A stretch of 64,000 nt of DNA. Source: Sphaerotilus sulfidivorans. Its GTDB lineage: Bacteria; Pseudomonadota; Gammaproteobacteria; Burkholderiales; Burkholderiaceae_C. Position 1 is the stretch's first letter, and each line of letters opens with the position of its first letter. The notes beneath the pieces are model-generated. The model worked only from the letters and a program-made list of their open reading frames with translations. It ran no database searches and was not told where the DNA came from. The position numbers and the translations under genes are program-made. The DNA is taken from assembly GCF_013426975.1 (NCBI RefSeq), contig NZ_JACCPY010000018.1:1-64000 (forward strand), written 5' to 3'. Positions 1 to 64,000 of this stretch are shown here, one piece after another.

Positions 1-499
1 CCTGGATCTGCAGGGCAGCCACCAGCTCCGGGATCGCCGTGATCTCGTTGCTCTTGGCTGCCGTCTTGACCTGACCCAGCACGAGACCGCGCGCGTGGTG
101 CCAGGCCGAGACCAGATGCGTCATGCGTGTGCCCCCGTCATGCGAGCCGCGCAGGCTCTTGCCGTCGATGGCGATCAGCTCGCCCGTCAGCGCGGGGCAC
201 AGGTGCTGCATCCAGCGCGCGAAGAAGCGCTCGAACTGATGCGGGTCGAGCAGGCTGAAGACGCGCCCGAAGGTGTCGTGCGAGGCGATGCCGTTGGCGT
301 ACGGCAGATGCTGGCGCAGCCAGTCGATCTGCAGCTCTGCCCAGTCGGTGACCGAGACCCAGCTGTCGGCGCCACTGCTGACGCTGCACAGCGCCGCGAA
401 CATCAGCTCGTCCAGCGGAAACGGACACGACCGCGAGCGCGGATCGTCCAGTTCGGCCAGCGCCTCGATGAAGTGGGTGGACAGCGGCGCAGTGGTCAT
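1..499 (-). CDS. ISAs1-family transposase, N-terminal part (cut by window edge)
   Basis: Reading the minus strand from an ATG at 499 gives about 166 codons that stay open to the window edge. The N-terminus (MTTAPLSTHFIEALAELDDP) and the block AIDGKSLRGSHD around residue 112 are typical of ISAs1/H-repeat DDE transposases; D112 would be the first catalytic aspartate. HLVSAW, GLVLGQVKT and KSNEITAIPEL follow in the family's usual order. The C-terminal half with the other catalytic residues lies outside the window, so it cannot be judged whether the copy is intact. The frame is open upstream of 499, so a slightly earlier non-ATG start is possible. It borders an AT-rich defence-type insert and may have helped bring it in; that link is inference. 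Confidence 0.85.
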   Translation of the reverse strand, partial: MTTAPLSTHFIEALAELDDPRSRSCPFPLDELMFAALCSVSSGADSWVSVTDWAELQIDWLRQHLPYANGIASHDTFGRVFSLLDPHQFERFFARWMQHLCPALTGELIAIDGKSLRGSHDGGTRMTHLVSAWHHARGLVLGQVKTAAKSNEITAIPELVAALQIQ

Positions 500-546
500 C
501 GGGGCGGGCGCCGCTTCGAGCTGCGGCGGTCGGGTCAGCGGGGCGC

Positions 547-686
547 GTTCATAACACGGAACCGACCAGGTTCTTCATGCAATCGCCCTGCTCAGGTGCT
601 GGCCAGCTTGCACTTCGTCGTCTTCGCCATCCTCATGCTCCCCAAGGCCGCAGCGGTGATGGCTGCGGCGGGAAGTTCATAACACG
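547..686. repeat. Pair of 12-base direct repeats at the element end
   Basis: GTTCATAACACG occurs at 547-558 and again at 675-686, 128 bases apart, just upstream of the transposase start. They could be part of a duplicated element terminus or transposase binding sites. No function is known for them here. Confidence 0.5.
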
Positions 687-769
687 CTCTAGCCAGTTGA
701 CAGCCAGTCGAATTTCACAACAGCACCACAATCGGTCAAATTTTATTTTGAACGGAAAACAAAAAATAT

Positions 770-1297
770 TTATAAAATAATAGACGAGATATGCGAAATG
801 GCATCAGAAACATTTCCAGCCACAGCATCAAGGGAATCAAGAAGATCGTCTGCACAAATTTCCGCAGAGAAACAAAACTCCCTTCTATCCTTTCTAAACG
901 AAACATTTAAACAGCCACTACCAAGCAAATCAGAAATCCTTTGATTTTTCTTACTGAGAGCACTCTCAATATTAACCCAATCCTGCATACCATTACTAAC
1001 CCACCCCATTGATATTCTCACAAATCTTGTCCCCTCAACTCTCGAAAAAATCACATATACGCCGCTAGGGGAATTATAAGATGCAGACGATTTGGCCGAA
1101 TCCCAATGGTAATCATTAATATATTTAACTCGACAAACAAGCTCCTCAAGAACAACATCTACAAGCGGCACAGGCCCACTTGACATCATAGCTATTTTCA
1201 ATGACTCCAATTCACCCTCTATTTGACTCATCATTATTCTACTAGACTGATCATCCAGCGTTGCAGATATTATTAATCTAGAAATTCTTTTTGGCAA
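770..1297 (-). CDS. C-terminal continuation of the SIR2-kinase protein after an in-frame TAG (kinase C-lobe plus unknown domain)
   Basis: This frame is in register with the gene upstream. The TAG at 1304-1306 is followed directly by AGG AGT TTG CCA, and the frame then runs 175 codons to 770. The first 45 residues look like the last helices of a Ser/Thr kinase: LPKRISRLI, an alanine-threonine turn, then DDQSSRI with the arginine that usually pairs with the APE glutamate, then MSQIEGELESL. The preceding frame lacks exactly this part. The remaining 130 residues are not recognised; they contain no membrane segment. If translated separately it would need the TTG at 1297, with AGGAG too close to it, or the ATG codons at 1234 or 1231. 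Separate translation therefore looks less natural than one interrupted 781-codon gene. Composition is AT-rich like the rest of the insert. Confidence 0.7.
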   Translation of the reverse strand: MPKRISRLIISATLDDQSSRIMMSQIEGELESLKIAMMSSGPVPLVDVVLEELVCRVKYINDYHWDSAKSSASYNSPSGVYVIFSRVEGTRFVRISMGWVSNGMQDWVNIESALSKKNQRISDLLGSGCLNVSFRKDRREFCFSAEICADDLLDSLDAVAGNVSDAISHISSIIL

Positions 1298-1303
1298 ACT
1301 CCT

Positions 1304-3115
1304 CTACGAAATATTCTTTCTCGAAGAAACAGCCTTTTTAACAGATTCCATCCATGATGGCGTGGTGTGCTGATCAGGAAAAGGATCCTTCCCACCGCAG
1401 ACATAATAAAGCGTCATCCCAAAACCGTATGAATCAACAGCAGAATTTCTCCTAGAAAACGCAGAACCGCCTCTCTGTTCAGGCGCAAGATAACCAAATG
1501 CAGGACTATGCATTATAGAATGGTCATCAGAATCGCGATAACAAGAAAGATCAAAATCAAGAACCACAACTCTCCATTCATCGATAGATTCAAAACAACC
1601 CTCAATCATTATATTTGCAGGCCGCAAATCCCTATGAAGAACACGCTCAGGCAATAGATGACATTTTCTTAATACGATCGCCAACTGAGAAAAAACCTCA
1701 ATTATTTCATCCCACTCCCGAACAAAATTTGCCGGCACCAACGTTGAAAGGCTCTGCCCATCACACCAGTTCATTATAATTGTTGGAGGTATTTCAGCGG
1801 CATCGATATAATTAATAACACCTTCAATGCCGCGGTCCGTCACTATCCGCAAAGAATTCGCGCCACGCCTAAAACCTTTATAAAAATCAGTCCTGCCAAA
1901 ATTATCGTTTTTTAGAATTTTAACAGCAACAGTGCTACCGTTTTCAGAAATCGCTTTATATACATTTCCAAAAGCACCCTCATCAACCTTGGATATTATT
2001 CTATAACCAATAAACTCATTATCATCAGGATCAGAAGACACATACCAAGAATCATGAATTGCCCGCTGGTATTTTGCTAAAAATGCCGCATATTCTGAAT
2101 TTTTTGCATTCAAGTCTCTATTTTGTAGTATTCTTTTTGCCTCCGAATTCAGATAAATTCTTTTTTCCTCATCAGACAACCTCTGAAGGTCCTTAGGGGA
2201 AATGGGCTCCTTAAATTCACCATTCAAATTTCTTAAGTATACGGGACGCTCCTTCTCGTAATCCTCACTTTTTACAACAGCCTTCAATGAAGAAAGAACA
2301 TGTAGCAGCTCGGCATGAGACCCATTGTTTACAGAGTAATGAACAATATTAACCCCACTCTGCTCCGCCCACTCAGATGCTTCCAAATCACCTCTGGGCG
2401 TAATCCAATAATGGCCGGTTAACGGTATATTTTTTGCAACAATTTTCTCTATAGGGCCGCCTATCGCCACATCACTAGCAGTAACACCAACAAATACAAC
2501 AGTACACACCCTGAATATTATCTTCAACCACTCTATATAACTTGCATCAGTAAGCCTCCTATCCAAATCTTTTTTTGTAAAAGTCCACGAATTCGGCTCA
2601 TCAATATGACCGTGAGGATACGCGACAAACGGACGTTTTTCTTTCAAAACATTAAAATGCTCGGCAAATTTTGTCGCCTGTATTTGTATTGGAATTGCTC
2701 CGCTAGGCATATTGGCACTAGCCCTCTGAGTGAATAAATCAATATTAAGAGTAATAACCCCCGATGGGTCAAGACCCCATATGATCTCATGAGCCCTTGG
2801 TATAGGCATAGTCTCACTAGCGGAGAAAATATCCTTAATCTTTCTTACATAAGAATCACGGCCAAGAAGATCATGCACCCGATCAAACTGAACCCATATG
2901 TCCTGTATTTTGGCAATAGCAGCCAACTCAGCATTTTTTTTCTTCTGAACCGCCCCATCCAATCTACTATTTGCGATCCTCGCTTCAGAAAACAGTTGAT
3001 CCCTTAAAGAAATCCAGCTAGGCATTGCGGGGGAACTCAGACCAGCCCCAGTCCAAAAAACTATTTGCCGAGCCCGATCAGAAAACTCAACCTTTAAATT
3101 ATCAATCGCAGACAT
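1304..3115 (-). CDS. SIR2-like NADase/deacetylase domain fused to a Ser/Thr protein kinase (predicted anti-phage protein, interrupted by TAG)
   Basis: Residues about 15-285 form a SIR2-like domain. It has GAGLS at 23-27, the catalytic-type asparagine in TLNID (N124), the catalytic-type histidine in PHGH (H168) and FVGVTASD near 208-215. Residues from about 370 form a protein kinase: glycine loop EGAFGNVY, VAVK lysine K399, HRDLRPAN with D496 and N501, DFD at 520-522 in place of DFG, and APEQ at 544-547. Translation stops after 603 residues inside the kinase C-lobe; the rest follows in frame after TAG. SIR2 domains in bacterial defence proteins usually deplete NAD+, and kinases act as sensors or effectors, so an abortive-infection role is inferred. 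A Shine-Dalgarno (GGAAAGG) lies 5 bases before the ATG at 3115. The gene is strikingly AT-rich against its surroundings, a sign of transfer. Confidence 0.85.
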   Translation of the reverse strand: MSAIDNLKVEFSDRARQIVFWTGAGLSSPAMPSWISLRDQLFSEARIANSRLDGAVQKKKNAELAAIAKIQDIWVQFDRVHDLLGRDSYVRKIKDIFSASETMPIPRAHEIIWGLDPSGVITLNIDLFTQRASANMPSGAIPIQIQATKFAEHFNVLKEKRPFVAYPHGHIDEPNSWTFTKKDLDRRLTDASYIEWLKIIFRVCTVVFVGVTASDVAIGGPIEKIVAKNIPLTGHYWITPRGDLEASEWAEQSGVNIVHYSVNNGSHAELLHVLSSLKAVVKSEDYEKERPVYLRNLNGEFKEPISPKDLQRLSDEEKRIYLNSEAKRILQNRDLNAKNSEYAAFLAKYQRAIHDSWYVSSDPDDNEFIGYRIISKVDEGAFGNVYKAISENGSTVAVKILKNDNFGRTDFYKGFRRGANSLRIVTDRGIEGVINYIDAAEIPPTIIMNWCDGQSLSTLVPANFVREWDEIIEVFSQLAIVLRKCHLLPERVLHRDLRPANIMIEGCFESIDEWRVVVLDFDLSCYRDSDDHSIMHSPAFGYLAPEQRGGSAFSRRNSAVDSYGFGMTLYYVCGGKDPFPDQHTTPSWMESVKKAVSSRKNIS

Positions 3116-3155
3116 AACGACCTTTCCAGAAAATTAGGCGAACTTACTTCCACTG

Positions 3156-4082
3156 TTAACCGGAAAATTCATTGCAACACAACGAATTACCCGAATATCC
3201 CTGACGCCTGACATTATCCCGACGCCAACCTACTAAGCGACCAAGCCCGTCCACCAGCACGATGCCCTCGACGGATTGCGCGAACTGCAGCGCCTGCGCG
3301 GTGTAGCCCGACGTGGTGATGAAGACGCCTTTCTTGGCGCGCTGGCCCGCCAGGGCGCCGTAGAACGCCTGGATCTCGGGCCGCCCGACCGTGCCCTGCC
3401 AACGCTTGGCCTGCACGTAGACCTTTTCCAGACCGAGCCGGTCCAGCGAGATGATTCCGTCGATGCCCGCGTCGCCCGAGCCGCCGACGCGCTGCAGGTC
3501 GGCGCGGTTGGCCCCATAGCCCATGCGGTGCAGCAGGTCGAGCACCAGCGTCTCGAAGAACGCCGGCGTCACGGTGGCCAGCGTGTCCAGCAGCTCGGCC
3601 ACGACCGCGCGGCGGATTTCCTCCAGCGCCAGGCCCAGCCGCTCTTCCGGGCTGGCGATCGGCTGCGGCGGCACGCCGGCCGCTTCGTCCGGGCCGGCAT
3701 CGGGTGCCACCGGTCGCAGGCGCTGCACGTCCAGGTGCACCATCGCCAGCGTGCCGAGCTGCTCGGGCGTCAGCGGCGCCGGATGCTCGGCCACGAAGCG
3801 TCGGCCGGCCTCGGTCAGTTGCCACCAGCCGCGCCGCGGGCTGTCCGACAGCCCGGCGCGCTTGAGCCGGTCATGCGCCCAGCCGGCGCGGTTCTTGTAG
3901 ATGAGCTGCGCGCCGCTCGACAGCGGCTGCTGGCGCGCCGCGGCGTCCAGCCCGAGCGCGTCGGCCGCTGCCTCGTGGGCCTCGCGGGCGGGCGCGCCCT
4001 CCGGTCGGCCGGCGAGAAAGCGCAGCAGCGGCTCGATGAATCGGTCGTAGGTCGGCAGCGTGGCCGGTGTTGTCGTCGTCAA
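3156..4082 (-). CDS. mrr: Mrr-type restriction endonuclease, C-terminus apparently replaced
   Basis: This is a 308-residue protein with an N-terminal winged-helix Mrr_N region (residues about 10-100) and a C-terminal Mrr catalytic domain. The catalytic signature is visible: GDAGIDG near residue 205, then VYVQAKRW, the D...QxK pattern of the PD-(D/E)xK fold. Mrr enzymes cut DNA carrying foreign methylation (type IV restriction). After the conserved LVDG strand the sequence loses family character and ends in about 30 residues encoded by DNA of changing composition. The normal last helix therefore appears to have been lost at the junction with the AT-rich insert. The start is a TTG at 4082 with GGGAGAG seven bases upstream; the nearby ATG at 4089 is in another frame. 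Activity is uncertain because of the altered end. Confidence 0.85.
   Translation of the reverse strand: MTTTTPATLPTYDRFIEPLLRFLAGRPEGAPAREAHEAAADALGLDAAARQQPLSSGAQLIYKNRAGWAHDRLKRAGLSDSPRRGWWQLTEAGRRFVAEHPAPLTPEQLGTLAMVHLDVQRLRPVAPDAGPDEAAGVPPQPIASPEERLGLALEEIRRAVVAELLDTLATVTPAFFETLVLDLLHRMGYGANRADLQRVGGSGDAGIDGIISLDRLGLEKVYVQAKRWQGTVGRPEIQAFYGALAGQRAKKGVFITTSGYTAQALQFAQSVEGIVLVDGLGRLVGWRRDNVRRQGYSGNSLCCNEFSG
3196..3226. repeat. Imperfect direct repeat at the insert/mrr junction
   Basis: TATCCCTGACGCC (3196-3208) and TATCCCGACGCC (3215-3226) lie where the AT-rich insert gives way to GC-rich mrr. They may mark the insertion boundary. This is an observation only. Confidence 0.4.
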
Positions 4083-4301
4083 GCCGCATCTCTCCCTGCT
4101 GGTGCGGTCGCGTCCATTCCCACGGCGTCTTTGTGCGTCAGCCGCAGCGCATCCAGGGCGCGGGCTGCGGGATTCTTCGATCCCGGTGAAGGATCCAGTC
4201 TAGGCAGCGGGAACGTGCGCGGGAGCACGTGTGACGGCCTGAAGTGAGAAATAAGCCGGTATTTCCGGGGCTGTTTTCCCGGGGATGGGGGTGGGCGTGG
4301 G

Positions 4302-4330
4302 TGCCCGCCTGCGCGGGCATGACGGGGTGG
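4302..4330. repeat. Dispersed hairpin repeat, copy 1
   Basis: TGCCCGC (4302-4308) pairs with GCGGGCA (4313-4319) over a four-base loop, followed by TGACGGGGTGG. A second element with the same layout (7-bp stem, then ATGACGGGATGG) lies at 57971-58000. This looks like a small REP-like intergenic repeat family. It sits just past the stop of the lipoprotein gene at 4343 and could also act as its terminator. Confidence 0.6.
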
Positions 4331-4342
4331 GGGCTCCGCGCC

Positions 4343-4708
4343 TCACTTCTCCGTCAGCTTGATGGTCACGATCTCCGCACCGCCCAGACTAAGCACTGTC
4401 GGGTTGGTGATGGTGAGCTGGCCCTTGCTGCTCATCGTGCAGGTCTGCACGTAGGTCTTGATGTTGCTGACCGTACTGCAGTTGCCGCCGACCCACTGGA
4501 TGTTCACGCCGTTGTTCGACGCGGTGATCTCGGCCTGGTAGGTGCCGGCCTCCAGTGCGTAAGAGACAGAGGCACCATCGGCAAGCGTCCGACTGGTGTC
4601 GAGCACGACATCGTTGTCGCCACCGCCACAGGCACTGAGCGTCGCAACCAGCGCGAAGCTGCCCAGCAGACGGAAGGAAGAAAGGCGGGGGAAAGTGGAA
4701 AAGCTCAT
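4343..4708 (-). CDS. Small secreted lipoprotein, function unknown
   Basis: This is a 121-residue protein starting at the ATG at 4708 (AGGGA nine bases upstream). An in-frame ATG at 4732 would add eight residues but gives a poorer signal peptide. A signal peptide ends in the lipobox LSAC, followed by GGGDN, so it should be lipid-anchored; D at +5 does not decide inner versus outer membrane. The mature part has a pattern of short beta strands and two cysteines (NCS..., QTC...) that could form a disulfide. No family is recognised. It has its own promoter-like block and a 220-base leader that resembles the leader of the next lipoprotein gene, so the two are probably co-regulated. Confidence 0.7.
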   Translation of the reverse strand: MSFSTFPRLSSFRLLGSFALVATLSACGGGDNDVVLDTSRTLADGASVSYALEAGTYQAEITASNNGVNIQWVGGNCSTVSNIKTYVQTCTMSSKGQLTITNPTVLSLGGAEIVTIKLTEK

Positions 4709-4734
4709 GATCGTCGGTCCCTGTGAGTGCATCT

Positions 4735-4790
4735 CTCCGCGGCATCAGACCGATCCGGCGCCGCGGAGCTCAGGCGACGGACCTCGCAAG
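4735..4790 (-). promoter_or_regulatory. Structured leader of lipoprotein gene A (conserved stem-loop)
   Basis: On the minus-strand transcript CTCCGCGG (4768-4761) can pair perfectly with CCGCGGAG (4742-4735) over an 18-base loop, ending about 26 bases before the start codon. CTTGCGA.GTCCG precedes it (4790-4778). The same elements in the same order occur in the leader at 5554-5618. This is a candidate cis-regulatory RNA; no known riboswitch core was recognised. Confidence 0.45.
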
Positions 4791-4928
4791 ATCGGTCAAG
4801 CTCCGTCGGGAACGACGCATGCACACACGGCCGCCTGCGCTGGACACGCACTCGACCCGCGCACCGTGCTCTGGTCACGAATGCGCTTCCCCCTGGATTG
4901 GCTTGCTAGCTCTTGTAAATCTGCTATT

Positions 4929-4961
4929 GAGCTTAGCGAACCAATAACCAAAAGTGAACAA
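4929..4961 (-). promoter_or_regulatory. Promoter-like block of lipoprotein gene A
   Basis: On the minus strand TTGTTC (4961-4956) is followed after 17 bases by CGCTAA (4938-4933) and then GCTC. The block aligns with 5755-5787 in front of the other lipoprotein gene: both read TTGTTY-N17-NNCTAAGCTC. It is AT-rich in an otherwise GC-rich stretch. The transcript would have a leader of about 220 bases. Confidence 0.45.
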
Positions 4962-5004
4962 ATTGAGCATCAATCACCCCCGAAACAAGGGGCGAGGTAC
5001 ATCG

Positions 5005-5526
5005 TCAGTTCACGCGAACCATCTTGTCGCGCAGCGCCGCCGGTACGTCCTGCAGCAGCACGATCGAGATGCTGCCGTCGGTGGCGCGGTTGTTGTGGTT
5101 CTGCGCGGTGCTGGTGCTCATCTGCGCGGAGATGGCGTCCGGCGACAGGGTGTACATGTTGCCGCTCAGCGGATCGACGATGAACCAGCCGATCACGCCG
5201 CCGAACAGGAAGTTGCCGGCCAGATACCAGCCGTTGGGCGCGGCCGTGACCGGGATGGTCTGGGCCTGGTAGCCGTCCTTCGTGATCACGACCTTGAAGC
5301 TCTTGCCGCCCCAGTAGCGGCCGGTGCTCTTGGGCAGCGTCACCGAGGTCGGGGTGCGACCACGGAAGACCTCGAGGCCGGCTTCGTCGGTGATCGAGAT
5401 CGACGCGTCGCTGGGCGTGCTGGCGATCGGGACGAGCTGGGTCGGCTGACCCATGATGGTGGCGCAGGCCGACAGCGACAGGGCCAGAGCGATGGCAGAA
5501 AGAGTGCGCAGGGAAGAAGAGATCAT
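5005..5526 (-). CDS. PEGA-type lipoprotein
   Basis: This is a 173-residue protein starting at the ATG at 5526. The signal peptide ends in the lipobox LSAC, with ATIMG following. The mature part begins with a PEGA-like strand pattern: LVPIASTPSDASISI, then VFRGRTPTSVTLPKS and a YQAQTIPV strand. A glycine- and tryptophan-rich hydrophobic segment follows (GWYLAGNFLFGGVIGWFIVDPLSG), typical of small envelope proteins with the YxxGN..FGG motif. PEGA domains are found on surface proteins and may bind glycans or other envelope parts. The longer open frame upstream (to 5688) is leader sequence, because the signal peptide starts at 5526. Its stop lies about 45 bases before the promoter block of the next lipoprotein gene. 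Confidence 0.75.
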   Translation of the reverse strand: MISSSLRTLSAIALALSLSACATIMGQPTQLVPIASTPSDASISITDEAGLEVFRGRTPTSVTLPKSTGRYWGGKSFKVVITKDGYQAQTIPVTAAPNGWYLAGNFLFGGVIGWFIVDPLSGNMYTLSPDAISAQMSTSTAQNHNNRATDGSISIVLLQDVPAALRDKMVRVN

Positions 5527-5714
5527 GTTGTAGGGGCTGTGTGAGACGTGTTTCTCCGCGAGTGATTCGCAGCTCGTCGACACCCGCCACCGCGGAGCCC
5601 TGCGGCGGACATCGCAAGCCCGCCAGGATCGTCTCGACGCGCAGGCACGCAGCACGTCCACACCGTCCGGCTGACGCCGCAACGGCAACGCCCATGCCGG
5701 CGGGATGCCGGCAT
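5523..5714 (-). CDS. Possible 63-codon leader peptide overlapping the lipoprotein start
   Basis: In the leader of the PEGA lipoprotein an ATG at 5714 is preceded by GGGAGG at ideal spacing. The frame runs 63 codons and its TGA overlaps the lipoprotein start as ATGA. The peptide is basic and cysteine-rich (six Cys) and is not recognised. Its frame is kept over the segment shared with the other leader, where the counterpart ends early. It could be a translated upstream ORF that couples to the lipoprotein, or chance. Confidence 0.25.
   Translation of the reverse strand: MPASRRHGRCRCGVSRTVWTCCVPARRDDPGGLAMSAAGLRGGGCRRAANHSRRNTSHTAPTT
5554..5618 (-). promoter_or_regulatory. Structured leader of lipoprotein gene B (conserved stem-loop)
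   Basis: On the minus-strand transcript CTCCGCG (5597-5591) pairs with CGCGGAG (5560-5554) about 28 bases before the start codon. CTTGCGATGTCCG (5618-5606) precedes it. These match the leader of the lipoprotein at 4343 in order and spacing. A second, perfect 9-bp stem (CATGCCGGC/GCCGGCATG, 5693-5701 and 5707-5715) occurs only in this leader. Confidence 0.45.
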
Positions 5715-5754
5715 GTCCTCCCTGATGAACTCGTTTTTTCTGGAATCAGCGATC

Positions 5755-5787
5755 GAGCTTAGTCACTCGATAGCAATACGTAAACAA
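5755..5787 (-). promoter_or_regulatory. Promoter-like block of lipoprotein gene B
   Basis: On the minus strand TTGTTT (5787-5782), a 17-base spacer, then GACTAA and GCTC. It aligns with the block at 4929-4961. It follows the hairpin that closes the anti-sigma gene, so transcription of the lipoprotein is probably independent. Confidence 0.45.
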
Positions 5788-5792
5788 TCGTG

Positions 5793-5830
5793 AAGAGCCG
5801 CCCCCCATGAACATGGGGGAGCGCGGCTCA
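5793..5830 (-). terminator. Hairpin after the anti-sigma gene
   Basis: CCCCCAT (5802-5808) and ATGGGGG (5813-5819) form a 7-bp stem with a 4-base loop, extended outside by GAGCCGC/GCGCGGCTC. On the minus strand it overlaps the last codons and stop of the anti-sigma gene. The following bases (TCTTCACGATTGTTT) are only moderately T-rich. Confidence 0.55.
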
Positions 5831-6574
5831 CCCCTCCAGCTGCACCGCCCGCCCGATGTACAGGATCGGCCCGGTCGGGCGGTCGATCGGCGAGCCGCCC
5901 TCGGGCTCGAGGGTGATCTCGAAGAGCTGTTCGGGGCGCAGGTCGGGCAGGCGCTCGAGCGGCAGCTCGATGGCGCCGCCGGCATCCGTGGTGCGCACCA
6001 GGCCCAGGGAGCTGGGGCCGGCGGCGCCGGGGGCCTTGGTCCAGAACTGCAGCGTGCGGCCCGGCGGCGGCGCCTGGGGCGGCACGACCGGGCGCAGCCG
6101 CAGCCGGCCCTGCCCCGCCGCGTCGACCCGCACCTCGACCACCCAGCCGTTGCCGCCGCCCTGCGGCGCCTGCAGCACCGCGACGAACTGCTGCTGCGCG
6201 GCCGGCGGCGCCATCAGCCGCGGCACCAGCCCCGAGCCCAGCAGCACGCAGCCGGTCAGCGCCAGCCCGCTGAGCGACTGCCACAGGCCCAGGCGCTGCC
6301 ACCAGGGCGGCGTCGCGGCCGGGGCACGCGCGGCGGCAGCCCCCGGCGACAGGCGCGCCTCGATGCGCCGCCACAGCCCGGCGGAGGGCTCGGCCGGCGC
6401 CACCCGGGCGCTCAGCGCCAGGAAGCGGTCCTGCCAGTGCGCGACCTCGGCGCGCAGCGCGGCGTCACCGCCGAGCGCCCGCTCGAAGGCCTCGCGCTCG
6501 TCCGGCGCCAGCGTGCCCAGCACATATTCGCCAGCGGCGGCGCTGCGATCCTCGGGGGTCTGCAGATTCAGCAT
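5828..6574 (-). CDS. Anti-sigma factor (RskA/anti-sigma-K type)
   Basis: This is a 248-residue protein starting at the ATG at 6574, overlapping the sigma gene stop by seven bases, which implies translational coupling. The N-terminal region has the anti-sigma helix pattern AGEYVLGTLAPDEREAFER and a WRRIEARL segment. One membrane helix follows near residues 110-130 (SLSGLALTGCVLLGSGLVP). The C-terminal part is the RskA-type periplasmic domain: FVAVLQ, LQFWTKAP, and FEITLEPEGGSP near the end. Such proteins hold their cognate ECF sigma factor at the membrane until a signal releases it. No zinc HxxxCxxC motif is present, as usual for this branch. Confidence 0.88.
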   Translation of the reverse strand: MLNLQTPEDRSAAAGEYVLGTLAPDEREAFERALGGDAALRAEVAHWQDRFLALSARVAPAEPSAGLWRRIEARLSPGAAAARAPAATPPWWQRLGLWQSLSGLALTGCVLLGSGLVPRLMAPPAAQQQFVAVLQAPQGGGNGWVVEVRVDAAGQGRLRLRPVVPPQAPPPGRTLQFWTKAPGAAGPSSLGLVRTTDAGGAIELPLERLPDLRPEQLFEITLEPEGGSPIDRPTGPILYIGRAVQLEG

Positions 6575-7221
6575 GTGGACAGGCACTCCCTCAGCGCCAG
6601 CAGGCTGCGGCGGATCCACGACTTGACCGAACCCAGCGGCGAACCCAGCCGGGTGGCGATCTGCTCGTGGGTGTAGCCATCGACATAGGCGTGCACGACA
6701 CAGGCGCGCGGGCGATCCTCCAGCCGGTCGAGACAGCGCTCGAGGCCGGCGGTGTCGAGGCCGCGATCGTCGCCGTCGGGCGCGGTGGCGGACTGCAGGC
6801 GGTCCGACAGGCCGGCCAGATCCTCCGGATCGACCGCGACCGTCTCGACGCCACGACCGCCGCGCACCGCGCGCAGCGCCTGGTGGCGCACCACGGTGTA
6901 GATCCAGCCCCGGCCGGAGCCCAGCGCCGCATCGAAGGTGGCGGCGCGCTGCCAGACCTGCAGGAAGGCGTCCTGCAGCACATCCTCGGCCAGCGCGTCG
7001 TCGCGCACGATGCGCCGCACCACGCCGAGCAGCCAGCGGCCCTCGTGCTCGTAGAGCATGCGCAGCGCGAAGCGCTCGCCGCGGGCGCAGGCCTGCAGCG
7101 CGGCATCATGGTCGAGGGTCAGGGCGGCGGCAGCGGAGGCGGCGGCAGGGGGCAAGGGCGGTCCTTTCGGTCTCGGCAGCGGCGTTTTGCCATTCTGCGA
7201 GAAGGGACTACCCAGAACCAA
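6568..7221 (-). CDS. ECF RNA polymerase sigma factor (SigK-like)
   Basis: This is a 217-residue protein. Sigma region 2 is clear: the RMLYEHEGRWLLGVVRRI helix, then DDALAEDVLQDAFLQVW (region 2.2/2.3), and GRGWIYTVVRHQALRAVR (region 2.4). Region 4 ends the protein with RACVVHAYVDGYTHEQIATRLGSPLGSVKSWIRRSL, a helix-turn-helix reading the -35 element. The first about 35 residues are a proline/alanine-rich extension, so the true start may lie downstream of 7221. It is coupled to the anti-sigma gene. The neighbouring DUF3455 gene is a common partner of this sigma type and a likely target. The signal is not evident from sequence. Confidence 0.9.
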   Translation of the reverse strand: MVLGSPFSQNGKTPLPRPKGPPLPPAAASAAAALTLDHDAALQACARGERFALRMLYEHEGRWLLGVVRRIVRDDALAEDVLQDAFLQVWQRAATFDAALGSGRGWIYTVVRHQALRAVRGGRGVETVAVDPEDLAGLSDRLQSATAPDGDDRGLDTAGLERCLDRLEDRPRACVVHAYVDGYTHEQIATRLGSPLGSVKSWIRRSLLALRECLSTC

Positions 7222-7266
7222 GGCACCGGCCGCCAGCCGTCAGCCGCCAGGGGGCATTCGCCCGGC

Positions 7267-7869
7267 TCAGGCGCCCGGCTTCCAGAAGATGTAGTCGGCC
7301 TGGTACTGCACCACCTGGCGCTGGCCGGTCTGGCCCTCGCCGCAGGCCATCGCCGGCGCCACGCCGCCGCGGGTGGCCACGCGCTGGATGTAGCTCACGC
7401 CCTCGAGCACGCCGCGGCCGGTGGCGGGATTGGCCTTGACCAGCTGCAGCGGGATGTTGCCGGCCGCGGCGGGCACCAGCCCGACCTGCGTGCCGGTCAG
7501 CGCCGAGCCGTCGTCGGCCGCCCAGGTCGCCGGGGGGCCGAAGTAGCGGCCCAGCTTCATGCCGCTGCGGCTGCGCAGCTCGGCGTCCGGGCCGACGAAG
7601 ACCCACTCGAACGCGCCCGGCGTGCCGGCCTTGGCGCGGCATTCATAGGTGATCTGGCCGACGCCGACGGTTTCCCAGGCGACGCGGTGGCCGGCGGGCA
7701 CCTGCACCGGCGTCGGCAGCGCGGTCTGCGAGGTGGCGGTCATCGAGGTGGTCGCGCCCATCGGCGCGGAGGTCGACGAGCAGGCGGCCAGGCCGGCGCT
7801 CAGCAGCACGGCGGCGGCAAAGGCGAGGCGGCGGGGGGTGGCGGCGGCGAAGGACGAGCGAACGGTCAT
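7267..7869 (-). CDS. DUF3455 family lipoprotein
   Basis: This is a 200-residue protein. A signal peptide ends in the lipobox LAAC and the mature protein starts SSTSAP. The DUF3455 pattern is visible: GVGQITYECRAKAG, FEWVFVGPDAELRS, then GRYFGPPATWAADDGSALTG, and YIQRVATRGGVAP with a cysteine shortly after. The family is a secreted beta-rich protein with no established activity. It lies 45 bases upstream of the ECF sigma gene on the same strand and may be first gene of that operon. Start at the ATG at 7869, with GGGAG eight bases before it. Confidence 0.85.
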   Translation of the reverse strand: MTVRSSFAAATPRRLAFAAAVLLSAGLAACSSTSAPMGATTSMTATSQTALPTPVQVPAGHRVAWETVGVGQITYECRAKAGTPGAFEWVFVGPDAELRSRSGMKLGRYFGPPATWAADDGSALTGTQVGLVPAAAGNIPLQLVKANPATGRGVLEGVSYIQRVATRGGVAPAMACGEGQTGQRQVVQYQADYIFWKPGA

Positions 7870-8129
7870 GGCAATGCTCCCGGAGGTGAATGAATCGGAG
7901 GAGCCGTCGACGCCGGGCTGGCGACGATCGTCTCAACCTTCACTAGCCGGGCCGATGCCGGACGGATGCAGCCGGAGACGACGCAGATGCAACAACATGT
8001 ATCAATCCTGCGATCCGACCTCAGGGGAACCCGATGGTGCCCGGCCGCACATCGTCCTAGCATCGACACACGCACCGCCGGCTCGCACGGGGCGGCCGGT
8101 CGGTCTGTCGTCCGAAGGAGGTCTGCACC
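7870..8129. other. Divergent intergenic region
   Basis: This 260-base gap separates the DUF3455 gene (leftward) and the DUF2189 gene (rightward), so it must hold both promoters. It is less GC-rich around 7970-8010. GAAGGAG at 8114-8120 is the ribosome binding site of the DUF2189 gene. No operator palindrome or coding frame was recognised. Confidence 0.5.
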
Positions 8130-8927
8130 ATGGATCATGTCGCACAGGTCACCGGTCACCTTCCGCGCCGCGCCCGCCAGGCTGCCGACGCGCCCGAGGT
8201 CCGCCAGGTCACGGTCACCCAGCCGCTGCGATGGCTGAAACGCGGCTGGGAGGATCTGTCGCATCACCCGGCCGCCAGCCTGGGCGGCGGCCTGGCGGTC
8301 GCCGCGATGGGCGCGGCGCTGATCGTCGCCGGCCGGCATCTGCCGCACCTGGCGCCGACGCTGGTCGGCGGCTTCCTGCTGCTGGCGCCGCTGGTGGCGC
8401 TGCCCTTTCATGCACTGTCGCGCCAGCGGCTGGCCGGCGCGCGGCCCGACCTGGGCGAGGCGCTGGCCGATGGCTGGCGCAACGCCGGCTCGCTCGGACT
8501 GTTCGGGCTGGTGCTGGCGATCGCCTTCCTGCTCTGGGAGCGGGTCGGCGCGGTGAGCTTCGCGCTGCTGTACGGCGGCCTGGTGCCGGACCTGTCGAAC
8601 CTGCTGTTCGACGTGCTGCTGTCGGGCCGCTACAGCGCGCTGGCCATCGCCTTCGTCGGCATCGGTGCGCTGTTCGCGGCGGCGGTCTTCGTCATCGGGG
8701 TGGTCTCGGTGCCGATGCTGCTCGACCGCGAGGACGGCGACCTGATCGCCGCGATCGCCACCAGCGTGCGCGCCTGCCACGCCAGCCCGGCAGCGATGCT
8801 GCTGTGGGCGGGGCTGATCGTCACGCTGATGGCGGTCGGCTACGCGACCGCGCTGCTCGGGCTGATCGTGATCTTCCCGCTGCTTGGCCACGCGAGCTGG
8901 CACGCCTACCGCGACATGGTCGAGTAG
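8130..8927 (+). CDS. DUF2189 family inner-membrane protein
   Basis: This is a 265-residue protein with a soluble N-terminal about 45 residues and six predicted membrane segments. The family signature is a helix pair near residues 45-95 (LGGGLAVAAMGAALIVAG and GGFLLLAPLVALPFHALSRQR) followed by DLGEALADGWRN. Later segments include LFGLVLAIAFLLW, the long segment near 170-200 and VTLMAVGYATALLGLIVIFP, ending with HASWHAYRDMVE. DUF2189 proteins are of unknown function and are often found near cytochrome oxidase genes; no such genes lie here. The start is supported by GAAGGAG. It appears monocistronic and convergent with the methyltransferase gene that follows. Confidence 0.85.
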   Translation: MDHVAQVTGHLPRRARQAADAPEVRQVTVTQPLRWLKRGWEDLSHHPAASLGGGLAVAAMGAALIVAGRHLPHLAPTLVGGFLLLAPLVALPFHALSRQRLAGARPDLGEALADGWRNAGSLGLFGLVLAIAFLLWERVGAVSFALLYGGLVPDLSNLLFDVLLSGRYSALAIAFVGIGALFAAAVFVIGVVSVPMLLDREDGDLIAAIATSVRACHASPAAMLLWAGLIVTLMAVGYATALLGLIVIFPLLGHASWHAYRDMVE

Positions 8928-8943
8928 GCGGGCCGCGCCGGGC

Positions 8944-9648
8944 TCAGGCCGGCGCCGTGCGCGAGTAGCGCAGCAGCCGCCCGCGATAGGGCAGGCCGTC
9001 GGCCTCGGGCGTGCGCAGCGTGGTCTCGTGCAGCACGAAGCCCAGGCCGCTCATCCGGCGGGTGAAGGCCGGCCGGTTGCCCCGATCGGGATCGACGATC
9101 AGCACCTCGGCGTCCGGCTCGGCATGGCGCTCGACGAAGCGGGCCAGATGGCCCTGCGCGTCGCGCTCATACAGCACGTCGCTGCCCATGATGACGTCGA
9201 AGCGTCCCTGCACCGGTGCGGCATCGGCCGGATGGGCCGCTGCCGGCACGCCCGCCCGGCCTGCCCAGTCGCCGCGCCGGTAGACCAGCGGGGCGAGTGC
9301 GTTCAGGCTCAGGTTGTCGTGCAGGAAATCCGGGGCCAGCGGATGGGCATCGGAGGCGGTCACGTCGATGCCACGCCGGTGGCAGACCAGGCTGGCCAGC
9401 GCCAGCCCGCAGCCGACCTCGAGAATGCGCTCACCCGCCTTGAGCGGCCGGGCCGCCATGTGGGCCGCCAGCTGCAGGCCCGAGGGCCAGAGCATGCCGA
9501 ACAGCGGCCAGGTGGCGGAGGAGAATCCCGCGGCCTCGGCCCGGCCGTCGGGATCGGCGTACTGCTGGCGATCCAGCAGCGACCGGATCAGCAGGCTGTC
9601 GGCGCCACGGATGGCGACCTGCTGCTGCCGGGTCTGGTAGCCGGGCAT
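8944..9648 (-). CDS. Class I SAM-dependent methyltransferase (lysine methyltransferase 16-like)
   Basis: This is a 234-residue protein with a Rossmann-type methyltransferase core. Motif I is ILEVGCGLALASLV near residue 75, followed by an acidic loop ending in TASDAHPLA. Then comes VIMGSDVLYERD near residue 150 and VLIVDPDRGNRPAF. The N-terminal part ATWPLFGMLWPSGLQLAAHM, with its tryptophan-proline-serine, matches the methyltransferase-16 group, which mostly modifies protein lysines. The substrate is not deducible. It is 25 bases downstream of the RRM gene on the same strand and may be co-transcribed with it. Confidence 0.82.
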   Translation of the reverse strand: MPGYQTRQQQVAIRGADSLLIRSLLDRQQYADPDGRAEAAGFSSATWPLFGMLWPSGLQLAAHMAARPLKAGERILEVGCGLALASLVCHRRGIDVTASDAHPLAPDFLHDNLSLNALAPLVYRRGDWAGRAGVPAAAHPADAAPVQGRFDVIMGSDVLYERDAQGHLARFVERHAEPDAEVLIVDPDRGNRPAFTRRMSGLGFVLHETTLRTPEADGLPYRGRLLRYSRTAPA

Positions 9649-9672
9649 CCGGAGCGCTTTCGCGCCGCCGGA

Positions 9673-9987
9673 TCAGTAGCTGCGACGGTTGCCGCCGCCG
9701 AAGCCGCCACCACCGTAGCCGCCGCCAGCCGGGCGATCCTCGCGGGGACGGGCGGCATTGACCACCAGGGCGCGGCCGCCGAAGGACTGGCCGTGCATGC
9801 CGGAGATGGCGCTGCGCGCATCTTCACCGGAAGCCATCTCGACAAAGGCGAAGCCCTTGGACCGACCGGTTTCGCGGTCGGTCATGACCTTGGCGGAGGC
9901 GACTTCGCCGAAGCGGGCGAAATGCTCGCGCAGATCTTCGTCGCGCATCGTGTAGGGCAGATTGCCGACGTAGAGCTTGTTGTCCAT
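9673..9987 (-). CDS. Small RNA-binding protein with one RRM and glycine-rich tail
   Basis: This is a 104-residue protein. RNP2 is KLYVGNLPY at residues 3-11 and RNP1 is KGFAFVEM near residue 44, both with the aromatic residues that stack on RNA. The tail from about residue 85 is glycine-rich with aromatic and arginine residues (GGGYGGGGFGGG), as in cyanobacterial and proteobacterial cold-induced Rbp proteins. The start at 9987 has GGAAAGG nearby; the longer frame to 10059 has no family match. It lies next to a stand-alone IF-1 gene, a pairing that suggests a cold-shock or stress translation role. Confidence 0.9.
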   Translation of the reverse strand: MDNKLYVGNLPYTMRDEDLREHFARFGEVASAKVMTDRETGRSKGFAFVEMASGEDARSAISGMHGQSFGGRALVVNAARPREDRPAGGGYGGGGFGGGNRRSY

Positions 9988-10088
9988 GATGGACCTTTCC
10001 AGAAATGCCGCGGAATGTGACGTGCCTGCCGCAGGCGCCAGGCGATCCGGGCCCGCCACCGGCGCCAGCCGGCGGTCAGCCCCGTGAA

Positions 10089-10352
10089 TCAGAAGCGCCG
10101 ACGCGGAGCGGACGGCGCGCCACCCGAGCGGGGCTCGAGGTGACGGAAGGTGATGCGACCCTTGTTCAGGTCGTAGGGCGACAGCTCGAGCGAGACCTTG
10201 TCACCCGCCAGGATGCGGATGTGGTGCTTGCGCATCTTGCCGCCGGTGTAGGCGATGAGGCTGTGCCCGTTCTCGAGCTTCACGCGGAAACGCGAGTCGG
10301 GCAGCACTTCCTCGACCTCGCCGCGCATTTCGATGAGTTCTTCCTTGGCCAT
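10089..10352 (-). CDS. infA: Translation initiation factor IF-1 (stand-alone copy)
   Basis: This is an 87-residue protein. It begins [20 protein letters not shown] and carries the OB-fold core [30 protein letters not shown] and [13 protein letters not shown] typical of IF-1, which binds the ribosomal A site during initiation. It has about 15 extra basic residues at the C-terminus ([12 protein letters not shown]). Burkholderiales often carry one infA in the ribosomal protein cluster and a second, extended one elsewhere; this looks like the second. Its neighbours are an RRM protein and a small unknown gene. The longer open frame upstream of 10352 is not IF-1 sequence. Confidence 0.93.
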
Positions 10353-10392
10353 GAGCAGAATTCCTGTGCAGTGGCGCCCCGTCCTGAAACGA

Positions 10393-10599
10393 TCAGGCCG
10401 GCAGCGCGGGTTGGTGGAGGTACCCCAGGCCCTGATCCAGCGCGTACTGCGCGGCGGCCTCGGATGAAGGGAACAGCGGGATGAAGCGGTAGACCCGATC
10501 ATGGGTCCCCTCGCCACGGCCGCTGCGAATGGAGAGCGACGCGGCATACCGACCGCAGTCGGTGCGTCGGGTGGTGGAGGACAGGATGAACCTGCCCAC
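10393..10599 (-). CDS. Small hypothetical protein upstream of infA
   Basis: The last about 68 codons of an open minus frame look protein-like: [19 protein letters not shown], then [19 protein letters not shown] and DQGLGYL, resembling small Burkholderiales proteins with a GRYAxSxSIRSG and EAAxxYA pattern. The start is not clear. A GTG at 10599 or TTG at 10629 are options with weak ribosome binding sites, and the frame stays open back to 10887. It ends 40 bases before infA and could be co-transcribed. No function is known. Confidence 0.4.
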
Positions 10600-10938
10600 G
10601 GTGCGAATGTCAGGAGAAGAAGGAATCAAGGAACCGGCGCCGCAGCAGGGGCTGCCAGCGCGAGACTGCCTGGAACGGTCGGCAGGACTGCCCGACGAGG
10701 GCAGATCAATGTCCCGAGTCACGCCACCCCTGCCGCAACAGCCACAGGAGTCGGGATCGATGTACCAGACGGAGCTTGCCTGGAATGGCGGGCCAGTCAC
10801 GAACCGGACCGACCTTGCCGAGGACGCGATGCCCCGAGAGGCATGGAGTGCGACGAAATGCTGCTGAGGTAAGCGAAACGGCAGCAATTCCGCCGCACTA
10901 TAGCACGACTCATGCCGCCCTTGGCGGTCAGCCGATGA
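10600..10938. other. Stretch without a confident gene, upstream of the infA cluster
   Basis: The stretch between the small gene and ychF keeps an open frame on both strands but no recognisable protein. It should hold the promoter for the minus-strand infA group. The bases 10880-10910 (AATTCCGCCGCACTATAGCACG) are the least GC-rich part. The stop codon of ychF lies at 10939. Confidence 0.4.
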
Positions 10939-12033
10939 TCAGACGTTGAACAGGAAGTTCATCACGTCGCCGTCCTTGACGACGTACTCCTTGCCTTCGG
11001 CGCGCATCTTGCCGGCGTCCTTGGCGCCCTGCTCGCCGCCGAACTGGATGTAGTCCTCGTAGGCGATGGTCTGGGCGCGGATGAAGCCGCGCTCGAAGTC
11101 GCCGTGGATGACGCCGGCAGCCTGCGGCGCGGTGTCGCCGACGCGGATGGTCCAGGCGCGCACTTCCTTCACGCCCGCGGTGAAGTAGGTCTGCAGGCCC
11201 AGCAGCCGGAAACCTGCGCGGATCAGGCGGTTCAGGCCCGGCTCGTCCTGGCCCATCTCGGCCAGGAACATCGCGCGGTCCTCGTCGTCCATCTCCGACA
11301 GATCGGCCTCGGTCTTGGCGCAGATCGCCACCACCGGCGCCTTCTGCGCCTCGGCGTAGGCCTTCAGGCGGTCGAGCAGCGGGTTGTTCTCGAAGCCGTC
11401 TTCCGACACGTTGCCGACGAACATCGCCGGCTTGGCGGTGATCAGGCACAGCGGCTTGAGGATGAGACGCTCTTCCTTGCTGAAGTCGATCGAGCGCACC
11501 GGCTGCGCCTGATCCAGCGCGGCCTGGCACTTCTCGAGCACCTTCACCAGCGCGGCGGCTTCCTTGTCGTTGCCCGAACGCGCGGCCTTGAGCGAGCGCT
11601 GCAGCGTCTTCTCGACCGTGCCCAGGTCGGCCAGGCACAGCTCGGTCTGGATGACCTCGATGTCGGCGATCGGATCGACGCGGCCGGCGACGTGAATGAC
11701 GTTGTCGTCCTCGAAGCAGCGCACCACGTTCACGATCGCGTCGGTCTCGCGGATGTGGCTCAGGAACTGGTTGCCCAGGCCTTCGCCCTTGCTCGCGCCC
11801 GCCACCAGACCGGCGATGTCGACGAACTCGACGATGGCCGGCAGGATGCGCTCGGGCTTGACGATCTCGGCCAGGCCGTTCAGACGCGGATCAGGCACCT
11901 CGACCACGCCGACATTGGGCTCGATGGTGCAGAACGGATAGTTCTCGGCAGCGATGCCGGCCTTGGTCAGGGCATTGAAGAGGGTGGACTTGCCGACGTT
12001 GGGCAGGCCGACGATGCCGCACTTGAGGCTCAT
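10939..12033 (-). CDS. ychF: Obg-like ATPase/GTPase YchF
   Basis: This is a 364-residue protein, the family's normal length. The P-loop is [18 protein letters not shown] (residues 8-25), with the switch and Walker B region [24 protein letters not shown] near 70. The coiled-coil insertion follows residues about 130-200. The C-terminal TGS domain includes [20 protein letters not shown] and ends with [14 protein letters not shown]. YchF prefers ATP over GTP, binds ribosomes and affects the oxidative stress response. ATG at 12033 with a purine-rich stretch (AGAGATTGTC) upstream. Confidence 0.96.
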
Positions 12034-12105
12034 GATGACAATCTCTTGGAGGGGGCACGGCCGGGCCGCGCGAAAGGATGGCGCGATTGTAGGGGCGCGG
12101 TCCGC

Positions 12106-12999
12106 TCAGAAACGCACCGTGCCGCGCCCGTCCTGCCCCACCGCCAGCCGCCGCCCGACGCCCTCGACGATGACCGCGTTCATGCCGAAGCTGATCGCGC
12201 CGCCGACGCGCGGATCGGCCCGGTAGCCCGCCAGCGTGTCGCCGGGCTCGTGGCCGGGCACGGCGGTGTCGGGGTCGATGTTCGGGATCGGGCAGCGCGG
12301 GCAGGGCTTGACCAGGCGCAGCACCACCGGGCCGTCCGGCGTGGCGATGTGCAGCTCGTCGAGGTGGTCCTCGGCATGCGCGTCCAGGCCGGCCAGCACC
12401 AGATTGGGCCGGAAGCGCTGCATCGTCACCGCCGGCTGCCCGCGTGCGGCCAGGCGGCGGTTGAGCTCGTCGAGCGCCGCCTGCGACACCACCAGGATGG
12501 GATAACCGTCGGAGAAGGCGTTCTCGGCCTCGATCTCGCCGGTCCACTTGCGGCTGGAGAGCCGGCGCTGGCCGGCCTCGAAGCGCACCGCCCGCACCGG
12601 CTCGCCCAGGCATTCGCTGAACCAGCGCGCGGCGCCCGGACCGGCGGAGCGGGCGGCGACCTCGTCATCCCAGACCCGCACCCGCAGCCGCTCGCCCAGC
12701 GGCTCGGCCGGCAGCTGGAGCGGCGCGAGGCCCGGCGCCTGCAGCTGCAGGCTGCCGTCGGCCGCGATCGCCGGGCGGATCAGCGCCATGCGCGGATGTT
12801 CGCGCTGCGAGACGAACTCGCCCGCCGCATCGACCAGCATCCACTCGCGGTCGCCGGCCAGGCCGGTGGCGGCCAGCCGGGCCTCGGGCACGCTCAGGCC
12901 CGCGCAGGACTTGACCGGATGCAGGTGCAGCGCGGCCACGGTGAAGGCGCTGCTGCCGTCGTCAGCGTCGAAGGGGGCGGAGGTGTCGGGGAAAGGCAT
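12106..12999 (-). CDS. MOSC domain protein (YcbX-like)
   Basis: This is a 297-residue protein starting at the ATG at 12999. The N-terminal MOSC_N beta-barrel reads ALHLHPVKSCAGLSVPEA, then GDREWMLVDAAGEFVSQREHPRMA. The MOSC domain contains FRPNLVLAG and the conserved cysteine in KPCPRCPIPNID, followed by GGAISFGMNAVIVEG. MOSC proteins handle sulfur carried on molybdenum cofactor; YcbX of Escherichia coli reduces N-hydroxylated bases with CysJ. No fused ferredoxin domain is present here. The gene is divergent from the UbiH-like gene with only 43 bases between starts. Confidence 0.88.
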   Translation of the reverse strand: MPFPDTSAPFDADDGSSAFTVAALHLHPVKSCAGLSVPEARLAATGLAGDREWMLVDAAGEFVSQREHPRMALIRPAIAADGSLQLQAPGLAPLQLPAEPLGERLRVRVWDDEVAARSAGPGAARWFSECLGEPVRAVRFEAGQRRLSSRKWTGEIEAENAFSDGYPILVVSQAALDELNRRLAARGQPAVTMQRFRPNLVLAGLDAHAEDHLDELHIATPDGPVVLRLVKPCPRCPIPNIDPDTAVPGHEPGDTLAGYRADPRVGGAISFGMNAVIVEGVGRRLAVGQDGRGTVRF

Positions 13000-13042
13000 T
13001 GTCGGGATCTCGGTCGGGCTGTTCCTACAATCTTGCCCCATC

Positions 13043-14209
13043 ATGCTCGTGCCTCCCTTCGCCTCCAGTCCGGCCGGCTCCGGACACTCCTCCGCCTCGA
13101 CGCTCGATGTGCTGATCCGCGGCGGCGGCCCGGTCGGCACCAGCCTGGCGCTGGCGCTGTCGCGCGAGGGCCTGAAGGTCGGCCTGCTGGCCGCCCCGCC
13201 CCGGCGCGATGCGGCGCCCGATGTGCGCACCTATGCGCTCAATGCCGGCGCGGTGGCGCTGCTGCGCGAGCTGCGGGTCTGGGACGCGCTGCCCGAGGAC
13301 GCGCGCACCGCGGTGAGCGACATGCAGATCCGCGGCGATGACGGCGGCGCGCTGGAATTCAGCGCCTGGCAGCAGGGCGTGGCCGAACTGGCCTGGATCG
13401 TCGACGCCGCCGCGCTCGAGCAGGTGCTCGGCGAGGCGCTGCGCTTCGCGCCGCATGTGCAGCGGCTGACGCAGCCCGCGCCGGCGGCGCTGACCGCCAT
13501 CTGCGAGGGCCGCGACTCCGCCACCCGCGAGGCGCTGGGCGCCGGCTTCGAGGCCTTCGCCTACGGCCACCTGGGCGTGGCGGCGCGGCTGCTCAGCGAC
13601 CGGCCGCACCACGGCGTGGCGCGGCAGTGGTTCCGCCAGCCGGACATCCTGGCGCTGCTGCCCTTCGACCGGCCGCAGGCCGGCCACGGCTACGGCCTGG
13701 TCTGGTCGCTGCCGCAGGACGAGGCCGAGCAGGTGATGGCGCTGTCCGACGCCGAATTCGCCGCACGGCTGCAGGAGGCCACCGGCGGCGCTGCCGGCCG
13801 GCTCGAGCCGGTGTCGCCGCGCGCGGCCTGGCCGCTGCGGGTCGGTCAGGCCTCGCGCTGGTGCGGCCCCGGCTGGGTGCTGCTGGGCGATGCGGCGCAT
13901 GCGGTGCATCCGCTGGCCGGCCAGGGCCTGAACCTGGGCCTGGCCGATGTGCGGGTGCTGGCGCAGGTGCTGGTCGAGGCGCGGCGCACCGCACCGTGGC
14001 GCCCGCTCGGCGACGAGCGCCTGCTGCGCCGCTACGCCCGCGAGCGCAGCGTGCCGACGCTGGCGATGAGCCGGCTGACCGACGGCCTGCTGCACCTGTT
14101 CGCGCAGCCCGCACCGCCGCTCAGGGAACTGCGCAACCACGGAATGACTCTGGTCCAGCAGCTCGGCCCGCTCAAGCGCTGGCTGACCGCCCGGGCGCTC
14201 GACGCCTGA
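13043..14209 (+). CDS. UbiH/UbiF/VisC-family FAD-dependent monooxygenase
   Basis: This is a 388-residue protein. The dinucleotide fold is DVLIRGGGPVGTSLALALSRE near residue 22, and the second FAD motif GWVLLGDAAHAVHPLAGQGLNLGL near residue 280 is the UbiH-family hallmark. The family hydroxylates the ubiquinone ring (C5, C6 or C1) or related aromatics. Which position this member acts on cannot be told, so no symbol is given. The glycine-rich motif has an arginine in place of the usual small residue (IRGGG). The start at 13043 is the first ATG before the Rossmann fold. It is followed by a DsbC-like gene 50 bases on. Confidence 0.88.
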   Translation: MLVPPFASSPAGSGHSSASTLDVLIRGGGPVGTSLALALSREGLKVGLLAAPPRRDAAPDVRTYALNAGAVALLRELRVWDALPEDARTAVSDMQIRGDDGGALEFSAWQQGVAELAWIVDAAALEQVLGEALRFAPHVQRLTQPAPAALTAICEGRDSATREALGAGFEAFAYGHLGVAARLLSDRPHHGVARQWFRQPDILALLPFDRPQAGHGYGLVWSLPQDEAEQVMALSDAEFAARLQEATGGAAGRLEPVSPRAAWPLRVGQASRWCGPGWVLLGDAAHAVHPLAGQGLNLGLADVRVLAQVLVEARRTAPWRPLGDERLLRRYARERSVPTLAMSRLTDGLLHLFAQPAPPLRELRNHGMTLVQQLGPLKRWLTARALDA

Positions 14210-14259
14210 TCTCCCGGCCCTGTGCCCTCTCCCCGCACCGATCCCACCAAGGACACTCC

Positions 14260-15009
14260 ATGAAGCTGCCGCGCCCCGCTCTCCCCGCCTTCGCCACCGG
14301 CCTCGGCGCCCTGGCGCTGGCCCTGCTCGCGGCCGCGCCGGCCGCACGGGCCGACGAGAACATCATCCGCAAGACCCTGGCCGAACGCTTCCAGAACCTG
14401 CCGAAGATCGACGAGGTGCGCCCGGCACCGGTGGCCGGCCTGTGGGAGCTGCGCATCGGCACCGAGGTGATGTACACCGATGCCAAGGGCGCCTACCTGA
14501 TCCAGGGCTCGATCATCGACACCGCCACCCGCAAGGACCTGACGCAGGAGCGCATCGACAAGCTGACCGCGATCGACTTCGCCTCGCTGCCGCTGAAGGA
14601 CGCCATCGTCTGGAAGAACGGCAACGGCAAGCGCCGCATCGCCGTCTTCGGCGACCCGAACTGCGGCTACTGCAAGCGGCTGGAAAAGGACCTGATCAAC
14701 GTGAAGGACGTGACGGTCTACAACTTCGTCATCCCGATCCTGGGCGGCGACTCGGCCGACAAGGCCCGCTCGATCTGGTGCGCCAAGGACAGCACCGCCG
14801 CCTGGCGCGGCTGGATGGTCGACGGCGTCGCCCCGCCGCGGGTGATGGGCCAGTGCGACGCCTCGGCGATCGAGCGCAACGCGGCGCTGGCGCGCAAGCA
14901 CAAGGTCAACGGCACACCGGCGATCGTCTTCGAGGACGGCACCCGCGCGCCCGGCGCGATTCCCGCCGCCGAGATCGAGAAACGGCTGGCGGCGCTGGCC
15001 AGGTCCTGA
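14260..15009 (+). CDS. dsbC: DsbC-family periplasmic disulfide isomerase
   Basis: This is a 249-residue protein with a signal peptide cut near residue 31 (ARADENIIRK). The N-terminal dimerisation domain holds ELRIGTEVMYTDAKGAYLIQGSIID. The thioredoxin-like domain has the active site CGYC at residues 135-138 and the cis-proline loop NGTPAIVFEDG near 220. DsbC shuffles wrong disulfides in the periplasm, kept reduced by DsbD. The start at 14260 has AAGGACA six bases upstream. A converging hairpin follows the stop. Confidence 0.92.
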   Translation: MKLPRPALPAFATGLGALALALLAAAPAARADENIIRKTLAERFQNLPKIDEVRPAPVAGLWELRIGTEVMYTDAKGAYLIQGSIIDTATRKDLTQERIDKLTAIDFASLPLKDAIVWKNGNGKRRIAVFGDPNCGYCKRLEKDLINVKDVTVYNFVIPILGGDSADKARSIWCAKDSTAAWRGWMVDGVAPPRVMGQCDASAIERNAALARKHKVNGTPAIVFEDGTRAPGAIPAAEIEKRLAALARS

Positions 15010-15011
15010 AG

Positions 15012-15029
15012 CCGGCTCAGCCGAGCCGG
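15012..15029. terminator. Bidirectional hairpin between convergent genes
   Basis: CCGGCTC (15012-15018), loop AGCC, GAGCCGG (15023-15029) is a perfect 7-bp stem between the stops of the DsbC-like and CAP genes, overlapping the CAP stop codon. No clear T-run follows on either side. Confidence 0.6.
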
Positions 15030-15574
15030 TACTGGCAGATCCAGACCTGATCGAGCGCCGGGCAGACCAGCCGCGCGCAGCCGACCTCGCGCGCCGACGG
15101 CGCGACCAGCTGCTGGTAATGGCTGCAGACCCGGCCCGGCCGGCACTGGCGCGTCTCGGGATCCAGATCGGCGCCCTGCTGCGCCCACTGGTCGACGACA
15201 TAGGCCGGGTCCAGCGGCTGCAGCGCGGTGCGGCCATCCTTCCAGCGGTAGGCGCTGGACCAGTACATGTTCTCGCCGATGTGCAGGTCCGGACTGGGCT
15301 GGGCCTCGCAGGGCTGGCCGCGGCCGCGCTCGAGCTGCAGCGCCCACTGCCCGGCCGCACGCGCCATCTCGTCCGACCAAGTCAGCGGCCGAACCCCGGC
15401 ATGCAGGCGCCACTCGTTGTGGCGCTGCAGCATCGCCTGGCGGGCCTCGGACGGCAGCACGGCGCGTTCGCCGGCAGAAGGTGCCGCCACGACCGGCAAG
15501 CACGAAGCGGACAGCAGGACCAGGGCAGGAAGAAAGCGCGACAGCACGGCAGACCTCGGCGAGGCCGATCGCAC
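15017..15574 (-). CDS. Secreted CAP (SCP/PR1) domain protein
   Basis: This is a 185-residue protein with a signal peptide ending near PVVAAPS (residue about 31). The CAP motifs are visible: QAMLQRHNEWRLHAGVRPLTWSDEMARAAGQWA, then GENMYWS (the HIGEN glutamate), VDQWAQQ, and CSHYQQLVAPSAREVGCARLVC with WICQY at the end. Several cysteines likely form disulfides, which fits the neighbouring DsbC-like gene. Bacterial CAP proteins are secreted and mostly of unknown role. The gene is convergent with dsbC and seems to be transcribed alone. Confidence 0.88.
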   Translation of the reverse strand: MRSASPRSAVLSRFLPALVLLSASCLPVVAAPSAGERAVLPSEARQAMLQRHNEWRLHAGVRPLTWSDEMARAAGQWALQLERGRGQPCEAQPSPDLHIGENMYWSSAYRWKDGRTALQPLDPAYVVDQWAQQGADLDPETRQCRPGRVCSHYQQLVAPSAREVGCARLVCPALDQVWICQYRLG

Positions 15575-15688
15575 CTCCGGCGGATCGGCAGGACAAAAGC
15601 CGTCACTATAGTGACGGATTTATCATTTCGATCGCCGAAAAAGCGCCGCACCGTGCCGTACCACGGCGCGCCGCGTCGAACCGCCGGT

Positions 15689-16495
15689 TCAGCGGTGGGT
15701 GAAGCCCGGTGCGCGCTTCTCGAGGAAGGCGCCCATGCCCTCCTTCTGGTCGGCGCTGGAGAACAGCGCGTGGAACAGCCGGCGCTCGAACAGCAGGCCT
15801 TCCGACAGCGGCGACTCGAAGGCGCGATCGACGCTTTCCTTGGTCGCCATCAGCGCCAGCAGCGAGTAGCCGCACATCGCCTCGGCGGCCTTCGCGGCCT
15901 CGGCATGCAGCTCGGCCAGCGGCACGACCCGCGAGACCAGGCCGGCGCGCTCGGCCTCGGCCGCGTCCATCATGCGGCCGGTCAGCGCCAAGTCCATCGC
16001 CTTGCTCTTGCCCACCGCACGCGGCAGGCGCTGCGTGCCGCCGGCGCCGGGAATGATGCCCAGCTTGATTTCAGGCTGGCCGAACTTGGCGTTGTCCGCC
16101 GCGATGATGAAGTCGCAGGCCATCGCCACCTCGCAGCCGCCGCCCAGCGCGAAGCCCGAGACCGCCGCGATGATCGGCTTGCGCACCTGGCGGATGGTGT
16201 CCCAGTTGCGCGAGATCAGGCCCTTGCGGAAGGCGTTCGGGAAGTCGAACGGATGCATGACCGAGATGTCGGCGCCGGCGGCAAAGGCCTTCTCGCTGCC
16301 GGTGACCACCACGCAGGCGATCGAGTCGTCGGCATCGAAGGCCAGCAGCGCCTCGCCCAGCTCATCCATCAGGCCATCGTTGAGCGCGTTGAGCGCCTTG
16401 GGCCGGTTCAGCGTGATCCAGCCGTAGGACAGCGCCTGGGCGCCGCTGCCCGGGCGGGTCTCGACAAGAATGTTCTCGTAGGTGCGTTCGGTCAT
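15689..16495 (-). CDS. Enoyl-CoA hydratase
   Basis: This is a 268-residue crotonase-fold protein. The oxyanion-hole and CoA-binding motif [11 protein letters not shown] is near residue 70. [34 protein letters not shown] follows, giving the conserved GGG and the catalytic-type glutamate. The second catalytic glutamate lies in [16 protein letters not shown]. It resembles the short-chain enoyl-CoA hydratases (FadB1/PaaF/EchA types), which hydrate trans-2-enoyl-CoA in fatty or aromatic acid breakdown. It starts at 16495. A perfect palindrome lies 70-87 bases upstream and may be its operator. Confidence 0.92.
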
Positions 16496-16564
16496 GGCGG
16501 GAGATCCTGAGCGAGGGGGACGGGGAACGGTACAGCACCATGCTGCACCGCAGCAGGCGAGACT

Positions 16565-16582
16565 ATAGAACGACCGTTCTAT
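16565..16582. promoter_or_regulatory. Palindromic operator upstream of enoyl-CoA hydratase gene
   Basis: ATAGAACG-AC-CGTTCTAT is a perfect inverted repeat with 8-bp arms and a 2-bp spacer. It is typical in form for TetR-family repressors of acyl-CoA metabolism. It lies 70 bases before the hydratase start and runs into the stop codon of the DUF3108 gene. No tetR gene is next to it. Confidence 0.6.
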
Positions 16583-17796
16583 TTTGTCGCTGCGGGCGAA
16601 CCCGCCTGCCGCGGCACCTCCGACAGCTGCAGATCGAGCCAGGTGCTGGCGTCCTGCTCGATGCGGATGCGCACCGGCAGCATCTGCAGCGTCGGCGCAT
16701 ACCAGATCTGCGCGCTGAGCAGGCTGCCGCCACGGCGCACCGCCTCGGCCGCGGCCTCGGGCAGCGCGGTGGTGATCGGCACCGGCCGCACATGCAGCGT
16801 CTCGAGCGGGCCCAGCGGCGTGTTCACCGGCACCCGGGCGCCGACCTCGTAGACCCAGCGCCGCACCCGGTGCGGCAGCGCCAGGTCGAACTCGATCCGC
16901 TGGCCGGGCTGGCGCAGCTCGGGCCGGGTCGAGAACAGCCAGACCATCTGGATGAACTGGCTGGCGCTGTCCTGCACGTCGGCGCGTGCCGGCATGCGCC
17001 GGCCGTCGGCCAGCTGCACGCCCTCGCCGTCCAGGCTCATCAGCACCCGCCGGTCGCGGCCGACGATCTGGCGCGTCTCCTGCTCGTAGCGCTGCGGGCG
17101 CAGGCCCTCGGGCGTGATGCGGCCCTCGCTGCTCATGCGCCGCGACATCAGCGGCGCCAGGCTCGGCCCGACCGAGACCTCGAGATGGACCTGGTAGCGC
17201 TCGCCCGAGCGCAGCCACTCGACCTGGGCCTCGCCGTGCACCTCGCCCTGGTACCAGCCGGTCAGCGTGTAGCGCAGCCGGGTCGAGGCCGGCCACTCGA
17301 AGGCCGGGCCGGACGCCGCCGCGGCCGGCGCGCTCGCTCCAGCCGCAGTCGCACTCGCCGCCGCGACCACGGCCCCCGGCGGAGCCGCCGCGACGCTGCC
17401 CGGCGCGGCCAGCGGATCGAAGTCGGGCGGCTGCGGTCCGGCCGAGGCCGGCGGGGGCTCGGCGGACACGCTGATCTCGGCGGCATCGGCCAGCAGCGGC
17501 GCGGAGGCCGGTGCTTCGGGCGGCTCCAGCGGCTCAGGCCGATCAGGCTGCGGCGCAGGTGCGGCTGGCGCGCCCGGCGCCGCCTGCGGGCGGGCGGCCG
17601 ACCGGGGTGCGGCGGCGGCAGCAGCCACCGGCGGCAGGCTCTGGGCGATCTCGCGGGTGTAGACCGCCGACAGGCGCTCGATCGCCGGATCCGGCGCGGT
17701 CGACGCCCGCAGGCGCTCGCCGAACCAGACCAGCAGCAGCGCATGCAGGCCCAGCACCGCCGCGCCCAGCGCCGCCAGCAGCCTCAGCCTGCGCAT
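16579..17796 (-). CDS. DUF3108 domain protein
   Basis: This is a 405-residue protein. An N-terminal membrane anchor ([20 protein letters not shown], residues 5-24) is followed by about 140 residues rich in alanine and proline. The DUF3108 domain starts near residue 165: [53 protein letters not shown] and [14 protein letters not shown]. The shape suggests a periplasmic beta-barrel-like domain on a long flexible stalk. Function is unknown. It lies 13 bases downstream of the M61 peptidase gene, and the two are probably co-transcribed. Confidence 0.85.
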
Positions 17797-17809
17797 GGGT
17801 GCGCGCGGA

Positions 17810-19549
17810 TCAGGCGCCGGCGCGCGTCAGCCACGCCTCGCGGCGGCGACGCACCGCGGCCGCCGGCTTGCCCTGCAGCGACAGCGCCACCGCACCCTCG
17901 ACCTCGCGCCCCTGCGGCAGCGTCAGGTGCAGCAGCCGGCGGTCACGTGCCACCAGCAGCGGCAGCGGCTGCTCGAAGGCGCCGTAGAGCGTGAGATCTT
18001 CCGGCTTGACGACACGCCAGTCGCCCAGCGCCAGGATCTCGTCGCCGGCCGACAGGCCGGCGGCCTCGGCGAGCCCGCCCGCCAGCACCGACTGCACTTT
18101 CAGCCCGGCGGTCGCCTCGTTGAGCCGCGCGCCCAGGCGCTGCTGCAGCAGCGGGCGCTCGCGGCGCAGGTCGACGCCCAGCGCGGGCAGCAGCTCGGCC
18201 AGCGGCAGCTCGTCCGTGCCGTGCACCCAGGCGGCGATCTCGGGCGCGAAGTCGCGCCGGCCCACCCGGCGCAGCGCGGCCAGGATGTCGTCCTCGCCGA
18301 TGGGGCCGCCGCCGCTGGCGCGCCACAGCTCGCGCATCACCTCGTCGAGCGAGCCGCGCCCGGCCGCGCGCAGCGTCAGGTCCAGGCACAGCGCGATCTG
18401 CGCGCCCTTGGTGTAGTAGCTGACGGTGGCGTTGGCGCTGTTCTCGTCCGGGCGGTAGTACTTGACCCAGGCGTCGAAGCTGGCGGCCGCGGCGCTCTGC
18501 ACCCGCCGGCCCGGCGTGCCCAGCACCTGGTTGGCGGTGCGCGCGACCAGGCGCAGATAGCGCGCCTCGTCGATCAGGCCGGTGCGCACCAGGAACAGGT
18601 CGTCGTAGTAGCTGGTGAAGCCCTCGAAGAACCACAGCAGCCGCGTGTAGTTCTCGCGCTGCAGCTCGTAGGCGGCGAACTCGCGCGGCTTCAGGCGCTT
18701 GACGTTCCAGGTGTGGAAATACTCGTGGCTGATCAGGCCCAGCAGCGTGACATAGCCGTCGGCGCTGCTGGCGTCGCCGCGGCGCGGCAGGTCGCGGCGG
18801 GTGCAGATCAGCGCGGTGCTGTTGCGGTGCTCCAGGCCGCCGTAGCCGTCGTCGGTGGCGTTGAGCATGAAGACATAGCGCTCGAAGGGCGGCGGGTCGC
18901 AGCCGTCGTCGCGGCCGTGCCAGAAGCGGATCTGCGCCTCGCAGATCTTCTTGGTGTCGGCCAGCAGGCGCTCGCCGTCGAAGCCCGGCGGCGCACCGGC
19001 AACGACGAACTCGTGCTCGGTGCCGCAGGCGGTGAAGCGGCCGCGCCAGAAGGCGCCCAGCTCGAAGGGATGGTCGATCAGCGCGTCGTAGTCGGGCGCC
19101 GACCACTCGCCCGGCGCCGCCTCGGGCAGGCCGGTGGCGACCTGCCAGCCTTCGGGCAGGGGGCCGAGCGTGACCCGGTGCTCGTCGGTCTCGCGGCCTT
19201 CGGCGCGCAGGAAGACGCCGGTGCCGTTGAAGAAGCCGCGCTGCGCGTCCAGCCAGGCGCAGCGCACCGAGTTGTCGAAGGCGTAGACCCGCCAGCTCAG
19301 CGTCAGCGCGCCGCGGCCGCTGCAGTCGGCCTCCCAGGTGTGCTTGTCGATCTGCGTCAGCGCCACCTCGCGGCGGCCCTGGCTGGCCTTCAGCCCGCTC
19401 AGGTGACGGGCGAACTCGCGCACCAGATAGCTGCCCGGAATCCACGCCGGCAGCGACAGGCGCTGGCGCGGGGCCGGATGCGGCAGCGTCATCGTGACGC
19501 GGTAATGGTGGCTGCGGAGATCGTCGATCTCCAGATGAAGTCGGATCAT
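17810..19549 (-). CDS. M61-family glycyl aminopeptidase with PDZ domain
   Basis: This is a 579-residue protein. The zinc site HEYFH is at residues 275-279, followed by TWNVKRLKP, and the third ligand region is LWFFEGFTSYYDDL. The N-terminal domain holds LPAWIPGSYLVREFARHLS, a family hallmark. A C-terminal PDZ domain (residues about 475-560) includes VLAGGLAEAAGLSAGDEILALGDWRV. Bacterial M61 enzymes release N-terminal glycine or alanine from peptides. No signal peptide is evident, so it is probably cytoplasmic. The start at 19549 gives a typical N-terminus (MIRLHLEIDD). Confidence 0.93.
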   Translation of the reverse strand: MIRLHLEIDDLRSHHYRVTMTLPHPAPRQRLSLPAWIPGSYLVREFARHLSGLKASQGRREVALTQIDKHTWEADCSGRGALTLSWRVYAFDNSVRCAWLDAQRGFFNGTGVFLRAEGRETDEHRVTLGPLPEGWQVATGLPEAAPGEWSAPDYDALIDHPFELGAFWRGRFTACGTEHEFVVAGAPPGFDGERLLADTKKICEAQIRFWHGRDDGCDPPPFERYVFMLNATDDGYGGLEHRNSTALICTRRDLPRRGDASSADGYVTLLGLISHEYFHTWNVKRLKPREFAAYELQRENYTRLLWFFEGFTSYYDDLFLVRTGLIDEARYLRLVARTANQVLGTPGRRVQSAAAASFDAWVKYYRPDENSANATVSYYTKGAQIALCLDLTLRAAGRGSLDEVMRELWRASGGGPIGEDDILAALRRVGRRDFAPEIAAWVHGTDELPLAELLPALGVDLRRERPLLQQRLGARLNEATAGLKVQSVLAGGLAEAAGLSAGDEILALGDWRVVKPEDLTLYGAFEQPLPLLVARDRRLLHLTLPQGREVEGAVALSLQGKPAAAVRRRREAWLTRAGA

Positions 19550-19571
19550 GCGGGCGCGGTCGGTTCGGAGA

Positions 19572-20069
19572 TCAGGCCTGGGCCGCGGCCAGGAAGCAGC
19601 TCAGCGCAGCCACCGCGGTGAGCCGGAAACGCAGCGTCAGCCATTTCGACAGGCCGGCGGCGGGATAGACCCGCCGGTCGATCAGATAGCAGGCGATCAG
19701 CAGCACCGCCTGGATCACCAGCCCGGAGGCCGGCGGCATCACCACCGACACCCAGGCCAGCAGCGACAGCGTGACGCCGGTCCACAGCCGGCGGTGCGGC
19801 ACCGCCAGCACCAGCATCGCCAGCGCCCAGTGAATGCCGCCCAGGAAGGACACGATGATGCCGGCATAGACCGCCAGCGACAGCAGCACATAGGGCTGCA
19901 CATCGGCACGCACCACCATCGACAGCAGCGCCCCGAAGCCGAAGGGCAGCAGCCCGGCATAGCCCAGGCGCAGCGCCAGCTCGTCAGGCGCGGCAGGCAG
20001 CCGCGCGGGCAGCGGCGGCGGAGGATCGACAGGCAGCAGGGGCGAGGCGGACACGGTGGATCTCGGCAA
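19572..20069 (-). CDS. DUF3429 family membrane protein
   Basis: This is a 165-residue protein with about four to five membrane helices. Recognisable segments are LGYAGLLPFGFGALLSMV, YVLLSLAVYAGIIVSFLGGIHW with the family's FLGGIHW motif near residue 80, and WVSVVMPPASGLVIQAVL. The function is unknown. A proline-rich N-terminus of about 30 residues precedes the first helix, so a start somewhat downstream of 20069 is possible. It is 22 bases upstream of the M61 gene on the same strand. Confidence 0.85.
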   Translation of the reverse strand: MPRSTVSASPLLPVDPPPPLPARLPAAPDELALRLGYAGLLPFGFGALLSMVVRADVQPYVLLSLAVYAGIIVSFLGGIHWALAMLVLAVPHRRLWTGVTLSLLAWVSVVMPPASGLVIQAVLLIACYLIDRRVYPAAGLSKWLTLRFRLTAVAALSCFLAAAQA

Positions 20070-20143
20070 GGCAAGGGCGCCGCAGGGCGCGATGCCGGAT
20101 TGTCACCGCAGCAGCGCGGACGCGCACGCCGCCGGGCTGATCC

Positions 20144-20770
20144 TCAGGGCGCGCACCAGCGTCCGGACAGTGCGGCGTCGCGCGCATCGAACACCGCACG
20201 GCGATGCCCCTGCGGATCCAGGGCCAGCCAGTCCATGCGCTCGACCTGCAGGCGCATCACCGCGAAGTGCGCGCGCTGGCCGCGCGAGCGGTCGGGCGAC
20301 GCTTCGGTCTGGCCCTCGCCCTCGACATCGCCATCGGTCTTCGCGCCGGTGTCGTCGCAGGGCTGGCCCGGGCTCAGCGGCGAGAGATAGTCCTGCGCGG
20401 CGCGGGTATGGCGCAGCAGCGCCCAGCGCGAGGTCACGTCCAGCCCTTCGGTGCTGACCAGGATGCGCCCGCCCAGCCGCAGCTGCCAGCCCAGCGTCCG
20501 CGACCAGCACAGCAGCTGCGCACGCGGATCGGCCTGCAGCTGCGCCACCTTGGGCGAGCGGGCGTCGGTGTAGAGCAGCAGCGTGCGCGAGGCGACATCG
20601 ACCTCGCGCAGCACCACGGTGCGCGCCTGCGGCCCGAACTCCGGACAGACGGTGGCCAGCACCGGCTGGCGCCATTCATGGGCGCGGTCCTGAGCGGCGC
20701 CAGCCAGCTCGCGCCACAGCGTGGCACCCAGCTGCTCCAGCGTCGGTCCGGACAGGGATGTGGCATTCAT
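20144..20770 (-). CDS. Pyridoxamine 5'-phosphate oxidase-like FMN-binding protein
   Basis: This is a 208-residue protein starting at the ATG at 20770. The PPOX split-barrel pattern is clear: PVLATVCPEFGPQARTVVLREV, LLLYTDARSPKVAQL, RAQLLCWSRTLGWQLRLGGR. The C-terminal end DWLALDPQGHRRAVFD matches the stand-alone pyridoxamine oxidase-like group rather than PdxH. An insertion of about 25 acidic residues (GAKTDGDVEGEGQTEA) interrupts the second half. Binding of FMN is likely but the substrate is unknown. Confidence 0.85.
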   Translation of the reverse strand: MNATSLSGPTLEQLGATLWRELAGAAQDRAHEWRQPVLATVCPEFGPQARTVVLREVDVASRTLLLYTDARSPKVAQLQADPRAQLLCWSRTLGWQLRLGGRILVSTEGLDVTSRWALLRHTRAAQDYLSPLSPGQPCDDTGAKTDGDVEGEGQTEASPDRSRGQRAHFAVMRLQVERMDWLALDPQGHRRAVFDARDAALSGRWCAP

Positions 20771-21005
20771 CGATCGACTCCAGGCAGCGCCGCCGCGGGA
20801 TACGGCATCCACGGCCCCCCGACGCTGCCAACAGCAATGGACAGTGTCCGGCAAGCGCCGGACGCATGGCTCAAGGAATTCCAGAAATTCCCGGCTCAAT
20901 TGTTTATTTATCAGGAATGTTTCATTGAATATTTAGCGATTTCTAAACGTATTTCATCTCAATACAGTCACGGACATGGACAGCACTCACGAAGGAAGAC
21001 CCACC
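20771..21005. other. Divergent promoter region, AT-rich
   Basis: This is the gap between the PPOX gene (leftward) and the DUF4148 gene (rightward). From about 20880 to 20965 it is AT-rich against its surroundings. TTGAAT (20925-20930) with CGTATT 17 bases downstream is a possible but weak promoter for the DUF4148 gene, and GAAGGA at 20992-20997 is its ribosome binding site. No known operator was recognised. Confidence 0.4.
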
Positions 21006-21392
21006 ATGACCCCCACCAAGACCACCAAGACCCTGCCCGCCCTGATCGCCCTGCTGGCCGCCGCGACGCTGTCGGGCGCCGCCCTGGCCGACGAGAGCCC
21101 GCGCAGTTTCGAGCATGAACGTGTCGGAACGCCGAAGACCCGCGCCGAAGTGATCGCCGAGCTGCAGCAGGCGCAGCAGGCCGGCCTGAACTTCATCTGG
21201 GACGACAACCACGCACCGGTGCTGACGGTGGCCGCCACCCCGCGCACCCGTGCCGAGGTGATCGCCGAGCTGCGCGAGGCCCAGGCCAGCGGCGAGTTCG
21301 AGCGTCTGCATGCCGACGAGCCCGCCGCGGTGCGGGTGCGGCCGGCCGCCAAGGCGCGCAGCACCGCCGGCAGCACGCCGACGCTGCGCTGA
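21006..21392 (+). CDS. DUF4148 periplasmic protein
   Basis: This is a 128-residue protein with a signal peptide cut near ALADESP (residue about 28). Two DUF4148 repeats are visible: KTRAEVIAELQQAQQAG and RTRAEVIAELREAQASGE. These alanine- and glutamate-rich helices are common in many small exported proteins of Burkholderiales, where they are often present in several copies. Function is unknown. The start at 21006 has GAAGGA upstream. Confidence 0.88.
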   Translation: MTPTKTTKTLPALIALLAAATLSGAALADESPRSFEHERVGTPKTRAEVIAELQQAQQAGLNFIWDDNHAPVLTVAATPRTRAEVIAELREAQASGEFERLHADEPAAVRVRPAAKARSTAGSTPTLR

Positions 21393-21405
21393 TTCCAGCC
21401 AGGCC

Positions 21406-21425
21406 GAGCGACGGCGGCGTCGCTC
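21406..21425. terminator. Hairpin between convergent genes
   Basis: GAGCGACG (21406-21413), loop GCGG, CGTCGCTC (21418-21425) is a perfect 8-bp stem between the stops of the DUF4148 gene and the oxidoreductase gene. It overlaps the oxidoreductase stop codon. It probably serves both strands. Confidence 0.6.
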
Positions 21426-22305
21426 AGCCGCCCGGCGCGGCCAGCTGCCGACGCCGGAACAGCTCCAGCACCGCCCCGTCGTCATGCTCGGCCAGACCGG
21501 TCGAGCAGGCGGTGCGAAAGGCCGCCAGCGCCGCCTCGCCGAAGGGCGAACGCTCGCCGGCGGCCTGCAGCATCTGCAGCGCCAGCGTCAGGTCCTTCGT
21601 CAGGATCTGCATGTGCGCGCGCGGCGCATGGTCGCCGTCGAGCGCTCGCGGCATCCGGTCGTCGGTGATCCAGGATTGCCCCGAGCTGGCCGAGATCACC
21701 TGCTGCAGCAGGCGCGGGTCCAGCCCCATGCGCTCGCCGGTGGCCAGCGCCGCGGCGCCCGCCACCAGATGCACGCCGGCCAGCAGGTTGTTGATCAGCT
21801 TGACCCGGGCCGCGTCGCCCGGCTTGTCGCTGACCAGGAAAGTGCAGCCAGCCAGATCGGCCAGCACCGCGGAGTGCCGCAGCCGCGCCGCCTCGGCGCA
21901 GGCCAGCATCAGGCTGAGCGTGCCGTTGCGCGCCTTGAGCGGCCCGCCGGAGACCGGCGCGTCCAGCAGCTCGGCGCCGCGCGCGCGCACCAGCCGCGCG
22001 AAGCGCTCGACCTCGGCCGGCGCGATGGTGCTGCAGATCATCACGTCGACCGGCGGCGCCGACAGCACGCCGCCCGGGCCGCACAGCACCTCGTCGACCT
22101 GCGCCGCGTCGACCACCGCGACGATCAGCAGCTCGCAGGACTCGGCCACCGCCGCCGGCGTCGGCAGCACCCGCGCGCCCGACTTCGCGGCGATGCGCTC
22201 GGGCACCTTGCGCAGGTCGCGCACGTTGACGCCGTGGCCGCGGTCGATCAGGCGCTGCGCCAGCCCCAGACCGATGTTGCCGATGCCGATGACGCCGATG
22301 TCCAC
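21424..22305 (-). CDS. NAD(P)-dependent oxidoreductase of the beta-hydroxyacid dehydrogenase type
   Basis: This is a 293-residue protein. The Rossmann motif is GVIGIGNIGLGLAQRLIDRGHGV at residues 4-26. The catalytic-region motif appears as LLDAPVSGGPLKARNGTLSLML, and the lysine-containing helix is AARVKLINNLLAGVHLVAGAAALA with the conserved KxxNN. These are features of 3-hydroxyisobutyrate/tartronate semialdehyde reductases, but the exact substrate is unknown. It ends the lysS-oxidoreductase pair: lysS stops at 22311 and this gene starts at 22305. Confidence 0.88.
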   Translation of the reverse strand: MDIGVIGIGNIGLGLAQRLIDRGHGVNVRDLRKVPERIAAKSGARVLPTPAAVAESCELLIVAVVDAAQVDEVLCGPGGVLSAPPVDVMICSTIAPAEVERFARLVRARGAELLDAPVSGGPLKARNGTLSLMLACAEAARLRHSAVLADLAGCTFLVSDKPGDAARVKLINNLLAGVHLVAGAAALATGERMGLDPRLLQQVISASSGQSWITDDRMPRALDGDHAPRAHMQILTKDLTLALQMLQAAGERSPFGEAALAAFRTACSTGLAEHDDGAVLELFRRRQLAAPGG

Positions 22306-22310
22306 GCGAC

Positions 22311-23816
22311 TCAGCCCTCGCGGCGCAGCGCCGGGAACAGGATCACGTCGCGGATGCTGGGCGAGTCGGTCAGCAGCATGATCAGGCGGTCGATGCCGAT
22401 GCCGCAGCCGCCGGCCGGCGGCATGCCGTATTCCAGCGCACGGATGAAGTCGGCATCAAAGAACATGGCCTCGTCGTCGCCGGCCTCCTTGTTGGCGACC
22501 TGGGACTGGAAGCGCGCGGCCTGGTCCTCGGCGTCGTTCAGCTCGGAGAAGCCGTTGCCGTACTCGCGGCCGGTGATGAACAGCTCGAAGCGCTCGGTGA
22601 TCGTCGGGTTGGTGTCCGACGCCCGTGCCAGCGGCGAGACCTCGACCGGATAGTCGATGATGAAGGTCGGCTGCCAGAGCTTCTCCTCGACCGCCGCCTC
22701 GAACAGGCCGAACTGCAGCTGCGCCAGGCCCCAGTGCTTCGGCGGCTCCTCGCCGAGCGACTTCAGCCTGGCGTGGATCGCGTCGGCGTCGTCGGCCTCG
22801 GTCTCGGTCAGGCCGGCGTGCTTCACCAGCGAGTCGCGCACCGACAGGCGCGCGAAGGGCTCGTCGAGGTGGACCTCCTTGCCGGCGTAGGTCACGCGGG
22901 CCGCGCCGGTGGCGGCGATCGCGGCCTGGCGCAGCAGGTTCTCGGTGAAGTCCATCAGGTCATGATGGTTCCAGTACGCCGCATAGAACTCCATCATCGT
23001 GAATTCCGGGTTGTGCCGGACCGAGATGCCTTCGTTGCGGAAGTTGCGGTTGATCTCGAACACACGCTCGAAGCCGCCGACCAGCAGGCGCTTCAGATAC
23101 AGCTCCGGCGCGATGCGCAGGAACATCTCCTGGTCGAGCGCGTTGTGGTGCGTGATGAAGGGCTTGGCGTTGGCGCCGCCCGGGATCGGATGCAGCATCG
23201 GCGTCTCGACCTCGAGGAAGCCGTTGTCGATCATGAACTCGCGGATGCTCGACACCGCCTTGGAGCGGGCGCGGAAGCGCGCGCGCGCGGCGTCGTCGGT
23301 GATCAGGTCGACATAGCGCTGGCGGTACTTCTGTTCCTGGTCGGTCATGCCGTGGAACTTGTCGGGCAGCGGACGCAGCGCCTTGGTCAGCAGGCGGATC
23401 GAGGTGACCTTGATCGACAGCTCGCCGGTCTTGGTGCGGAAGAGCGTGCCTTCGGCGCCGAGGATGTCGCCCAGATCCCAGCGCTTGAAGTCGGCCAGCT
23501 TCTCGGGGCCGACATTGTCCTGGGTGATGTAGAGCTGGATGCGGCCGGTGCCGTCCTGCAGCGTGGCGAAGCAGGCCTTGCCCATGACGCGCTTGAGCAT
23601 CATGCGGCCGCCGATGCAGGCGCTGATCGGCGTGGCCTCCAGCGCCTCGTTGTCACGGCCTTCGGCCGAGGCCAGCAGGTCGGCGGCGTGGTCACGCGGC
23701 TTGAAGTCGTTCGGGAAGGCGACGCCCTGGGCGCGGATCTGGCTGAGTTTCTCGCGGCGTTCGGCGATCAGCTGGTTGTCGTCGGCGGGAACGGGAGTGG
23801 GGGCGGCGTGGCTCAT
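22311..23816 (-). CDS. lysS: Lysyl-tRNA synthetase, class II
   Basis: This is a 501-residue protein starting at the ATG at 23816, normal for LysS. The N-terminal OB-fold anticodon domain contains [21 protein letters not shown]. Class II motif 1 is [12 protein letters not shown], motif 2 is [21 protein letters not shown], and motif 3 is [13 protein letters not shown] near the end. It charges tRNA-Lys with lysine. The longer open frame up to 25250 is the shadow of the opposite wbpB gene and has no LysS sequence. Confidence 0.97.
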
Positions 23817-23975
23817 CGTCGGCTCGGCTCGGCCCGGCCGCGGCGGGCGCGGCAGGCGGGTGTCGTGTGGAGGGAAGGATTTCGCGGCGATTCTAGGCCC
23901 GCCCGGGCCGCCGCCTAAAATCGATCGACCGCCCCGCCGCCCCTTCGCGGCGCCTCTGCCGCCTGTTTTGCCACC

Positions 23976-25034
23976 ATGACCGTCGCCTTCCCCATCACCG
24001 ACCGCAAGATCCGCTTCGCCCTGGTGGGCTGCGGCCGCATCGCGAAGAACCATTTCGGCGCGCTGGCGCAGCATGCCGACCGCGCCGAGCTGGTGGCCGT
24101 CTGCGACAAGCTGCCCGAGCGCGCCGCGGCCGCCGCCGCGCAGACCGGCGCACGCGCCTTCACCTCGCTGGAGGCGATGCTGGCTGAAGTCGATGCCGAC
24201 ATCGTCGTGCTGACCACGCCCAGCGGCCTGCATCCGCAGCAGGCGATCCGCGCCGCGCGCGCCGGCCGCCATGTGCTCTCCGAGAAGCCGATGGCCACCA
24301 AGTGGGACGAGGGCATGGCGATGGTGCGCGAGTGCCGCGACGCCGGCGTGAAGCTCTTCGTCGTCAAGCAGAACCGCCTGAACGCGACGATGCAGCTGCT
24401 CAAGAAGGCGATCGACGAGAAGCGCTTCGGCCGCATCCACATGGTCACGGTCAACGTCTTCTGGACCCGGCCGCAGAGCTACTACGACGAGGCGCCGTGG
24501 CGCGGCCGCTGGGACATGGACGGCGGCGCCTTCATGAACCAGGCCAGCCACTATGTCGACATGGTCGACTGGCTGGTCGGCCCGGTCGACAACGTGCATG
24601 CCTACACCGCGACGCAGGGCCGCGACATCGAGGCCGAGGACTCGGGCGTGATGAGCCTGCGCCTGCGCGCCGGCGGGCTGGCGAGCATCAACGTGACGAT
24701 GCTGACGTATCCGAAGAACCTCGAAGGCTCGATCACGGTGCTGGGCGAGCGCGGCACGGTGCGCATCGGCGGCGTGGCGGTGAACGACATCCAGCACTGG
24801 GAATTCGACGCGCCCCGCCCCGAAGACGAGCAGATCAAAGCCGCCAGCTACGCCACAACCTCGGTCTACGGCTTCGGTCATCCGCTCTACTACGCCAACG
24901 TCATCGACACGCTGCGCGGCGAGGCGCACGCCGAGGTCGACGGCTACAGCGGCCTGCGCTCGCTGGAAGTGCTGATCGCCGGCTACCGCTCGGCGCGCGA
25001 CGGCGTGCGCGTCGGCCTGCCGCTGGTGTTCTGA
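23976..25034 (+). CDS. wbpB: Gfo/Idh/MocA sugar dehydrogenase (WbpB/WlbA-like)
   Basis: This is a 352-residue protein. The NAD motif is [16 protein letters not shown] near residue 14; the EKP motif is [12 protein letters not shown] with the conserved lysine. A run of aromatic and charged residues ([22 protein letters not shown]) follows, then [13 protein letters not shown] with the catalytic-type histidine. WbpB oxidises C3 of UDP-GlcNAc uronic acid in the route to UDP-2,3-diacetamido sugars. Assignment rests on the adjoining wbpD gene and on wbpE further on. WbpA and WbpI are not in the window. Confidence 0.88.
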
Positions 25035-25059
25035 TCCCCCCTCGATCCGGAGAACCGAC

Positions 25060-25644
25060 ATGGACGCACCCGCCTGGCACCACGACACCGCGATCATCGA
25101 CGACGGCGCCCGGCTCGGGCCCGGCACCCGGGTCTGGCACTTCAGCCACGTCTGCGCCGGCGCGCGCATCGGCGCGGGCTGCTCGCTCGGCCAGAACGTC
25201 TTCGTCGGCAACGACGTGGTCATCGGCTCGGGCGTGAAGATCCAGAACAACGTGTCGGTCTACGACGCGGTGACGCTGGAGGACGACGTCTTCTGCGGCC
25301 CCAGCGTCGTCTTCACCAACGTCTACAACCCGCGCGCGGCGGTGTCGCGCAAGAGCGAATACCTGCGCACCGTGGTGAAGCGCGGCGCCACGCTGGGCGC
25401 CAACTGCACCCTCGTCTGCGGCACCACGGTGGGCGAACACGCCTTCGTCGGCGCCGGCAGCGTGATCACCCGCGACGTGCCGGCCTTCGCGCTGATGGTG
25501 GGCGTGCCGGCCAGGCGCATCGGCTGGATGAGCCGCCACGGCGAACGCCTGGGCCTGCCGGTGCGCGGCGAGGGCGAGGCCAGCTGCCCGGCGACGGGGG
25601 AGCGGTATCGGCTCGTCGGCGACGTGGTGATCATGGTGGAGTGA
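25060..25644 (+). CDS. wbpD: UDP-sugar N-acetyltransferase (WbpD/WlbB-like, left-handed beta-helix)
   Basis: This is a 194-residue protein built of hexapeptide repeats: [58 protein letters not shown], then [18 protein letters not shown] and [19 protein letters not shown]. This is the WlbB/WbpD pattern, which acetylates the 3-amino group of UDP-GlcNAc3NA. The asparagine and histidine of the active site appear in the middle repeats. It starts 25 bases after wbpB. Only three bases separate its stop from the next gene, an ATPase not related to sugar synthesis. Confidence 0.88.
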
Positions 25645-25647
25645 CGG

Positions 25648-26922
25648 ATGACGAACGACTCCCTAAACCCACAAGCAGCGCCTGCCATCACGAGCAAGCG
25701 GGCTCGCGTCACCAGACCGGCGGCCGCTCCTCGCCTGCAAATCGAGCATCTTGGGCCGATCCTGTCGGCCGATGTGACCTTCGGCGACCTGACCGTGATC
25801 GTCGGCCCGCAGGCTACTGGCAAAAGCATCTTTCTACAAACACTCAAGCTGCTGATCGACCGCGATCACATTCACGATACCTTCCGCCATCACAACGTCA
25901 ATGTGGCAGGAAGGGCCGAAGCCTTCTTGGAAGGCTATTTTGGCGGCGGCATGGCCGGGGCCTGGAACGCGGAAACCTCCGCGCTGACCTGGAACGGCAA
26001 GAAGATCAACCTGCCGGACTATGCCTCGCCCGGAAAGGCGCCCAAGAGTCGCATCAAGCACGAACGGCTTTTTTATATTCCTGCGCAGCGCGTCATGAGT
26101 CTGCCAGGCGGCGTGTCTCAGAATTTCGGGCAGTTCAATTACGGCGATCCCTACACCCTTCGCGTTTTTAGCGATGCCGTGCATGACCTGATCCAGAACG
26201 AATTCGGTGCCCAGGGAGAACTGTTCCCCTCCCCGCGGAAGCTCAACAAGAGTCTGCGCACCCCGATCCACCAGCATCTTTTTGGTGGTGGCAAGCTACT
26301 GATCGACGAGTCGAACTTCACGAAGCGTCTGGCGCTGCAGCTGGATGGCCAGTCCAAAGCGCTAGGCTTCTTGTCTTGGTCTGCCGGTCAGCGCGAATTC
26401 ACGCCGCTGCTGATGGGCCTATACTGGCTGTGCCAAGTCCCCAACCCTCAGCGCATGTCAGGCGCAACCCAGGACGAGGTGATCGAATGGGTGGTGCTCG
26501 AAGAGCCGGAAATGGGCCTGCACCCCCAAGGCATCTCCGCCGTGCTGCTGCTGGTTCTGGAATTGATGCGGCGAGGCTATCGGGTCGTCATTTCGACCCA
26601 TTCGCCGGTCGTGCTGGAAATGATCTGGGCTATACAGGAGTTCAAGCAGCTTGGAGCCACGGAAAAAGACATCCGCGACCTGTTCAGCCTGAAGGCAGAG
26701 GACTCCGCCAAGAAACTGGCTCAAGCCGCCCTGTCGAAGGATTACCGTGTCTACTTCTTCGACCGCCAGAGCCCAGTCCGGGACATCTCGGCGCTGGACC
26801 CGGGAGCGCTGGAACAGGCCGAATCCGAATGGGGCGGCATCACCGGCTTCTCATCGCGAGTGAACGCCACCATCGCAGCCGCCGTGAACCGCGCAGCAGT
26901 CCGCACCGGAACCTCGATCTGA
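25648..26922 (+). CDS. AAA/ABC-type ATPase of a predicted defence module
   Basis: This is a 424-residue protein. Walker A is VGPQATGKS (52-60), a signature-like motif SWSAGQRE (243-250), Walker B VLEEPEMGLHP from 283, and an H-loop STHSP (316-320). The layout is that of RecF/SMC-like ATPases such as AAA_15/AAA_21 in OLD, PARIS and Septu systems. There is no Toprim domain at the C-terminus; the last 100 residues are unrecognised. It overlaps the start of the next gene by TGATG, so the two should be made together. It lies three bases past wbpD and splits the wbp gene set. A sensor ATPase for phage defence is inferred, not shown. Confidence 0.8.
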   Translation: MTNDSLNPQAAPAITSKRARVTRPAAAPRLQIEHLGPILSADVTFGDLTVIVGPQATGKSIFLQTLKLLIDRDHIHDTFRHHNVNVAGRAEAFLEGYFGGGMAGAWNAETSALTWNGKKINLPDYASPGKAPKSRIKHERLFYIPAQRVMSLPGGVSQNFGQFNYGDPYTLRVFSDAVHDLIQNEFGAQGELFPSPRKLNKSLRTPIHQHLFGGGKLLIDESNFTKRLALQLDGQSKALGFLSWSAGQREFTPLLMGLYWLCQVPNPQRMSGATQDEVIEWVVLEEPEMGLHPQGISAVLLLVLELMRRGYRVVISTHSPVVLEMIWAIQEFKQLGATEKDIRDLFSLKAEDSAKKLAQAALSKDYRVYFFDRQSPVRDISALDPGALEQAESEWGGITGFSSRVNATIAAAVNRAAVRTGTSI

Positions 26923-27431
26923 TGGCCACCCGTCGCCAAGCCAACGCTCGATCCGAGCAAGCCCCGTCCGACTTCGAGCACGCCTGCCGCCATGCGGAAC
27001 TGGAGCCGCAACACGGGCTGAGCGCCGTCAAGGGCGAATACCGTCCGGGCGTGGCGCTGAAGCCAGGTCATCGCCACACGGCCAGCATCGATCTGGATGC
27101 CTGCCTTCTGGCCAGCGAGCCCACGGCAGCTCGGTGGGACTACGGCATCGGCGTGCGCGGTGAGTCGGGCCAGGAAAGTCTGGTCTGGCTGGAAGCCCAC
27201 CCGGCATCCAGCACAGGAGAAGTGCAGAAGATGCTCGACAAGCTGGCCTGGCTGAAAGACAAGCTGAACCAGCCCGCCTTCGAGCCTTTGCGCCGTCTCG
27301 AACACGAGGTCTCGGCCTACCGCTGGCTGGCCATGACCGGGGCCATCCGCATCCTGCCCCACAGCGCGGAAGCCCGGCGACTCGCCAAGGCCGGCCTGTC
27401 GTCTCCTCAGCGACGAGTCGAGCTGCCCTGA
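26922..27431 (+). CDS. Small partner protein of the ATPase, possible nuclease
   Basis: This is a 169-residue protein. Its ATG at 26922 overlaps the ATPase stop. It is not a family recognised with certainty. Conserved-looking features are SIDLDACLL (55-63), RWDYGIGV (71-78, D73), VWLEAHPAS (88-96, E91 and H93), and KLAWLKDKL (107-115). D...ExH spaced by about 18 residues, followed by a helix, resembles the core of some PD-(D/E)xK nucleases, with histidine in place of lysine. That is a weak inference. The tight coupling to an ATPase suggests a sensor-effector pair. No membrane segment or signal peptide. Confidence 0.7.
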   Translation: MATRRQANARSEQAPSDFEHACRHAELEPQHGLSAVKGEYRPGVALKPGHRHTASIDLDACLLASEPTAARWDYGIGVRGESGQESLVWLEAHPASSTGEVQKMLDKLAWLKDKLNQPAFEPLRRLEHEVSAYRWLAMTGAIRILPHSAEARRLAKAGLSSPQRRVELP

Positions 27432-27435
27432 CGCC

Positions 27436-27708
27436 ATGCCCCTTGCCACCGTGTTCCGCCCATGGCGCCGGCTCCTGATCCTGGCCGCCGCCCTGGCGCT
27501 GGCCTTCTGGACCCAGGCCCAGCTCGCGCTGGCCGGGCAGCGCTGGCACCGCGAGCGGCTTCACCAGTTCGTCGGCAGCCCCTTTCCCTCGGCAGACGAG
27601 CTGCAGGCGATGGACTGGGGCACGCCGCTGCTGCTGGCGCTGCTGCCCTGGGTCGTGGCGCTGCTCGGGCTCGGGGTGCGCCGCTGGCGGCGCCGGCGAG
27701 CCGCCTGA
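27436..27708 (+). CDS. Small two-helix membrane protein
   Basis: This is a 90-residue protein with two predicted membrane segments: LLILAAALALAFWTQAQLAL (residues 12-31) and LLLALLPWVVALLGLGV (65-81). Basic clusters at both ends (RPWRR, RRWRRRRAA) put both termini on the cytoplasmic side. It starts five bases after the previous stop. Family unknown. It stands between two ATPase modules and could belong to either, or be an older resident of the locus. Confidence 0.6.
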   Translation: MPLATVFRPWRRLLILAAALALAFWTQAQLALAGQRWHRERLHQFVGSPFPSADELQAMDWGTPLLLALLPWVVALLGLGVRRWRRRRAA

Positions 27709-27798
27709 GCCAGTCGGATCGGGGCGCTCTGCAACAATCGTCGGGCGCCTGCTGCACGCGCCTTTTTCCTCCGCCTTCCTCCGCTCATCCACTGCGCC

Positions 27799-29025
27799 AT
27801 GTACATCGACACGATCCGGCTGGAGAACATCCGCGGCTTCCGGGAGCTGGAGTTCAGCTTCGACCGCGGCCAGGGACAGTACGCCGGCTGGACGGTGCTG
27901 ACCGGGGACAACGGGTCGGGCAAGAGCACGGTGCTGCGGGCGATGGCGCTGGTCCTCGCAGAAAATATCCGGGCTGCACTACAACCCAGTTTTCGCGGCT
28001 GGGTTCGCTCAGGAGCGGGCAACGGCAAAATTGAGCTACACGCCATCGCAAATGGCAGCACAGATCATCGGGCACACATCGAGATCGTCGAGCACCCTGC
28101 AAGAGTGGGCGGTGTTCTCATGCCAGACGCCATGGGTGTATTCGACTCGCACCCAATAGATGGGTTTTCCTGCGGGTACGGGCCATTTCGCAGAATCTCC
28201 CGGGCAGCACCGGACATTTCCGACCTGATGACCGCTCCGGTCGTCGAACGGTTTGTCACCTTGTTCCAGGAAACGGCATCGCTCGTAGAAGTTGATCGCT
28301 GGCTCCGCAACCTGAACTACAAGCGTCTGGAACAGAAGCCCGAGGCCGCAGCCACGCTCGCCGTCGTTCTCGAACTGCTCAACGACGATTTCCTGCCCAA
28401 TCAGATCACCGTCGATCGGGTCGATTCCGACGGGCTGTGGCTGAAGGACCGCGATGGAAATGCGCTGTCCTGGGCCGACATGAGCGACGGCTACCGCGCT
28501 GCGCTGGCCCTGCTCGCCGACATCCTGCGTCACATGGTCAACGCCTGCGGCACGGACGACCTGACCGGACGGGATGACGAGGGGCGGCTGTTCCTGAAAC
28601 CGGCCGGCGTCGTGCTGATCGACGAGATCGACGCCCATCTGCATCCCGAGTGGCAGCGGGAGATCGGTTTCTGGCTGAAGCGCCATTTCCCGAACATCCA
28701 GTTCATCGTCACCAGCCACAGCCCGCTGATCTGCCAGGCGGCCGATCCGAACGGCCTGTTCGTGCTGCCCGAGCCCGGCAGCGACGAGCCGGCCCGGGCG
28801 CTGACGGCGGAGGAATATCAGGAGGTGATCTCGTCGCGGCCGGACACGATCCTGCGCTCCGCAGCATTCGGCTTGCAGAACACCCGCTCGCCCGTGGCCG
28901 TCGAAGCCCGGTCGGCCTTTGCGGACCTGCGCACCAAGCAGCGCGCAGGCGGCAAGTTGACCCAGGCTGAACTGGTGGAGCTGGAACGACTGCGCCAGTA
29001 CATCAACCCGGACGAAGAGCCCTGA
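27799..29025 (+). CDS. Septu-like ATPase (PtuA-type)
   Basis: This is a 408-residue protein. It starts MYIDTIRLENIRGFRELEF, as AAA_21/RecF-like ATPases do. Walker A is GDNGSGKS (36-43), the signature MSDGYRAALALLAD at 228-241, Walker B VVLIDEIDAHLHPEW at 271-285, and SHSP at 306-309. It is followed three bases later by an HNH nuclease gene of the type found with PtuA, so this is best read as a Septu-like pair. PtuA binds nucleotide and forms a complex with PtuB that cuts nucleic acid during infection. This member is shorter than many PtuA proteins. The middle of the gene (27960-28200) is less GC-rich than its flanks. Confidence 0.85.
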   Translation: MYIDTIRLENIRGFRELEFSFDRGQGQYAGWTVLTGDNGSGKSTVLRAMALVLAENIRAALQPSFRGWVRSGAGNGKIELHAIANGSTDHRAHIEIVEHPARVGGVLMPDAMGVFDSHPIDGFSCGYGPFRRISRAAPDISDLMTAPVVERFVTLFQETASLVEVDRWLRNLNYKRLEQKPEAAATLAVVLELLNDDFLPNQITVDRVDSDGLWLKDRDGNALSWADMSDGYRAALALLADILRHMVNACGTDDLTGRDDEGRLFLKPAGVVLIDEIDAHLHPEWQREIGFWLKRHFPNIQFIVTSHSPLICQAADPNGLFVLPEPGSDEPARALTAEEYQEVISSRPDTILRSAAFGLQNTRSPVAVEARSAFADLRTKQRAGGKLTQAELVELERLRQYINPDEEP

Positions 29026-29028
29026 GCG

Positions 29029-29760
29029 ATGCGCCGCCTCACGCGCCCGCCTCTGCCCGCCCGGACCAGCGCCTTCCTGGCCCGCTGCCAGTCACGCGCC
29101 GACACCTTGCAGGAACAAGGCACCCTCGACATCGAACGCGAGTGGCGCAATGCCCGCCAGCGCAAGGCATTGACCGGCGTTCTTGATGCCCTGCGCAACA
29201 TGAGCGGCCCGCACTGGCGCTGCATGTACTGCACCGATTCGCACGGCTGCGACATCGAGCATTTCCGCCCCAAGAAGCCTTACCCGACCCATGCGTTCCA
29301 CTGGCTGAACCTGCTGCTGTGCTGCACGACATGCAACCGCAAGAAGGGCGACCAGTTTCCGACGCTGAATGGCGCCCCTCTGCTGATCGACCCGACCGTG
29401 GACGATCCATGGGAACACCTGGACTTCGAGCCGGAGTCTGGCCTGATCAAGGCACGCTACGATGCCCAATCGGATCAGCGCTCTCCGAAAGGGCTGGAAA
29501 CCGTACGCCTGCTGGCACTGGACCGCCGGGAAGTGACGATCGGACACAGCAAGACGTTTCGGCGCCTGAAAAGGACGGTCGAGCGCGCACTGGATGCCGG
29601 CGGATCCGCACCGGCACTCATCGCCGAACTGCTGGAGGAGGACGACCACGGCCTGCTGCCCTGGTGTTTCGGCGAGATCGGCCGAACCGTCGAGCCTTTC
29701 TCCGACTTGCGTCTCCAACAACCTGACACCTGGATGGCCTGCGAAGCGGCCTTTCGTTGA
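29029..29760 (+). CDS. HNH nuclease of the Septu PtuB/TIGR02646 type
   Basis: This is a 243-residue protein. The HNH zinc-type core is complete: CMYC (65-68), DIEHFRPKK (75-83), HWLNLLLCC (91-99) and TCNRKKGDQFP (101-111). The DIEHFRPK and CNxxKG motifs are characteristic of TIGR02646 nucleases found with Septu ATPases and with retron Ec78. No reverse transcriptase or msr/msd region is near, so it is not a retron. The ATG is three bases after the ATPase stop. Its TGA lies 11 bases before wbpE, so downstream sugar genes are read through this module. Confidence 0.88.
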   Translation: MRRLTRPPLPARTSAFLARCQSRADTLQEQGTLDIEREWRNARQRKALTGVLDALRNMSGPHWRCMYCTDSHGCDIEHFRPKKPYPTHAFHWLNLLLCCTTCNRKKGDQFPTLNGAPLLIDPTVDDPWEHLDFEPESGLIKARYDAQSDQRSPKGLETVRLLALDRREVTIGHSKTFRRLKRTVERALDAGGSAPALIAELLEEDDHGLLPWCFGEIGRTVEPFSDLRLQQPDTWMACEAAFR

Positions 29761-29771
29761 GCACACTGCCC

Positions 29772-30896
29772 ATGCAATTCATCGACCTCAAGACCCCCTA
29801 CGCCGCGCTGAAGACCGACATCGACGCGGCGATCCATCGCGTGCTCGATCACGGCCAGTACATCATGGGGCCGGAGGTGCAGGCGCTCGAGGCCGCGCTG
29901 GCGACGTTTGCCGGCACGAAGCACTGCGTGACCGTCTCCAGCGGCACCGAGGCGCTGCTGATCGCGCTGATGGCGCTGGGCGTGAAGGCGGGCGACGAGG
30001 TCATCACCACGCCCTTCACCTTCGCGGCGACCGCCGAGGTGATCGCGCTGCTGGGCGCGCGGCCGGTCTTCGTCGACATCGAACCCGACACCTGCAACAT
30101 CGATCCTCGCCTGATCGAGGCGGCGATCACGCCGAGGACGCGCGCGATCATGCCGGTGAGCCTGTACGGCCAGGTCGCCGACATGACGGACATCAACGCG
30201 ATCGCCGCGCGCCACGGCCTGCCGGTGGTGGAGGACGCGGCGCAGAGCTTCGGCGCGACCTACCAGGGCCGGCGCAGCGGCGCGACCAGCACCATCGGCT
30301 GCACCAGCTTCTTCCCGAGCAAGCCGCTGGGCTGCTATGGCGACGGCGGCGCGCTCTTCACCGACGACGAGGCAATAGCGCAGGCCGCGCGCGAGATCCG
30401 GGTGCACGGCCAGAGCGCGCGCTACACGCACACCCGCGTCGGCGTGGGCGGACGCATGGACACGATCCAGTGCGCGGTCGTGCTGGCCAAGCTGCCGCGC
30501 TTCGAGTGGGAACTGCAGCGCCGGCGCGAGCTGGGCGCGCGCTACCACGCGCTGCTGGCGCCGCTGGCCGCGCAGCATCCCGGCTTCGGCCTGCTGACCG
30601 TGCGGCCGGACCGCGACTGCGTCTGGGGCCAGTACACCGTGTTCGTGCCGGAGCGGGCCAAGGTGCAGGCGGCGCTGCAGGCCGCCGGCATCCCGACCGC
30701 CGTGCACTACCCGAAGCCGCTGCACCACCAGGCGGCCTATGCCGCCGGCTGCTGCCCGGACTGCTGCCCCGGCAGCCTGGACGCCGCCGCCCGCGTGATG
30801 AGTCTGCCGATGAGCCCGGACCTGACCGAGGCCGACCAGGACCGCGTCGTCGCGGCGCTGGCCGAAGCGCTGGCCGGGCTGGCCGCGGACGCCTGA
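29772..30896 (+). CDS. wbpE: DegT/DnrJ/EryC1 aminotransferase (WbpE/WlbC-like)
   Basis: This is a 374-residue PLP enzyme starting at the ATG at 29772. It shows FIDLKTPYAALK at the start, SSGTEALLIALMALGV, PFTFAATAEVI, VVEDAAQSFGATYQG with the cofactor aspartate, and FFPSKPLGCYGDGG with the PLP lysine. Near the end HYPKPLHHQAAY is typical of WbpE, which transfers an amino group to C3 of the keto sugar made by WbpB. It is separated from wbpD by 4.1 kb of predicted defence genes. A TTG at 29757 would extend it but overlaps the HNH stop. Confidence 0.92.
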   Translation: MQFIDLKTPYAALKTDIDAAIHRVLDHGQYIMGPEVQALEAALATFAGTKHCVTVSSGTEALLIALMALGVKAGDEVITTPFTFAATAEVIALLGARPVFVDIEPDTCNIDPRLIEAAITPRTRAIMPVSLYGQVADMTDINAIAARHGLPVVEDAAQSFGATYQGRRSGATSTIGCTSFFPSKPLGCYGDGGALFTDDEAIAQAAREIRVHGQSARYTHTRVGVGGRMDTIQCAVVLAKLPRFEWELQRRRELGARYHALLAPLAAQHPGFGLLTVRPDRDCVWGQYTVFVPERAKVQAALQAAGIPTAVHYPKPLHHQAAYAAGCCPDCCPGSLDAAARVMSLPMSPDLTEADQDRVVAALAEALAGLAADA

Positions 30897-30907
30897 GCCG
30901 GTCCGAG

Positions 30908-32164
30908 ATGAGCGAGTCTTCCGCGCCGCCGGCCGGTCGGGTCCCGGCCGGACTGCTGCGCGCCAGCCTGCTGCTGCTGCTGGGCAGCGCCGCGGCCCAG
31001 GCCATCCCGCTGCTGCTGGGCCCGCTGCTGACGCGGCTCTACAGCCCGGAGGAGTTCGGCCGCTTCCAGCTCTTTGCCTCGGTGGCGACCAATCTGGCGG
31101 TGCTGGGCTGCGGCCGCTACGAATTCGCGCTGCCGCTGGCCCGTGACGAGGCCGAGGCCCAGGCGCTGCGCCGGCTGTGCTTGCGCCTGCTGATGGCGCT
31201 GACGCTGCTGTGCGTGCCCGGCGGCGCGCTGGCCGCCTGGCATCAGGCCGAGCTGGGCTGGCTGGCGCTGCCGGCGGCGGTGGCCAGCGCCAGCCTGGCC
31301 TCGCTGGCCACGCTCTGGGCGACGCGCGAGCAGCGCTTCGCCGACATGGCCGCGGCGCGCTTCAGCCAGCACACCGGCACGACGCTGGTGCAGCTGCTGC
31401 TGGGCTGGCTGCACTGGGGCGTGGGCGGGCTGATCACCGGCAGCATCGCCGCGGTGGCGGGCGCGATCGCGCTGCTGCGGCTGCCGCTGGGCGGACTGCG
31501 CCACACCCCGGCGCCCGAGCGCGCACTGGAGCGCGAGATGGCGCGCCGGCACCGCGAGTTCCCGCTGCTCAACACCCCGCATGCCTTCGCCGGCGCGCTG
31601 CAGGACACGCTGGCGGTGGCGCTGATCGCCGCCCAGCTCGGGCCGGCGGCGGCCGGCTTCTGGGCGCTGTCGCTGCGCTATCTGAAGGCGCCGGCCACGC
31701 TGGTGGGCGGCGCGGTGTCGCAGGCGCTCTATCCGAAGCTGGTCGCCGCCGGCGGCAGCACGCCGGCGGCCCGCACGATGGTGCGCCGGGTGATGGCGGT
31801 GCTGCTGGCCGGTGGCGCCGCGCTGGCGCTGGCGCTGCATCTGCTCGCACCGGCGCTGTTCGGCTGGTTCTTCGGCGCGCAATGGCGTCCGGCCGGCGAG
31901 CTGGCGGCGGTGCTGGCGCCCTACATCGGCGTGCACTTCGTCGCCGCGCCGCTGGCGGTGGTGACCATGGCCTGGCAGGCCCAGGGCTGGGCGCTGCGCC
32001 TGGCGCTGGTCGGGCAGATCGCCTTCGTCGGCGCGCTGGCGCTCGGGCTGCATCTGGGCGGGCTGCAGGGCGCCGGCCAGGCGGTGTCGCTGGCGATGCT
32101 GCTCTACTTCGGCTTCTACTTCTGGCGGCTGGCCACCTGGCCGGTTGCGGAGACCCCGCGATGA
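30908..32164 (+). CDS. Polysaccharide flippase (Wzx-like, MATE/MOP superfamily)
   Basis: This is a 418-residue membrane protein with about 12 hydrophobic segments. The N-terminal pattern LLLLGSAAAQAIPLLLGPLLTRLYSPEEFGRFQLFASV is typical of Wzx-type exporters, as is the central EFPLLNTPHAFAGALQDTLAVALIAAQLGPAAAGFWAL with ALSLRYLKAPATLVGGAVSQ. It should flip lipid-linked sugar repeats across the inner membrane. It starts 11 bases past wbpE and ends in an ATGA overlap with the next gene. Very leucine- and alanine-rich. Confidence 0.88.
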   Translation: MSESSAPPAGRVPAGLLRASLLLLLGSAAAQAIPLLLGPLLTRLYSPEEFGRFQLFASVATNLAVLGCGRYEFALPLARDEAEAQALRRLCLRLLMALTLLCVPGGALAAWHQAELGWLALPAAVASASLASLATLWATREQRFADMAAARFSQHTGTTLVQLLLGWLHWGVGGLITGSIAAVAGAIALLRLPLGGLRHTPAPERALEREMARRHREFPLLNTPHAFAGALQDTLAVALIAAQLGPAAAGFWALSLRYLKAPATLVGGAVSQALYPKLVAAGGSTPAARTMVRRVMAVLLAGGAALALALHLLAPALFGWFFGAQWRPAGELAAVLAPYIGVHFVAAPLAVVTMAWQAQGWALRLALVGQIAFVGALALGLHLGGLQGAGQAVSLAMLLYFGFYFWRLATWPVAETPR

Positions 32165-32793
32165 ACACCCTGGCGCTGCGCGCTGCCCTCAACCGCTGGC
32201 GCCGCCGCCTGCTGTGGCCGCTGCGGTTCCGCATGCTGTTCGGCGAACGCTCGCACGGGCGCGACCTGCCGCACACCCGCATCGCGCCGTCGACCTGCAT
32301 CGAGCACGAGCACGGTCTGCGCCTGGGCGACCATGTCTTCATCGGCCACTTCAACCTGATCGAGGCCGGCGCCGGCGTGACGATCGGCGACGGGGTGCAG
32401 ATCACCAGCCACTGCGCCATCGTCACCCACAGCTCGCACCGCAGCCTGCGCCTGCTCGGGCCCGCCTTCGCGACCTGGGCCGGACCGGGCGAGCGCCCGG
32501 GCTGGATCGCCGCGCCGGTGGAGATCGGCGCCTGGAGCTACATCGGTCCGCACTGCGTCATCGAGGCAGGCAGCCGGATCGGCCGCGGCAGCGTGGTGCG
32601 CGCCGGCACCCGGGTGAGGGGTTCGTTTCCGGATTTCGCGGTCCTGGAGGGCAGCCCGGCGCAAGTGGTCGGCGACAGCCGCGACGGGGATGAGACACTG
32701 CTGCAACGACATCCGCAATGCAGGGAGCATCACGCCGCCTGGACCGCCGCACCGGCGCCCGGCCCGGCTGACGACGACACACACCGCCGCTGA
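32161..32793 (+). CDS. Left-handed beta-helix acyltransferase (WbbJ-like)
   Basis: This is a 210-residue protein. Hexapeptide repeats are visible: LGDHVFIGHFNLIEAGAGVTIGDGVQITSHCAIV, THSSHRSLR with the active-site histidines, and APVEIGAWSYIGPHCVIEAGSRIGRGSVV, APxQVVG at the end. It probably acetylates a sugar of the surface glycan. Start overlaps the flippase stop as ATGA. The C-terminal 40 residues are low-complexity and may be poorly conserved. Confidence 0.87.
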   Translation: MNTLALRAALNRWRRRLLWPLRFRMLFGERSHGRDLPHTRIAPSTCIEHEHGLRLGDHVFIGHFNLIEAGAGVTIGDGVQITSHCAIVTHSSHRSLRLLGPAFATWAGPGERPGWIAAPVEIGAWSYIGPHCVIEAGSRIGRGSVVRAGTRVRGSFPDFAVLEGSPAQVVGDSRDGDETLLQRHPQCREHHAAWTAAPAPGPADDDTHRR

Positions 32794-32794
32794 C

Positions 32795-33934
32795 ATGGCC
32801 CGACGACTGATCCGCGACCTTCCCGAAGCCCTGCCAGAGACCGACCCGCCTGCCTACGGCCGCTGGCGCCATGTGCTGATCGGCGACGCCGAGAGCCCGC
32901 ACCTGCTGAAATGGGCGCGCGCGCTGGCGCCGCAGGTCGACCTGTGGGTGGCCTCCAGCCGCGGCTTCGCGCCGGGCTTCGACGCGCTGGTGCCCGAGCG
33001 CTGCCGCTTCGCGCTCGGCGAGGACACCCGCCACGGCGGCGGCAACGTCGGCGTGCTGCGCCGGCTGCCCGAGCTGGGCCGCTGGCTGCAGCAGGTCGAC
33101 GCCGACTGGCTGCACCCGCACTACCTGACCTCGCACGGCACGCTGACGGTGGCGGCGAAGAAGGGCTGGAAGCTGCGCGGGCAGATCTGCGCCTCGGCCT
33201 GGGGCAGCGACATCCTGGTGACGCCGCAGCGCGGGCCGCACTACCGCTGGATCACCTCGCAGGTGCTGCGCGCCAGCACGCTGACCACCAGCGACTCCGA
33301 GCACATGGCCGCGCAGATGCGCCAGCTCGGCGCCGCCGAGGTGCAGGTCTTTCCCTTCGGCCTGGAGCGCATGCCGCCGGTGCCGGTGCGCAAGGCGCCG
33401 TGGACCTTCTTCGCCAACCGCGGCCTGGAGCCGATCTACCGCCCGGAGCGGGTGATCTCCGCCTTCGCGACCCTGGCCAGCGCCTTCCCCGAGGCGCGGC
33501 TGACGGTGGCCAACGACGGCTCGCTGCGCGGCGCGCTCGAGGCGCGCGTGGCCGAGCTGGGCCTGTCGCGCCATGTGGCGTTCGTCGGCCGGCTGGATGC
33601 GGCGACGCAGCAGCGCCACTACGAGCAGGCGCAGTGGTACCTCAGCCTGCCCTCGAGCGACTCGGTGGCGGTGTCGGTGCTGGAGGCGATGGCCAGCGGC
33701 TGCATTCCGATCCTGTCGGACCTGCCGGCCAACCACGAGCTGGTGCGCTCCGGCCACAACGGCCTGATCCTGACCGACACCCCGATCGAGCTGATGAACC
33801 TGCCGATGCAGCTCGCGCCGCTGCTGCCGCAGGCGCTGGAGATCGGCCGCGACAATCACGAGTGGGTGCGGCTGCACGGCCAGTTCGCGCCGGCGGTGGT
33901 CGGCCTGCTCGACCGCATGGCCGAGCTGATGTGA
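32795..33934 (+). CDS. Family 4 glycosyltransferase
   Basis: This is a 379-residue protein starting at the ATG at 32795. The GT-B fold is shown by LHPHYLTSHGTLTVAAKKGWKLRGQICASAWGSDIL, TSDSEHMAAQMRQLG and the donor-site motif YEQAQWYLSLPSSDSVAVSVLEAMASGCIPILSDLPAN, where SVAVSVLEAM replaces the usual ExFGxxxxE. Acceptor and sugar cannot be told. The start overlaps nothing: it lies one base after the previous stop. The longer frame from 32690 has no family match. Confidence 0.88.
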   Translation: MARRLIRDLPEALPETDPPAYGRWRHVLIGDAESPHLLKWARALAPQVDLWVASSRGFAPGFDALVPERCRFALGEDTRHGGGNVGVLRRLPELGRWLQQVDADWLHPHYLTSHGTLTVAAKKGWKLRGQICASAWGSDILVTPQRGPHYRWITSQVLRASTLTTSDSEHMAAQMRQLGAAEVQVFPFGLERMPPVPVRKAPWTFFANRGLEPIYRPERVISAFATLASAFPEARLTVANDGSLRGALEARVAELGLSRHVAFVGRLDAATQQRHYEQAQWYLSLPSSDSVAVSVLEAMASGCIPILSDLPANHELVRSGHNGLILTDTPIELMNLPMQLAPLLPQALEIGRDNHEWVRLHGQFAPAVVGLLDRMAELM

Positions 33935-33954
33935 GCCGCCGTCCCCGGAGCCCG

Positions 33955-35223
33955 ATGAATCTTCTCTACCTGAACCACTATGCCGGCGCGCCCGCGCTCG
34001 GCATGGAATTCCGTCCCTACTATCTCGCACGCGAATGGGTGCGCCTGGGCCACCGGGTGCAGATGGTGGCCTGCGCGACCTCGCATGTGCGCGCCACCGC
34101 GCCCACGCCCCGAGGCCGCCCGGTCGAGCAGCCCGAGCACCAGGACATCGACGGCATCGACTACCTGTGGTTTCCCGGCCCGCCCTACCAGGGCAACGGC
34201 CTGGGCCGGGTCAAGAACATCTGGGCCTTCCTGAGCCAGGTCTGGCGCGCCGCGCCGGGCATCGCCCGGCATTTCCGCCCCGACGTGGTGATCGCCTCGA
34301 GCACCTATCCGATGGACATCTGGGTGGCGCGCCGCCTGGCCCGGCTGGCCGGCGCGAAGCTGGTCTTCGAGGTACACGACCTCTGGCCGCTGTCGCCGAT
34401 CGAGCTGGGCGGCATGTCGCCGCGCCATCCCTTCATCCTGATGTGCCAGAAGGCCGAGGACGATGCCTACCGCGACGCCGACGTGGTCGTGTCGATGCTG
34501 CCGAAGGTGCACGAGCACATGGCCGGGCGCGGCCTGGACCTGCGCAAGCTGCACATCGTGCCCAACGGCATCACGCTCGACGAGTGGGACGGCGAGCCCG
34601 AGCCGCTGCGCGAGGATGTCGCCGGCGCGGTCGCGGCGGCGCGGGCCGCCGGGCGCACGGTGGTGGGCTACGCCGGCTCGATGGGCCTGCCCAACGCGCT
34701 CGACACGCTGCTGGACGCGGCCAAGCGGCTGCGCGACGCCGGTGCCGCGATCGCCTTCGTGATGGTCGGCGGCGGCCACGAGCGCGATCGCCTGGCCGAG
34801 CGGGTGCGCACCGAGGGCCTGGAGGCCAGCGTCACGATGCTCGCGCCGATCCCCAAGCGCCAGATCCCGAGCTTCCTGGCCGGCATCGACATCGCCTACA
34901 TCGGCTGGCAGCGCGTGCCCATCTACCGCTTCGGCATCGCGCCGAACAAGCTGATGGACTACATGATGGCCGGCTGCGCGGTGCTGCATTCGGTCGAGGC
35001 CGGCAACGACCCGGTCGCGGAGGCCGGCTGCGGCCTGACGGTGGCGCCGGAGTCACCGGACGCGGTGGCCGAGGGACTGCGCCGGCTCGCCGCGCTGCCC
35101 GCGGCCGAGCGCCGCGCCATGGGCGAGCGCGGCCGCGCCTTCGTGATGGCGAACCACACCTATCCGGTGCTGGCCCGGCGCTTCATCGACGCGGTTTCAG
35201 CTTTGCCATCTTCGAGGAACTGA
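33955..35223 (+). CDS. Family 4 glycosyltransferase (WbuB-like)
   Basis: This is a 422-residue protein. The N-terminus NLLYLNHYAGAPALGMEFRPYYLAREWVRLGHRVQMVA is typical of the WbuB group. Later motifs include VIASSTYPMDIWVARRLAR, EVHDLWPLSPIELGG, VPNGITLDEWDG and YRFGIAPNKLMDYMMAGCAVLHSV, the donor-binding region. WbuB adds L-fucosamine or related sugars. It starts 20 bases after the first glycosyltransferase. After it the sugar genes stop and a flagellin gene follows. Confidence 0.9.
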   Translation: MNLLYLNHYAGAPALGMEFRPYYLAREWVRLGHRVQMVACATSHVRATAPTPRGRPVEQPEHQDIDGIDYLWFPGPPYQGNGLGRVKNIWAFLSQVWRAAPGIARHFRPDVVIASSTYPMDIWVARRLARLAGAKLVFEVHDLWPLSPIELGGMSPRHPFILMCQKAEDDAYRDADVVVSMLPKVHEHMAGRGLDLRKLHIVPNGITLDEWDGEPEPLREDVAGAVAAARAAGRTVVGYAGSMGLPNALDTLLDAAKRLRDAGAAIAFVMVGGGHERDRLAERVRTEGLEASVTMLAPIPKRQIPSFLAGIDIAYIGWQRVPIYRFGIAPNKLMDYMMAGCAVLHSVEAGNDPVAEAGCGLTVAPESPDAVAEGLRRLAALPAAERRAMGERGRAFVMANHTYPVLARRFIDAVSALPSSRN

Positions 35224-35358
35224 GCGGAATCAGTGAACTGAACCGGCTTCAGATCCGGTCCTGGCGGGCGGGCATGCCGTCCTAGCATCATCCCTGCAGA
35301 AGACAACACAACCGTTGACGGTCCAGGGTGGCGGCCGGCTCGCAAGAGCCAGGCCGGA

Positions 35359-36798
35359 ATGATGATGGCGAGTCTCTTCGCGACGATGTCGGTCGCGCAG
35401 GCGGGCATGAGCCGCCTGTCGCAGCCGGACGGCATGGCGGCACGCGCAGTCGCGCGGCTGTCTTCGGGCCTGCGCGTGCAGCAGGCCGCCGACGATCCGG
35501 CCGGTCTGGCGATCTCCGAGCGCATGAGCGCGACGATCCGCGCGCACGGCGTGATCGGCCGCGGCCTGAACGATGCCATCGGCCAGGTCCAGCAGGCCGA
35601 CCTCGGTCTGGAGCGCATCAGCGAGACGCTGCAGCGCGCCCGCGAGCTCGCGCTCGAGTCCGGCAACGGAACGCTCGGCGATGCGGACCGCGCGAACCTG
35701 CAGCAGGAATACCAGGCCCTGCTGGCGCAGGTCGACGCGATCGCCGATGGCGCGCGGCTGTTCGGCACCAGCCTGCTGCAGTCGCAGCGCGCATCGGGAC
35801 ACACGCCCTACCTCAGCGAAGCCTTCTCCGCGCTGGATCAGGGCGTGGCGATGAGCTCGGGCATCCGCCCGATCGCCTACATTCCGGCCGGCATGCGCAA
35901 CGTGCGCCTGGAGATCGATGCCCTGGGCGCCGACGACGACATTCAGGTCTTCACGACACAAGGCCAGCAGCTGCTGGGGACCGGCCCCGGAGACAGCGGC
36001 TGGCGAGCCAACGGCATCGAGGATGCGCAGACGCTGACCCGGGCGGTGATGCAGCCGGACCTCGGCTTCGCGGACGGCGCCACCTACGACGACAGCGTGC
36101 TGCTCGACGGGCGCACCGGCTTTGCCGATCCGCTGCTGGTCACGTCCAACGCGCTGCCGCTGGTCAGCCAGTTCGCCGGCATGACCCTCAGCTACAGCGG
36201 TGACGGCGATCAGCACGACGGCGGCGTCAACGACGGCAGGGTCAACGACAGCTACCGCTACGAGGCCATGACGATCGACGAGACCACCCAGCCGCTGCTG
36301 GTGATGGTGGTCGGCTCCGGCAGCTTCATCGCGCAGGCCTCGTGGATCGAGGCCGAGGACGGCAGCACCCTGGTGTCGAGCGGTGCCCGTGGCTCGGAGG
36401 TGGTCCTGCAGGCCGACTCGGGCAGCGCTCCGACGATGCTGTCGCTGGATCATCTCCCCTCGGACAGTGCTGCGCTCGGCCTGACCGGCAGCGGCATCGG
36501 CACGCAGGACGGAGCGCAGGCCAGCCTGGCCCTGATCGACCGGGCGATCGACCGGGTCGGCGGCCACCGCGGCCGGCTGGGCGCCAGCGCCAGCCGGCTC
36601 GAGCGCACCCTCGAGCAGCTCGGCGACGCCGACGAGGCGGCCCGGTCCGCGCGGAGCCGCATCGTCGACGCCGACATCGCCGCCGAGCTGTCCGACCGGA
36701 TGCGCCATCAGGTGCAGACCGAAGCCGCCCGGACCCTGCTCGGACAGGCCCAGCTGATGCCCAGGATGGTGCTGGGCCTGCTGCTGCCGGATCGCTGA
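35359..36798 (+). CDS. Divergent flagellin
   Basis: This is a 479-residue protein. The N-terminal D0/D1 region has ARLSSGLRVQQAADDPAGLAISERM and then NDAIGQVQQADLGLERISETLQRARELALESGN, clear flagellin. The C-terminal D1/D0 region has ALIDRAIDRVGGHRGRLGASASRLERTL and ARSRIVDADIAAELS, ending LLGQAQLMPRMVLGLLL. The very start lacks the usual INTNxxSLxAQ and reads MMMASLFATMSVAQAG. The middle 200 residues are a surface domain with IQVFTTQGQQLLGT. It stands alone without other flagellar genes and next to glycan genes, so it may be glycosylated or serve a special filament. Start at 35359 has no strong ribosome binding site; the MAS or later ATG is possible. Confidence 0.85.
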   Translation: MMMASLFATMSVAQAGMSRLSQPDGMAARAVARLSSGLRVQQAADDPAGLAISERMSATIRAHGVIGRGLNDAIGQVQQADLGLERISETLQRARELALESGNGTLGDADRANLQQEYQALLAQVDAIADGARLFGTSLLQSQRASGHTPYLSEAFSALDQGVAMSSGIRPIAYIPAGMRNVRLEIDALGADDDIQVFTTQGQQLLGTGPGDSGWRANGIEDAQTLTRAVMQPDLGFADGATYDDSVLLDGRTGFADPLLVTSNALPLVSQFAGMTLSYSGDGDQHDGGVNDGRVNDSYRYEAMTIDETTQPLLVMVVGSGSFIAQASWIEAEDGSTLVSSGARGSEVVLQADSGSAPTMLSLDHLPSDSAALGLTGSGIGTQDGAQASLALIDRAIDRVGGHRGRLGASASRLERTLEQLGDADEAARSARSRIVDADIAAELSDRMRHQVQTEAARTLLGQAQLMPRMVLGLLLPDR

Positions 36799-36862
36799 GC
36801 CCGGGGACATCCGGGTCTGCGGGCTGGTCGAGCGCCCCCTGGCCGTGGCAGCATCTCCGCCC

Positions 36863-37612
36863 ATGGCCCACCCTCCTTCCAGCGACGACGAGACCGCCCG
36901 CATCGAGCAGCGCTACGCCCGCCGGGCCGCCGCCGGGCTGGCCGACCGCTACAGCCTGCTGCAGCCCGATGTCTGGCAGACGGTGCAGGAGCGCCAGCGC
37001 GCGATGCTCGGCCTGTTCTCCCGCCATGGCTGGCATGACCTGGCGCAGCGGCGGGTGGTGGAGGTCGGCTGCGGTGCCGGCGGCAATCTGCTGGAGCTGC
37101 TGCGCGCCGGCTTCCGCCCCGAGCATCTGTGCGGCATCGAGCTGCTGGCCGAGCGTCATGCCGAGGCCCGCGCGGTGCTGCCCGCCGGCGTGACGCTGCA
37201 TCTGGGCGACGCCTGCGCCGCGCCGCTGCCCGAGGCCGGCGCCGACCTGGTGCTGCAGTCGACCGTCTTCTCCTCGCTGCTGGACGATGCCTTCCAGCAG
37301 CGCCTGGCCGACACGATGTGGCGCTGGGTGCGGCCCGGCGGCGCGGTGCTCTGGTACGACTTCACCTGGAACAACCCGCGCAACCGCGATGTGCGCGGCG
37401 TGCCGCTGGCGCGGATGCGGGCGCTCTTTCCGCACGGCCGCATCGAGGCGCAACGCCTGACGCTGGCTCCGCCGCTGGCACGCGCGGCCTGCCGCCTGTC
37501 GCCGTCGCTCTATCCGCTGCTGAACATGCTGCCGCCGCTGCGCACGCATGTGCTGGCGTGGATCGGCAAGCCGGTCAGCACACCCGTCAGCGCGCCCGTC
37601 AACGCACGGTGA
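36863..37612 (+). CDS. SAM-dependent methyltransferase
   Basis: This is a 249-residue protein. Motif I is RRVVEVGCGAGGNLLELLRAG near residue 58 and the later motif DLVLQSTVFSSLLDDAFQQRLA with VRPGGAVLWYDFTWNNPRN marks a class I enzyme of the methyltransf_11 type. NPRNRDVRGVPLARMRALFP is a recognisable block in methyltransferases of polysaccharide gene clusters. The target is probably a sugar of the surface glycan, or possibly flagellin; this is inference. Its 3' end overlaps the tolC-like gene on the other strand by 14 bases. Confidence 0.83.
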   Translation: MAHPPSSDDETARIEQRYARRAAAGLADRYSLLQPDVWQTVQERQRAMLGLFSRHGWHDLAQRRVVEVGCGAGGNLLELLRAGFRPEHLCGIELLAERHAEARAVLPAGVTLHLGDACAAPLPEAGADLVLQSTVFSSLLDDAFQQRLADTMWRWVRPGGAVLWYDFTWNNPRNRDVRGVPLARMRALFPHGRIEAQRLTLAPPLARAACRLSPSLYPLLNMLPPLRTHVLAWIGKPVSTPVSAPVNAR

Positions 37613-39101
37613 CGGCGCCGGCCGGCGCCTCCACCTGCTGCATCACCCCGGCCGCGGCCAGCAGCCGCAGCCGTGCCGCATGCCAGCCGGCCAGCGCGCG
37701 CACCTGCTCGAGCCGGGCCTCGGCCAGCAGCGACTGGCTGGAGAGCAGCTCGGAAATGTCGGCCACGCCCTTGTCGTAGCGGCGCGCGGCGCTGGCGCTG
37801 GCGGCCTCGGCGGCCTGCGCCAGCTCAGCGGCGGCCGGCAGGGTGCGCCGGGCGGAGAGCGCGTCGGCATGGGCGCGCAGCACCTCGAGCGCGACCTGCT
37901 GGCGCGCCTGCTCGAGCTGGGCCTCGCTCTGCGCGAGCTGCGCCTGTGCGCCGCGGATGCGGTAGGTGTGGCCGAAGCCGTCGAACAGCGGCAGCGTCAG
38001 CCGCAGGCCGTAGGTGGTCACGCGGCTGCCGCTGGCATAGAGCCCCTGGTCGGGCTGACCGTCGACATGGCGGGCGGCACTGGCGTCCAGCGTCGGCAGC
38101 CCTTCGGCGCGCACGCTGCCGACCCGCAGCCGGGCGATCTGCAGCCGCGCCTGCGCCGCCAGGATCGACGGATGGCGCGCCCGCGCCTCGTCGAGCCAGC
38201 GCGACAGGTCCTCGGTCTCCTCGTCCTGAGCGGGGTCGAGCTGTGCGGGCAGGCGCAGCGGCGTGCCGTCGGCCAGCCCCATCAGGCTGGAGAGCGTGAG
38301 CTGCGCGCGCTGCGCCTCGCCGCTCGCGCGCTCCAGCGCGAGCTGCGCCCGGGCCAGCTGGGCGCGGGCCTGCAGCACATCGCTGCCGGCCACCAGGCCG
38401 TGGCGTTCGCGCCGCTGCGCGGTGTCGAGCGCCTCTCGCGCCTGCGCTCTGGCCTGCTCGCGCATCGTCACCATCGCCTGCGCGGTGATCGCCTCGAAAT
38501 AGGCCGAGACCAGCGCCGCCATCAGCCGCTGCACCAGCGCATCGCGGGCCGCACCGGCGGCGGCCAGCAGCCGCTGCGCCCCGTCGCGGGCACCGGCGCG
38601 GGTGCCGAAGTCGAACAGCCGCCAGTTCAGCGCCAGGCTGCGTGCGGTGCTGGCCTGGTCGACCGACTGGCCGCTGCGGGTGGACAGCGTGGTGGTCGAC
38701 TGCCGCGACACGCTCGCCTGCAGCCGCGGCCAGAAGGCGGCATGGGCCTCGCCCAACGCGGCCGCCTGGGCCTCGATCTCGGCCTGGGCCTGGGCCAGCT
38801 GGGGATGCCGGCACAGCGCCAGCGCCAGCGCATCGGCCAGCGACAGCGGCGGCGCGCCCTCGAACGGCTCGGCGCAGACCGGCGGCGGCACGGCCATCGG
38901 CCCGGCAAGCATCGGCACCTGCAGCGGATCGTGCAGCAGATCGGGCACCGAGGGTCCGGGCGCGACGCGCAGCAGGTCGGGCGGCTCGAGGGAGGCGGCA
39001 GACCACGCGGCGCCCGGCAGCACCGCCAGAGCGCCCTGCAGCAGGGCGGCGGCCACGAGCGGGGCCCGATGACGGGGCCGGCGGATCGGCTCAGCGCTCA
39101 C
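37599..39101 (-). CDS. TolC-family outer membrane factor of a type I secretion system
   Basis: This is a 500-residue protein. The signal peptide runs to about residue 33 (VLPGAAWSA). The OEP repeats are present twice: LSLADALALALCRHPQLAQAQAEIEAQAAAL, ARSLALNWRLFDFG, AQARAQLARAQLALERA, then RHPSILAAQARLQIARLRVG, YGLRLTLPLFDGF and YDKGVADISELLSSQSLLAEARLEQVRAL. It forms the outer-membrane channel. The GTG at 39101 overlaps the end of the hlyD-like gene by 11 bases, and this is the last gene of the operon. Confidence 0.92.
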   Translation of the reverse strand: MSAEPIRRPRHRAPLVAAALLQGALAVLPGAAWSAASLEPPDLLRVAPGPSVPDLLHDPLQVPMLAGPMAVPPPVCAEPFEGAPPLSLADALALALCRHPQLAQAQAEIEAQAAALGEAHAAFWPRLQASVSRQSTTTLSTRSGQSVDQASTARSLALNWRLFDFGTRAGARDGAQRLLAAAGAARDALVQRLMAALVSAYFEAITAQAMVTMREQARAQAREALDTAQRRERHGLVAGSDVLQARAQLARAQLALERASGEAQRAQLTLSSLMGLADGTPLRLPAQLDPAQDEETEDLSRWLDEARARHPSILAAQARLQIARLRVGSVRAEGLPTLDASAARHVDGQPDQGLYASGSRVTTYGLRLTLPLFDGFGHTYRIRGAQAQLAQSEAQLEQARQQVALEVLRAHADALSARRTLPAAAELAQAAEAASASAARRYDKGVADISELLSSQSLLAEARLEQVRALAGWHAARLRLLAAAGVMQQVEAPAGAVTVR

Positions 39102-40440
39102 GCAGGCTCTCCCGACCCTGCTGCAGCAGCGGCGACAGCACATATTCGATCAGGCGCCGGTCGCCGGTGCGGATCTCGGCGCTGCCGCTCAGGCCGGGCG
39201 TCAGCGGCACCGCCCGGCCGTCGACCTGCAGCACCGGCTGCGCCAGCGTGATGCGCACCGCATAGACCGGGCCGCGCTTCTCGTCCTGCACCGCATCGCG
39301 CGAGACCTGCGCGACCACCGCCGGCACGGTGCCGTACTTGGTGTACGGGAAGGCGTCGATCTTGACCTGCGCCGGCTGGCCCTCGCGCACGAAGCCGATG
39401 TCGCGGTTCTCGACGCGCACCTCCATCTCGACCTGGGCCTGGGTCGGCACGATCTGCATCAGCGGCTGCGCCGCCGGCACCGCACTGCCGACGGTGTGCA
39501 CCGCCAGCTGCTGCACCGTGCCGTCGACCGGCGCCACCAGACGCAGCAGCTCGCCCTGGGTGCGCGCCCGGTCCAGCTCGGAGCGCGCGGCGTCGACCTG
39601 GCGCTGGCCCTCGACCCGGCTGTCCTGCGCGGCGCGGCGCATCTCGGCGGTCAGCGCATGCTGCTGCGCGCGGATGACCGCCAGCTGGCCGGCGATCTCC
39701 ACCCGGGCCTGCTCGCGCTCCATCCAGGCATGGCGCGAGACATCGCCGCTGTGCAGCAGCTCGGCATGGTCGCGGGCACGCTGCTCGGCCAGCGGCAGCG
39801 CCTGGGCCAGGCGGCCGGCATCGGCCTCGAGCCGCGCCAGCCGGCTGCGGTACTCGCGCCACTGGTCCTGCAGATGCTGCTCGGCCAGGCGGTGCTGCAC
39901 GGCATCGACATCCGGCAGCGCGGCCAGCCGAGGCGCCGCGTCGCCCCGGCCGTCGAGCGCCGCCAGCAGCGCGCCGGCCCGCTCGACCTGCAGCAGCGCC
40001 TGGGCCAGCGCCTGCGCGGCGCGCCGGCCCTCGCTGTCGCTCAGGCGGGTGTCGAGCTCGACCAGCAGATCGCCGGCCTTCACCACCCGGCCCTCCTCGA
40101 CGTGCAGCGCATGCACGCGCGCGGTCTCGACCGCCGCCAGCGTCTTGGTCTGGCCACGCGGCACGATCCGGCCCTGGGCATTGACGACGATGTCGATGCG
40201 CCCGATCACCGACCAGGCCAGCAGCGCCAGCACCAGCAGCATCAGCAGCCGCGCGGTCCAGCGCCCGGAGGGCGAGACCGGCCGCGCCTGCAGCGACAGC
40301 GCCGCGGGCAGGAATTCGGCCTCCTCGGCGGTGTGCGCCGGCGGCGTGAGCTCGCGGCGGTGCGACCAGGCGTGCGACCAGGCGCGGCGGTAGCGGCCGA
40401 GCAGCTCGCCCCAGGCCTGCAGACGGTGGCGCAGGTTCAT
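39091..40440 (-). CDS. HlyD-family type I secretion adaptor
   Basis: This is a 449-residue protein with one membrane helix (LLMLLVLALLAWSVIGRIDIV, residues about 63-83) after a cytoplasmic N-terminus. The periplasmic part begins NAQGRIVPRGQTKTLAAVETARVHALHVEEGRVVKAGDLLVELD, the lipoyl half-motif, then a long coiled coil (residues about 130-270). Then LLRLVAPVDGTVQQLAVHTVGSAVPAAQPLMQIVP closes the lipoyl domain, and VKIDAFPYTKYGTVPAVV follows. It bridges the ABC exporter and the TolC-like channel. Start overlaps the exporter gene's stop as ATGA. Confidence 0.94.
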   Translation of the reverse strand: MNLRHRLQAWGELLGRYRRAWSHAWSHRRELTPPAHTAEEAEFLPAALSLQARPVSPSGRWTARLLMLLVLALLAWSVIGRIDIVVNAQGRIVPRGQTKTLAAVETARVHALHVEEGRVVKAGDLLVELDTRLSDSEGRRAAQALAQALLQVERAGALLAALDGRGDAAPRLAALPDVDAVQHRLAEQHLQDQWREYRSRLARLEADAGRLAQALPLAEQRARDHAELLHSGDVSRHAWMEREQARVEIAGQLAVIRAQQHALTAEMRRAAQDSRVEGQRQVDAARSELDRARTQGELLRLVAPVDGTVQQLAVHTVGSAVPAAQPLMQIVPTQAQVEMEVRVENRDIGFVREGQPAQVKIDAFPYTKYGTVPAVVAQVSRDAVQDEKRGPVYAVRITLAQPVLQVDGRAVPLTPGLSGSAEIRTGDRRLIEYVLSPLLQQGRESLRER

Positions 40441-42647
40441 GCCGCACCTCCGTGCTGCAAGCCGTGCAGATGGGTGTAGATGCCGCGCGGATTGCGCAGC
40501 AGTTCCTCATGGCTGCCGACCTCGGCGATCTGGCCGCGCTCCATCACCACGATGCGGTTGGCGCCACGCACCGCCGAGAGCCGGTGCGCGATGATCAGCA
40601 CGGTGCGGCCCTGGCAGATCAGGCGCATGTTGTCGTGAATGATCTTCTCGCTCTCGTAGTCGAGCGCGCTGGTGGCCTCGTCGAAGATCAGGATGCGCGG
40701 GTTGGTGATCAGCGCGCGTGCGATGGCGATGCGCTGGCGCTGCCCGCCCGACAGGCCGGTGCCATGCTCGCCGACGACCGTGTCGTAGCCCTCGGGCAGC
40801 TCGCAGATGAACTCGTGCGCGCCGGCCAGCTTCGCCGCCTGCATCACCAGCTCGATCGGCGCGGCCGGGTGGCTCAAGGCGATGTTGTCGCGCACCGAGC
40901 GGTTGAACAGCGTGTTCTCCTGCAGCACCACGCCGATCTGCTGGCGCAGGCTGGGCGTGTCGATGACCGCCAGGTCCTGGCCGTCGACCAGCACCCGGCC
41001 GCGGTCGGGCACATAGAGGCGCTGCACCAGCCGGGTCAGCGTGCTCTTGCCCGAGCCGGAACGCCCGACGATGCCGATCACCTCGCCCGGGCGCACCCGC
41101 AGCGACACCTGACGCAGCACGTCGGCGGCGTCGGGGCGGTAGCGGAAGGAGACCTGGTCGAACTCGATCGCACCCTGCAGCCGCGGCAGCCGGGTCTTCT
41201 GGCCGGCGACCTCGGGGTGCGTGTTGAGGATGTCGCCCAGCCGGCTCATCGAGATGCCGACCTGCTGGAAGTCGTTCCAGAGCTGCGCCAGCCGCAGGAT
41301 CGGGCTCGACACCTGGCCGGCGAGCATGTTGAAGGCCACCAGCTCGCCCACCGTGAGCTGCTTGTCGATCACCAGCGTGGCGCCGATCCACATGATCGCC
41401 GCGGTCACCAGCTTGCTGGTCAGCGCGACGCCGCCGCCGGCCACCGTGGTCACATTGGTCACCGCCAGACCCGACGAGACATAGGCGGCGAGCTGCTGGT
41501 CCCACTTCTGGATCCAGCGCGGCTCCACCGCCATCGACTTGACGGTGTCGATGCCGCTGATCGTCTCGACCAGGAAGGACTGGTTTTCCGCGCCCTTGTT
41601 GAACTTGTCCTCCAGGCGGCGGCGGATGACCGGCGTGAACACCAGCGACAGCAGCACGTAGACCGGGATCGAGGCCAGCACCACCAGCGTCAGCGTCACG
41701 CTGTACCCGAGCATCACGCCCAGGAAGACGAAGGAGAACAGCAGGTCCAGCACCAGCGTCATGACATTGCCGGTCAGGAAGCTGCGGATGCTCTCGAGCT
41801 CGCGGATGCGCGCCACCGAGTCGCCGACACGGCGCGACTGGAAATACGCCAGCGGCAGGTTCAGCAGATGGCGAAACAGCCGCGCGCCCAGCTCGACGTC
41901 GATCTTGCTGCTGGTGTGCGCGAACACCCAGGTGCGGATGCCCGACAGCAGCGCCTCGAACACCATCGCGCAGATCAGGCCGATGGCGATGACGTTGAGC
42001 GTCTGCATCGCATGGTTGACCAGCACCTTGTCCATCACCACCTGGAAGAACAGCGGCGTGGCCAGGCCGATGAGCTGCAGCACCAGCGAGATCAGCAGGA
42101 TTTCCGCCAGCAGCCGGCGGTACTTGACCACCGCCGGAATGAACCAGGTGAAGTCGAACTTCGCCATCGCGCCGGAAAAGCTCGCCTTGCTGGTGAACAG
42201 GATCAGCTCGCCAGTCCAGAGGCGCAGCAGCTCCTCGAGCGCGATGACCGCCGGCGGCTCGCCCGCGCGCTGGATCAGCACCCGGGTGCTGCCCGGCAGC
42301 TCGGCGCCGGCCGGCAGCGCGGCCGCGCCCTCGATGCGCGCGACGACGAAGAAGCGCCCGGCCGCATCGCGCGCCACCGCCGGCAGCGGCGCGCGCGCCA
42401 GCCGACGCGGATCCTGACGCACCGAGCGCGCGTTCAGCCCGAGCTGCTGCGCCGCCAGCAGCAGGCGCTGCAGGTCGAAGGGCTCGCGGCCATGCTGGTG
42501 ACGCAGCTGCGCCTCGTCGGCGGCGATGCCGTGCAGCGCCGCCATCGCCAGCAGCGCCCACAGGCCGGAGTCGGGGGCAGGCGCGGCATGGGCTGCAGGG
42601 GCAGCAGAGGCGTCAGGAAGCGGGACGGAGGCGGCGGAAGTCATCAC
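40437..42647 (-). CDS. HlyB-like type I secretion ABC transporter
   Basis: This is a 736-residue protein. The N-terminal about 130 residues form a C39-like domain without the catalytic cysteine (SGLWALLAMAALHG at the start), as in HlyB, so it recognises rather than cuts the substrate. The membrane domain follows residues about 160-460. The nucleotide-binding domain shows [28 protein letters not shown] and ILIFDEATSALD. Together with the HlyD- and TolC-like genes it makes a complete exporter, usually for RTX proteins. No RTX substrate gene is in the window. Confidence 0.95.
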   Translation of the reverse strand: MMTSAASVPLPDASAAPAAHAAPAPDSGLWALLAMAALHGIAADEAQLRHQHGREPFDLQRLLLAAQQLGLNARSVRQDPRRLARAPLPAVARDAAGRFFVVARIEGAAALPAGAELPGSTRVLIQRAGEPPAVIALEELLRLWTGELILFTSKASFSGAMAKFDFTWFIPAVVKYRRLLAEILLISLVLQLIGLATPLFFQVVMDKVLVNHAMQTLNVIAIGLICAMVFEALLSGIRTWVFAHTSSKIDVELGARLFRHLLNLPLAYFQSRRVGDSVARIRELESIRSFLTGNVMTLVLDLLFSFVFLGVMLGYSVTLTLVVLASIPVYVLLSLVFTPVIRRRLEDKFNKGAENQSFLVETISGIDTVKSMAVEPRWIQKWDQQLAAYVSSGLAVTNVTTVAGGGVALTSKLVTAAIMWIGATLVIDKQLTVGELVAFNMLAGQVSSPILRLAQLWNDFQQVGISMSRLGDILNTHPEVAGQKTRLPRLQGAIEFDQVSFRYRPDAADVLRQVSLRVRPGEVIGIVGRSGSGKSTLTRLVQRLYVPDRGRVLVDGQDLAVIDTPSLRQQIGVVLQENTLFNRSVRDNIALSHPAAPIELVMQAAKLAGAHEFICELPEGYDTVVGEHGTGLSGGQRQRIAIARALITNPRILIFDEATSALDYESEKIIHDNMRLICQGRTVLIIAHRLSAVRGANRIVVMERGQIAEVGSHEELLRNPRGIYTHLHGLQHGGAA

Positions 42648-42759
42648 GGAGCAGGCGCGGGGCGGAGCGAGCAGCGCGGATCATGCCGCGCCTCGGCGGA
42701 AATGGAAAAGCCGCCAGGTGCGCCTGCGTACCCGGCCCGCGCGACGTGGCGCTCACGCG

Positions 42760-43089
42760 TCAGGTCAAGGACATCTTCCCGGAAAGCGCCGGCAGCCCGT
42801 GCGCCGCACGCGCCCTCAGGCAGCGCTCCTCGCCGGGCTGCAGCTCGTGGCAGGGCGAGGGTCTCTGCGGGTAGATGGTGCAGCCGACCTCGCGCCCGAT
42901 CTCGCCGGCCAGCGCGACGCAGCGCACGCCGGCGCGCTGGCCGGTGCCCTTCATGCAGCTCATCCAGGGATTGATCGCTTCGGTCAGTGCCTCGGGCAGG
43001 CCGAGGGACTCGGCCTCGGCCCAGTAGAAGGACACGCGAAAATGGGCGCAGCAGGCGCCGCAGCTCTGGCAGGGATTGAAGTCGGCCAT
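42760..43089 (-). CDS. YkgJ-family cysteine-cluster protein
   Basis: This is a 109-residue protein starting at the ATG at 43089. Cysteine motif [11 protein letters not shown] at residues 7-17, then [44 protein letters not shown]. The CxxCxxCC and CxIYxxRPxxC pattern is the YkgJ (zinc/iron-chelating) hallmark. A metal-binding role is assumed, physiological function unknown. It is divergent from the aminotransferase gene with 77 bases between starts. Confidence 0.85.
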
Positions 43090-43166
43090 GGACCGCGAAC
43101 TTATCACCGTTCGGAACTGCATTAGCATCGGCGGTTCCCGCCGCATCCCCCGAAACCCTGCCGCCG

Positions 43167-44369
43167 ATGTCCTCGCCCACCGCCCCGTCCGATCCGACCC
43201 CACTGCCCTTCCTGCCCTTCGCGCTGCCCGAGATCGGCGAGGACGAGATCGCCGAGGTGGTCGACACGCTGCGCCACGGCTGGGTGACCACCGGCCCGAA
43301 GGCGCGCCGCTTCGAGCAGGACTTCGCCGCCTTCCTGGGCGGTGACGCCCCGGTGCCGGGCCTGGAGGCGATCGCGGTCAACTCGGCCACCGCCGGGCTG
43401 CACCTGGCGCTCGAGGCTGTCGGCGTCGGCCCCGGCGACGAGGTCATCACCACCACGCACACCTTCACCGCCAGCGCGGAGGTGGCGCGCTATCTGGGCG
43501 CCGACGTGCGCCTGGTCGACATCGACCCGGCCACGCTGTGCATCGACCCGGCCGCCATCGAAGCCGCCATCACCCCGCGCACCCGGGCGATCGTGCCGGT
43601 GCACTTCGCCGGCCGCGCCGCCGAGATGGGCGAGATCCTGGCGATCGCGCGCCGCCACGGCCTGAAGGTGGTCGAGGACGCCGCGCACGCGCTGCCCACC
43701 ACGCACGCCGGCCAGATGATCGGCACGCTGGCCAGCGATGTCACCGTCTTCAGCTTCTACGCCAACAAGACCATCACCACCGGCGAGGGCGGCATGGCGG
43801 TCACGCGCGATGCGCAGCTTGCCGCGCGCATGAAGGTGATGCGTCTGCACGGCATCAACCGCGACGCCTTCGACCGCTTCACCGCCAAGGTGCCGAGCTG
43901 GTACTACGAGATCGTCGCGCCCGGCTTCAAGTACAACCTGACCGACATCGCCGCGGCGCTGGGCATCCATCAGCTCAGGCGGGCACGCGAGTTCCGCGAC
44001 GCACGCGCCCGCATCGCCGCGCACTACGACGCGCTGCTGGCCGACCTGCCGCTCGTCCTGCCGCCGCAGCCCGCTGGCGGCGACCTGCATTCCTGGCACA
44101 TCTACGTGCTGCGCCTGCGCGAGGACGCGCCGGTCGGGCGCGACGCGGTGATCGAGGCGCTGTTCGCCGCCGGCATCGGCAGCAGCGTGCACTACATCCC
44201 GCTGCACCAGCAGCCCTACTGGCGCGAGCGCTACGACCTGCGCGCCGAGGACTTCCCGCACAGCCAGAAGGCCTACCTGGCCACCTTCAGCCTGCCGCTG
44301 TATTCGCGCATGACGCTGGCCGACGCCGAGCGGGTCGCCGCGGTGCTGCGCGGCGTGCTGGCGCGCTGA
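43167..44369 (+). CDS. DegT/DnrJ/EryC1 aminotransferase for a UDP-4-keto sugar (PglE/WecE-like)
   Basis: This is a 400-residue PLP enzyme. Motifs are [48 protein letters not shown] with the cofactor aspartate, and [16 protein letters not shown] with the PLP lysine. Then comes [17 protein letters not shown]. It probably aminates the 4-keto sugar made by the dehydratase two genes downstream, giving a 4-amino-6-deoxy sugar. The product (bacillosamine-type, 4-amino-fucose-type or other) cannot be told. It starts 77 bases from the YkgJ gene, on the opposite strand, and heads a three-gene operon. Confidence 0.88.
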
Positions 44370-44392
44370 GCGCCGGGCGGTCTGCGCACGAC

Positions 44393-44989
44393 ATGGCCAA
44401 GCGCCTGCTCGACCTGCTGCTGGCCGGCTGCGGCCTGATCGTGCTCTCGCCGGTGCTGCTGGCGATCGCGCTGGCGATCCGGCTGGACTCGCCCGGGCCG
44501 GTCTTCTTCCGCCAGGTGCGGGTCGGCCGCCACGGGCGCGAGTTCCGCATCCACAAGTTCCGCACGATGACGCACGCGCCGCAGGACCGCGGCCCGCAGC
44601 TCACCGTGGGCCAGGATGCGCGCATCACCCGCGTCGGCGCGCTGCTGCGCCGCACCAAGCTCGACGAGCTGGCGCAGCTGATCGATGTGCTCGAGGGCAC
44701 GATGAGCCTGGTCGGCCCGCGGCCCGAGGTGCCGCGCTATGTGGCGCTCTATCCGGCCGGGCTGCGCGAGAAGGTGCTGTCGGTGCGCCCCGGCATCACC
44801 GACTTCGCCTCGATCGAGTACCGCGACGAGAGCACGCTGCTGGCACGCAGCACCGACCCGGAGCGCACCTACCGCGAGGTGGTCCTGCCGGCCAAGCTGG
44901 CATTGCAGGCACGCTACGTCGACGAGGCGGGCGTGCTGACCGACCTGAGGCTGATCCTGCGCACGCTGCGCGCGATCCTCGAACGATGA
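44393..44989 (+). CDS. Initiating phosphoglycosyl transferase (PglC/WcaJ C-terminal type)
   Basis: This is a 198-residue monotopic enzyme. One hydrophobic re-entrant segment (LLDLLLAGCGLIVLSPVLLAIALAIRLDSPGPVFFRQVRVG, residues 5-44) is followed by FRIHKFRTMTH, the KFRTM motif. The catalytic DE pair is in RTKLDELAQLIDVLEG, and MSLVGPRPEVP is the family hallmark. It moves a phospho-sugar from UDP-sugar to undecaprenyl phosphate, starting glycan assembly. It starts 23 bases after the aminotransferase and overlaps the next gene by ATGA. Confidence 0.94.
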   Translation: MAKRLLDLLLAGCGLIVLSPVLLAIALAIRLDSPGPVFFRQVRVGRHGREFRIHKFRTMTHAPQDRGPQLTVGQDARITRVGALLRRTKLDELAQLIDVLEGTMSLVGPRPEVPRYVALYPAGLREKVLSVRPGITDFASIEYRDESTLLARSTDPERTYREVVLPAKLALQARYVDEAGVLTDLRLILRTLRAILER

Positions 44990-46878
44990 GCTGGCACACC
45001 CTCGACACCCTGCTGACCCGCATCCGGCCGCACCGCGAGCCGCTGGCCCTGGCCATCGACGCCGCGGTCATCGCCGCATGCTGGAACATCACCTACCTGT
45101 TCCGCCTCGGCTTCGAGCGCGGGTGGAGCGCGCGGCCCTCCTACGACGGCTGGGTGCTGGCCGGGCTGCTGACGCTGTACGTGGCGGTGTTCGCGGCGCT
45201 GAAGGTGCCCAAGGGCATGTGGCGCTTCTCCGGCTTCGGCGAGGTGCAGCGGCTGACCTTCGCCTGCGCGATCGCCGGGCTGCTCGGCGCGGTGGGCGTG
45301 CTGATGGCGCAGCTGGTGCAGGTGCCGCGCGCGGTGCTGGCGCTGCATCCGGTCGTCAGCCTGATGGGGCTGGCGATGGTGCGCATCGGCTACCGCATGC
45401 TCTACGAGCACATGCGCGGGCGCCTGTCCGGCTCGATGCACGAGACGCGCCGCGCCCTCGTGCTGGGCGCCGGCGACGCCGCCAAGCTGCTGATCGCCGG
45501 CATCCAGCACCACGGCTGGGTGGTGGTCGGCCTGCTCGACGACAACCCGCGCAAGCTGGGCGCACGCATCGGCGGCGTGCCGGTGCTGGGCGAGCTGGCG
45601 AGCGCGCCGCGCTGGGCCGAGGTGCACGGCATCACCCACCTGATCGTGGCGATGCCTTCGGCCTCGGCGGCGCAGCGCCGCCGCGCGCTCGATCTGGCCG
45701 CCGCGACCGGCCTGCCGGTGGTGACGGTGCCCACCGCCGCCGAGCTGCGCGAGGGCCAGGCCGTGGCGCAGGTGCGCGACATCGAGCCCGACGACCTGCT
45801 CGGCCGCGCGCCGGTGCAGCTCGACGAGGGCGGCATCAGCGAATGCCTGTCGGGCAAGGTGGTGCTGATCACCGGCGCGGGCGGCTCGATCGGCTCGGAG
45901 CTGTGCCGGCAGGTGGCGCGCTACGGGCCGCTCAAGCTGGTGCTCTACGAGCTGAGCGAGTTCGCGCTCTACCGCATCGAGCAGGAGCTGGGCGAGCACT
46001 TCCCGCACATCCCGCTGGTGCGGCTGGTCGGCGACGTGCGCGACCCCGAGCACCTGGGCGCCACCTTCGCGCGCCTGCGCCCGCAGGTGGTCTTCCACGC
46101 CGCGGCCTACAAGCACGTGCCGCTGATGGAGGAGGACAACGCCTTCTCCGCGCTGCGCAACAACACGCTGGGCACCTGGCGCGCGGCCAGCGCGGCGGCG
46201 GCCGCCGGCGTCGAGCGCTTCGTGCTGATCTCGACCGACAAGGCGGTCAACCCGACCAACGTGATGGGCGCGACCAAGCGCGCCGCCGAGATGGTGATCT
46301 CGCGGCTGGCCGCGCAGATGGCCGCCGGCGGCGGGCGCACGCGCTTCATGGCGGTGCGCTTCGGCAACGTGCTGGGCTCGTCGGGCAGCGTGATCCCGAA
46401 GTTCAAGGAGCAGATCGCCCGCGGCGGCCCGGTCACGGTGACGCACCCGGACATCACCCGCTTCTTCATGACGATTCCCGAGGCGGCGCGGCTGGTGGTG
46501 CAGGCCGGCGCCATCGGCGAGGGCGGCCAGGTCTTCGTGCTCGACATGGGCGAGCCGGTGAAGATCGTCGATCTGGCGCGCGACCTGATCCGCCTGAGCG
46601 GTCACACGCTGGCCGAGATCCCGATCGCCTTCAGCGGCCTGCGCCCGGGCGAGAAGCTGTTCGAGGAGCTGCTGGCCGACGCCGACGCGACGCTGCCCAC
46701 CCGCTTCGATCGGCTGCGCATCGCGCGGCTGGATGCCTCGGCCACCTCGCTCGACGAGGTGCAGACCCTGCTCGACTGGGCGGCCGCCCGCTCGAGCGCG
46801 CCCGACGACGAGGTGCGCGAGCGCCTGGCACGGCTGGTGCCCGAGTACCGCCCGGCGCGGATCAGGTCGGCAGACTGA
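44986..46878 (+). CDS. WbpM/PglF-like UDP-GlcNAc 4,6-dehydratase
   Basis: This is a 630-residue protein with an N-terminal membrane region (four segments, residues about 15-130) and a CoA-binding-like domain with LVLGAGDAAKLLIAGI near 158. The catalytic short-chain dehydrogenase domain starts LSGKVVLITGAGGSIGSELCRQVARYGP near 288, has AAYKHVPLMEEDN and ISTDKAVNPTNVMGATKRAAE, and ends with GLRPGEKLFEELL. It makes the UDP-4-keto-6-deoxy sugar used by the aminotransferase two genes upstream. Its last 17 bases overlap the end of the GGDEF-EAL gene on the other strand. Confidence 0.95.
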   Translation: MSWHTLDTLLTRIRPHREPLALAIDAAVIAACWNITYLFRLGFERGWSARPSYDGWVLAGLLTLYVAVFAALKVPKGMWRFSGFGEVQRLTFACAIAGLLGAVGVLMAQLVQVPRAVLALHPVVSLMGLAMVRIGYRMLYEHMRGRLSGSMHETRRALVLGAGDAAKLLIAGIQHHGWVVVGLLDDNPRKLGARIGGVPVLGELASAPRWAEVHGITHLIVAMPSASAAQRRRALDLAAATGLPVVTVPTAAELREGQAVAQVRDIEPDDLLGRAPVQLDEGGISECLSGKVVLITGAGGSIGSELCRQVARYGPLKLVLYELSEFALYRIEQELGEHFPHIPLVRLVGDVRDPEHLGATFARLRPQVVFHAAAYKHVPLMEEDNAFSALRNNTLGTWRAASAAAAAGVERFVLISTDKAVNPTNVMGATKRAAEMVISRLAAQMAAGGGRTRFMAVRFGNVLGSSGSVIPKFKEQIARGGPVTVTHPDITRFFMTIPEAARLVVQAGAIGEGGQVFVLDMGEPVKIVDLARDLIRLSGHTLAEIPIAFSGLRPGEKLFEELLADADATLPTRFDRLRIARLDASATSLDEVQTLLDWAAARSSAPDDEVRERLARLVPEYRPARIRSAD

Positions 46879-49300
46879 GCGGCGCGGCGCTCGAACTCAG
46901 GCGCATGCGCTCGCGCAGCAGGCCGGACTCGAGCGGCCGGCCCAGCAGATAGCCCTGCAGTCGCTCGCAGCCGCACAGCCGCAGCGCCTCGCGCTGCGCG
47001 GGCGTTTCCACGCCTTCGGCCAGCGTGGCCATGCCGGTGGCCTGACCGAGCTGCACGATCAGCCGCACGATCGCCTCGGCCTGCTGCGCCCGGGGTCCGG
47101 CCTCGCCCAGCGCCGCCACGAAGCTGCGATCGATCTTGAGCAGATCGACCGGCAGCTCGGCCAGCTGCGCCAGCGAGGAATAGCCCGTGCCGAAGTCGTC
47201 GAGCGCGATCGACACGCCCAGCAGACGCAGCGCGTGCAGCTGCTCGCGTGCGCGGCGGGCATCCTGCATCAGCACCGTCTCGGTCACCTCGAGCTCGAGG
47301 CGCTCGGCGGGCAGGCCGGCGCCGGCCAGCGCCGAACGCACGCTGTCGATCAGCCCATCGCCGCGCAGCTGCAGCGCCGAGAGGTTGACCGCCAGCCGCA
47401 GCGGCTCGGGCCAGCCGGCGGCCTCCTGGCAGGCCCGGTGCAGCACCCATTCGCCCAGCGGGACGATCAGGCCATGCTCCTCGGCCAGCGGCACGAACTC
47501 GGCCGGCGAGATCCAGCCCCGTACCGGATGGCGCCAGCGCAGCAGGGCCTCGGCCCCGCTGAGCCGGCCGTCGGCCAGATCGAACTGCGGCTGGTAATGC
47601 AGCATCAGCCGGCCGGCCTCGGCCTGCTCGCCGGTGGGTGCATGCAGCAGCAGGCCCAGATCGCGGACCAGGCCGCGGCGGCGCATCAGCTCGGCCCGCA
47701 TCGGCGCGTCGAAGGTGCGCGCGACATCGCGACCGGCCGCCTTGGCGGCATACAGCGCCAGATCGGCATCCTGGAACAGGCGATCGGCATCGGGATGAAG
47801 CACATCCCAGGAGGCCACGCCCAGACTGGCACGCACATCGACGGCGGCCTGCTCGTCCTGCCAGACCGGGCGCAGCGCCTGCAGCAGGGCCTGCGCCATC
47901 GCCTCGCGCTCGGCCACCGGGTGGGGGCGGTCGATCAGCAAGGCGAACTCGTCGCCGCCCAGCCGGGCCAGCACATGCGCGGCCGGATCGCCGAAGCACG
48001 CCACGCAGGCTGACAGTCGGCCCGCGACCTCGCGCAGCAGGCGATCGCCGACCGCATGGCCCAGGGTGTCGTTGACCTCCTTGAAGTTGTCGAGATCGAG
48101 CAGGCAGAGCGTCAGCATCGGCGATGGCGGCAGTGCTGACGCCTCGGCCGGACGGCCGGCCACCGCCACATGGCAGCGCGCCACCGCCTCGGCGCAGCGG
48201 CGCTGCATCACATGGCGATTGGCCAGGCCGGTCAGCACATCGGTGTGGGCCAGACGCTGCAGCTCGCGCGACTGCTCGCGCAGCAGCGTGACATCGCGCA
48301 CCACGCCGCGCCAGCTGACGATGCGCGCCTCGGCATCGAGCAGCGGCACGCCGCTGACCGTCCAGTGCTGCCAGGCGGTCTGCAGCAGCTGGCGCGAGGG
48401 CAGACGCAGCGCCAGCGCCCGGAAGGGTTCGGGCTCCGACAGATGCCGGGCCAGCTGATCGCTGCCCTCGGCATCGCGCAGCAGCTCGATCAGGACACGG
48501 CCGATCAGCAGATGGGCATCGCTCACGCCCAGCGCCTGCGCCATGCGCGAGGAGATGCGTCTCAGCCGGCCGCGGGCATCGGTCTCCCAGAGCCAGTCAT
48601 CGGCGTGATGCTCGAAGTCGCGCAGCAGCAGGTCGAGCGCATGGCGCTCGCGCCGGGCGGTGGCCTCGGCCTGCAGCCGGTGGCGCACGCTGCGCCCGAT
48701 CGCGTTCAGCGACACCATCACCAGCACAGCCATCAGCAGCGTCAGCGGCACCGAGACATCGCGCACCAGGCCGTCGATCTGCAATACGCCCAACAGCACG
48801 CCGGCCGAGGTCACCAGCGTCCAGCCCATGCCGCCCCAGCGCAGCGGCGCCCCGGCCATCGCGCCGATCGGGATCGCGGCGCAGGCGATCATGCCCAGCA
48901 GATAGCGCCGCTCCGCATCGACCTGCGGATAGATGAAGACCGAGATGCCGGCAAACATCAGCCCGGTCAGCATGCTGTGGCCGATCAGGCGCCAGCGCAC
49001 CGCCGGCTGCGCCAGCCGAGCCAGCGGCCAGCCCAGGCTGCGCAGCACATCGAGCAGCTGCAGCAGCCCGGCCGCCGCCAGGCCGACCGGCCACAGCAGC
49101 ATCCAGCGCTGCGCCCCGCTCATCACCGGATGCACCAGCCACAGCACCAGCAGCCCGATGCCGATCGAGCTGCCGGCCGCCATCACCGCCATGCGCAGCA
49201 CCGCCTGCATCAGCCGCCCCTGCTCGAGCCCCAGCCCGTCGGCGTCAGCCCAGCCGGACCGGTCGCCGATCAGCGTGGAGCGGGATTCGGCAGCAGGCAT
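46862..49300 (-). CDS. Membrane GGDEF-EAL protein (cyclic-di-GMP turnover) A
   Basis: This is an 812-residue protein. An N-terminal membrane region (six segments, residues about 30-210) is followed by a PAS-like domain (about 225-345), GGDEF domain with RLGGDEFALLI, and a C-terminal EAL domain with SGAEALLRWRHP, NLSALQL, ELEVTETVLM and DDFGTGYSSL. Both active-site motifs look intact, so the protein could make or break cyclic-di-GMP. It resembles the next gene in order of domains and phrases, suggesting a local duplication. It is the last gene in a minus-strand pair. Confidence 0.93.
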   Translation of the reverse strand: MPAAESRSTLIGDRSGWADADGLGLEQGRLMQAVLRMAVMAAGSSIGIGLLVLWLVHPVMSGAQRWMLLWPVGLAAAGLLQLLDVLRSLGWPLARLAQPAVRWRLIGHSMLTGLMFAGISVFIYPQVDAERRYLLGMIACAAIPIGAMAGAPLRWGGMGWTLVTSAGVLLGVLQIDGLVRDVSVPLTLLMAVLVMVSLNAIGRSVRHRLQAEATARRERHALDLLLRDFEHHADDWLWETDARGRLRRISSRMAQALGVSDAHLLIGRVLIELLRDAEGSDQLARHLSEPEPFRALALRLPSRQLLQTAWQHWTVSGVPLLDAEARIVSWRGVVRDVTLLREQSRELQRLAHTDVLTGLANRHVMQRRCAEAVARCHVAVAGRPAEASALPPSPMLTLCLLDLDNFKEVNDTLGHAVGDRLLREVAGRLSACVACFGDPAAHVLARLGGDEFALLIDRPHPVAEREAMAQALLQALRPVWQDEQAAVDVRASLGVASWDVLHPDADRLFQDADLALYAAKAAGRDVARTFDAPMRAELMRRRGLVRDLGLLLHAPTGEQAEAGRLMLHYQPQFDLADGRLSGAEALLRWRHPVRGWISPAEFVPLAEEHGLIVPLGEWVLHRACQEAAGWPEPLRLAVNLSALQLRGDGLIDSVRSALAGAGLPAERLELEVTETVLMQDARRAREQLHALRLLGVSIALDDFGTGYSSLAQLAELPVDLLKIDRSFVAALGEAGPRAQQAEAIVRLIVQLGQATGMATLAEGVETPAQREALRLCGCERLQGYLLGRPLESGLLRERMRLSSSAAPLSLPT

Positions 49301-49378
49301 GGAGCAGGTGAGCAGCGAATGAAAAATGACAAATGACAGGAGACAAAACAGGAACGGAGCCGGGCAAGGCGGCGCGGA

Positions 49379-51898
49379 TTATCGCGATTCCGGCACGGAA
49401 ACGACCGAGGACCACTCCCCGGTCGGTCGCGTCGCGGCCACACGGCGTGTGGCTTCCTTCACATCCAGTGCCGCAGCGAACAGATAGCCCTGCACCTGGT
49501 CGCAGCCATGACGGCGCAGCACCTCCAGCTGTGCCGGGGTCTCGACGCCCTCGGCCAGCGTCTTCATGCCCAGCGCCTGGCCGAGCTGCACGATGGTGCG
49601 CAGGATCTGGTCGGCCTGCGGCCCGCCCCCGTCCAGCGCGACGACAAAGCTGCGGTCGATCTTCAGCGTCGTGATCGGATAGGTGCGCAGCGACGACAGC
49701 GAGGAATGCCCGGTGCCGAAGTCGTCCAGCCCGAGCCGGATGCCCAGCGTGCGCAGCGCCTGCATCCGGGTGCGCGCGCTGGCCGGATCGGCCAGCACCG
49801 CGGTCTCGGTGATCTCCAGCTCCAGGCGCCGCGGCGCCAGCCCGGTCTCGGCCAGCACCTCGGAAACGGTGCGCACCAGATGACGTCCGGCGAACTGCAC
49901 GCCCGACACATTCACCGCGATCTTGGTGTCGCCGCCCCAGCGGGCCGCGTCATGGCAGGCCTGGCGCAGCACCCACTCGCCCAGCGCGACCACCAGCCCG
50001 GTCTCCTCGGCCACCGGCACGAAATCCGCCGGCGAGATCCAGCCGCGCTGCGGATGGCGCCAGCGCAGCAGCGCCTCGAAGCCGGTCAGCCGGCCGTCGG
50101 CGACATCATGCTGAGGCTGGTAATGCACGCTCAGCCAGCCGCAGGACGGCTCGGGCTGGCGCTCGCCGCCGCGTGCGAGCCGGCGCCGCGCCGCCTCCAG
50201 GGCCTGACCCAGCTCCTGGATGACCAGATGCCGGCCGGCCATGCGCTCGCCCATCGCCGCATCGAAGAGCCGCACCATGTCGCGCCCGGCCGCCTTGGCC
50301 TCGTACAGCGCGATGTCGGCCTGCTGCAGCAGCCGTGCCGCGCGGGTGCCCGGCCCGTCCCAGGCCGCGGCGCCCAGGCTGGCGCGGATCTCCACCCACA
50401 GCGTCTCGTGCTGCCAGGGCTCGCGCAGCGCCGCCAGCAGCGCCAGCGCCAGATCCTCGCGCTCGACCGTCAGCATCGGCCGCTCGACCAGCAGCGCGAA
50501 CTCGTCGCCGCCCAGCCGGGCCAGCACTCCCTCGGGCCCCAGCACATCCAGACCGCGCTCCTCGAGCACCGCACGCAGCCGCCGCGCCACCTCCTGCAGC
50601 AGCAGATCGCCCACCAGATGGCCGAAGTGATCGTTGACCGTCTTGAAGTTGTCCAGATCCAGCAGCAGCAGCGACAGCGGGCTGTCATCGTCCGCACCGG
50701 GCACCGGCGGCGCCCGGCGGGCCAGCGCCTGCACCGCGGCCTCGGCGCGCTGCTGCAGCACATGGCGGTTGGCCAGACCGGTCAGGGTGTCGGTGCGCGC
50801 CAGCCGCTCGAGCTCGCCGGACTGCTGGCGCAGCAGCGTCACATCGCGCACGATGCCGCGCCAGCCGGTCTGCAGCCCGAGCGCGTCGAGCACCGGCACG
50901 CCGCTGATCGACCACCAGCTCGGCGGGCGGCCGGGCCGGCTCACCGCCACCTCGATGCCGCGAAAGGGCTGGCCCGACTGCAGCGCCGCCATCAGCGCCA
51001 TCAGCTCGGCCGGCATGCGGGCATCGATGCGGCCGCGAAAGCCCTGGCGCATCGCCAGCGAGGCGCCGCCCTCGCCGCTGCGCAGCACCTGCACCAGATC
51101 CTGCCCGACCAGCACCTGCGGCGCCTTCAGGCCCAGCTCGGCGGCCATGCGTGGCGCCACCTGCCACAGCCGGCCGGCCCGGTCGCCGCTCCAGGTCCAG
51201 GCGTCGGACTGGGTCTCGAAGTCGCGCAGCAGCATCGAGATGGTGTGCTCGCCGCGGGCCGCCTCGCTCTGGGCCTGCAGCCGCGCCAGCAGCGTGCGCG
51301 ACACCCCGCGCACAGAGACGCTGACCAGCAGCCCGATCAGCACCAGCAGCGCGAAGGCCACCGAGAACACCGGCGTGCCCACCACCAGCAGCGCCAGCAG
51401 CGCGCCCACACCGAGCGTGCCGGCCCACAGCGCCGAGAGCACCGGCAGCGCCGCCAGCTCGATGGCGCCGGCGCACAGCGCCCCGCCCAGCATCACGCCG
51501 ACCAGGAACTGGCCCTCGCGGGCCATTTCGGGAAAGGCCTGCACCGCCAGCATCGCCAGCAGCAGACTGAACAGGCTCACCGGCCAGCCCAGGCGCAGCA
51601 GCGCCAGCGTCGAGCGCAGCGCCTCGTCGTCACGGCGATCGAGGCGGCGCATGTCCAGATGCCAGACCAGCGCCAGCAGCGTCTGCAGCGCCGCCCAGGG
51701 CAGGATCAGCGCCGGTCCGAGCGCCTCGGCGCACAGCCAGGCCGCCACCGCCGTCAGCAGCAGCAGCGAGGCCGTCATCCGGGGCACGATCTGCAGCACC
51801 CCGCGCACCTGCTGCGCGCGCCAGGGCGCCTGCGGCAGTTCGTCAGGCCGGGAGCGGCTCATTTTCGGTTCGACAGCTTCGACAGGTTCGACATTCAT
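49379..51898 (-). CDS. Membrane GGDEF-EAL protein (cyclic-di-GMP turnover) B
   Basis: This is an 839-residue protein starting at the ATG at 51898. Membrane segments at residues about 45-210, PAS-like domain, GGDEF domain with RLGGDEFALLVE, and EAL domain with GFEALLRWRHP, INVSGVQFAG-like strand, ELEITETAVL and DDFGTGHSSL. Paired motifs in the same order as in the neighbour (WISPA(E/D)FVP, GEWVL, RDVTLLR) show they are paralogs. The in-frame stretch to 52180 is GC-rich but overlaps the divergent GGDEF gene and lacks domain sequence, so the shorter start is preferred. Confidence 0.9.
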   Translation of the reverse strand: MNVEPVEAVEPKMSRSRPDELPQAPWRAQQVRGVLQIVPRMTASLLLLTAVAAWLCAEALGPALILPWAALQTLLALVWHLDMRRLDRRDDEALRSTLALLRLGWPVSLFSLLLAMLAVQAFPEMAREGQFLVGVMLGGALCAGAIELAALPVLSALWAGTLGVGALLALLVVGTPVFSVAFALLVLIGLLVSVSVRGVSRTLLARLQAQSEAARGEHTISMLLRDFETQSDAWTWSGDRAGRLWQVAPRMAAELGLKAPQVLVGQDLVQVLRSGEGGASLAMRQGFRGRIDARMPAELMALMAALQSGQPFRGIEVAVSRPGRPPSWWSISGVPVLDALGLQTGWRGIVRDVTLLRQQSGELERLARTDTLTGLANRHVLQQRAEAAVQALARRAPPVPGADDDSPLSLLLLDLDNFKTVNDHFGHLVGDLLLQEVARRLRAVLEERGLDVLGPEGVLARLGGDEFALLVERPMLTVEREDLALALLAALREPWQHETLWVEIRASLGAAAWDGPGTRAARLLQQADIALYEAKAAGRDMVRLFDAAMGERMAGRHLVIQELGQALEAARRRLARGGERQPEPSCGWLSVHYQPQHDVADGRLTGFEALLRWRHPQRGWISPADFVPVAEETGLVVALGEWVLRQACHDAARWGGDTKIAVNVSGVQFAGRHLVRTVSEVLAETGLAPRRLELEITETAVLADPASARTRMQALRTLGIRLGLDDFGTGHSSLSSLRTYPITTLKIDRSFVVALDGGGPQADQILRTIVQLGQALGMKTLAEGVETPAQLEVLRRHGCDQVQGYLFAAALDVKEATRRVAATRPTGEWSSVVSVPESR

Positions 51899-52128
51899 CG
51901 GACGAAAATTCTCGAGCTCCGCGCGCGAGCCACCCAGGTCGGAATGCTCGGGCAGCGTCACGCACCGATCCCGGCCCTCCAGACGCGGGGGCCACGGAAC
52001 CGGATCGATGATCGCCGGGAAAAGTAACGCTTTTCCGCCTCGGCCGCCCTGATTCCGGCTGAAATCGCCCGCACCGCACGCCGATGACCCCGGGACATCA
52101 CGTCCGGATGGCGAGAGGCGCCAAGACC

Positions 52129-53140
52129 ATGAAGAACACCGAGAACGTCGAGCGTGCGGCGGACATCGTCCGCGACGCACTGAACCTCATGCGCAAGCAC
52201 AGCGTGCCGATGCATCCGGTCAACTACGCGGTCTGGCATGCCTACGCCAGCGGCGAGAACCTCGATCTGCGCAACGCGATCGACCGCTACATGCTGCAGC
52301 ACCTGCATCTCGACGATGCGGTGACCGAGGCGCTCTACCGCCGGCATGTGATCGGCAGCAGCGCCGATCCGGCCCTGCTGCAGCGCATGAGCGAGCGCAT
52401 GAGCAGCGCGCTGGGCCAGGCGGCCGAATCCGCCGCCCGCGCCGGCGACCAGACCGCCGCCTACGGCAGCTCGCTGTCACGCTTCCAGGACGGTCTGGCC
52501 GGCCAGGCGCTGCCGGGCCTGGAAGAGATTCTCGCCACCACCCGCCAGATGCAGGCGGCCATCCAGGCCCTGCAGCGCCAGCTCGGCGACAGCCGCCAGG
52601 AGATCGGCCAGCTGCGCGACGAACTCGAGCGGGTGCGCCAGGAGAACCTGACCGACACGCTGACCGGCCTGCCCAACCGCCGCGCCTTCGAGCAGCGCCT
52701 GGCCGCCTGCATGACGCTGGCCGCCAGCGCCGGCATGAACAGCCACGCGCCCTGCCTGCTGATGCTCGACATCGACCACTTCAAGCGGGTCAACGACAGC
52801 TACGGCCACGGCACCGGCGACCAGGTGCTGTGCACGGTCGCCGCGGCGCTGCAGGCCGGCACGCCGGACAACGCGCTGGCCGCACGCATCGGCGGCGAGG
52901 AATTCGTGATGCTGCTGCCGGCCATGCAGCTGCAGAGCGCCCGGCTGGTGGCCGAGCAGCTGCGCCAGAAGGTCGCCACGCTGCGCACCCCGGCGCGCAG
53001 CAAGACCGGCGCCGAGCTGCAGGTGCAGGTCACCATCTCGATCGGACTGACCTCGCTGCAGCGCGGCGAGACCGGCCGCCAGTTCATCGAGCGCGCCGAC
53101 CAGGCGCTCTACCAGTCCAAGCACGGCGGCCGCGACCGCA

Positions 53141-53160
<20 letters not shown>
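52129..53160 (+). CDS. Diguanylate cyclase with N-terminal helical region
   Basis: This is a 343-residue protein. Residues 1-150 are helical ([37 protein letters not shown], then an [11 protein letters not shown] helix), and a coiled coil [26 protein letters not shown] leads into the GGDEF domain. The active site is [13 protein letters not shown], with the metal and substrate motif [14 protein letters not shown] and [21 protein letters not shown]. The N-terminal sensor type is not recognised. The ATG at 52129 follows GAGAGG; an earlier ATG at 52108 is possible. Its stop overlaps the uvrA end on the opposite strand by 20 bases. Confidence 0.9.
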
Positions 53161-56068
<2,908 letters not shown>

Positions 56069-56218
56069 GGGGCGACAGGCGGCGAGCGGCGGCAGGAAGG
56101 CAACCGGCCATCATAGCGACAGCCCTGCCCCTGCCGACCCTGGGGACGCTGACCGCAGGCCCGGGAACGCGAGATACTCCGAGCGGTACAACCTGACCCC
56201 GGAAAGAACACAGCCACC

Positions 56219-56965
56219 ATGGGACAGCCCCTTCCGATTGCCGTGACGAGCACGCAGGCCTCCGGCACGTACCGCCCGCAGGCGGAAGTCTGCGCCTCCT
56301 GCAGCGTGCGCCAGTTCGCGCTGTTCGGCGCGCTCGACGAGGCGGCGCTGGCGCAGATCCACTACCGCATCGCCGACATCCGCCTGGAGCCGGGGCAGAC
56401 ACTGTATTCGGCGCAGGACAGCGGCAGCGCGGTCTTCACCGTGCGCCGCGGCGTGCTGCGCATGGAGCGCAGCAGCGAATCGGGCGAGCGGCGCATCCTG
56501 CGCCTGGCCGGACGCACCGACCTGATCGGGCTGGAATCCATCCTGCACCAGACCTACGCGGCCGACGCGGTGGCCTGCACCGAGGTCGAGGTCTGCCGCA
56601 TCCCGCGGGTGCTGATCGACGAGCTGTCGGTGGCGCACCCCGGCCTGACGCGCGACCTGATGAAGCGCTGGCAGCGCGCGCTCGACGACGCCGACGAATG
56701 GCTGACCGAGCTGGCCCGCGGCCCGGCGCGCCACCGCATGCTGCGGCTGCTGCTCAAGCTCAGCGAATACGGCGAGGACGACGGCCGGCTGTGGCTGCCC
56801 ACCCGCCAGGAAATGGGCGCGATGCTCGACATGACCTTCGAGACCGCCAGCCGGCTGGTGTCGGCGCTGCGCCGCGAGGGCGTGCTGAGATCCGTCGATG
56901 GCCGCCAGGCCCGGCTGGACATGGACGCGCTGATGGTGGCGCTGAGGGAAGACGGGGAGCGTTGA
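56219..56965 (+). CDS. Crp/Fnr family transcription regulator
   Basis: This is a 248-residue protein. The cyclic-nucleotide-binding-like barrel spans residues about 35-150 ([30 protein letters not shown]), followed by the long dimer helix [24 protein letters not shown]. The helix-turn-helix is [28 protein letters not shown] near residue 200. Cysteines C25 and C28 in CASC and two more near residues 118-125 recall FNR, but the FNR spacing (C-x2-C-x5-C) is not met, so oxygen sensing is uncertain. It is divergent from uvrA. GGAAAGA upstream gives a modest ribosome binding site. Confidence 0.9.
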
Positions 56966-57010
56966 GCCCCCGAGGGCAGGCGCAATGGCCCGCCAGGCCA
57001 CGGTCTGCCC

Positions 57011-57805
57011 TTAACGCACACCCACGATCGCCGTCCCGACCGTGCGCGAGGCATCGGTGACGGCCACCAGAAGCTGGGTCTGGCCTGTGCCCACTGGATA
57101 GGCCACCGCGATGCCTGCTGCCGCCTGCCCGGGCAGCGCGCAGGGCGCAGGTCCGAAGGTCAGCGAGACATTGAAGACGTTCTTGCCCGAGGGTCGGGGA
57201 AGCACGGTGCCGGCGAAATTGCAGCCCAGGCTGGACGACGCGGTGAAGGCACCGGTCGACGCGGCGATGCTGAGGGTCACGGATTCACCGGTGAGCCCTG
57301 TCGTGATCCAGGTTCCAGCCACGGTCGACAGAGAAGCCGCGCTGTCGTAGCTGTACAGGGAACCCGCGATCGGCCCCCCCGAGAATCCGACCGAACCCGA
57401 AGCGAAGCGCACGGTCCCGGCGATGGTCTTCGCGGAAGCGTTGTAGGAGGCGTTGGTGGTGCCGGAAACAGCCGGAATGAATCCGAAATCCTTGGTGCTG
57501 GCCGCCGTGAAGGTGCCGTTGCTGGAGGTACCGGCCCCCTGAAGGAAGCCGGTCACGCCAAAGGTGCTGGCACTTGGAATGCCATACAGGGCCCAGAACT
57601 CGCCGTTCTCCAGCACCAGAAGCTGGAACGCGTTGCTGCTGCTGCCCGTCAGCGTGCCGCCATAGACACCCTCGGCGGTGGCGCCAGAGCCAGACGTTGC
57701 CGCCTCATCGTCGCCACCACCACCACAGGCCGCGAGCGCTGCGGTGAAAGCCAGTGCGACGGCCATGCGGGCCCGCCGGGACGGGGTGCGCGGATCTTTC
57801 ATCAT
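57011..57805 (-). CDS. Secreted lipoprotein, function unknown
   Basis: This is a 264-residue protein starting at the ATG at 57805, four bases after an ideal AGGAGG. The signal peptide ends in lipobox LAAC, followed by a glycine run GGGGDDEAA. The mature protein is threonine-, serine- and glycine-rich with beta-type periodicity: VYGGTLTGSSSNAFQLLVLENGEFWALYGIP and SYNASAKTIAGTVRFASGSV. The architecture recalls lipoproteins with repeated Tyr-Gly beta strands, but no named family is recognised. It lies downstream of the crp-like gene in opposite orientation, so it converges with it. Confidence 0.8.
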   Translation of the reverse strand: MMKDPRTPSRRARMAVALAFTAALAACGGGGDDEAATSGSGATAEGVYGGTLTGSSSNAFQLLVLENGEFWALYGIPSASTFGVTGFLQGAGTSSNGTFTAASTKDFGFIPAVSGTTNASYNASAKTIAGTVRFASGSVGFSGGPIAGSLYSYDSAASLSTVAGTWITTGLTGESVTLSIAASTGAFTASSSLGCNFAGTVLPRPSGKNVFNVSLTFGPAPCALPGQAAAGIAVAYPVGTGQTQLLVAVTDASRTVGTAIVGVR

Positions 57806-57970
57806 GATTCCTCCTGTATGGATGCATTCTGGTCCGGCAGGCTGCGGTGGAGCGGACCCGCTGCCGCGGCAGCCCTTCAATCACGCCATCAAGCCTGCAA
57901 AGCAGCAGCTTATCCAGCGATCATTCTTCCGCCCCGGCAGCAATTCACACCACTGCACAGGTTCGGGTAG

Positions 57971-58000
57971 ATCCTCGCCTTCGCGAGGATGACGGGATGG
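57971..58000. repeat. Dispersed hairpin repeat, copy 2
   Basis: ATCCTCG (57971-57977) pairs with CGAGGAT (57984-57990) over a six-base loop, followed by GACGGGATGG. It matches the element at 4302-4330 in layout and tail. It lies between the lipoprotein start and the end of the DUF1294 gene. Confidence 0.6.
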
Positions 58001-58030
58001 GGCTGGGTACGCGAAGGCAGGAACCAGGAA

Positions 58031-58723
58031 TCAGATCCGCAGCCCCTTCCACGCCAGCCACGACAGCGCGACCAGCTGCACCACCACCGTCAGGTGAAAG
58101 GCGGCGCGGAAGGACGGCTTGACCGACTTGTGGCGCAGCAGGTGATGCGCGGCGATCGCGCCGGGCCAGCCGCCGATCAGGCCGAAGGTCAGCAGGGTCG
58201 ATTCCGGGGTTCGCCAGCGCCCGGCCTGCGCGGCGGACTTGTCGGCGGCGTAGAGCGCGAAGCACAGCAGGCTGGTCGCGGCATGCCAGGCCCAGATCCA
58301 GCCGGGCAGGCGGTGCGTGGCGGTGGCGACGATCAGCACCAGCAGCAGTGCTGCGATCGACAGACCGGCCACCCGCAGTGACGGACCGCCGCGCTGCGGC
58401 CGCTCGGACCGGGAGGCTGAGGCGCGTTGCGGCCGGGCCGCTCTGGCCTCGTCGGCATTGCGGCGGCGCTGCTCGACGGCGCCGGCCGGCAGCGCGTCCA
58501 TCGTCGGCCAGCCGTGCAGCGGCAGCACGCCTGCGGCCTGCGCGCGGCCGTCACGGCCGCGTTCGGTCTCGAAGCTGACCTCCACGCCCGGCGCCGGACG
58601 CTGCGTCTGGCGCAGCTGGCAGGCGCTGGCGTGCACGAAGAGGTCCGGCCCACCGTCATGCGGCCGGATGAAGCCGAAGCCCTTGCCATCGTCCCAGCGC
58701 TGGATGACACCCTGTCGTCGCAT
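58031..58723 (-). CDS. Cold-shock domain / DUF1294 membrane protein
   Basis: This is a 230-residue protein starting at the ATG at 58723. Residues 1-65 are a cold-shock domain: GVIQRWDDGKGFGFIRPHDGGPDLFVHASACQL, with the KGFGFI and LFVH RNA-binding motifs and VSFETERGRDGRAQA. A basic linker follows, then DUF1294 with two or three membrane segments and DKSAAQAGRWRTPESTLLTFGLIGGWPGAIAAHHLLRHKS, typical of that family. It is a known fusion type of unknown role, probably RNA-binding at the inner membrane. GGAAGAGC precedes the start. Confidence 0.92.
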   Translation of the reverse strand: MRRQGVIQRWDDGKGFGFIRPHDGGPDLFVHASACQLRQTQRPAPGVEVSFETERGRDGRAQAAGVLPLHGWPTMDALPAGAVEQRRRNADEARAARPQRASASRSERPQRGGPSLRVAGLSIAALLLVLIVATATHRLPGWIWAWHAATSLLCFALYAADKSAAQAGRWRTPESTLLTFGLIGGWPGAIAAHHLLRHKSVKPSFRAAFHLTVVVQLVALSWLAWKGLRI

Positions 58724-58798
58724 GCTCTTCCTCCTGATTGCGATCAATTTTCCAGATCCGGGAGGATAGCGAAGAGGCGGGCCTCGCCCTGCCCCGGC

Positions 58799-59422
58799 TC
58801 AGCGCGGCGTCACCGGCGGCTCGACATACTTCTCGACCACCGCACCATCGACGGTGTAGCCGCTGACGCCCATGTCGGTGTCGCGGCGCTCGGTGCGCAG
58901 GGTGCCGGTGATCCAGACCGTGTCCATGCTGCGCAGGCCCTTGGCGGGAATGGCGGCCTTGACATGCACGATCTGGTTGGCCGGCGGCGGCGGCGAATGG
59001 ATGCAGGCGCCGAAATACGGCACCAGCAGGAACTCCTTCCACTCGCCGGCCTGGCCTTCCAGAGGCACCAGATAGCCGGGCAGGCGCACCTTCTGGCCGT
59101 TGAGTTCGGGGCGGGTGGGTGCGGCGTCCCAGATCTCGCGCACCTCGCGCAGCAGCGCGTCGGCCTTGGGATCGCCGTCCTGGATGCGCGACAGGTCGCC
59201 GCGGTTGCGCAGCCTGGCGGCCGGATCCCAGCCCGCCGGGACCATCTCCTCCCACTTGAGCTGGCGCACCGGAGCCGCCTTGGCGGACTTGGCTGCGGCG
59301 GCCGGCTTCGGCTCGGTGGCGCGGGCCGGCGGCGTGCCCAGCAGCACGGCGCCCGCGACCAGCGCCAGCGCCAGCCGCGCGGCCTTCATCGTCGTTCTCG
59401 TTGTCGTTCTTGTCGATCGCAT
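58799..59422 (-). CDS. DUF3299 periplasmic protein
   Basis: This is a 207-residue protein starting at the ATG at 59422, with GGAGAA about ten bases upstream; 59389 (MKAARLA) is an alternative start. A signal peptide ends near PARATEPK. The DUF3299 core follows: LKWEEMVPAGWDP, NGQKVRLPGYLVPLEGQAGEWKEFLLVPYFGACIHSPPPPANQIVHV and VWITGTL, with the cysteine and histidine of FGACIHSPPP likely binding metal. The family often stands next to FtsX-like permease and DUF2796 genes, as here, so a role in metal handling is inferred. Confidence 0.9.
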   Translation of the reverse strand: MRSTRTTTRTTMKAARLALALVAGAVLLGTPPARATEPKPAAAAKSAKAAPVRQLKWEEMVPAGWDPAARLRNRGDLSRIQDGDPKADALLREVREIWDAAPTRPELNGQKVRLPGYLVPLEGQAGEWKEFLLVPYFGACIHSPPPPANQIVHVKAAIPAKGLRSMDTVWITGTLRTERRDTDMGVSGYTVDGAVVEKYVEPPVTPR

Positions 59423-59478
59423 CACAGCAGTTCTCCTGTCGATTCCTGGAGTGTCGGCGGGGACGGGCCTCGCCCGCT

Positions 59479-60753
59479 CTAGGCGCGCGGCGACAGCCCG
59501 TCGGCCAGCGACAGCCGGTAGGCCCGCCAGCCCGGCACCAGACTGGCCAGCCAGCCGCCCAGCAGCAGCGCGCCCATCAGGCGCATCTCGTCGGGCCCCG
59601 GCCAGCGCGCGTGCAGCACCAGCCCCCAGCGGGCCTGGACGAGGTCGCCCAGCAGCGCGATCGCGCCGGCCGAGGCCAGCGCGCCCAGCAGCACGCCGCA
59701 CAGCGTGACCAGCGCGCCCTCCACCGCCAGCAGCGCCAGCACCTGACGCGGGCCGGCGCCGACCGAGCGCAGGATCGCCAGCTCGCGCCGGCGCGCGTCC
59801 AGACCGGCCAGGATCACCGCGACCAGCCCGGCCAGGCTGACCACCGCCACCAGCACGCTGACCGCCTGCAGCGCACGCTCGCCCGCGCCCAGCACCTCCC
59901 ACAGCTCGTCGAGCGCCACGCCGGGCAGCACCGCCATCAGCGGCTCGTCGCCGTAGCCGCGCACCCAGCGCTGCACCGAGAACACCGCCGCGCGGCTCTT
60001 CAGCCCGACCAGCACCGCGGTCACCGTGCGCGGCGTCAGGTCCTGCGCGGCGGCGGCCTCGGCCGACATCTTCGCGCCAGGCATCGGCGCGCCGGCGATC
60101 CAGTCGATGTGGATGGCCTCGATGCCGGAGAGCGGGATGTGCACCGATCGGTCCACCGGCGTGCCGGTGCGCGCCAGGATGCCGACCACGGTGAAGGGCT
60201 TGTCGGCATGGTCGTTGGCGGCGAAGGCGCCGTCGCCGTGGCTCAGCACCAGGCGCTGGCCCAGGCGATAGCCCAGCCGCTCGGCGACCTCGGCGCCGAT
60301 CACCGCCTCGAAGACATGGCCCGCGCCGTCGCCGAAGGCCCGCCCGGCCGCCAGCACCAGCGACTGGCGCTCGCCATAGCGGAAGTGCGTGAAATAGGCC
60401 GGCGTCGTGCCGACGACTGCAAAGCCCCGGTGGCTGTCGCCCAGCGCGATCGGCACCGTCCAGGCCACCTGGCGCTGCGCGGCCAGCGCCTGCACGCTGT
60501 CCCAGCCGATGTTGTTGGTCGCGCTGCCGACCCGGAAGACCGCGTAGAGCATCAGCTGGACCGCGCCGGTGCGCGGGCCGACGATCAGGTCGGTGCCGGA
60601 GACCGCCTGGGCGAAGTTCTGCCGCACATCCTGCCTCAGGCGCTCGATGCCCAGCAGCAGGAAGGTCGACAGCGCGATCGACAGCACGATCAGCGCCAGC
60701 ACGAAGCGCCGGCTCCAGGCGCTGCGCGCGGCCAGTCCGAGCAGCGCGCTCAT
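59479..60753 (-). CDS. FtsX-like permease of a metal-linked ABC transporter
   Basis: This is a 424-residue protein. The first membrane helix (FVLALIVLSIALSTFLLLGIERL) is near residue 25, followed by a periplasmic MacB_PCD-type domain of about 220 residues and three C-terminal helices (SVLVAVVSLAGLVAVILAGLDARRRELAILRSVGAGPRQVLAL, then an LVTLCGVLLGALASAGAIALLG segment). Such permeases are not classical channels; they use ATP to move substances or signals across the periplasm. Start overlaps the ATPase gene by ATGA. Together with the ATPase and DUF2796 genes it forms a ZrgA-type set. Confidence 0.92.
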   Translation of the reverse strand: MSALLGLAARSAWSRRFVLALIVLSIALSTFLLLGIERLRQDVRQNFAQAVSGTDLIVGPRTGAVQLMLYAVFRVGSATNNIGWDSVQALAAQRQVAWTVPIALGDSHRGFAVVGTTPAYFTHFRYGERQSLVLAAGRAFGDGAGHVFEAVIGAEVAERLGYRLGQRLVLSHGDGAFAANDHADKPFTVVGILARTGTPVDRSVHIPLSGIEAIHIDWIAGAPMPGAKMSAEAAAAQDLTPRTVTAVLVGLKSRAAVFSVQRWVRGYGDEPLMAVLPGVALDELWEVLGAGERALQAVSVLVAVVSLAGLVAVILAGLDARRRELAILRSVGAGPRQVLALLAVEGALVTLCGVLLGALASAGAIALLGDLVQARWGLVLHARWPGPDEMRLMGALLLGGWLASLVPGWRAYRLSLADGLSPRA

Positions 60754-61445
60754 CGCAGGCCCCCGGCGGCTGCGGCGCGGTTCAGCGCCGGCAGGTCGAT
60801 CTGGCGCGCGAAATGCCCGGCCAGCCGCGCGTCATGGCTGACCAGCACCAGCGCGCTGCCGGCCTCGCGGCAGCTCGACAGCAGCGCGTCGACGAAGCGG
60901 TCGCGGGTGCCTTCGTCCAGCGCCGAGGTCGGCTCGTCGGCGATCACCAGTTCGGGCCGCCCGGCCAGCGCGCGCGCGCAGGCCACACGCTGCTGCTGGC
61001 CGACCGAGAGCTGCGCGGCCGGGCGCTTCCACAGCGAGGCGTCCAGCCCGAGCCGTGCCAGCCACTGCGCGGGCTCGTCGGCGCCGGCGCAGCGCGCGCG
61101 CCGCCGCGCCGAGAAGCGCAGCGGCAGCCGCACGTTGTCGATCACCGAGAGATAGGGCAGCAGGTTGAACTGCTGGAAGATGTAGCCGACATGGTCGGCG
61201 CGCAGCCGGTCGCGCCGCGCCGCGGACTGCGTGCGCCAGTCCTGGCCGAGCAGCGCGACAGTGCCGGCGTCGGCCACCAGCACGCCGGCCATCAGCGACA
61301 GCAGCGTGCTCTTGCCGCAGCCGCTGGGGCCGCGCAGGAAGACCGCCTCGCCGGCGGCCAGATCGAAGGCAGGCACATCGAGCGTGTCGACCGCCGCGCC
61401 GGGCCAGCGGTGGCGCAGGTCGCGCAGCGACAGCAGCGGGCTCAT
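60750..61445 (-). CDS. ABC transporter ATPase (LolD/MacB type)
   Basis: This is a 231-residue protein starting at the ATG at 61445. Walker A is LRGPSGCGKSTLLSLMAG near residue 40, Q-loop FQQFNLLPYLSV, signature LSVGQQQRVACARAL (V in place of the usual G), Walker B LVIADEPTSALD and SHDARL as H-loop. It powers the FtsX-like permease. It overlaps the genes on both sides by four bases, so the three are co-translated. Confidence 0.94.
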   Translation of the reverse strand: MSPLLSLRDLRHRWPGAAVDTLDVPAFDLAAGEAVFLRGPSGCGKSTLLSLMAGVLVADAGTVALLGQDWRTQSAARRDRLRADHVGYIFQQFNLLPYLSVIDNVRLPLRFSARRRARCAGADEPAQWLARLGLDASLWKRPAAQLSVGQQQRVACARALAGRPELVIADEPTSALDEGTRDRFVDALLSSCREAGSALVLVSHDARLAGHFARQIDLPALNRAAAAGGLR

Positions 61446-62023
61446 CGGCCCCAGCGCAGCACCCGCGCCGGACGCTTGAGCACCGACTTGAACTGCCCCG
61501 CCGGCGTGACGATTTCCGCCTCGACCCGGGCGATGCGGCGATGGCGGTCCAGCAGGCCGCCCAGGTCGATCGAGGTCAGCGCCTGCGGCAGGGCGCAGCG
61601 CAGCACGAAGGTCGCGTCCAGATCGGCATGCTCGCCCTTGGCCGCGCCGCCGGCCTGCAGCACCGGCGCATCGACGGTGGCCGACACCGGCTGGCACTGC
61701 GCCGCCGCATCGGGCGCGAACAGGCCCTGGCCGGCGCGCAGATGCTCGAGCATCGCCTGCGCGGCCTTCTTCTCGGCCTCGGTGCGCGGCGCGCGCTCGA
61801 AGCCGAGCAGGCTGTCGAGCGGCGCCTCCAGGCCGATCGTCAGTTCCTGGCCCTCCAGCGCGATCTCCAGTGCGATGCGCCCATGCTCATGCGCGCCATG
61901 CCCGGCCTGCGCATGGGAATGGGAGTGGGAATGCGCGTGCGCACCGGCAGCGACGGCAGCCGCCGGCAGCAGCGTGGCCAGGCCCAGCATCAGGGCGGAC
62001 AGGACAGAGGAGCGCAGGTTCAT
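61442..62023 (-). CDS. DUF2796 (ZrgA-like) periplasmic zinc-linked protein
   Basis: This is a 193-residue protein with a signal peptide cut near AVAAGAHA. A histidine run HAHSHSHSHAQAGHGAHEHG (residues about 29-48) is a likely zinc binding site, followed by the DUF2796 core IALEIALEGQELTIGLEAPLDSLLGFERAPRTEAEKKA. ZrgA of Vibrio is a zinc-uptake protein of this family. It overlaps the ATPase gene as ATGA. Its start at 62023 lies 44 bases after the stop of the GGDEF gene. Confidence 0.9.
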   Translation of the reverse strand: MNLRSSVLSALMLGLATLLPAAAVAAGAHAHSHSHSHAQAGHGAHEHGRIALEIALEGQELTIGLEAPLDSLLGFERAPRTEAEKKAAQAMLEHLRAGQGLFAPDAAAQCQPVSATVDAPVLQAGGAAKGEHADLDATFVLRCALPQALTSIDLGGLLDRHRRIARVEAEIVTPAGQFKSVLKRPARVLRWGR

Positions 62024-62066
62024 GGGGCAGAAGCTTCCGTGATGGAGATGAAGACGGGATGAGGAC

Positions 62067-62858
62067 TCAGGACGGCAGCGGTGCGGCACAGGCCACCCGG
62101 TCGCGGCCCTCGCGCTTGGCGCGGTGCAGCGCCTCGTCGGCACGCGACAGCAGCTGCGGCAGCGAGGCGCAGTCCGGCGCCAGCACCGCCACGCCGATGC
62201 TGACCCGCGCCGACACCACCGCACCGTCGGGCAGCACGATGCGCTGCTCCGGCAGCGCGCGGCGCAGCCGCTCGGCCACCGTCAGCGCGCCATCCAGGCC
62301 GGTGCCCGGCAGCATCAGCGCGAACTCCTCGCCGCCGTGGCGGCCGCAGAGATCGTGCTGGCGCAGCGGCCGGTGACACTGCTCGGCCACCACCTGCAGC
62401 ACCCGGTCGCCGGCCGCCTGGCCGTGGGCCGCGTTGATCTGCGCCAGCCGGTCGATGTCGACCAGCAGCAGCGCCAGCGGCGTGCCATGGCGCAGCGCCA
62501 GCCCGACTTCGCGCTCGGCGCGGTCGAAGAAGTGGCGCCGGTTCAGCACCCGGGTCAGATCGTCCTGCGGACTGAGATCGAGCAGACGCACCCGCTGGTG
62601 ATCCAGCAGCGCCAGCAGGTCGAACAGCAGCAGGGCCAGCGGCGGCAGCAGCAGCGCCGGCACCAGCAGCAGCGCGGCCAGCACCTGCAGCGGCGGTACA
62701 GGCCAGCCGAGCAGCGGCCCGGCCGCCAGCGCCAGCACGGCGGCCGGCGGCAGGCAGAGCAACAGCCCGGCCAGCACCAGCGCCAGACAGGCGCGGCGAC
62801 GGCTGTGCGCCAGCAGGTGATGGCGCAGGCGACGGATCAGGGGGGATTCGGCAGACAT
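62067..62858 (-). CDS. Membrane diguanylate cyclase (GGDEF)
   Basis: This is a 263-residue protein. Two hydrophobic segments (LALVLAGLLLCLPPAAVLALA and VLAALLLVPALLLPPLALLLFDLLAL, residues about 25-90) precede the GGDEF domain. LTRVLNRRHFFDRAE, DIDRLAQINAAHGQAAGDRVLQ and GRHGGEEFALMLP make a complete active site. It stands between the ZnuA-like gene and the ZrgA-like gene on the same strand, an uncommon place for a cyclic-di-GMP enzyme. It has no inhibitory RxxD five residues before the GGEEF, so product feedback is uncertain. Confidence 0.93.
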   Translation of the reverse strand: MSAESPLIRRLRHHLLAHSRRRACLALVLAGLLLCLPPAAVLALAAGPLLGWPVPPLQVLAALLLVPALLLPPLALLLFDLLALLDHQRVRLLDLSPQDDLTRVLNRRHFFDRAEREVGLALRHGTPLALLLVDIDRLAQINAAHGQAAGDRVLQVVAEQCHRPLRQHDLCGRHGGEEFALMLPGTGLDGALTVAERLRRALPEQRIVLPDGAVVSARVSIGVAVLAPDCASLPQLLSRADEALHRAKREGRDRVACAAPLPS

Positions 62859-62990
62859 GGCAGGACGCCCGGAGGCGCGGACAGCACGCGATGCCGCCGA
62901 TATCGTCGCCCGGCACGGACGCCTGAACCATGTCGGGATTCATCGACCGCATGTCTGCCTGATCCTGCGCAGTACCCGGCCCGGGCGAGC
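62859..62990. other. Intergenic region before the GGDEF gene
   Basis: This 132-base gap lies between the stop of the ZnuA-like gene and the GGDEF gene start. It carries GC-rich sequence with no obvious hairpin followed by T and no recognised Zur-type palindrome. A promoter for the GGDEF gene would have to lie here if it is not read from znuA. Confidence 0.4.
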
Positions 62991-63989
62991 TCAGCGCGAC
63001 GCCGCCGCCGGCCCGCGCAGGCCTGCCAGCAGCGTCGCGGCGTTGTGCGACATCATCTTCAGATAGCTGTCGGCCACGCCACCGGGCGCCGACAGCGCAT
63101 CCGAATGCAGCGTGCCGCCCACCACCGCGCCGGTCTCGCGCGCGATGCGCTGCACCATCCGGGCATCGGAGACGTTCTCGACGAAGACCGCGCGGATCTG
63201 CTGGCGCCGGATCTGGCGGATCAGCCGGGCGATGTCGGCGGCCGAGGGCTCGCTGTCGGTGTTCCAGCTCTGCGCAGCCAGGAACTCGAGCCCGTAGGCA
63301 GCAGCAAAATAGCCGAAGGCGTCATGCGAGCTGACCACCCGGCGCTGCTGCGGCGCCAGCGTGGCGAAGTCGGCGCGAATGCGCCGGTCCAGCGCCGCCA
63401 GTTCGGCATCGTAGGCCGCGGCGCGGCGGCGCAGCAGCTCGGCCTGGGCCGGCCGCGCCGTCACCAGCGCATCGCGGATGCGCGCCACATAGTGGCGGGC
63501 GTTGGCGATGTCCTGCCAGGCATGCGGATCGGGCGCACCACCGCCGCTCTGGGCAGAACCCTGTCCATGGCTGTGGCCATGTGCGTGACCGGCATGATCC
63601 TGTCCGGCCTCGACCGGCGCGGCGCGGGGCTTGAGGCCGTCGCTGCAGGTCAGCACCGGCCCGCGGTAGCCGGCCGAGCCGATCAGCCGGGTCATCCAGC
63701 CCTCGAAGCCCAGGCCGTTGACGATGACCAGATCGGCCTGGGCCAGACGGCGCACATCCGCCGGCGAGGGCTGGAAGACATGCGCGTCGGCATCCGGCCC
63801 GACCAGCGCCGAGACCTCGGCCACCGGACCGGCGACCTGCGCGGCCAGATCGGCCAGGATGGAGAAGCTCGCCACCACCCGCAGCGGCCGGTCGGCGGCG
63901 GCGGCCGGCCGGAGCGCGCTGCCGAGCAGCGCCGCCATCGCCCCCAGCGAGGCGCGGCGAGTCAGGTCAGAAGAATCAAGCATGGACAT
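62991..63989 (-). CDS. ZnuA-like metal-binding periplasmic protein
   Basis: This is a 332-residue protein with a twin-arginine-like or Sec signal peptide (LTRRASLGAMAALLGSALRPAAAAD). The cluster A-1 fold is shown by VVASFSILADLAAQVAGPVAEVSALVGPDADAHVFQPSPADVRRLAQADLVIVNG with the first metal histidine in DAHVF, a histidine-rich loop HAGHAHGHSHG near residue 130, DPHAWQD with the second, SHDAFGY with the third, and AVFVENVSD with the aspartate. It likely captures zinc or manganese for an ABC importer whose other genes would lie to the left beyond the window. Start at 63989 (a second ATG at 63983). Confidence 0.94.
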   Translation of the reverse strand: MSMLDSSDLTRRASLGAMAALLGSALRPAAAADRPLRVVASFSILADLAAQVAGPVAEVSALVGPDADAHVFQPSPADVRRLAQADLVIVNGLGFEGWMTRLIGSAGYRGPVLTCSDGLKPRAAPVEAGQDHAGHAHGHSHGQGSAQSGGGAPDPHAWQDIANARHYVARIRDALVTARPAQAELLRRRAAAYDAELAALDRRIRADFATLAPQQRRVVSSHDAFGYFAAAYGLEFLAAQSWNTDSEPSAADIARLIRQIRRQQIRAVFVENVSDARMVQRIARETGAVVGGTLHSDALSAPGGVADSYLKMMSHNAATLLAGLRGPAAASR

Positions 63990-64000
63990 CAGCAGCAGGA

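What the first reader, a model, noticed from the sequence alone, without database searches (positions are those of the whole stretch)
770..3115. SIR2-kinase fusion split by one in-frame amber codon
The frames 1304-3115 and 770-1297 are in the same register. Only TAG and two codons lie between them, and the second frame supplies the missing kinase C-lobe (LPKRISRLI, DDQSSRI, MSQIEGELESL) plus an unknown 130-residue domain. TAG differs by one base from TGG, and tryptophan fits this position in the kinase helix. The whole gene would be a 781-codon SIR2-kinase-unknown protein, an uncommon architecture for a defence protein. Either it was recently inactivated, or a suppressor tRNA or read-through makes two products: a 603-residue SIR2-plus-truncated kinase and the full protein.
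Basis: partly seen in the sequence, partly recalled or inferred. Interest (0 to 1): 0.85.

Follow-up and report, generated by a model that had tools for sequence, protein, structure and literature searches.

The report
Broken SIR2-kinase defence-like gene
A bacterial gene joining an NAD-destroying domain, a protein kinase and a chaperone-like domain is cut by one stop codon in this genome, while unbroken copies of the same rare fusion occur in many kinds of bacteria; the stop is probably a recent fault, and the protein looks like an undescribed candidate anti-virus protein.

Summary
Observation confirmed. Minus strand 3115-1307 (SIR2 plus most of a kinase), TAG (1306-1304) and 1303-773 are one frame of 781 codons; a profile built from 23 other members aligns across the stop (804 bits, one TAG). 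I found 33 distinct homologs; 26 are open over the whole length. Read-through is not supported: of 60 tRNA genes found, none reads UAG, and other members' lesions mostly lie elsewhere. Best reading: a recent nonsense mutation, or a base-calling error, in an acquired AT-rich gene; no decay shows after the stop (11 of 11 conserved positions kept). The unknown end domain is predicted to have the type III secretion chaperone fold. The gene sits in a 40% GC block that replaced the end of mrr; a sister species has a different 42% GC restriction-like gene there. The stop is ordinary. The three-part family, not found named in Pfam, PADLOC, NCBIfam or the papers searched, is the interesting part: probably an NAD-depleting defence protein gated by its own kinase.

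The parts
2264..3115 (-). SIR2 domain, codons 1-284
   Evidence: Pfam SIR2_2 in residues 120-256; Asn124 and His168, the presumed NADase residues, present here and in 25 of 26 and 26 of 26 full-length homologs
2006..2263 (-). linker between SIR2 and kinase, codons 285-370, mostly helical in the model of L025
1307..2005 (-). protein kinase, N-lobe and most of C-lobe, codons 371-603; Lys399, Asp496, Asn501, Asp520 present
   Evidence: Pfam Pkinase residues 371-594; each of these residues in 26 of 26 full-length homologs
1304..1306 (-). in-frame TAG, codon 604
   Evidence: Trp at this position in 29 of 32 homologs with a residue there
1181..1303 (-). end of the kinase C-lobe after the stop, codons 605-645, with Arg626
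   Evidence: Arg626 in 26 of 26 full-length homologs; two C-lobe helices in the L025 model
773..1168 (-). C-terminal domain, codons 650-781, predicted type III secretion chaperone-like fold
   Evidence: models of the equivalent L025 region; Foldseek
770..772 (-). TAA, end of the full frame
700..3246 (.). AT-rich block (40.4% GC against 71.2% for 3247-64000)
3156..4082 (-). mrr restriction endonuclease gene whose last part (3156-3246) is replaced by sequence of the AT-rich block
   Evidence: Mrr_N and Mrr_cat; relatives' matches end at 3246-3247 or at 3274; tails compared
2..499 (-). start of a DDE transposase with a DDE_Tnp_1_assoc domain (ISAs1-like by recall), cut by the contig end
   Evidence: the window begins at base 1 of contig C55

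Best explanation
The window holds one disabled copy of a stand-alone, horizontally moved gene for a 781-residue protein: an N-terminal SIR2 domain of the NADase-type defence class, a protein kinase with its catalytic residues, and a C-terminal domain with the fold of type III secretion chaperones. Shown: the frame, the family, conservation of both active sites, the Trp at the stop position, and the sudden change of base composition inside mrr. Inferred: the TAG is a recent nonsense mutation (or a base-calling error), so the host makes at most a 603-residue SIR2 plus a kinase that lacks the last C-lobe helices and an invariant Arg and probably does not fold or signal. Inferred for intact members: an invader's protein or peptide is bound by the chaperone-like domain, the kinase is switched on (perhaps by phosphorylating itself in a dimer), and this releases the SIR2 domain to destroy NAD+ and stop the infected cell.
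For: One frame and one profile alignment across the stop. 33 distinct homologs, 26 open over the whole length. Trp in 29 of 32. SIR2 and kinase active-site residues in 25-26 of 26 full-length homologs and in the window. SIR2 profile matches KomC (8.1e-15), ThsA (1.3e-12) and DSR2-type chains (3.5e-10) of the PDB; PADLOC ThsA models match up to 19 of 23 and an LmuA model 23 of 23 SIR2 segments. Kinase resembles PADLOC PD-T4-6 and mad6 models. C-terminal fold: the first 13 Foldseek rows are type III secretion chaperones. No UAG-reading tRNA among 60. No neighbour shared by more than 3 of 29 loci. AT-rich block in mrr, and a GmrSD_N gene in the same slot of sister genome G010. One viral contig carries an intact member beside a tail protein gene (L056).
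Against: No activity was measured. The window's SIR2 segment alone finds no PDB chain at E 0.1. The C-terminal profile finds no chaperone by sequence and no Pfam family beyond one weak match in 1 of 20; its fold search rests on a single-sequence model (pLDDT 76.6) with TM about 0.5-0.6. The sequence after the stop shows no relaxed constraint (11 of 11 conserved positions, post/pre identity ratio rank 23 of 27), which fits a very recent stop or an error, but also continued translation. Defence genes beside the homologs are not strongly enriched: none of the 25 PADLOC models shown matches more than 2 of 140 neighbours. A full-length fold match to DSR2 is weak (TM 0.24-0.31).
Confidence: 0.72

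Rival explanations
1. The TAG is an assembly or base-calling error and the gene is intact in the living strain.
For: It is the only lesion in 781 codons, every conserved position after it is kept, and only one assembly is held.
Against: The genome is rated 99.95% complete with 0.06% contamination; a substitution error in a unique, non-homopolymer stretch is uncommon (general knowledge).
Confidence: 0.15
2. Two products by design: TAG is read through at low level, or the second part restarts, so that a SIR2 plus partial kinase and a full protein coexist.
For: No relaxed constraint after the stop; a purine-rich AGGAG lies just after TAG; in L050 the first frame also ends close to this point, by a frameshift.
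Against: No UAG-reading tRNA among 60. 26 of 33 homologs have no break, and the in-frame stops of L026 and L048 are elsewhere. The first start after AGGAG is a TTG one base away, and no ATG or GTG follows within the usual distance.
Confidence: 0.06
3. A split enzyme: the two pieces are made separately and assemble into a working kinase.
For: The second frame stays open to its natural end.
Against: No good start site for the second piece (reading of the sequence); no homolog with two genes arranged like this among 33, L050 being a frameshift.
Confidence: 0.03
4. The family is not a defence system but a housekeeping or stress regulator that uses NAD+ and phosphorylation.
For: Few neighbours are known defence genes; no phage assay exists.
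Against: Patchy spread (the full-length profile finds 2 of 349 genomes of the phylum, window included), AT-rich foreign block, exchange with another restriction-like gene in one sister genome, SIR2 of the ThsA, DSR2 and KomC class.
Confidence: 0.2

Closest known systems
DSR1/DSR2 (defence-associated sirtuins)
   Same: SIR2_2-type domain with Asn and His, presumed NAD+ loss; SIR2 profile matches DSR2-type chains, Dsr1 model in 12 of 23 segments
   Different: DSR proteins are about 1000 residues or more; here a kinase and a chaperone-like domain follow; full-length fold match weak
Thoeris ThsA and Kongming KomC
   Same: closest solved SIR2 NADase domains by profile (8.1e-15 KomC, 1.3e-12 ThsA)
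   Different: those act with partner proteins that make a signal molecule (recalled); here no partner gene recurs and the putative switch is a fused kinase
PD-T4-6 and MAD6 defence kinases
   Same: kinase domain matches PADLOC models at up to 4e-31
   Different: matches cover only the kinase; those models have no SIR2 domain matched here
Type III secretion class I chaperones (fold only)
   Same: helix, four strands, helix, two strands, helix in both models; first 13 Foldseek rows, TM 0.52-0.61
   Different: 10-15% identity, no sequence-profile match; part of a cytosolic fusion, not a secretion gene

Membership tests
SIR2 NADase defence effectors (ThsA, DSR, KomC class) | SIR2_2-like domain | tested here: met
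   Pfam E 8.5e-15 above cut-off; profile hits to KomC, ThsA and DSR2 chains
SIR2 NADase defence effectors (ThsA, DSR, KomC class) | catalytic Asn and His | tested here: met
   N124 and H168 present in the window; 25 and 26 of 26 full-length homologs; roles by recall, supported by the H171A (DSR2) and H146N (KomC) names
SIR2 NADase defence effectors (ThsA, DSR, KomC class) | NAD+ hydrolysis and phage protection | not testable with these tools
   needs bench work
DSR1/DSR2 | large helical sensor region after SIR2, about 1000 residues in all | tested here: not met
   781 codons with kinase and C-terminal domain; Dsr1 NCBIfam score 17.8 against cut-off 1400 for L019
PD-T4-6 (single-kinase defence) | protein kinase domain with catalytic residues | tested here: met
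PD-T4-6 (single-kinase defence) | protein made up of kinase plus that family's own C-terminal part | tested here: not met
   only about 215-230 kinase residues match models of 292-510 positions in the window piece; a SIR2 domain precedes
MADS (mad6) | mad6 kinase in a multi-gene MADS operon | tested here: not met
   NCBIfam MAD6 score 52.6 against cut-off 460; flanks are mrr and a transposase
Type III secretion chaperones | fold | tested here: met
   (prediction only)
Type III secretion chaperones | sequence membership of a chaperone family | tested here: not met
   no Pfam chaperone match for 20 members; no PDB chaperone by profile
Amber read-through or recoded genes | tRNA that reads UAG | tested here: not met
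   60 of 60 tRNA genes typed, none with anticodon CUA; the assembly may be incomplete
Amber read-through or recoded genes | stop conserved at the same position in relatives | tested here: not met
   no stop at this position in any of 32 homologs with a residue there
Amber read-through or recoded genes | full-length product in cells | not testable with these tools
   needs proteomics

The most novel reading that the evidence does not exclude
Intact members form an undescribed stand-alone anti-phage system in which a type III secretion chaperone-like domain senses an invader's protein, a fused protein kinase relays the signal, and phosphorylation opens a SIR2 NADase: kinase-gated NAD+ loss inside one polypeptide. 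The family is also often found broken (6 of 32 scorable loci, window included), which would fit a costly gene.
Probability: 0.4. Interest if true: 0.65.

Novelty: new variant of a known kind. Interest (0 to 1): 0.42.

Why it matters
The stop codon itself is a routine broken gene. The protein family matters more: known SIR2 defence proteins are switched on by direct binding of a phage protein, by a nucleotide signal or by a guide complex (recalled; the DSR2 case is in the abstract listed as PMC11087589). A kinase fused between an NADase and a peptide-binding type of fold would be a different way to control NAD+ loss, and intact members from harmless bacteria make it directly testable. The mrr slot also shows how restriction-type genes are exchanged within a genus.

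Tried and rejected
Suppressor tRNA: 60 tRNA genes of the assembly typed, none reads UAG. TAG as a sense codon from stop usage: 6 of 43 mechanical window ORFs end in TAG, too weak because many of those ORFs are on the wrong strand; not used. Restart of the second piece: promoter and terminator scan gave 3 promoter-like sites against 5.9 in shuffles, no support. Close DNA relatives to date the stop: none in plasmids or E. coli genomes; phages searched with the SIR2 part as protein, no match; plasmids give only kinase-type matches for the first piece, 175 records, none covering 80%, and none for the second; a single-sequence scan of viral contigs gave no relative. A conserved operon partner: none. 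Defence-gene enrichment near homologs: only weak. It is placed in Burkholderiales because G105, given as 'same order', is the contig titled Burkholderiales (L009 lies inside L026). Not done: a control for how often comparable genes are broken, so the 6 of 32 is not claimed to be unusual; two further homologs (L028, L052) are partial and were not scored. Dropped before counts: duplicates L019 (= L032), L057 (= L031) and L009 (inside L026). For the structure alignment 23 of the 26 full-length homologs were used (L013 and L032/L019 left out because the genome search fetched the copies at hand, and L046 because its start is unusual); for the C-terminal profile 19 of those 23 plus the window; for the SIR2 profile 22 of those 23 plus the window.

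Full report
What is there. On the minus strand a 603-codon frame (3115-1307) ends at TAG (1306-1304); two codons later a 175-codon ORF begins at a TTG and runs to TAA at 772-770. Both lie in one register, 781 codons with X at the stop. Pfam sees SIR2_2 and the first 212 of 263 positions of Pkinase in the first part and nothing above a cut-off in the second. The genome has one copy.

Relatives. A search of 399 genomes of the order with the SIR2 part gave four matches including the window; one, G105, is a full relative, itself with one in-frame TAA. Class (7 of 369, window included) and phylum (8 of 398, window included) searches added the family members G470 and G964; the other matches are other SIR2 proteins or weak (not all were inspected). 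With a four-row alignment, the scan of genome contigs gave 31 loci and that of viral contigs two. After removal of duplicates there are 33 distinct homologs, in Proteobacteria, Actinobacteria, Acidobacteria, Chloroflexi, Planctomycetes, Bacteroidetes, Ignavibacteria, Myxococcota and others by record title. 26 are open over the whole length, 781-797 codons with the start chosen nearest the homologous N-terminus. Two of these, L044 and L046, have a degraded or missing SIR2 glycine motif, and L051 and L054 keep few of the conserved C-terminal positions.

The stop. The column of the TAG holds Trp in 29 homologs, Leu in two, Ile in one and no residue in one (L050). Among the 26 full-length members it is Trp in 23. 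A profile of 23 intact members, without the window, aligns through the stop with 804 bits. In the L025 model the equivalent residue, 614, is in a loop before a C-lobe helix. The 603-residue product lacks the following C-lobe helices and Arg626, which is present in 26 of 26; in kinases this Arg pairs with the Glu of the APE motif (general knowledge), so the short product is unlikely to be a working kinase (inference).

Why not read-through. Sixty tRNA genes were found and typed; none has a UAG-reading anticodon. Lesions elsewhere in the family differ: L026 has TAA at codon 191 in SIR2; L048 has TAG in the kinase and lacks the N-terminal motif; L050 has a frame change close to the window's stop position; L053 has a frame change; L055 has a deletion with frame change. 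So 6 of 32 scorable loci, window included, are broken. Most are metagenome assemblies, so some may be errors; no control was run. The L050 break near the same point is the one item that speaks for a shared two-product scheme; I judge it chance.

Age of the stop. I compared conservation before and after the stop in 27 sequences. The window keeps 11 of 11 positions conserved after the stop, and its post/pre identity ratio ranks 23rd from the bottom of 27: no decay. Before the stop it keeps 84 of 95, fewer than most (81-95). A very recent stop, an error, or continued translation would all give this.

Setting. The block 700-3246 is 40.4% GC in 71.2% GC surroundings. It begins inside mrr: the window's Mrr loses its last part and ends in unrelated residues, while G004, G005, G008 and G009 keep the normal tail. 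Of these, G008 has an internal gap in mrr, and G001 has three TGA in it. In G010 mrr is cut 28 bases earlier and a 42.4% GC gene with a GmrSD_N domain follows. So the 3' end of mrr took different AT-rich cargo in two of six relatives-plus-window comparisons where this could be seen (window and G010). The other side of the window's block meets a DDE transposase at the contig end, so the right border is unknown. Among 29 homolog loci no neighbour family occurs in more than three: the gene stands alone. Known defence genes occur nearby but sparsely. L056, on a viral contig, lies beside a tail protein gene and a regulator; L057 is the Limnoglobus chromosome copy.

Function of the parts. SIR2: profile hits to KomC, ThsA, human FAM118B and DSR2-type chains; Asn124 and His168 conserved. 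The window segment alone found no PDB chain. Kinase: Lys, HRD Asp, Asn and DFD Asp in 26 of 26; Foldseek finds PknA, PknB and PknI kinases. C-terminal domain: helix, four strands, helix, two strands, helix in the full model (pLDDT 87.8 overall) and in a single-sequence model (76.6); the first 13 fold hits are type III secretion chaperones such as ExsC, CesT and SicP, three of them at E below 0.001. Sequence profiles do not confirm this. Such chaperones are dimers that wrap extended peptides (recalled), which suggests a sensing and dimerising role.

Mechanism, committed. Binding of an invader's protein by the chaperone-like domain, kinase activation, SIR2 release, NAD+ loss, arrest of the infected cell. 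Shown: the parts and their conserved active sites. Inferred: everything about order and trigger. In this genome the chain is cut.

Known or new. NCBIfam and PADLOC give only domain-level matches far below family cut-offs where cut-offs exist. Ten paper searches of an open-access library listed no SIR2-kinase protein; I saw listings with abstract starts, and passages of PMC7159879, PMC8195603 and PMC9503650, none of which describes this fusion. Subscription papers and preprints were not covered.

Noticed in passing
window 25648-29025 (+): Two AAA-type genes: 25648-26922 matches PADLOC PDC-M56A (2.2e-134) and 27799-29025 matches PtuA (6.3e-142); a likely second defence locus in the window.
   Followed up: partly
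L104 8722-10473 (G010): A 42% GC gene with a GmrSD_N domain sits right behind a shortened mrr, in the slot that holds the SIR2-kinase gene in the window: a candidate exchange site for restriction-like genes in this genus.
   Followed up: partly
L108 (G001) and L109 (G008): mrr is itself broken in two sister genomes: three TGA codons in G001, an internal gap in G008.
   Followed up: no
L110 6076-12258 (Rhizobium plasmid NZ_CP125653.1): A 1243-residue SIR2 family protein lies beside a convergent Ser/Thr kinase gene: SIR2 and kinase as neighbours rather than fused.
   Followed up: no
L014 382-2301 (G650): A different SIR2 fusion: a metallophosphoesterase-like N-terminal part (by eye, no search) followed by a SIR2-like domain.
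   Followed up: no
L050 about 6200-6300: Frame change in a homolog close to the position of the window's stop, near a run of six A; probably an indel, but worth a look in reads.
   Followed up: partly
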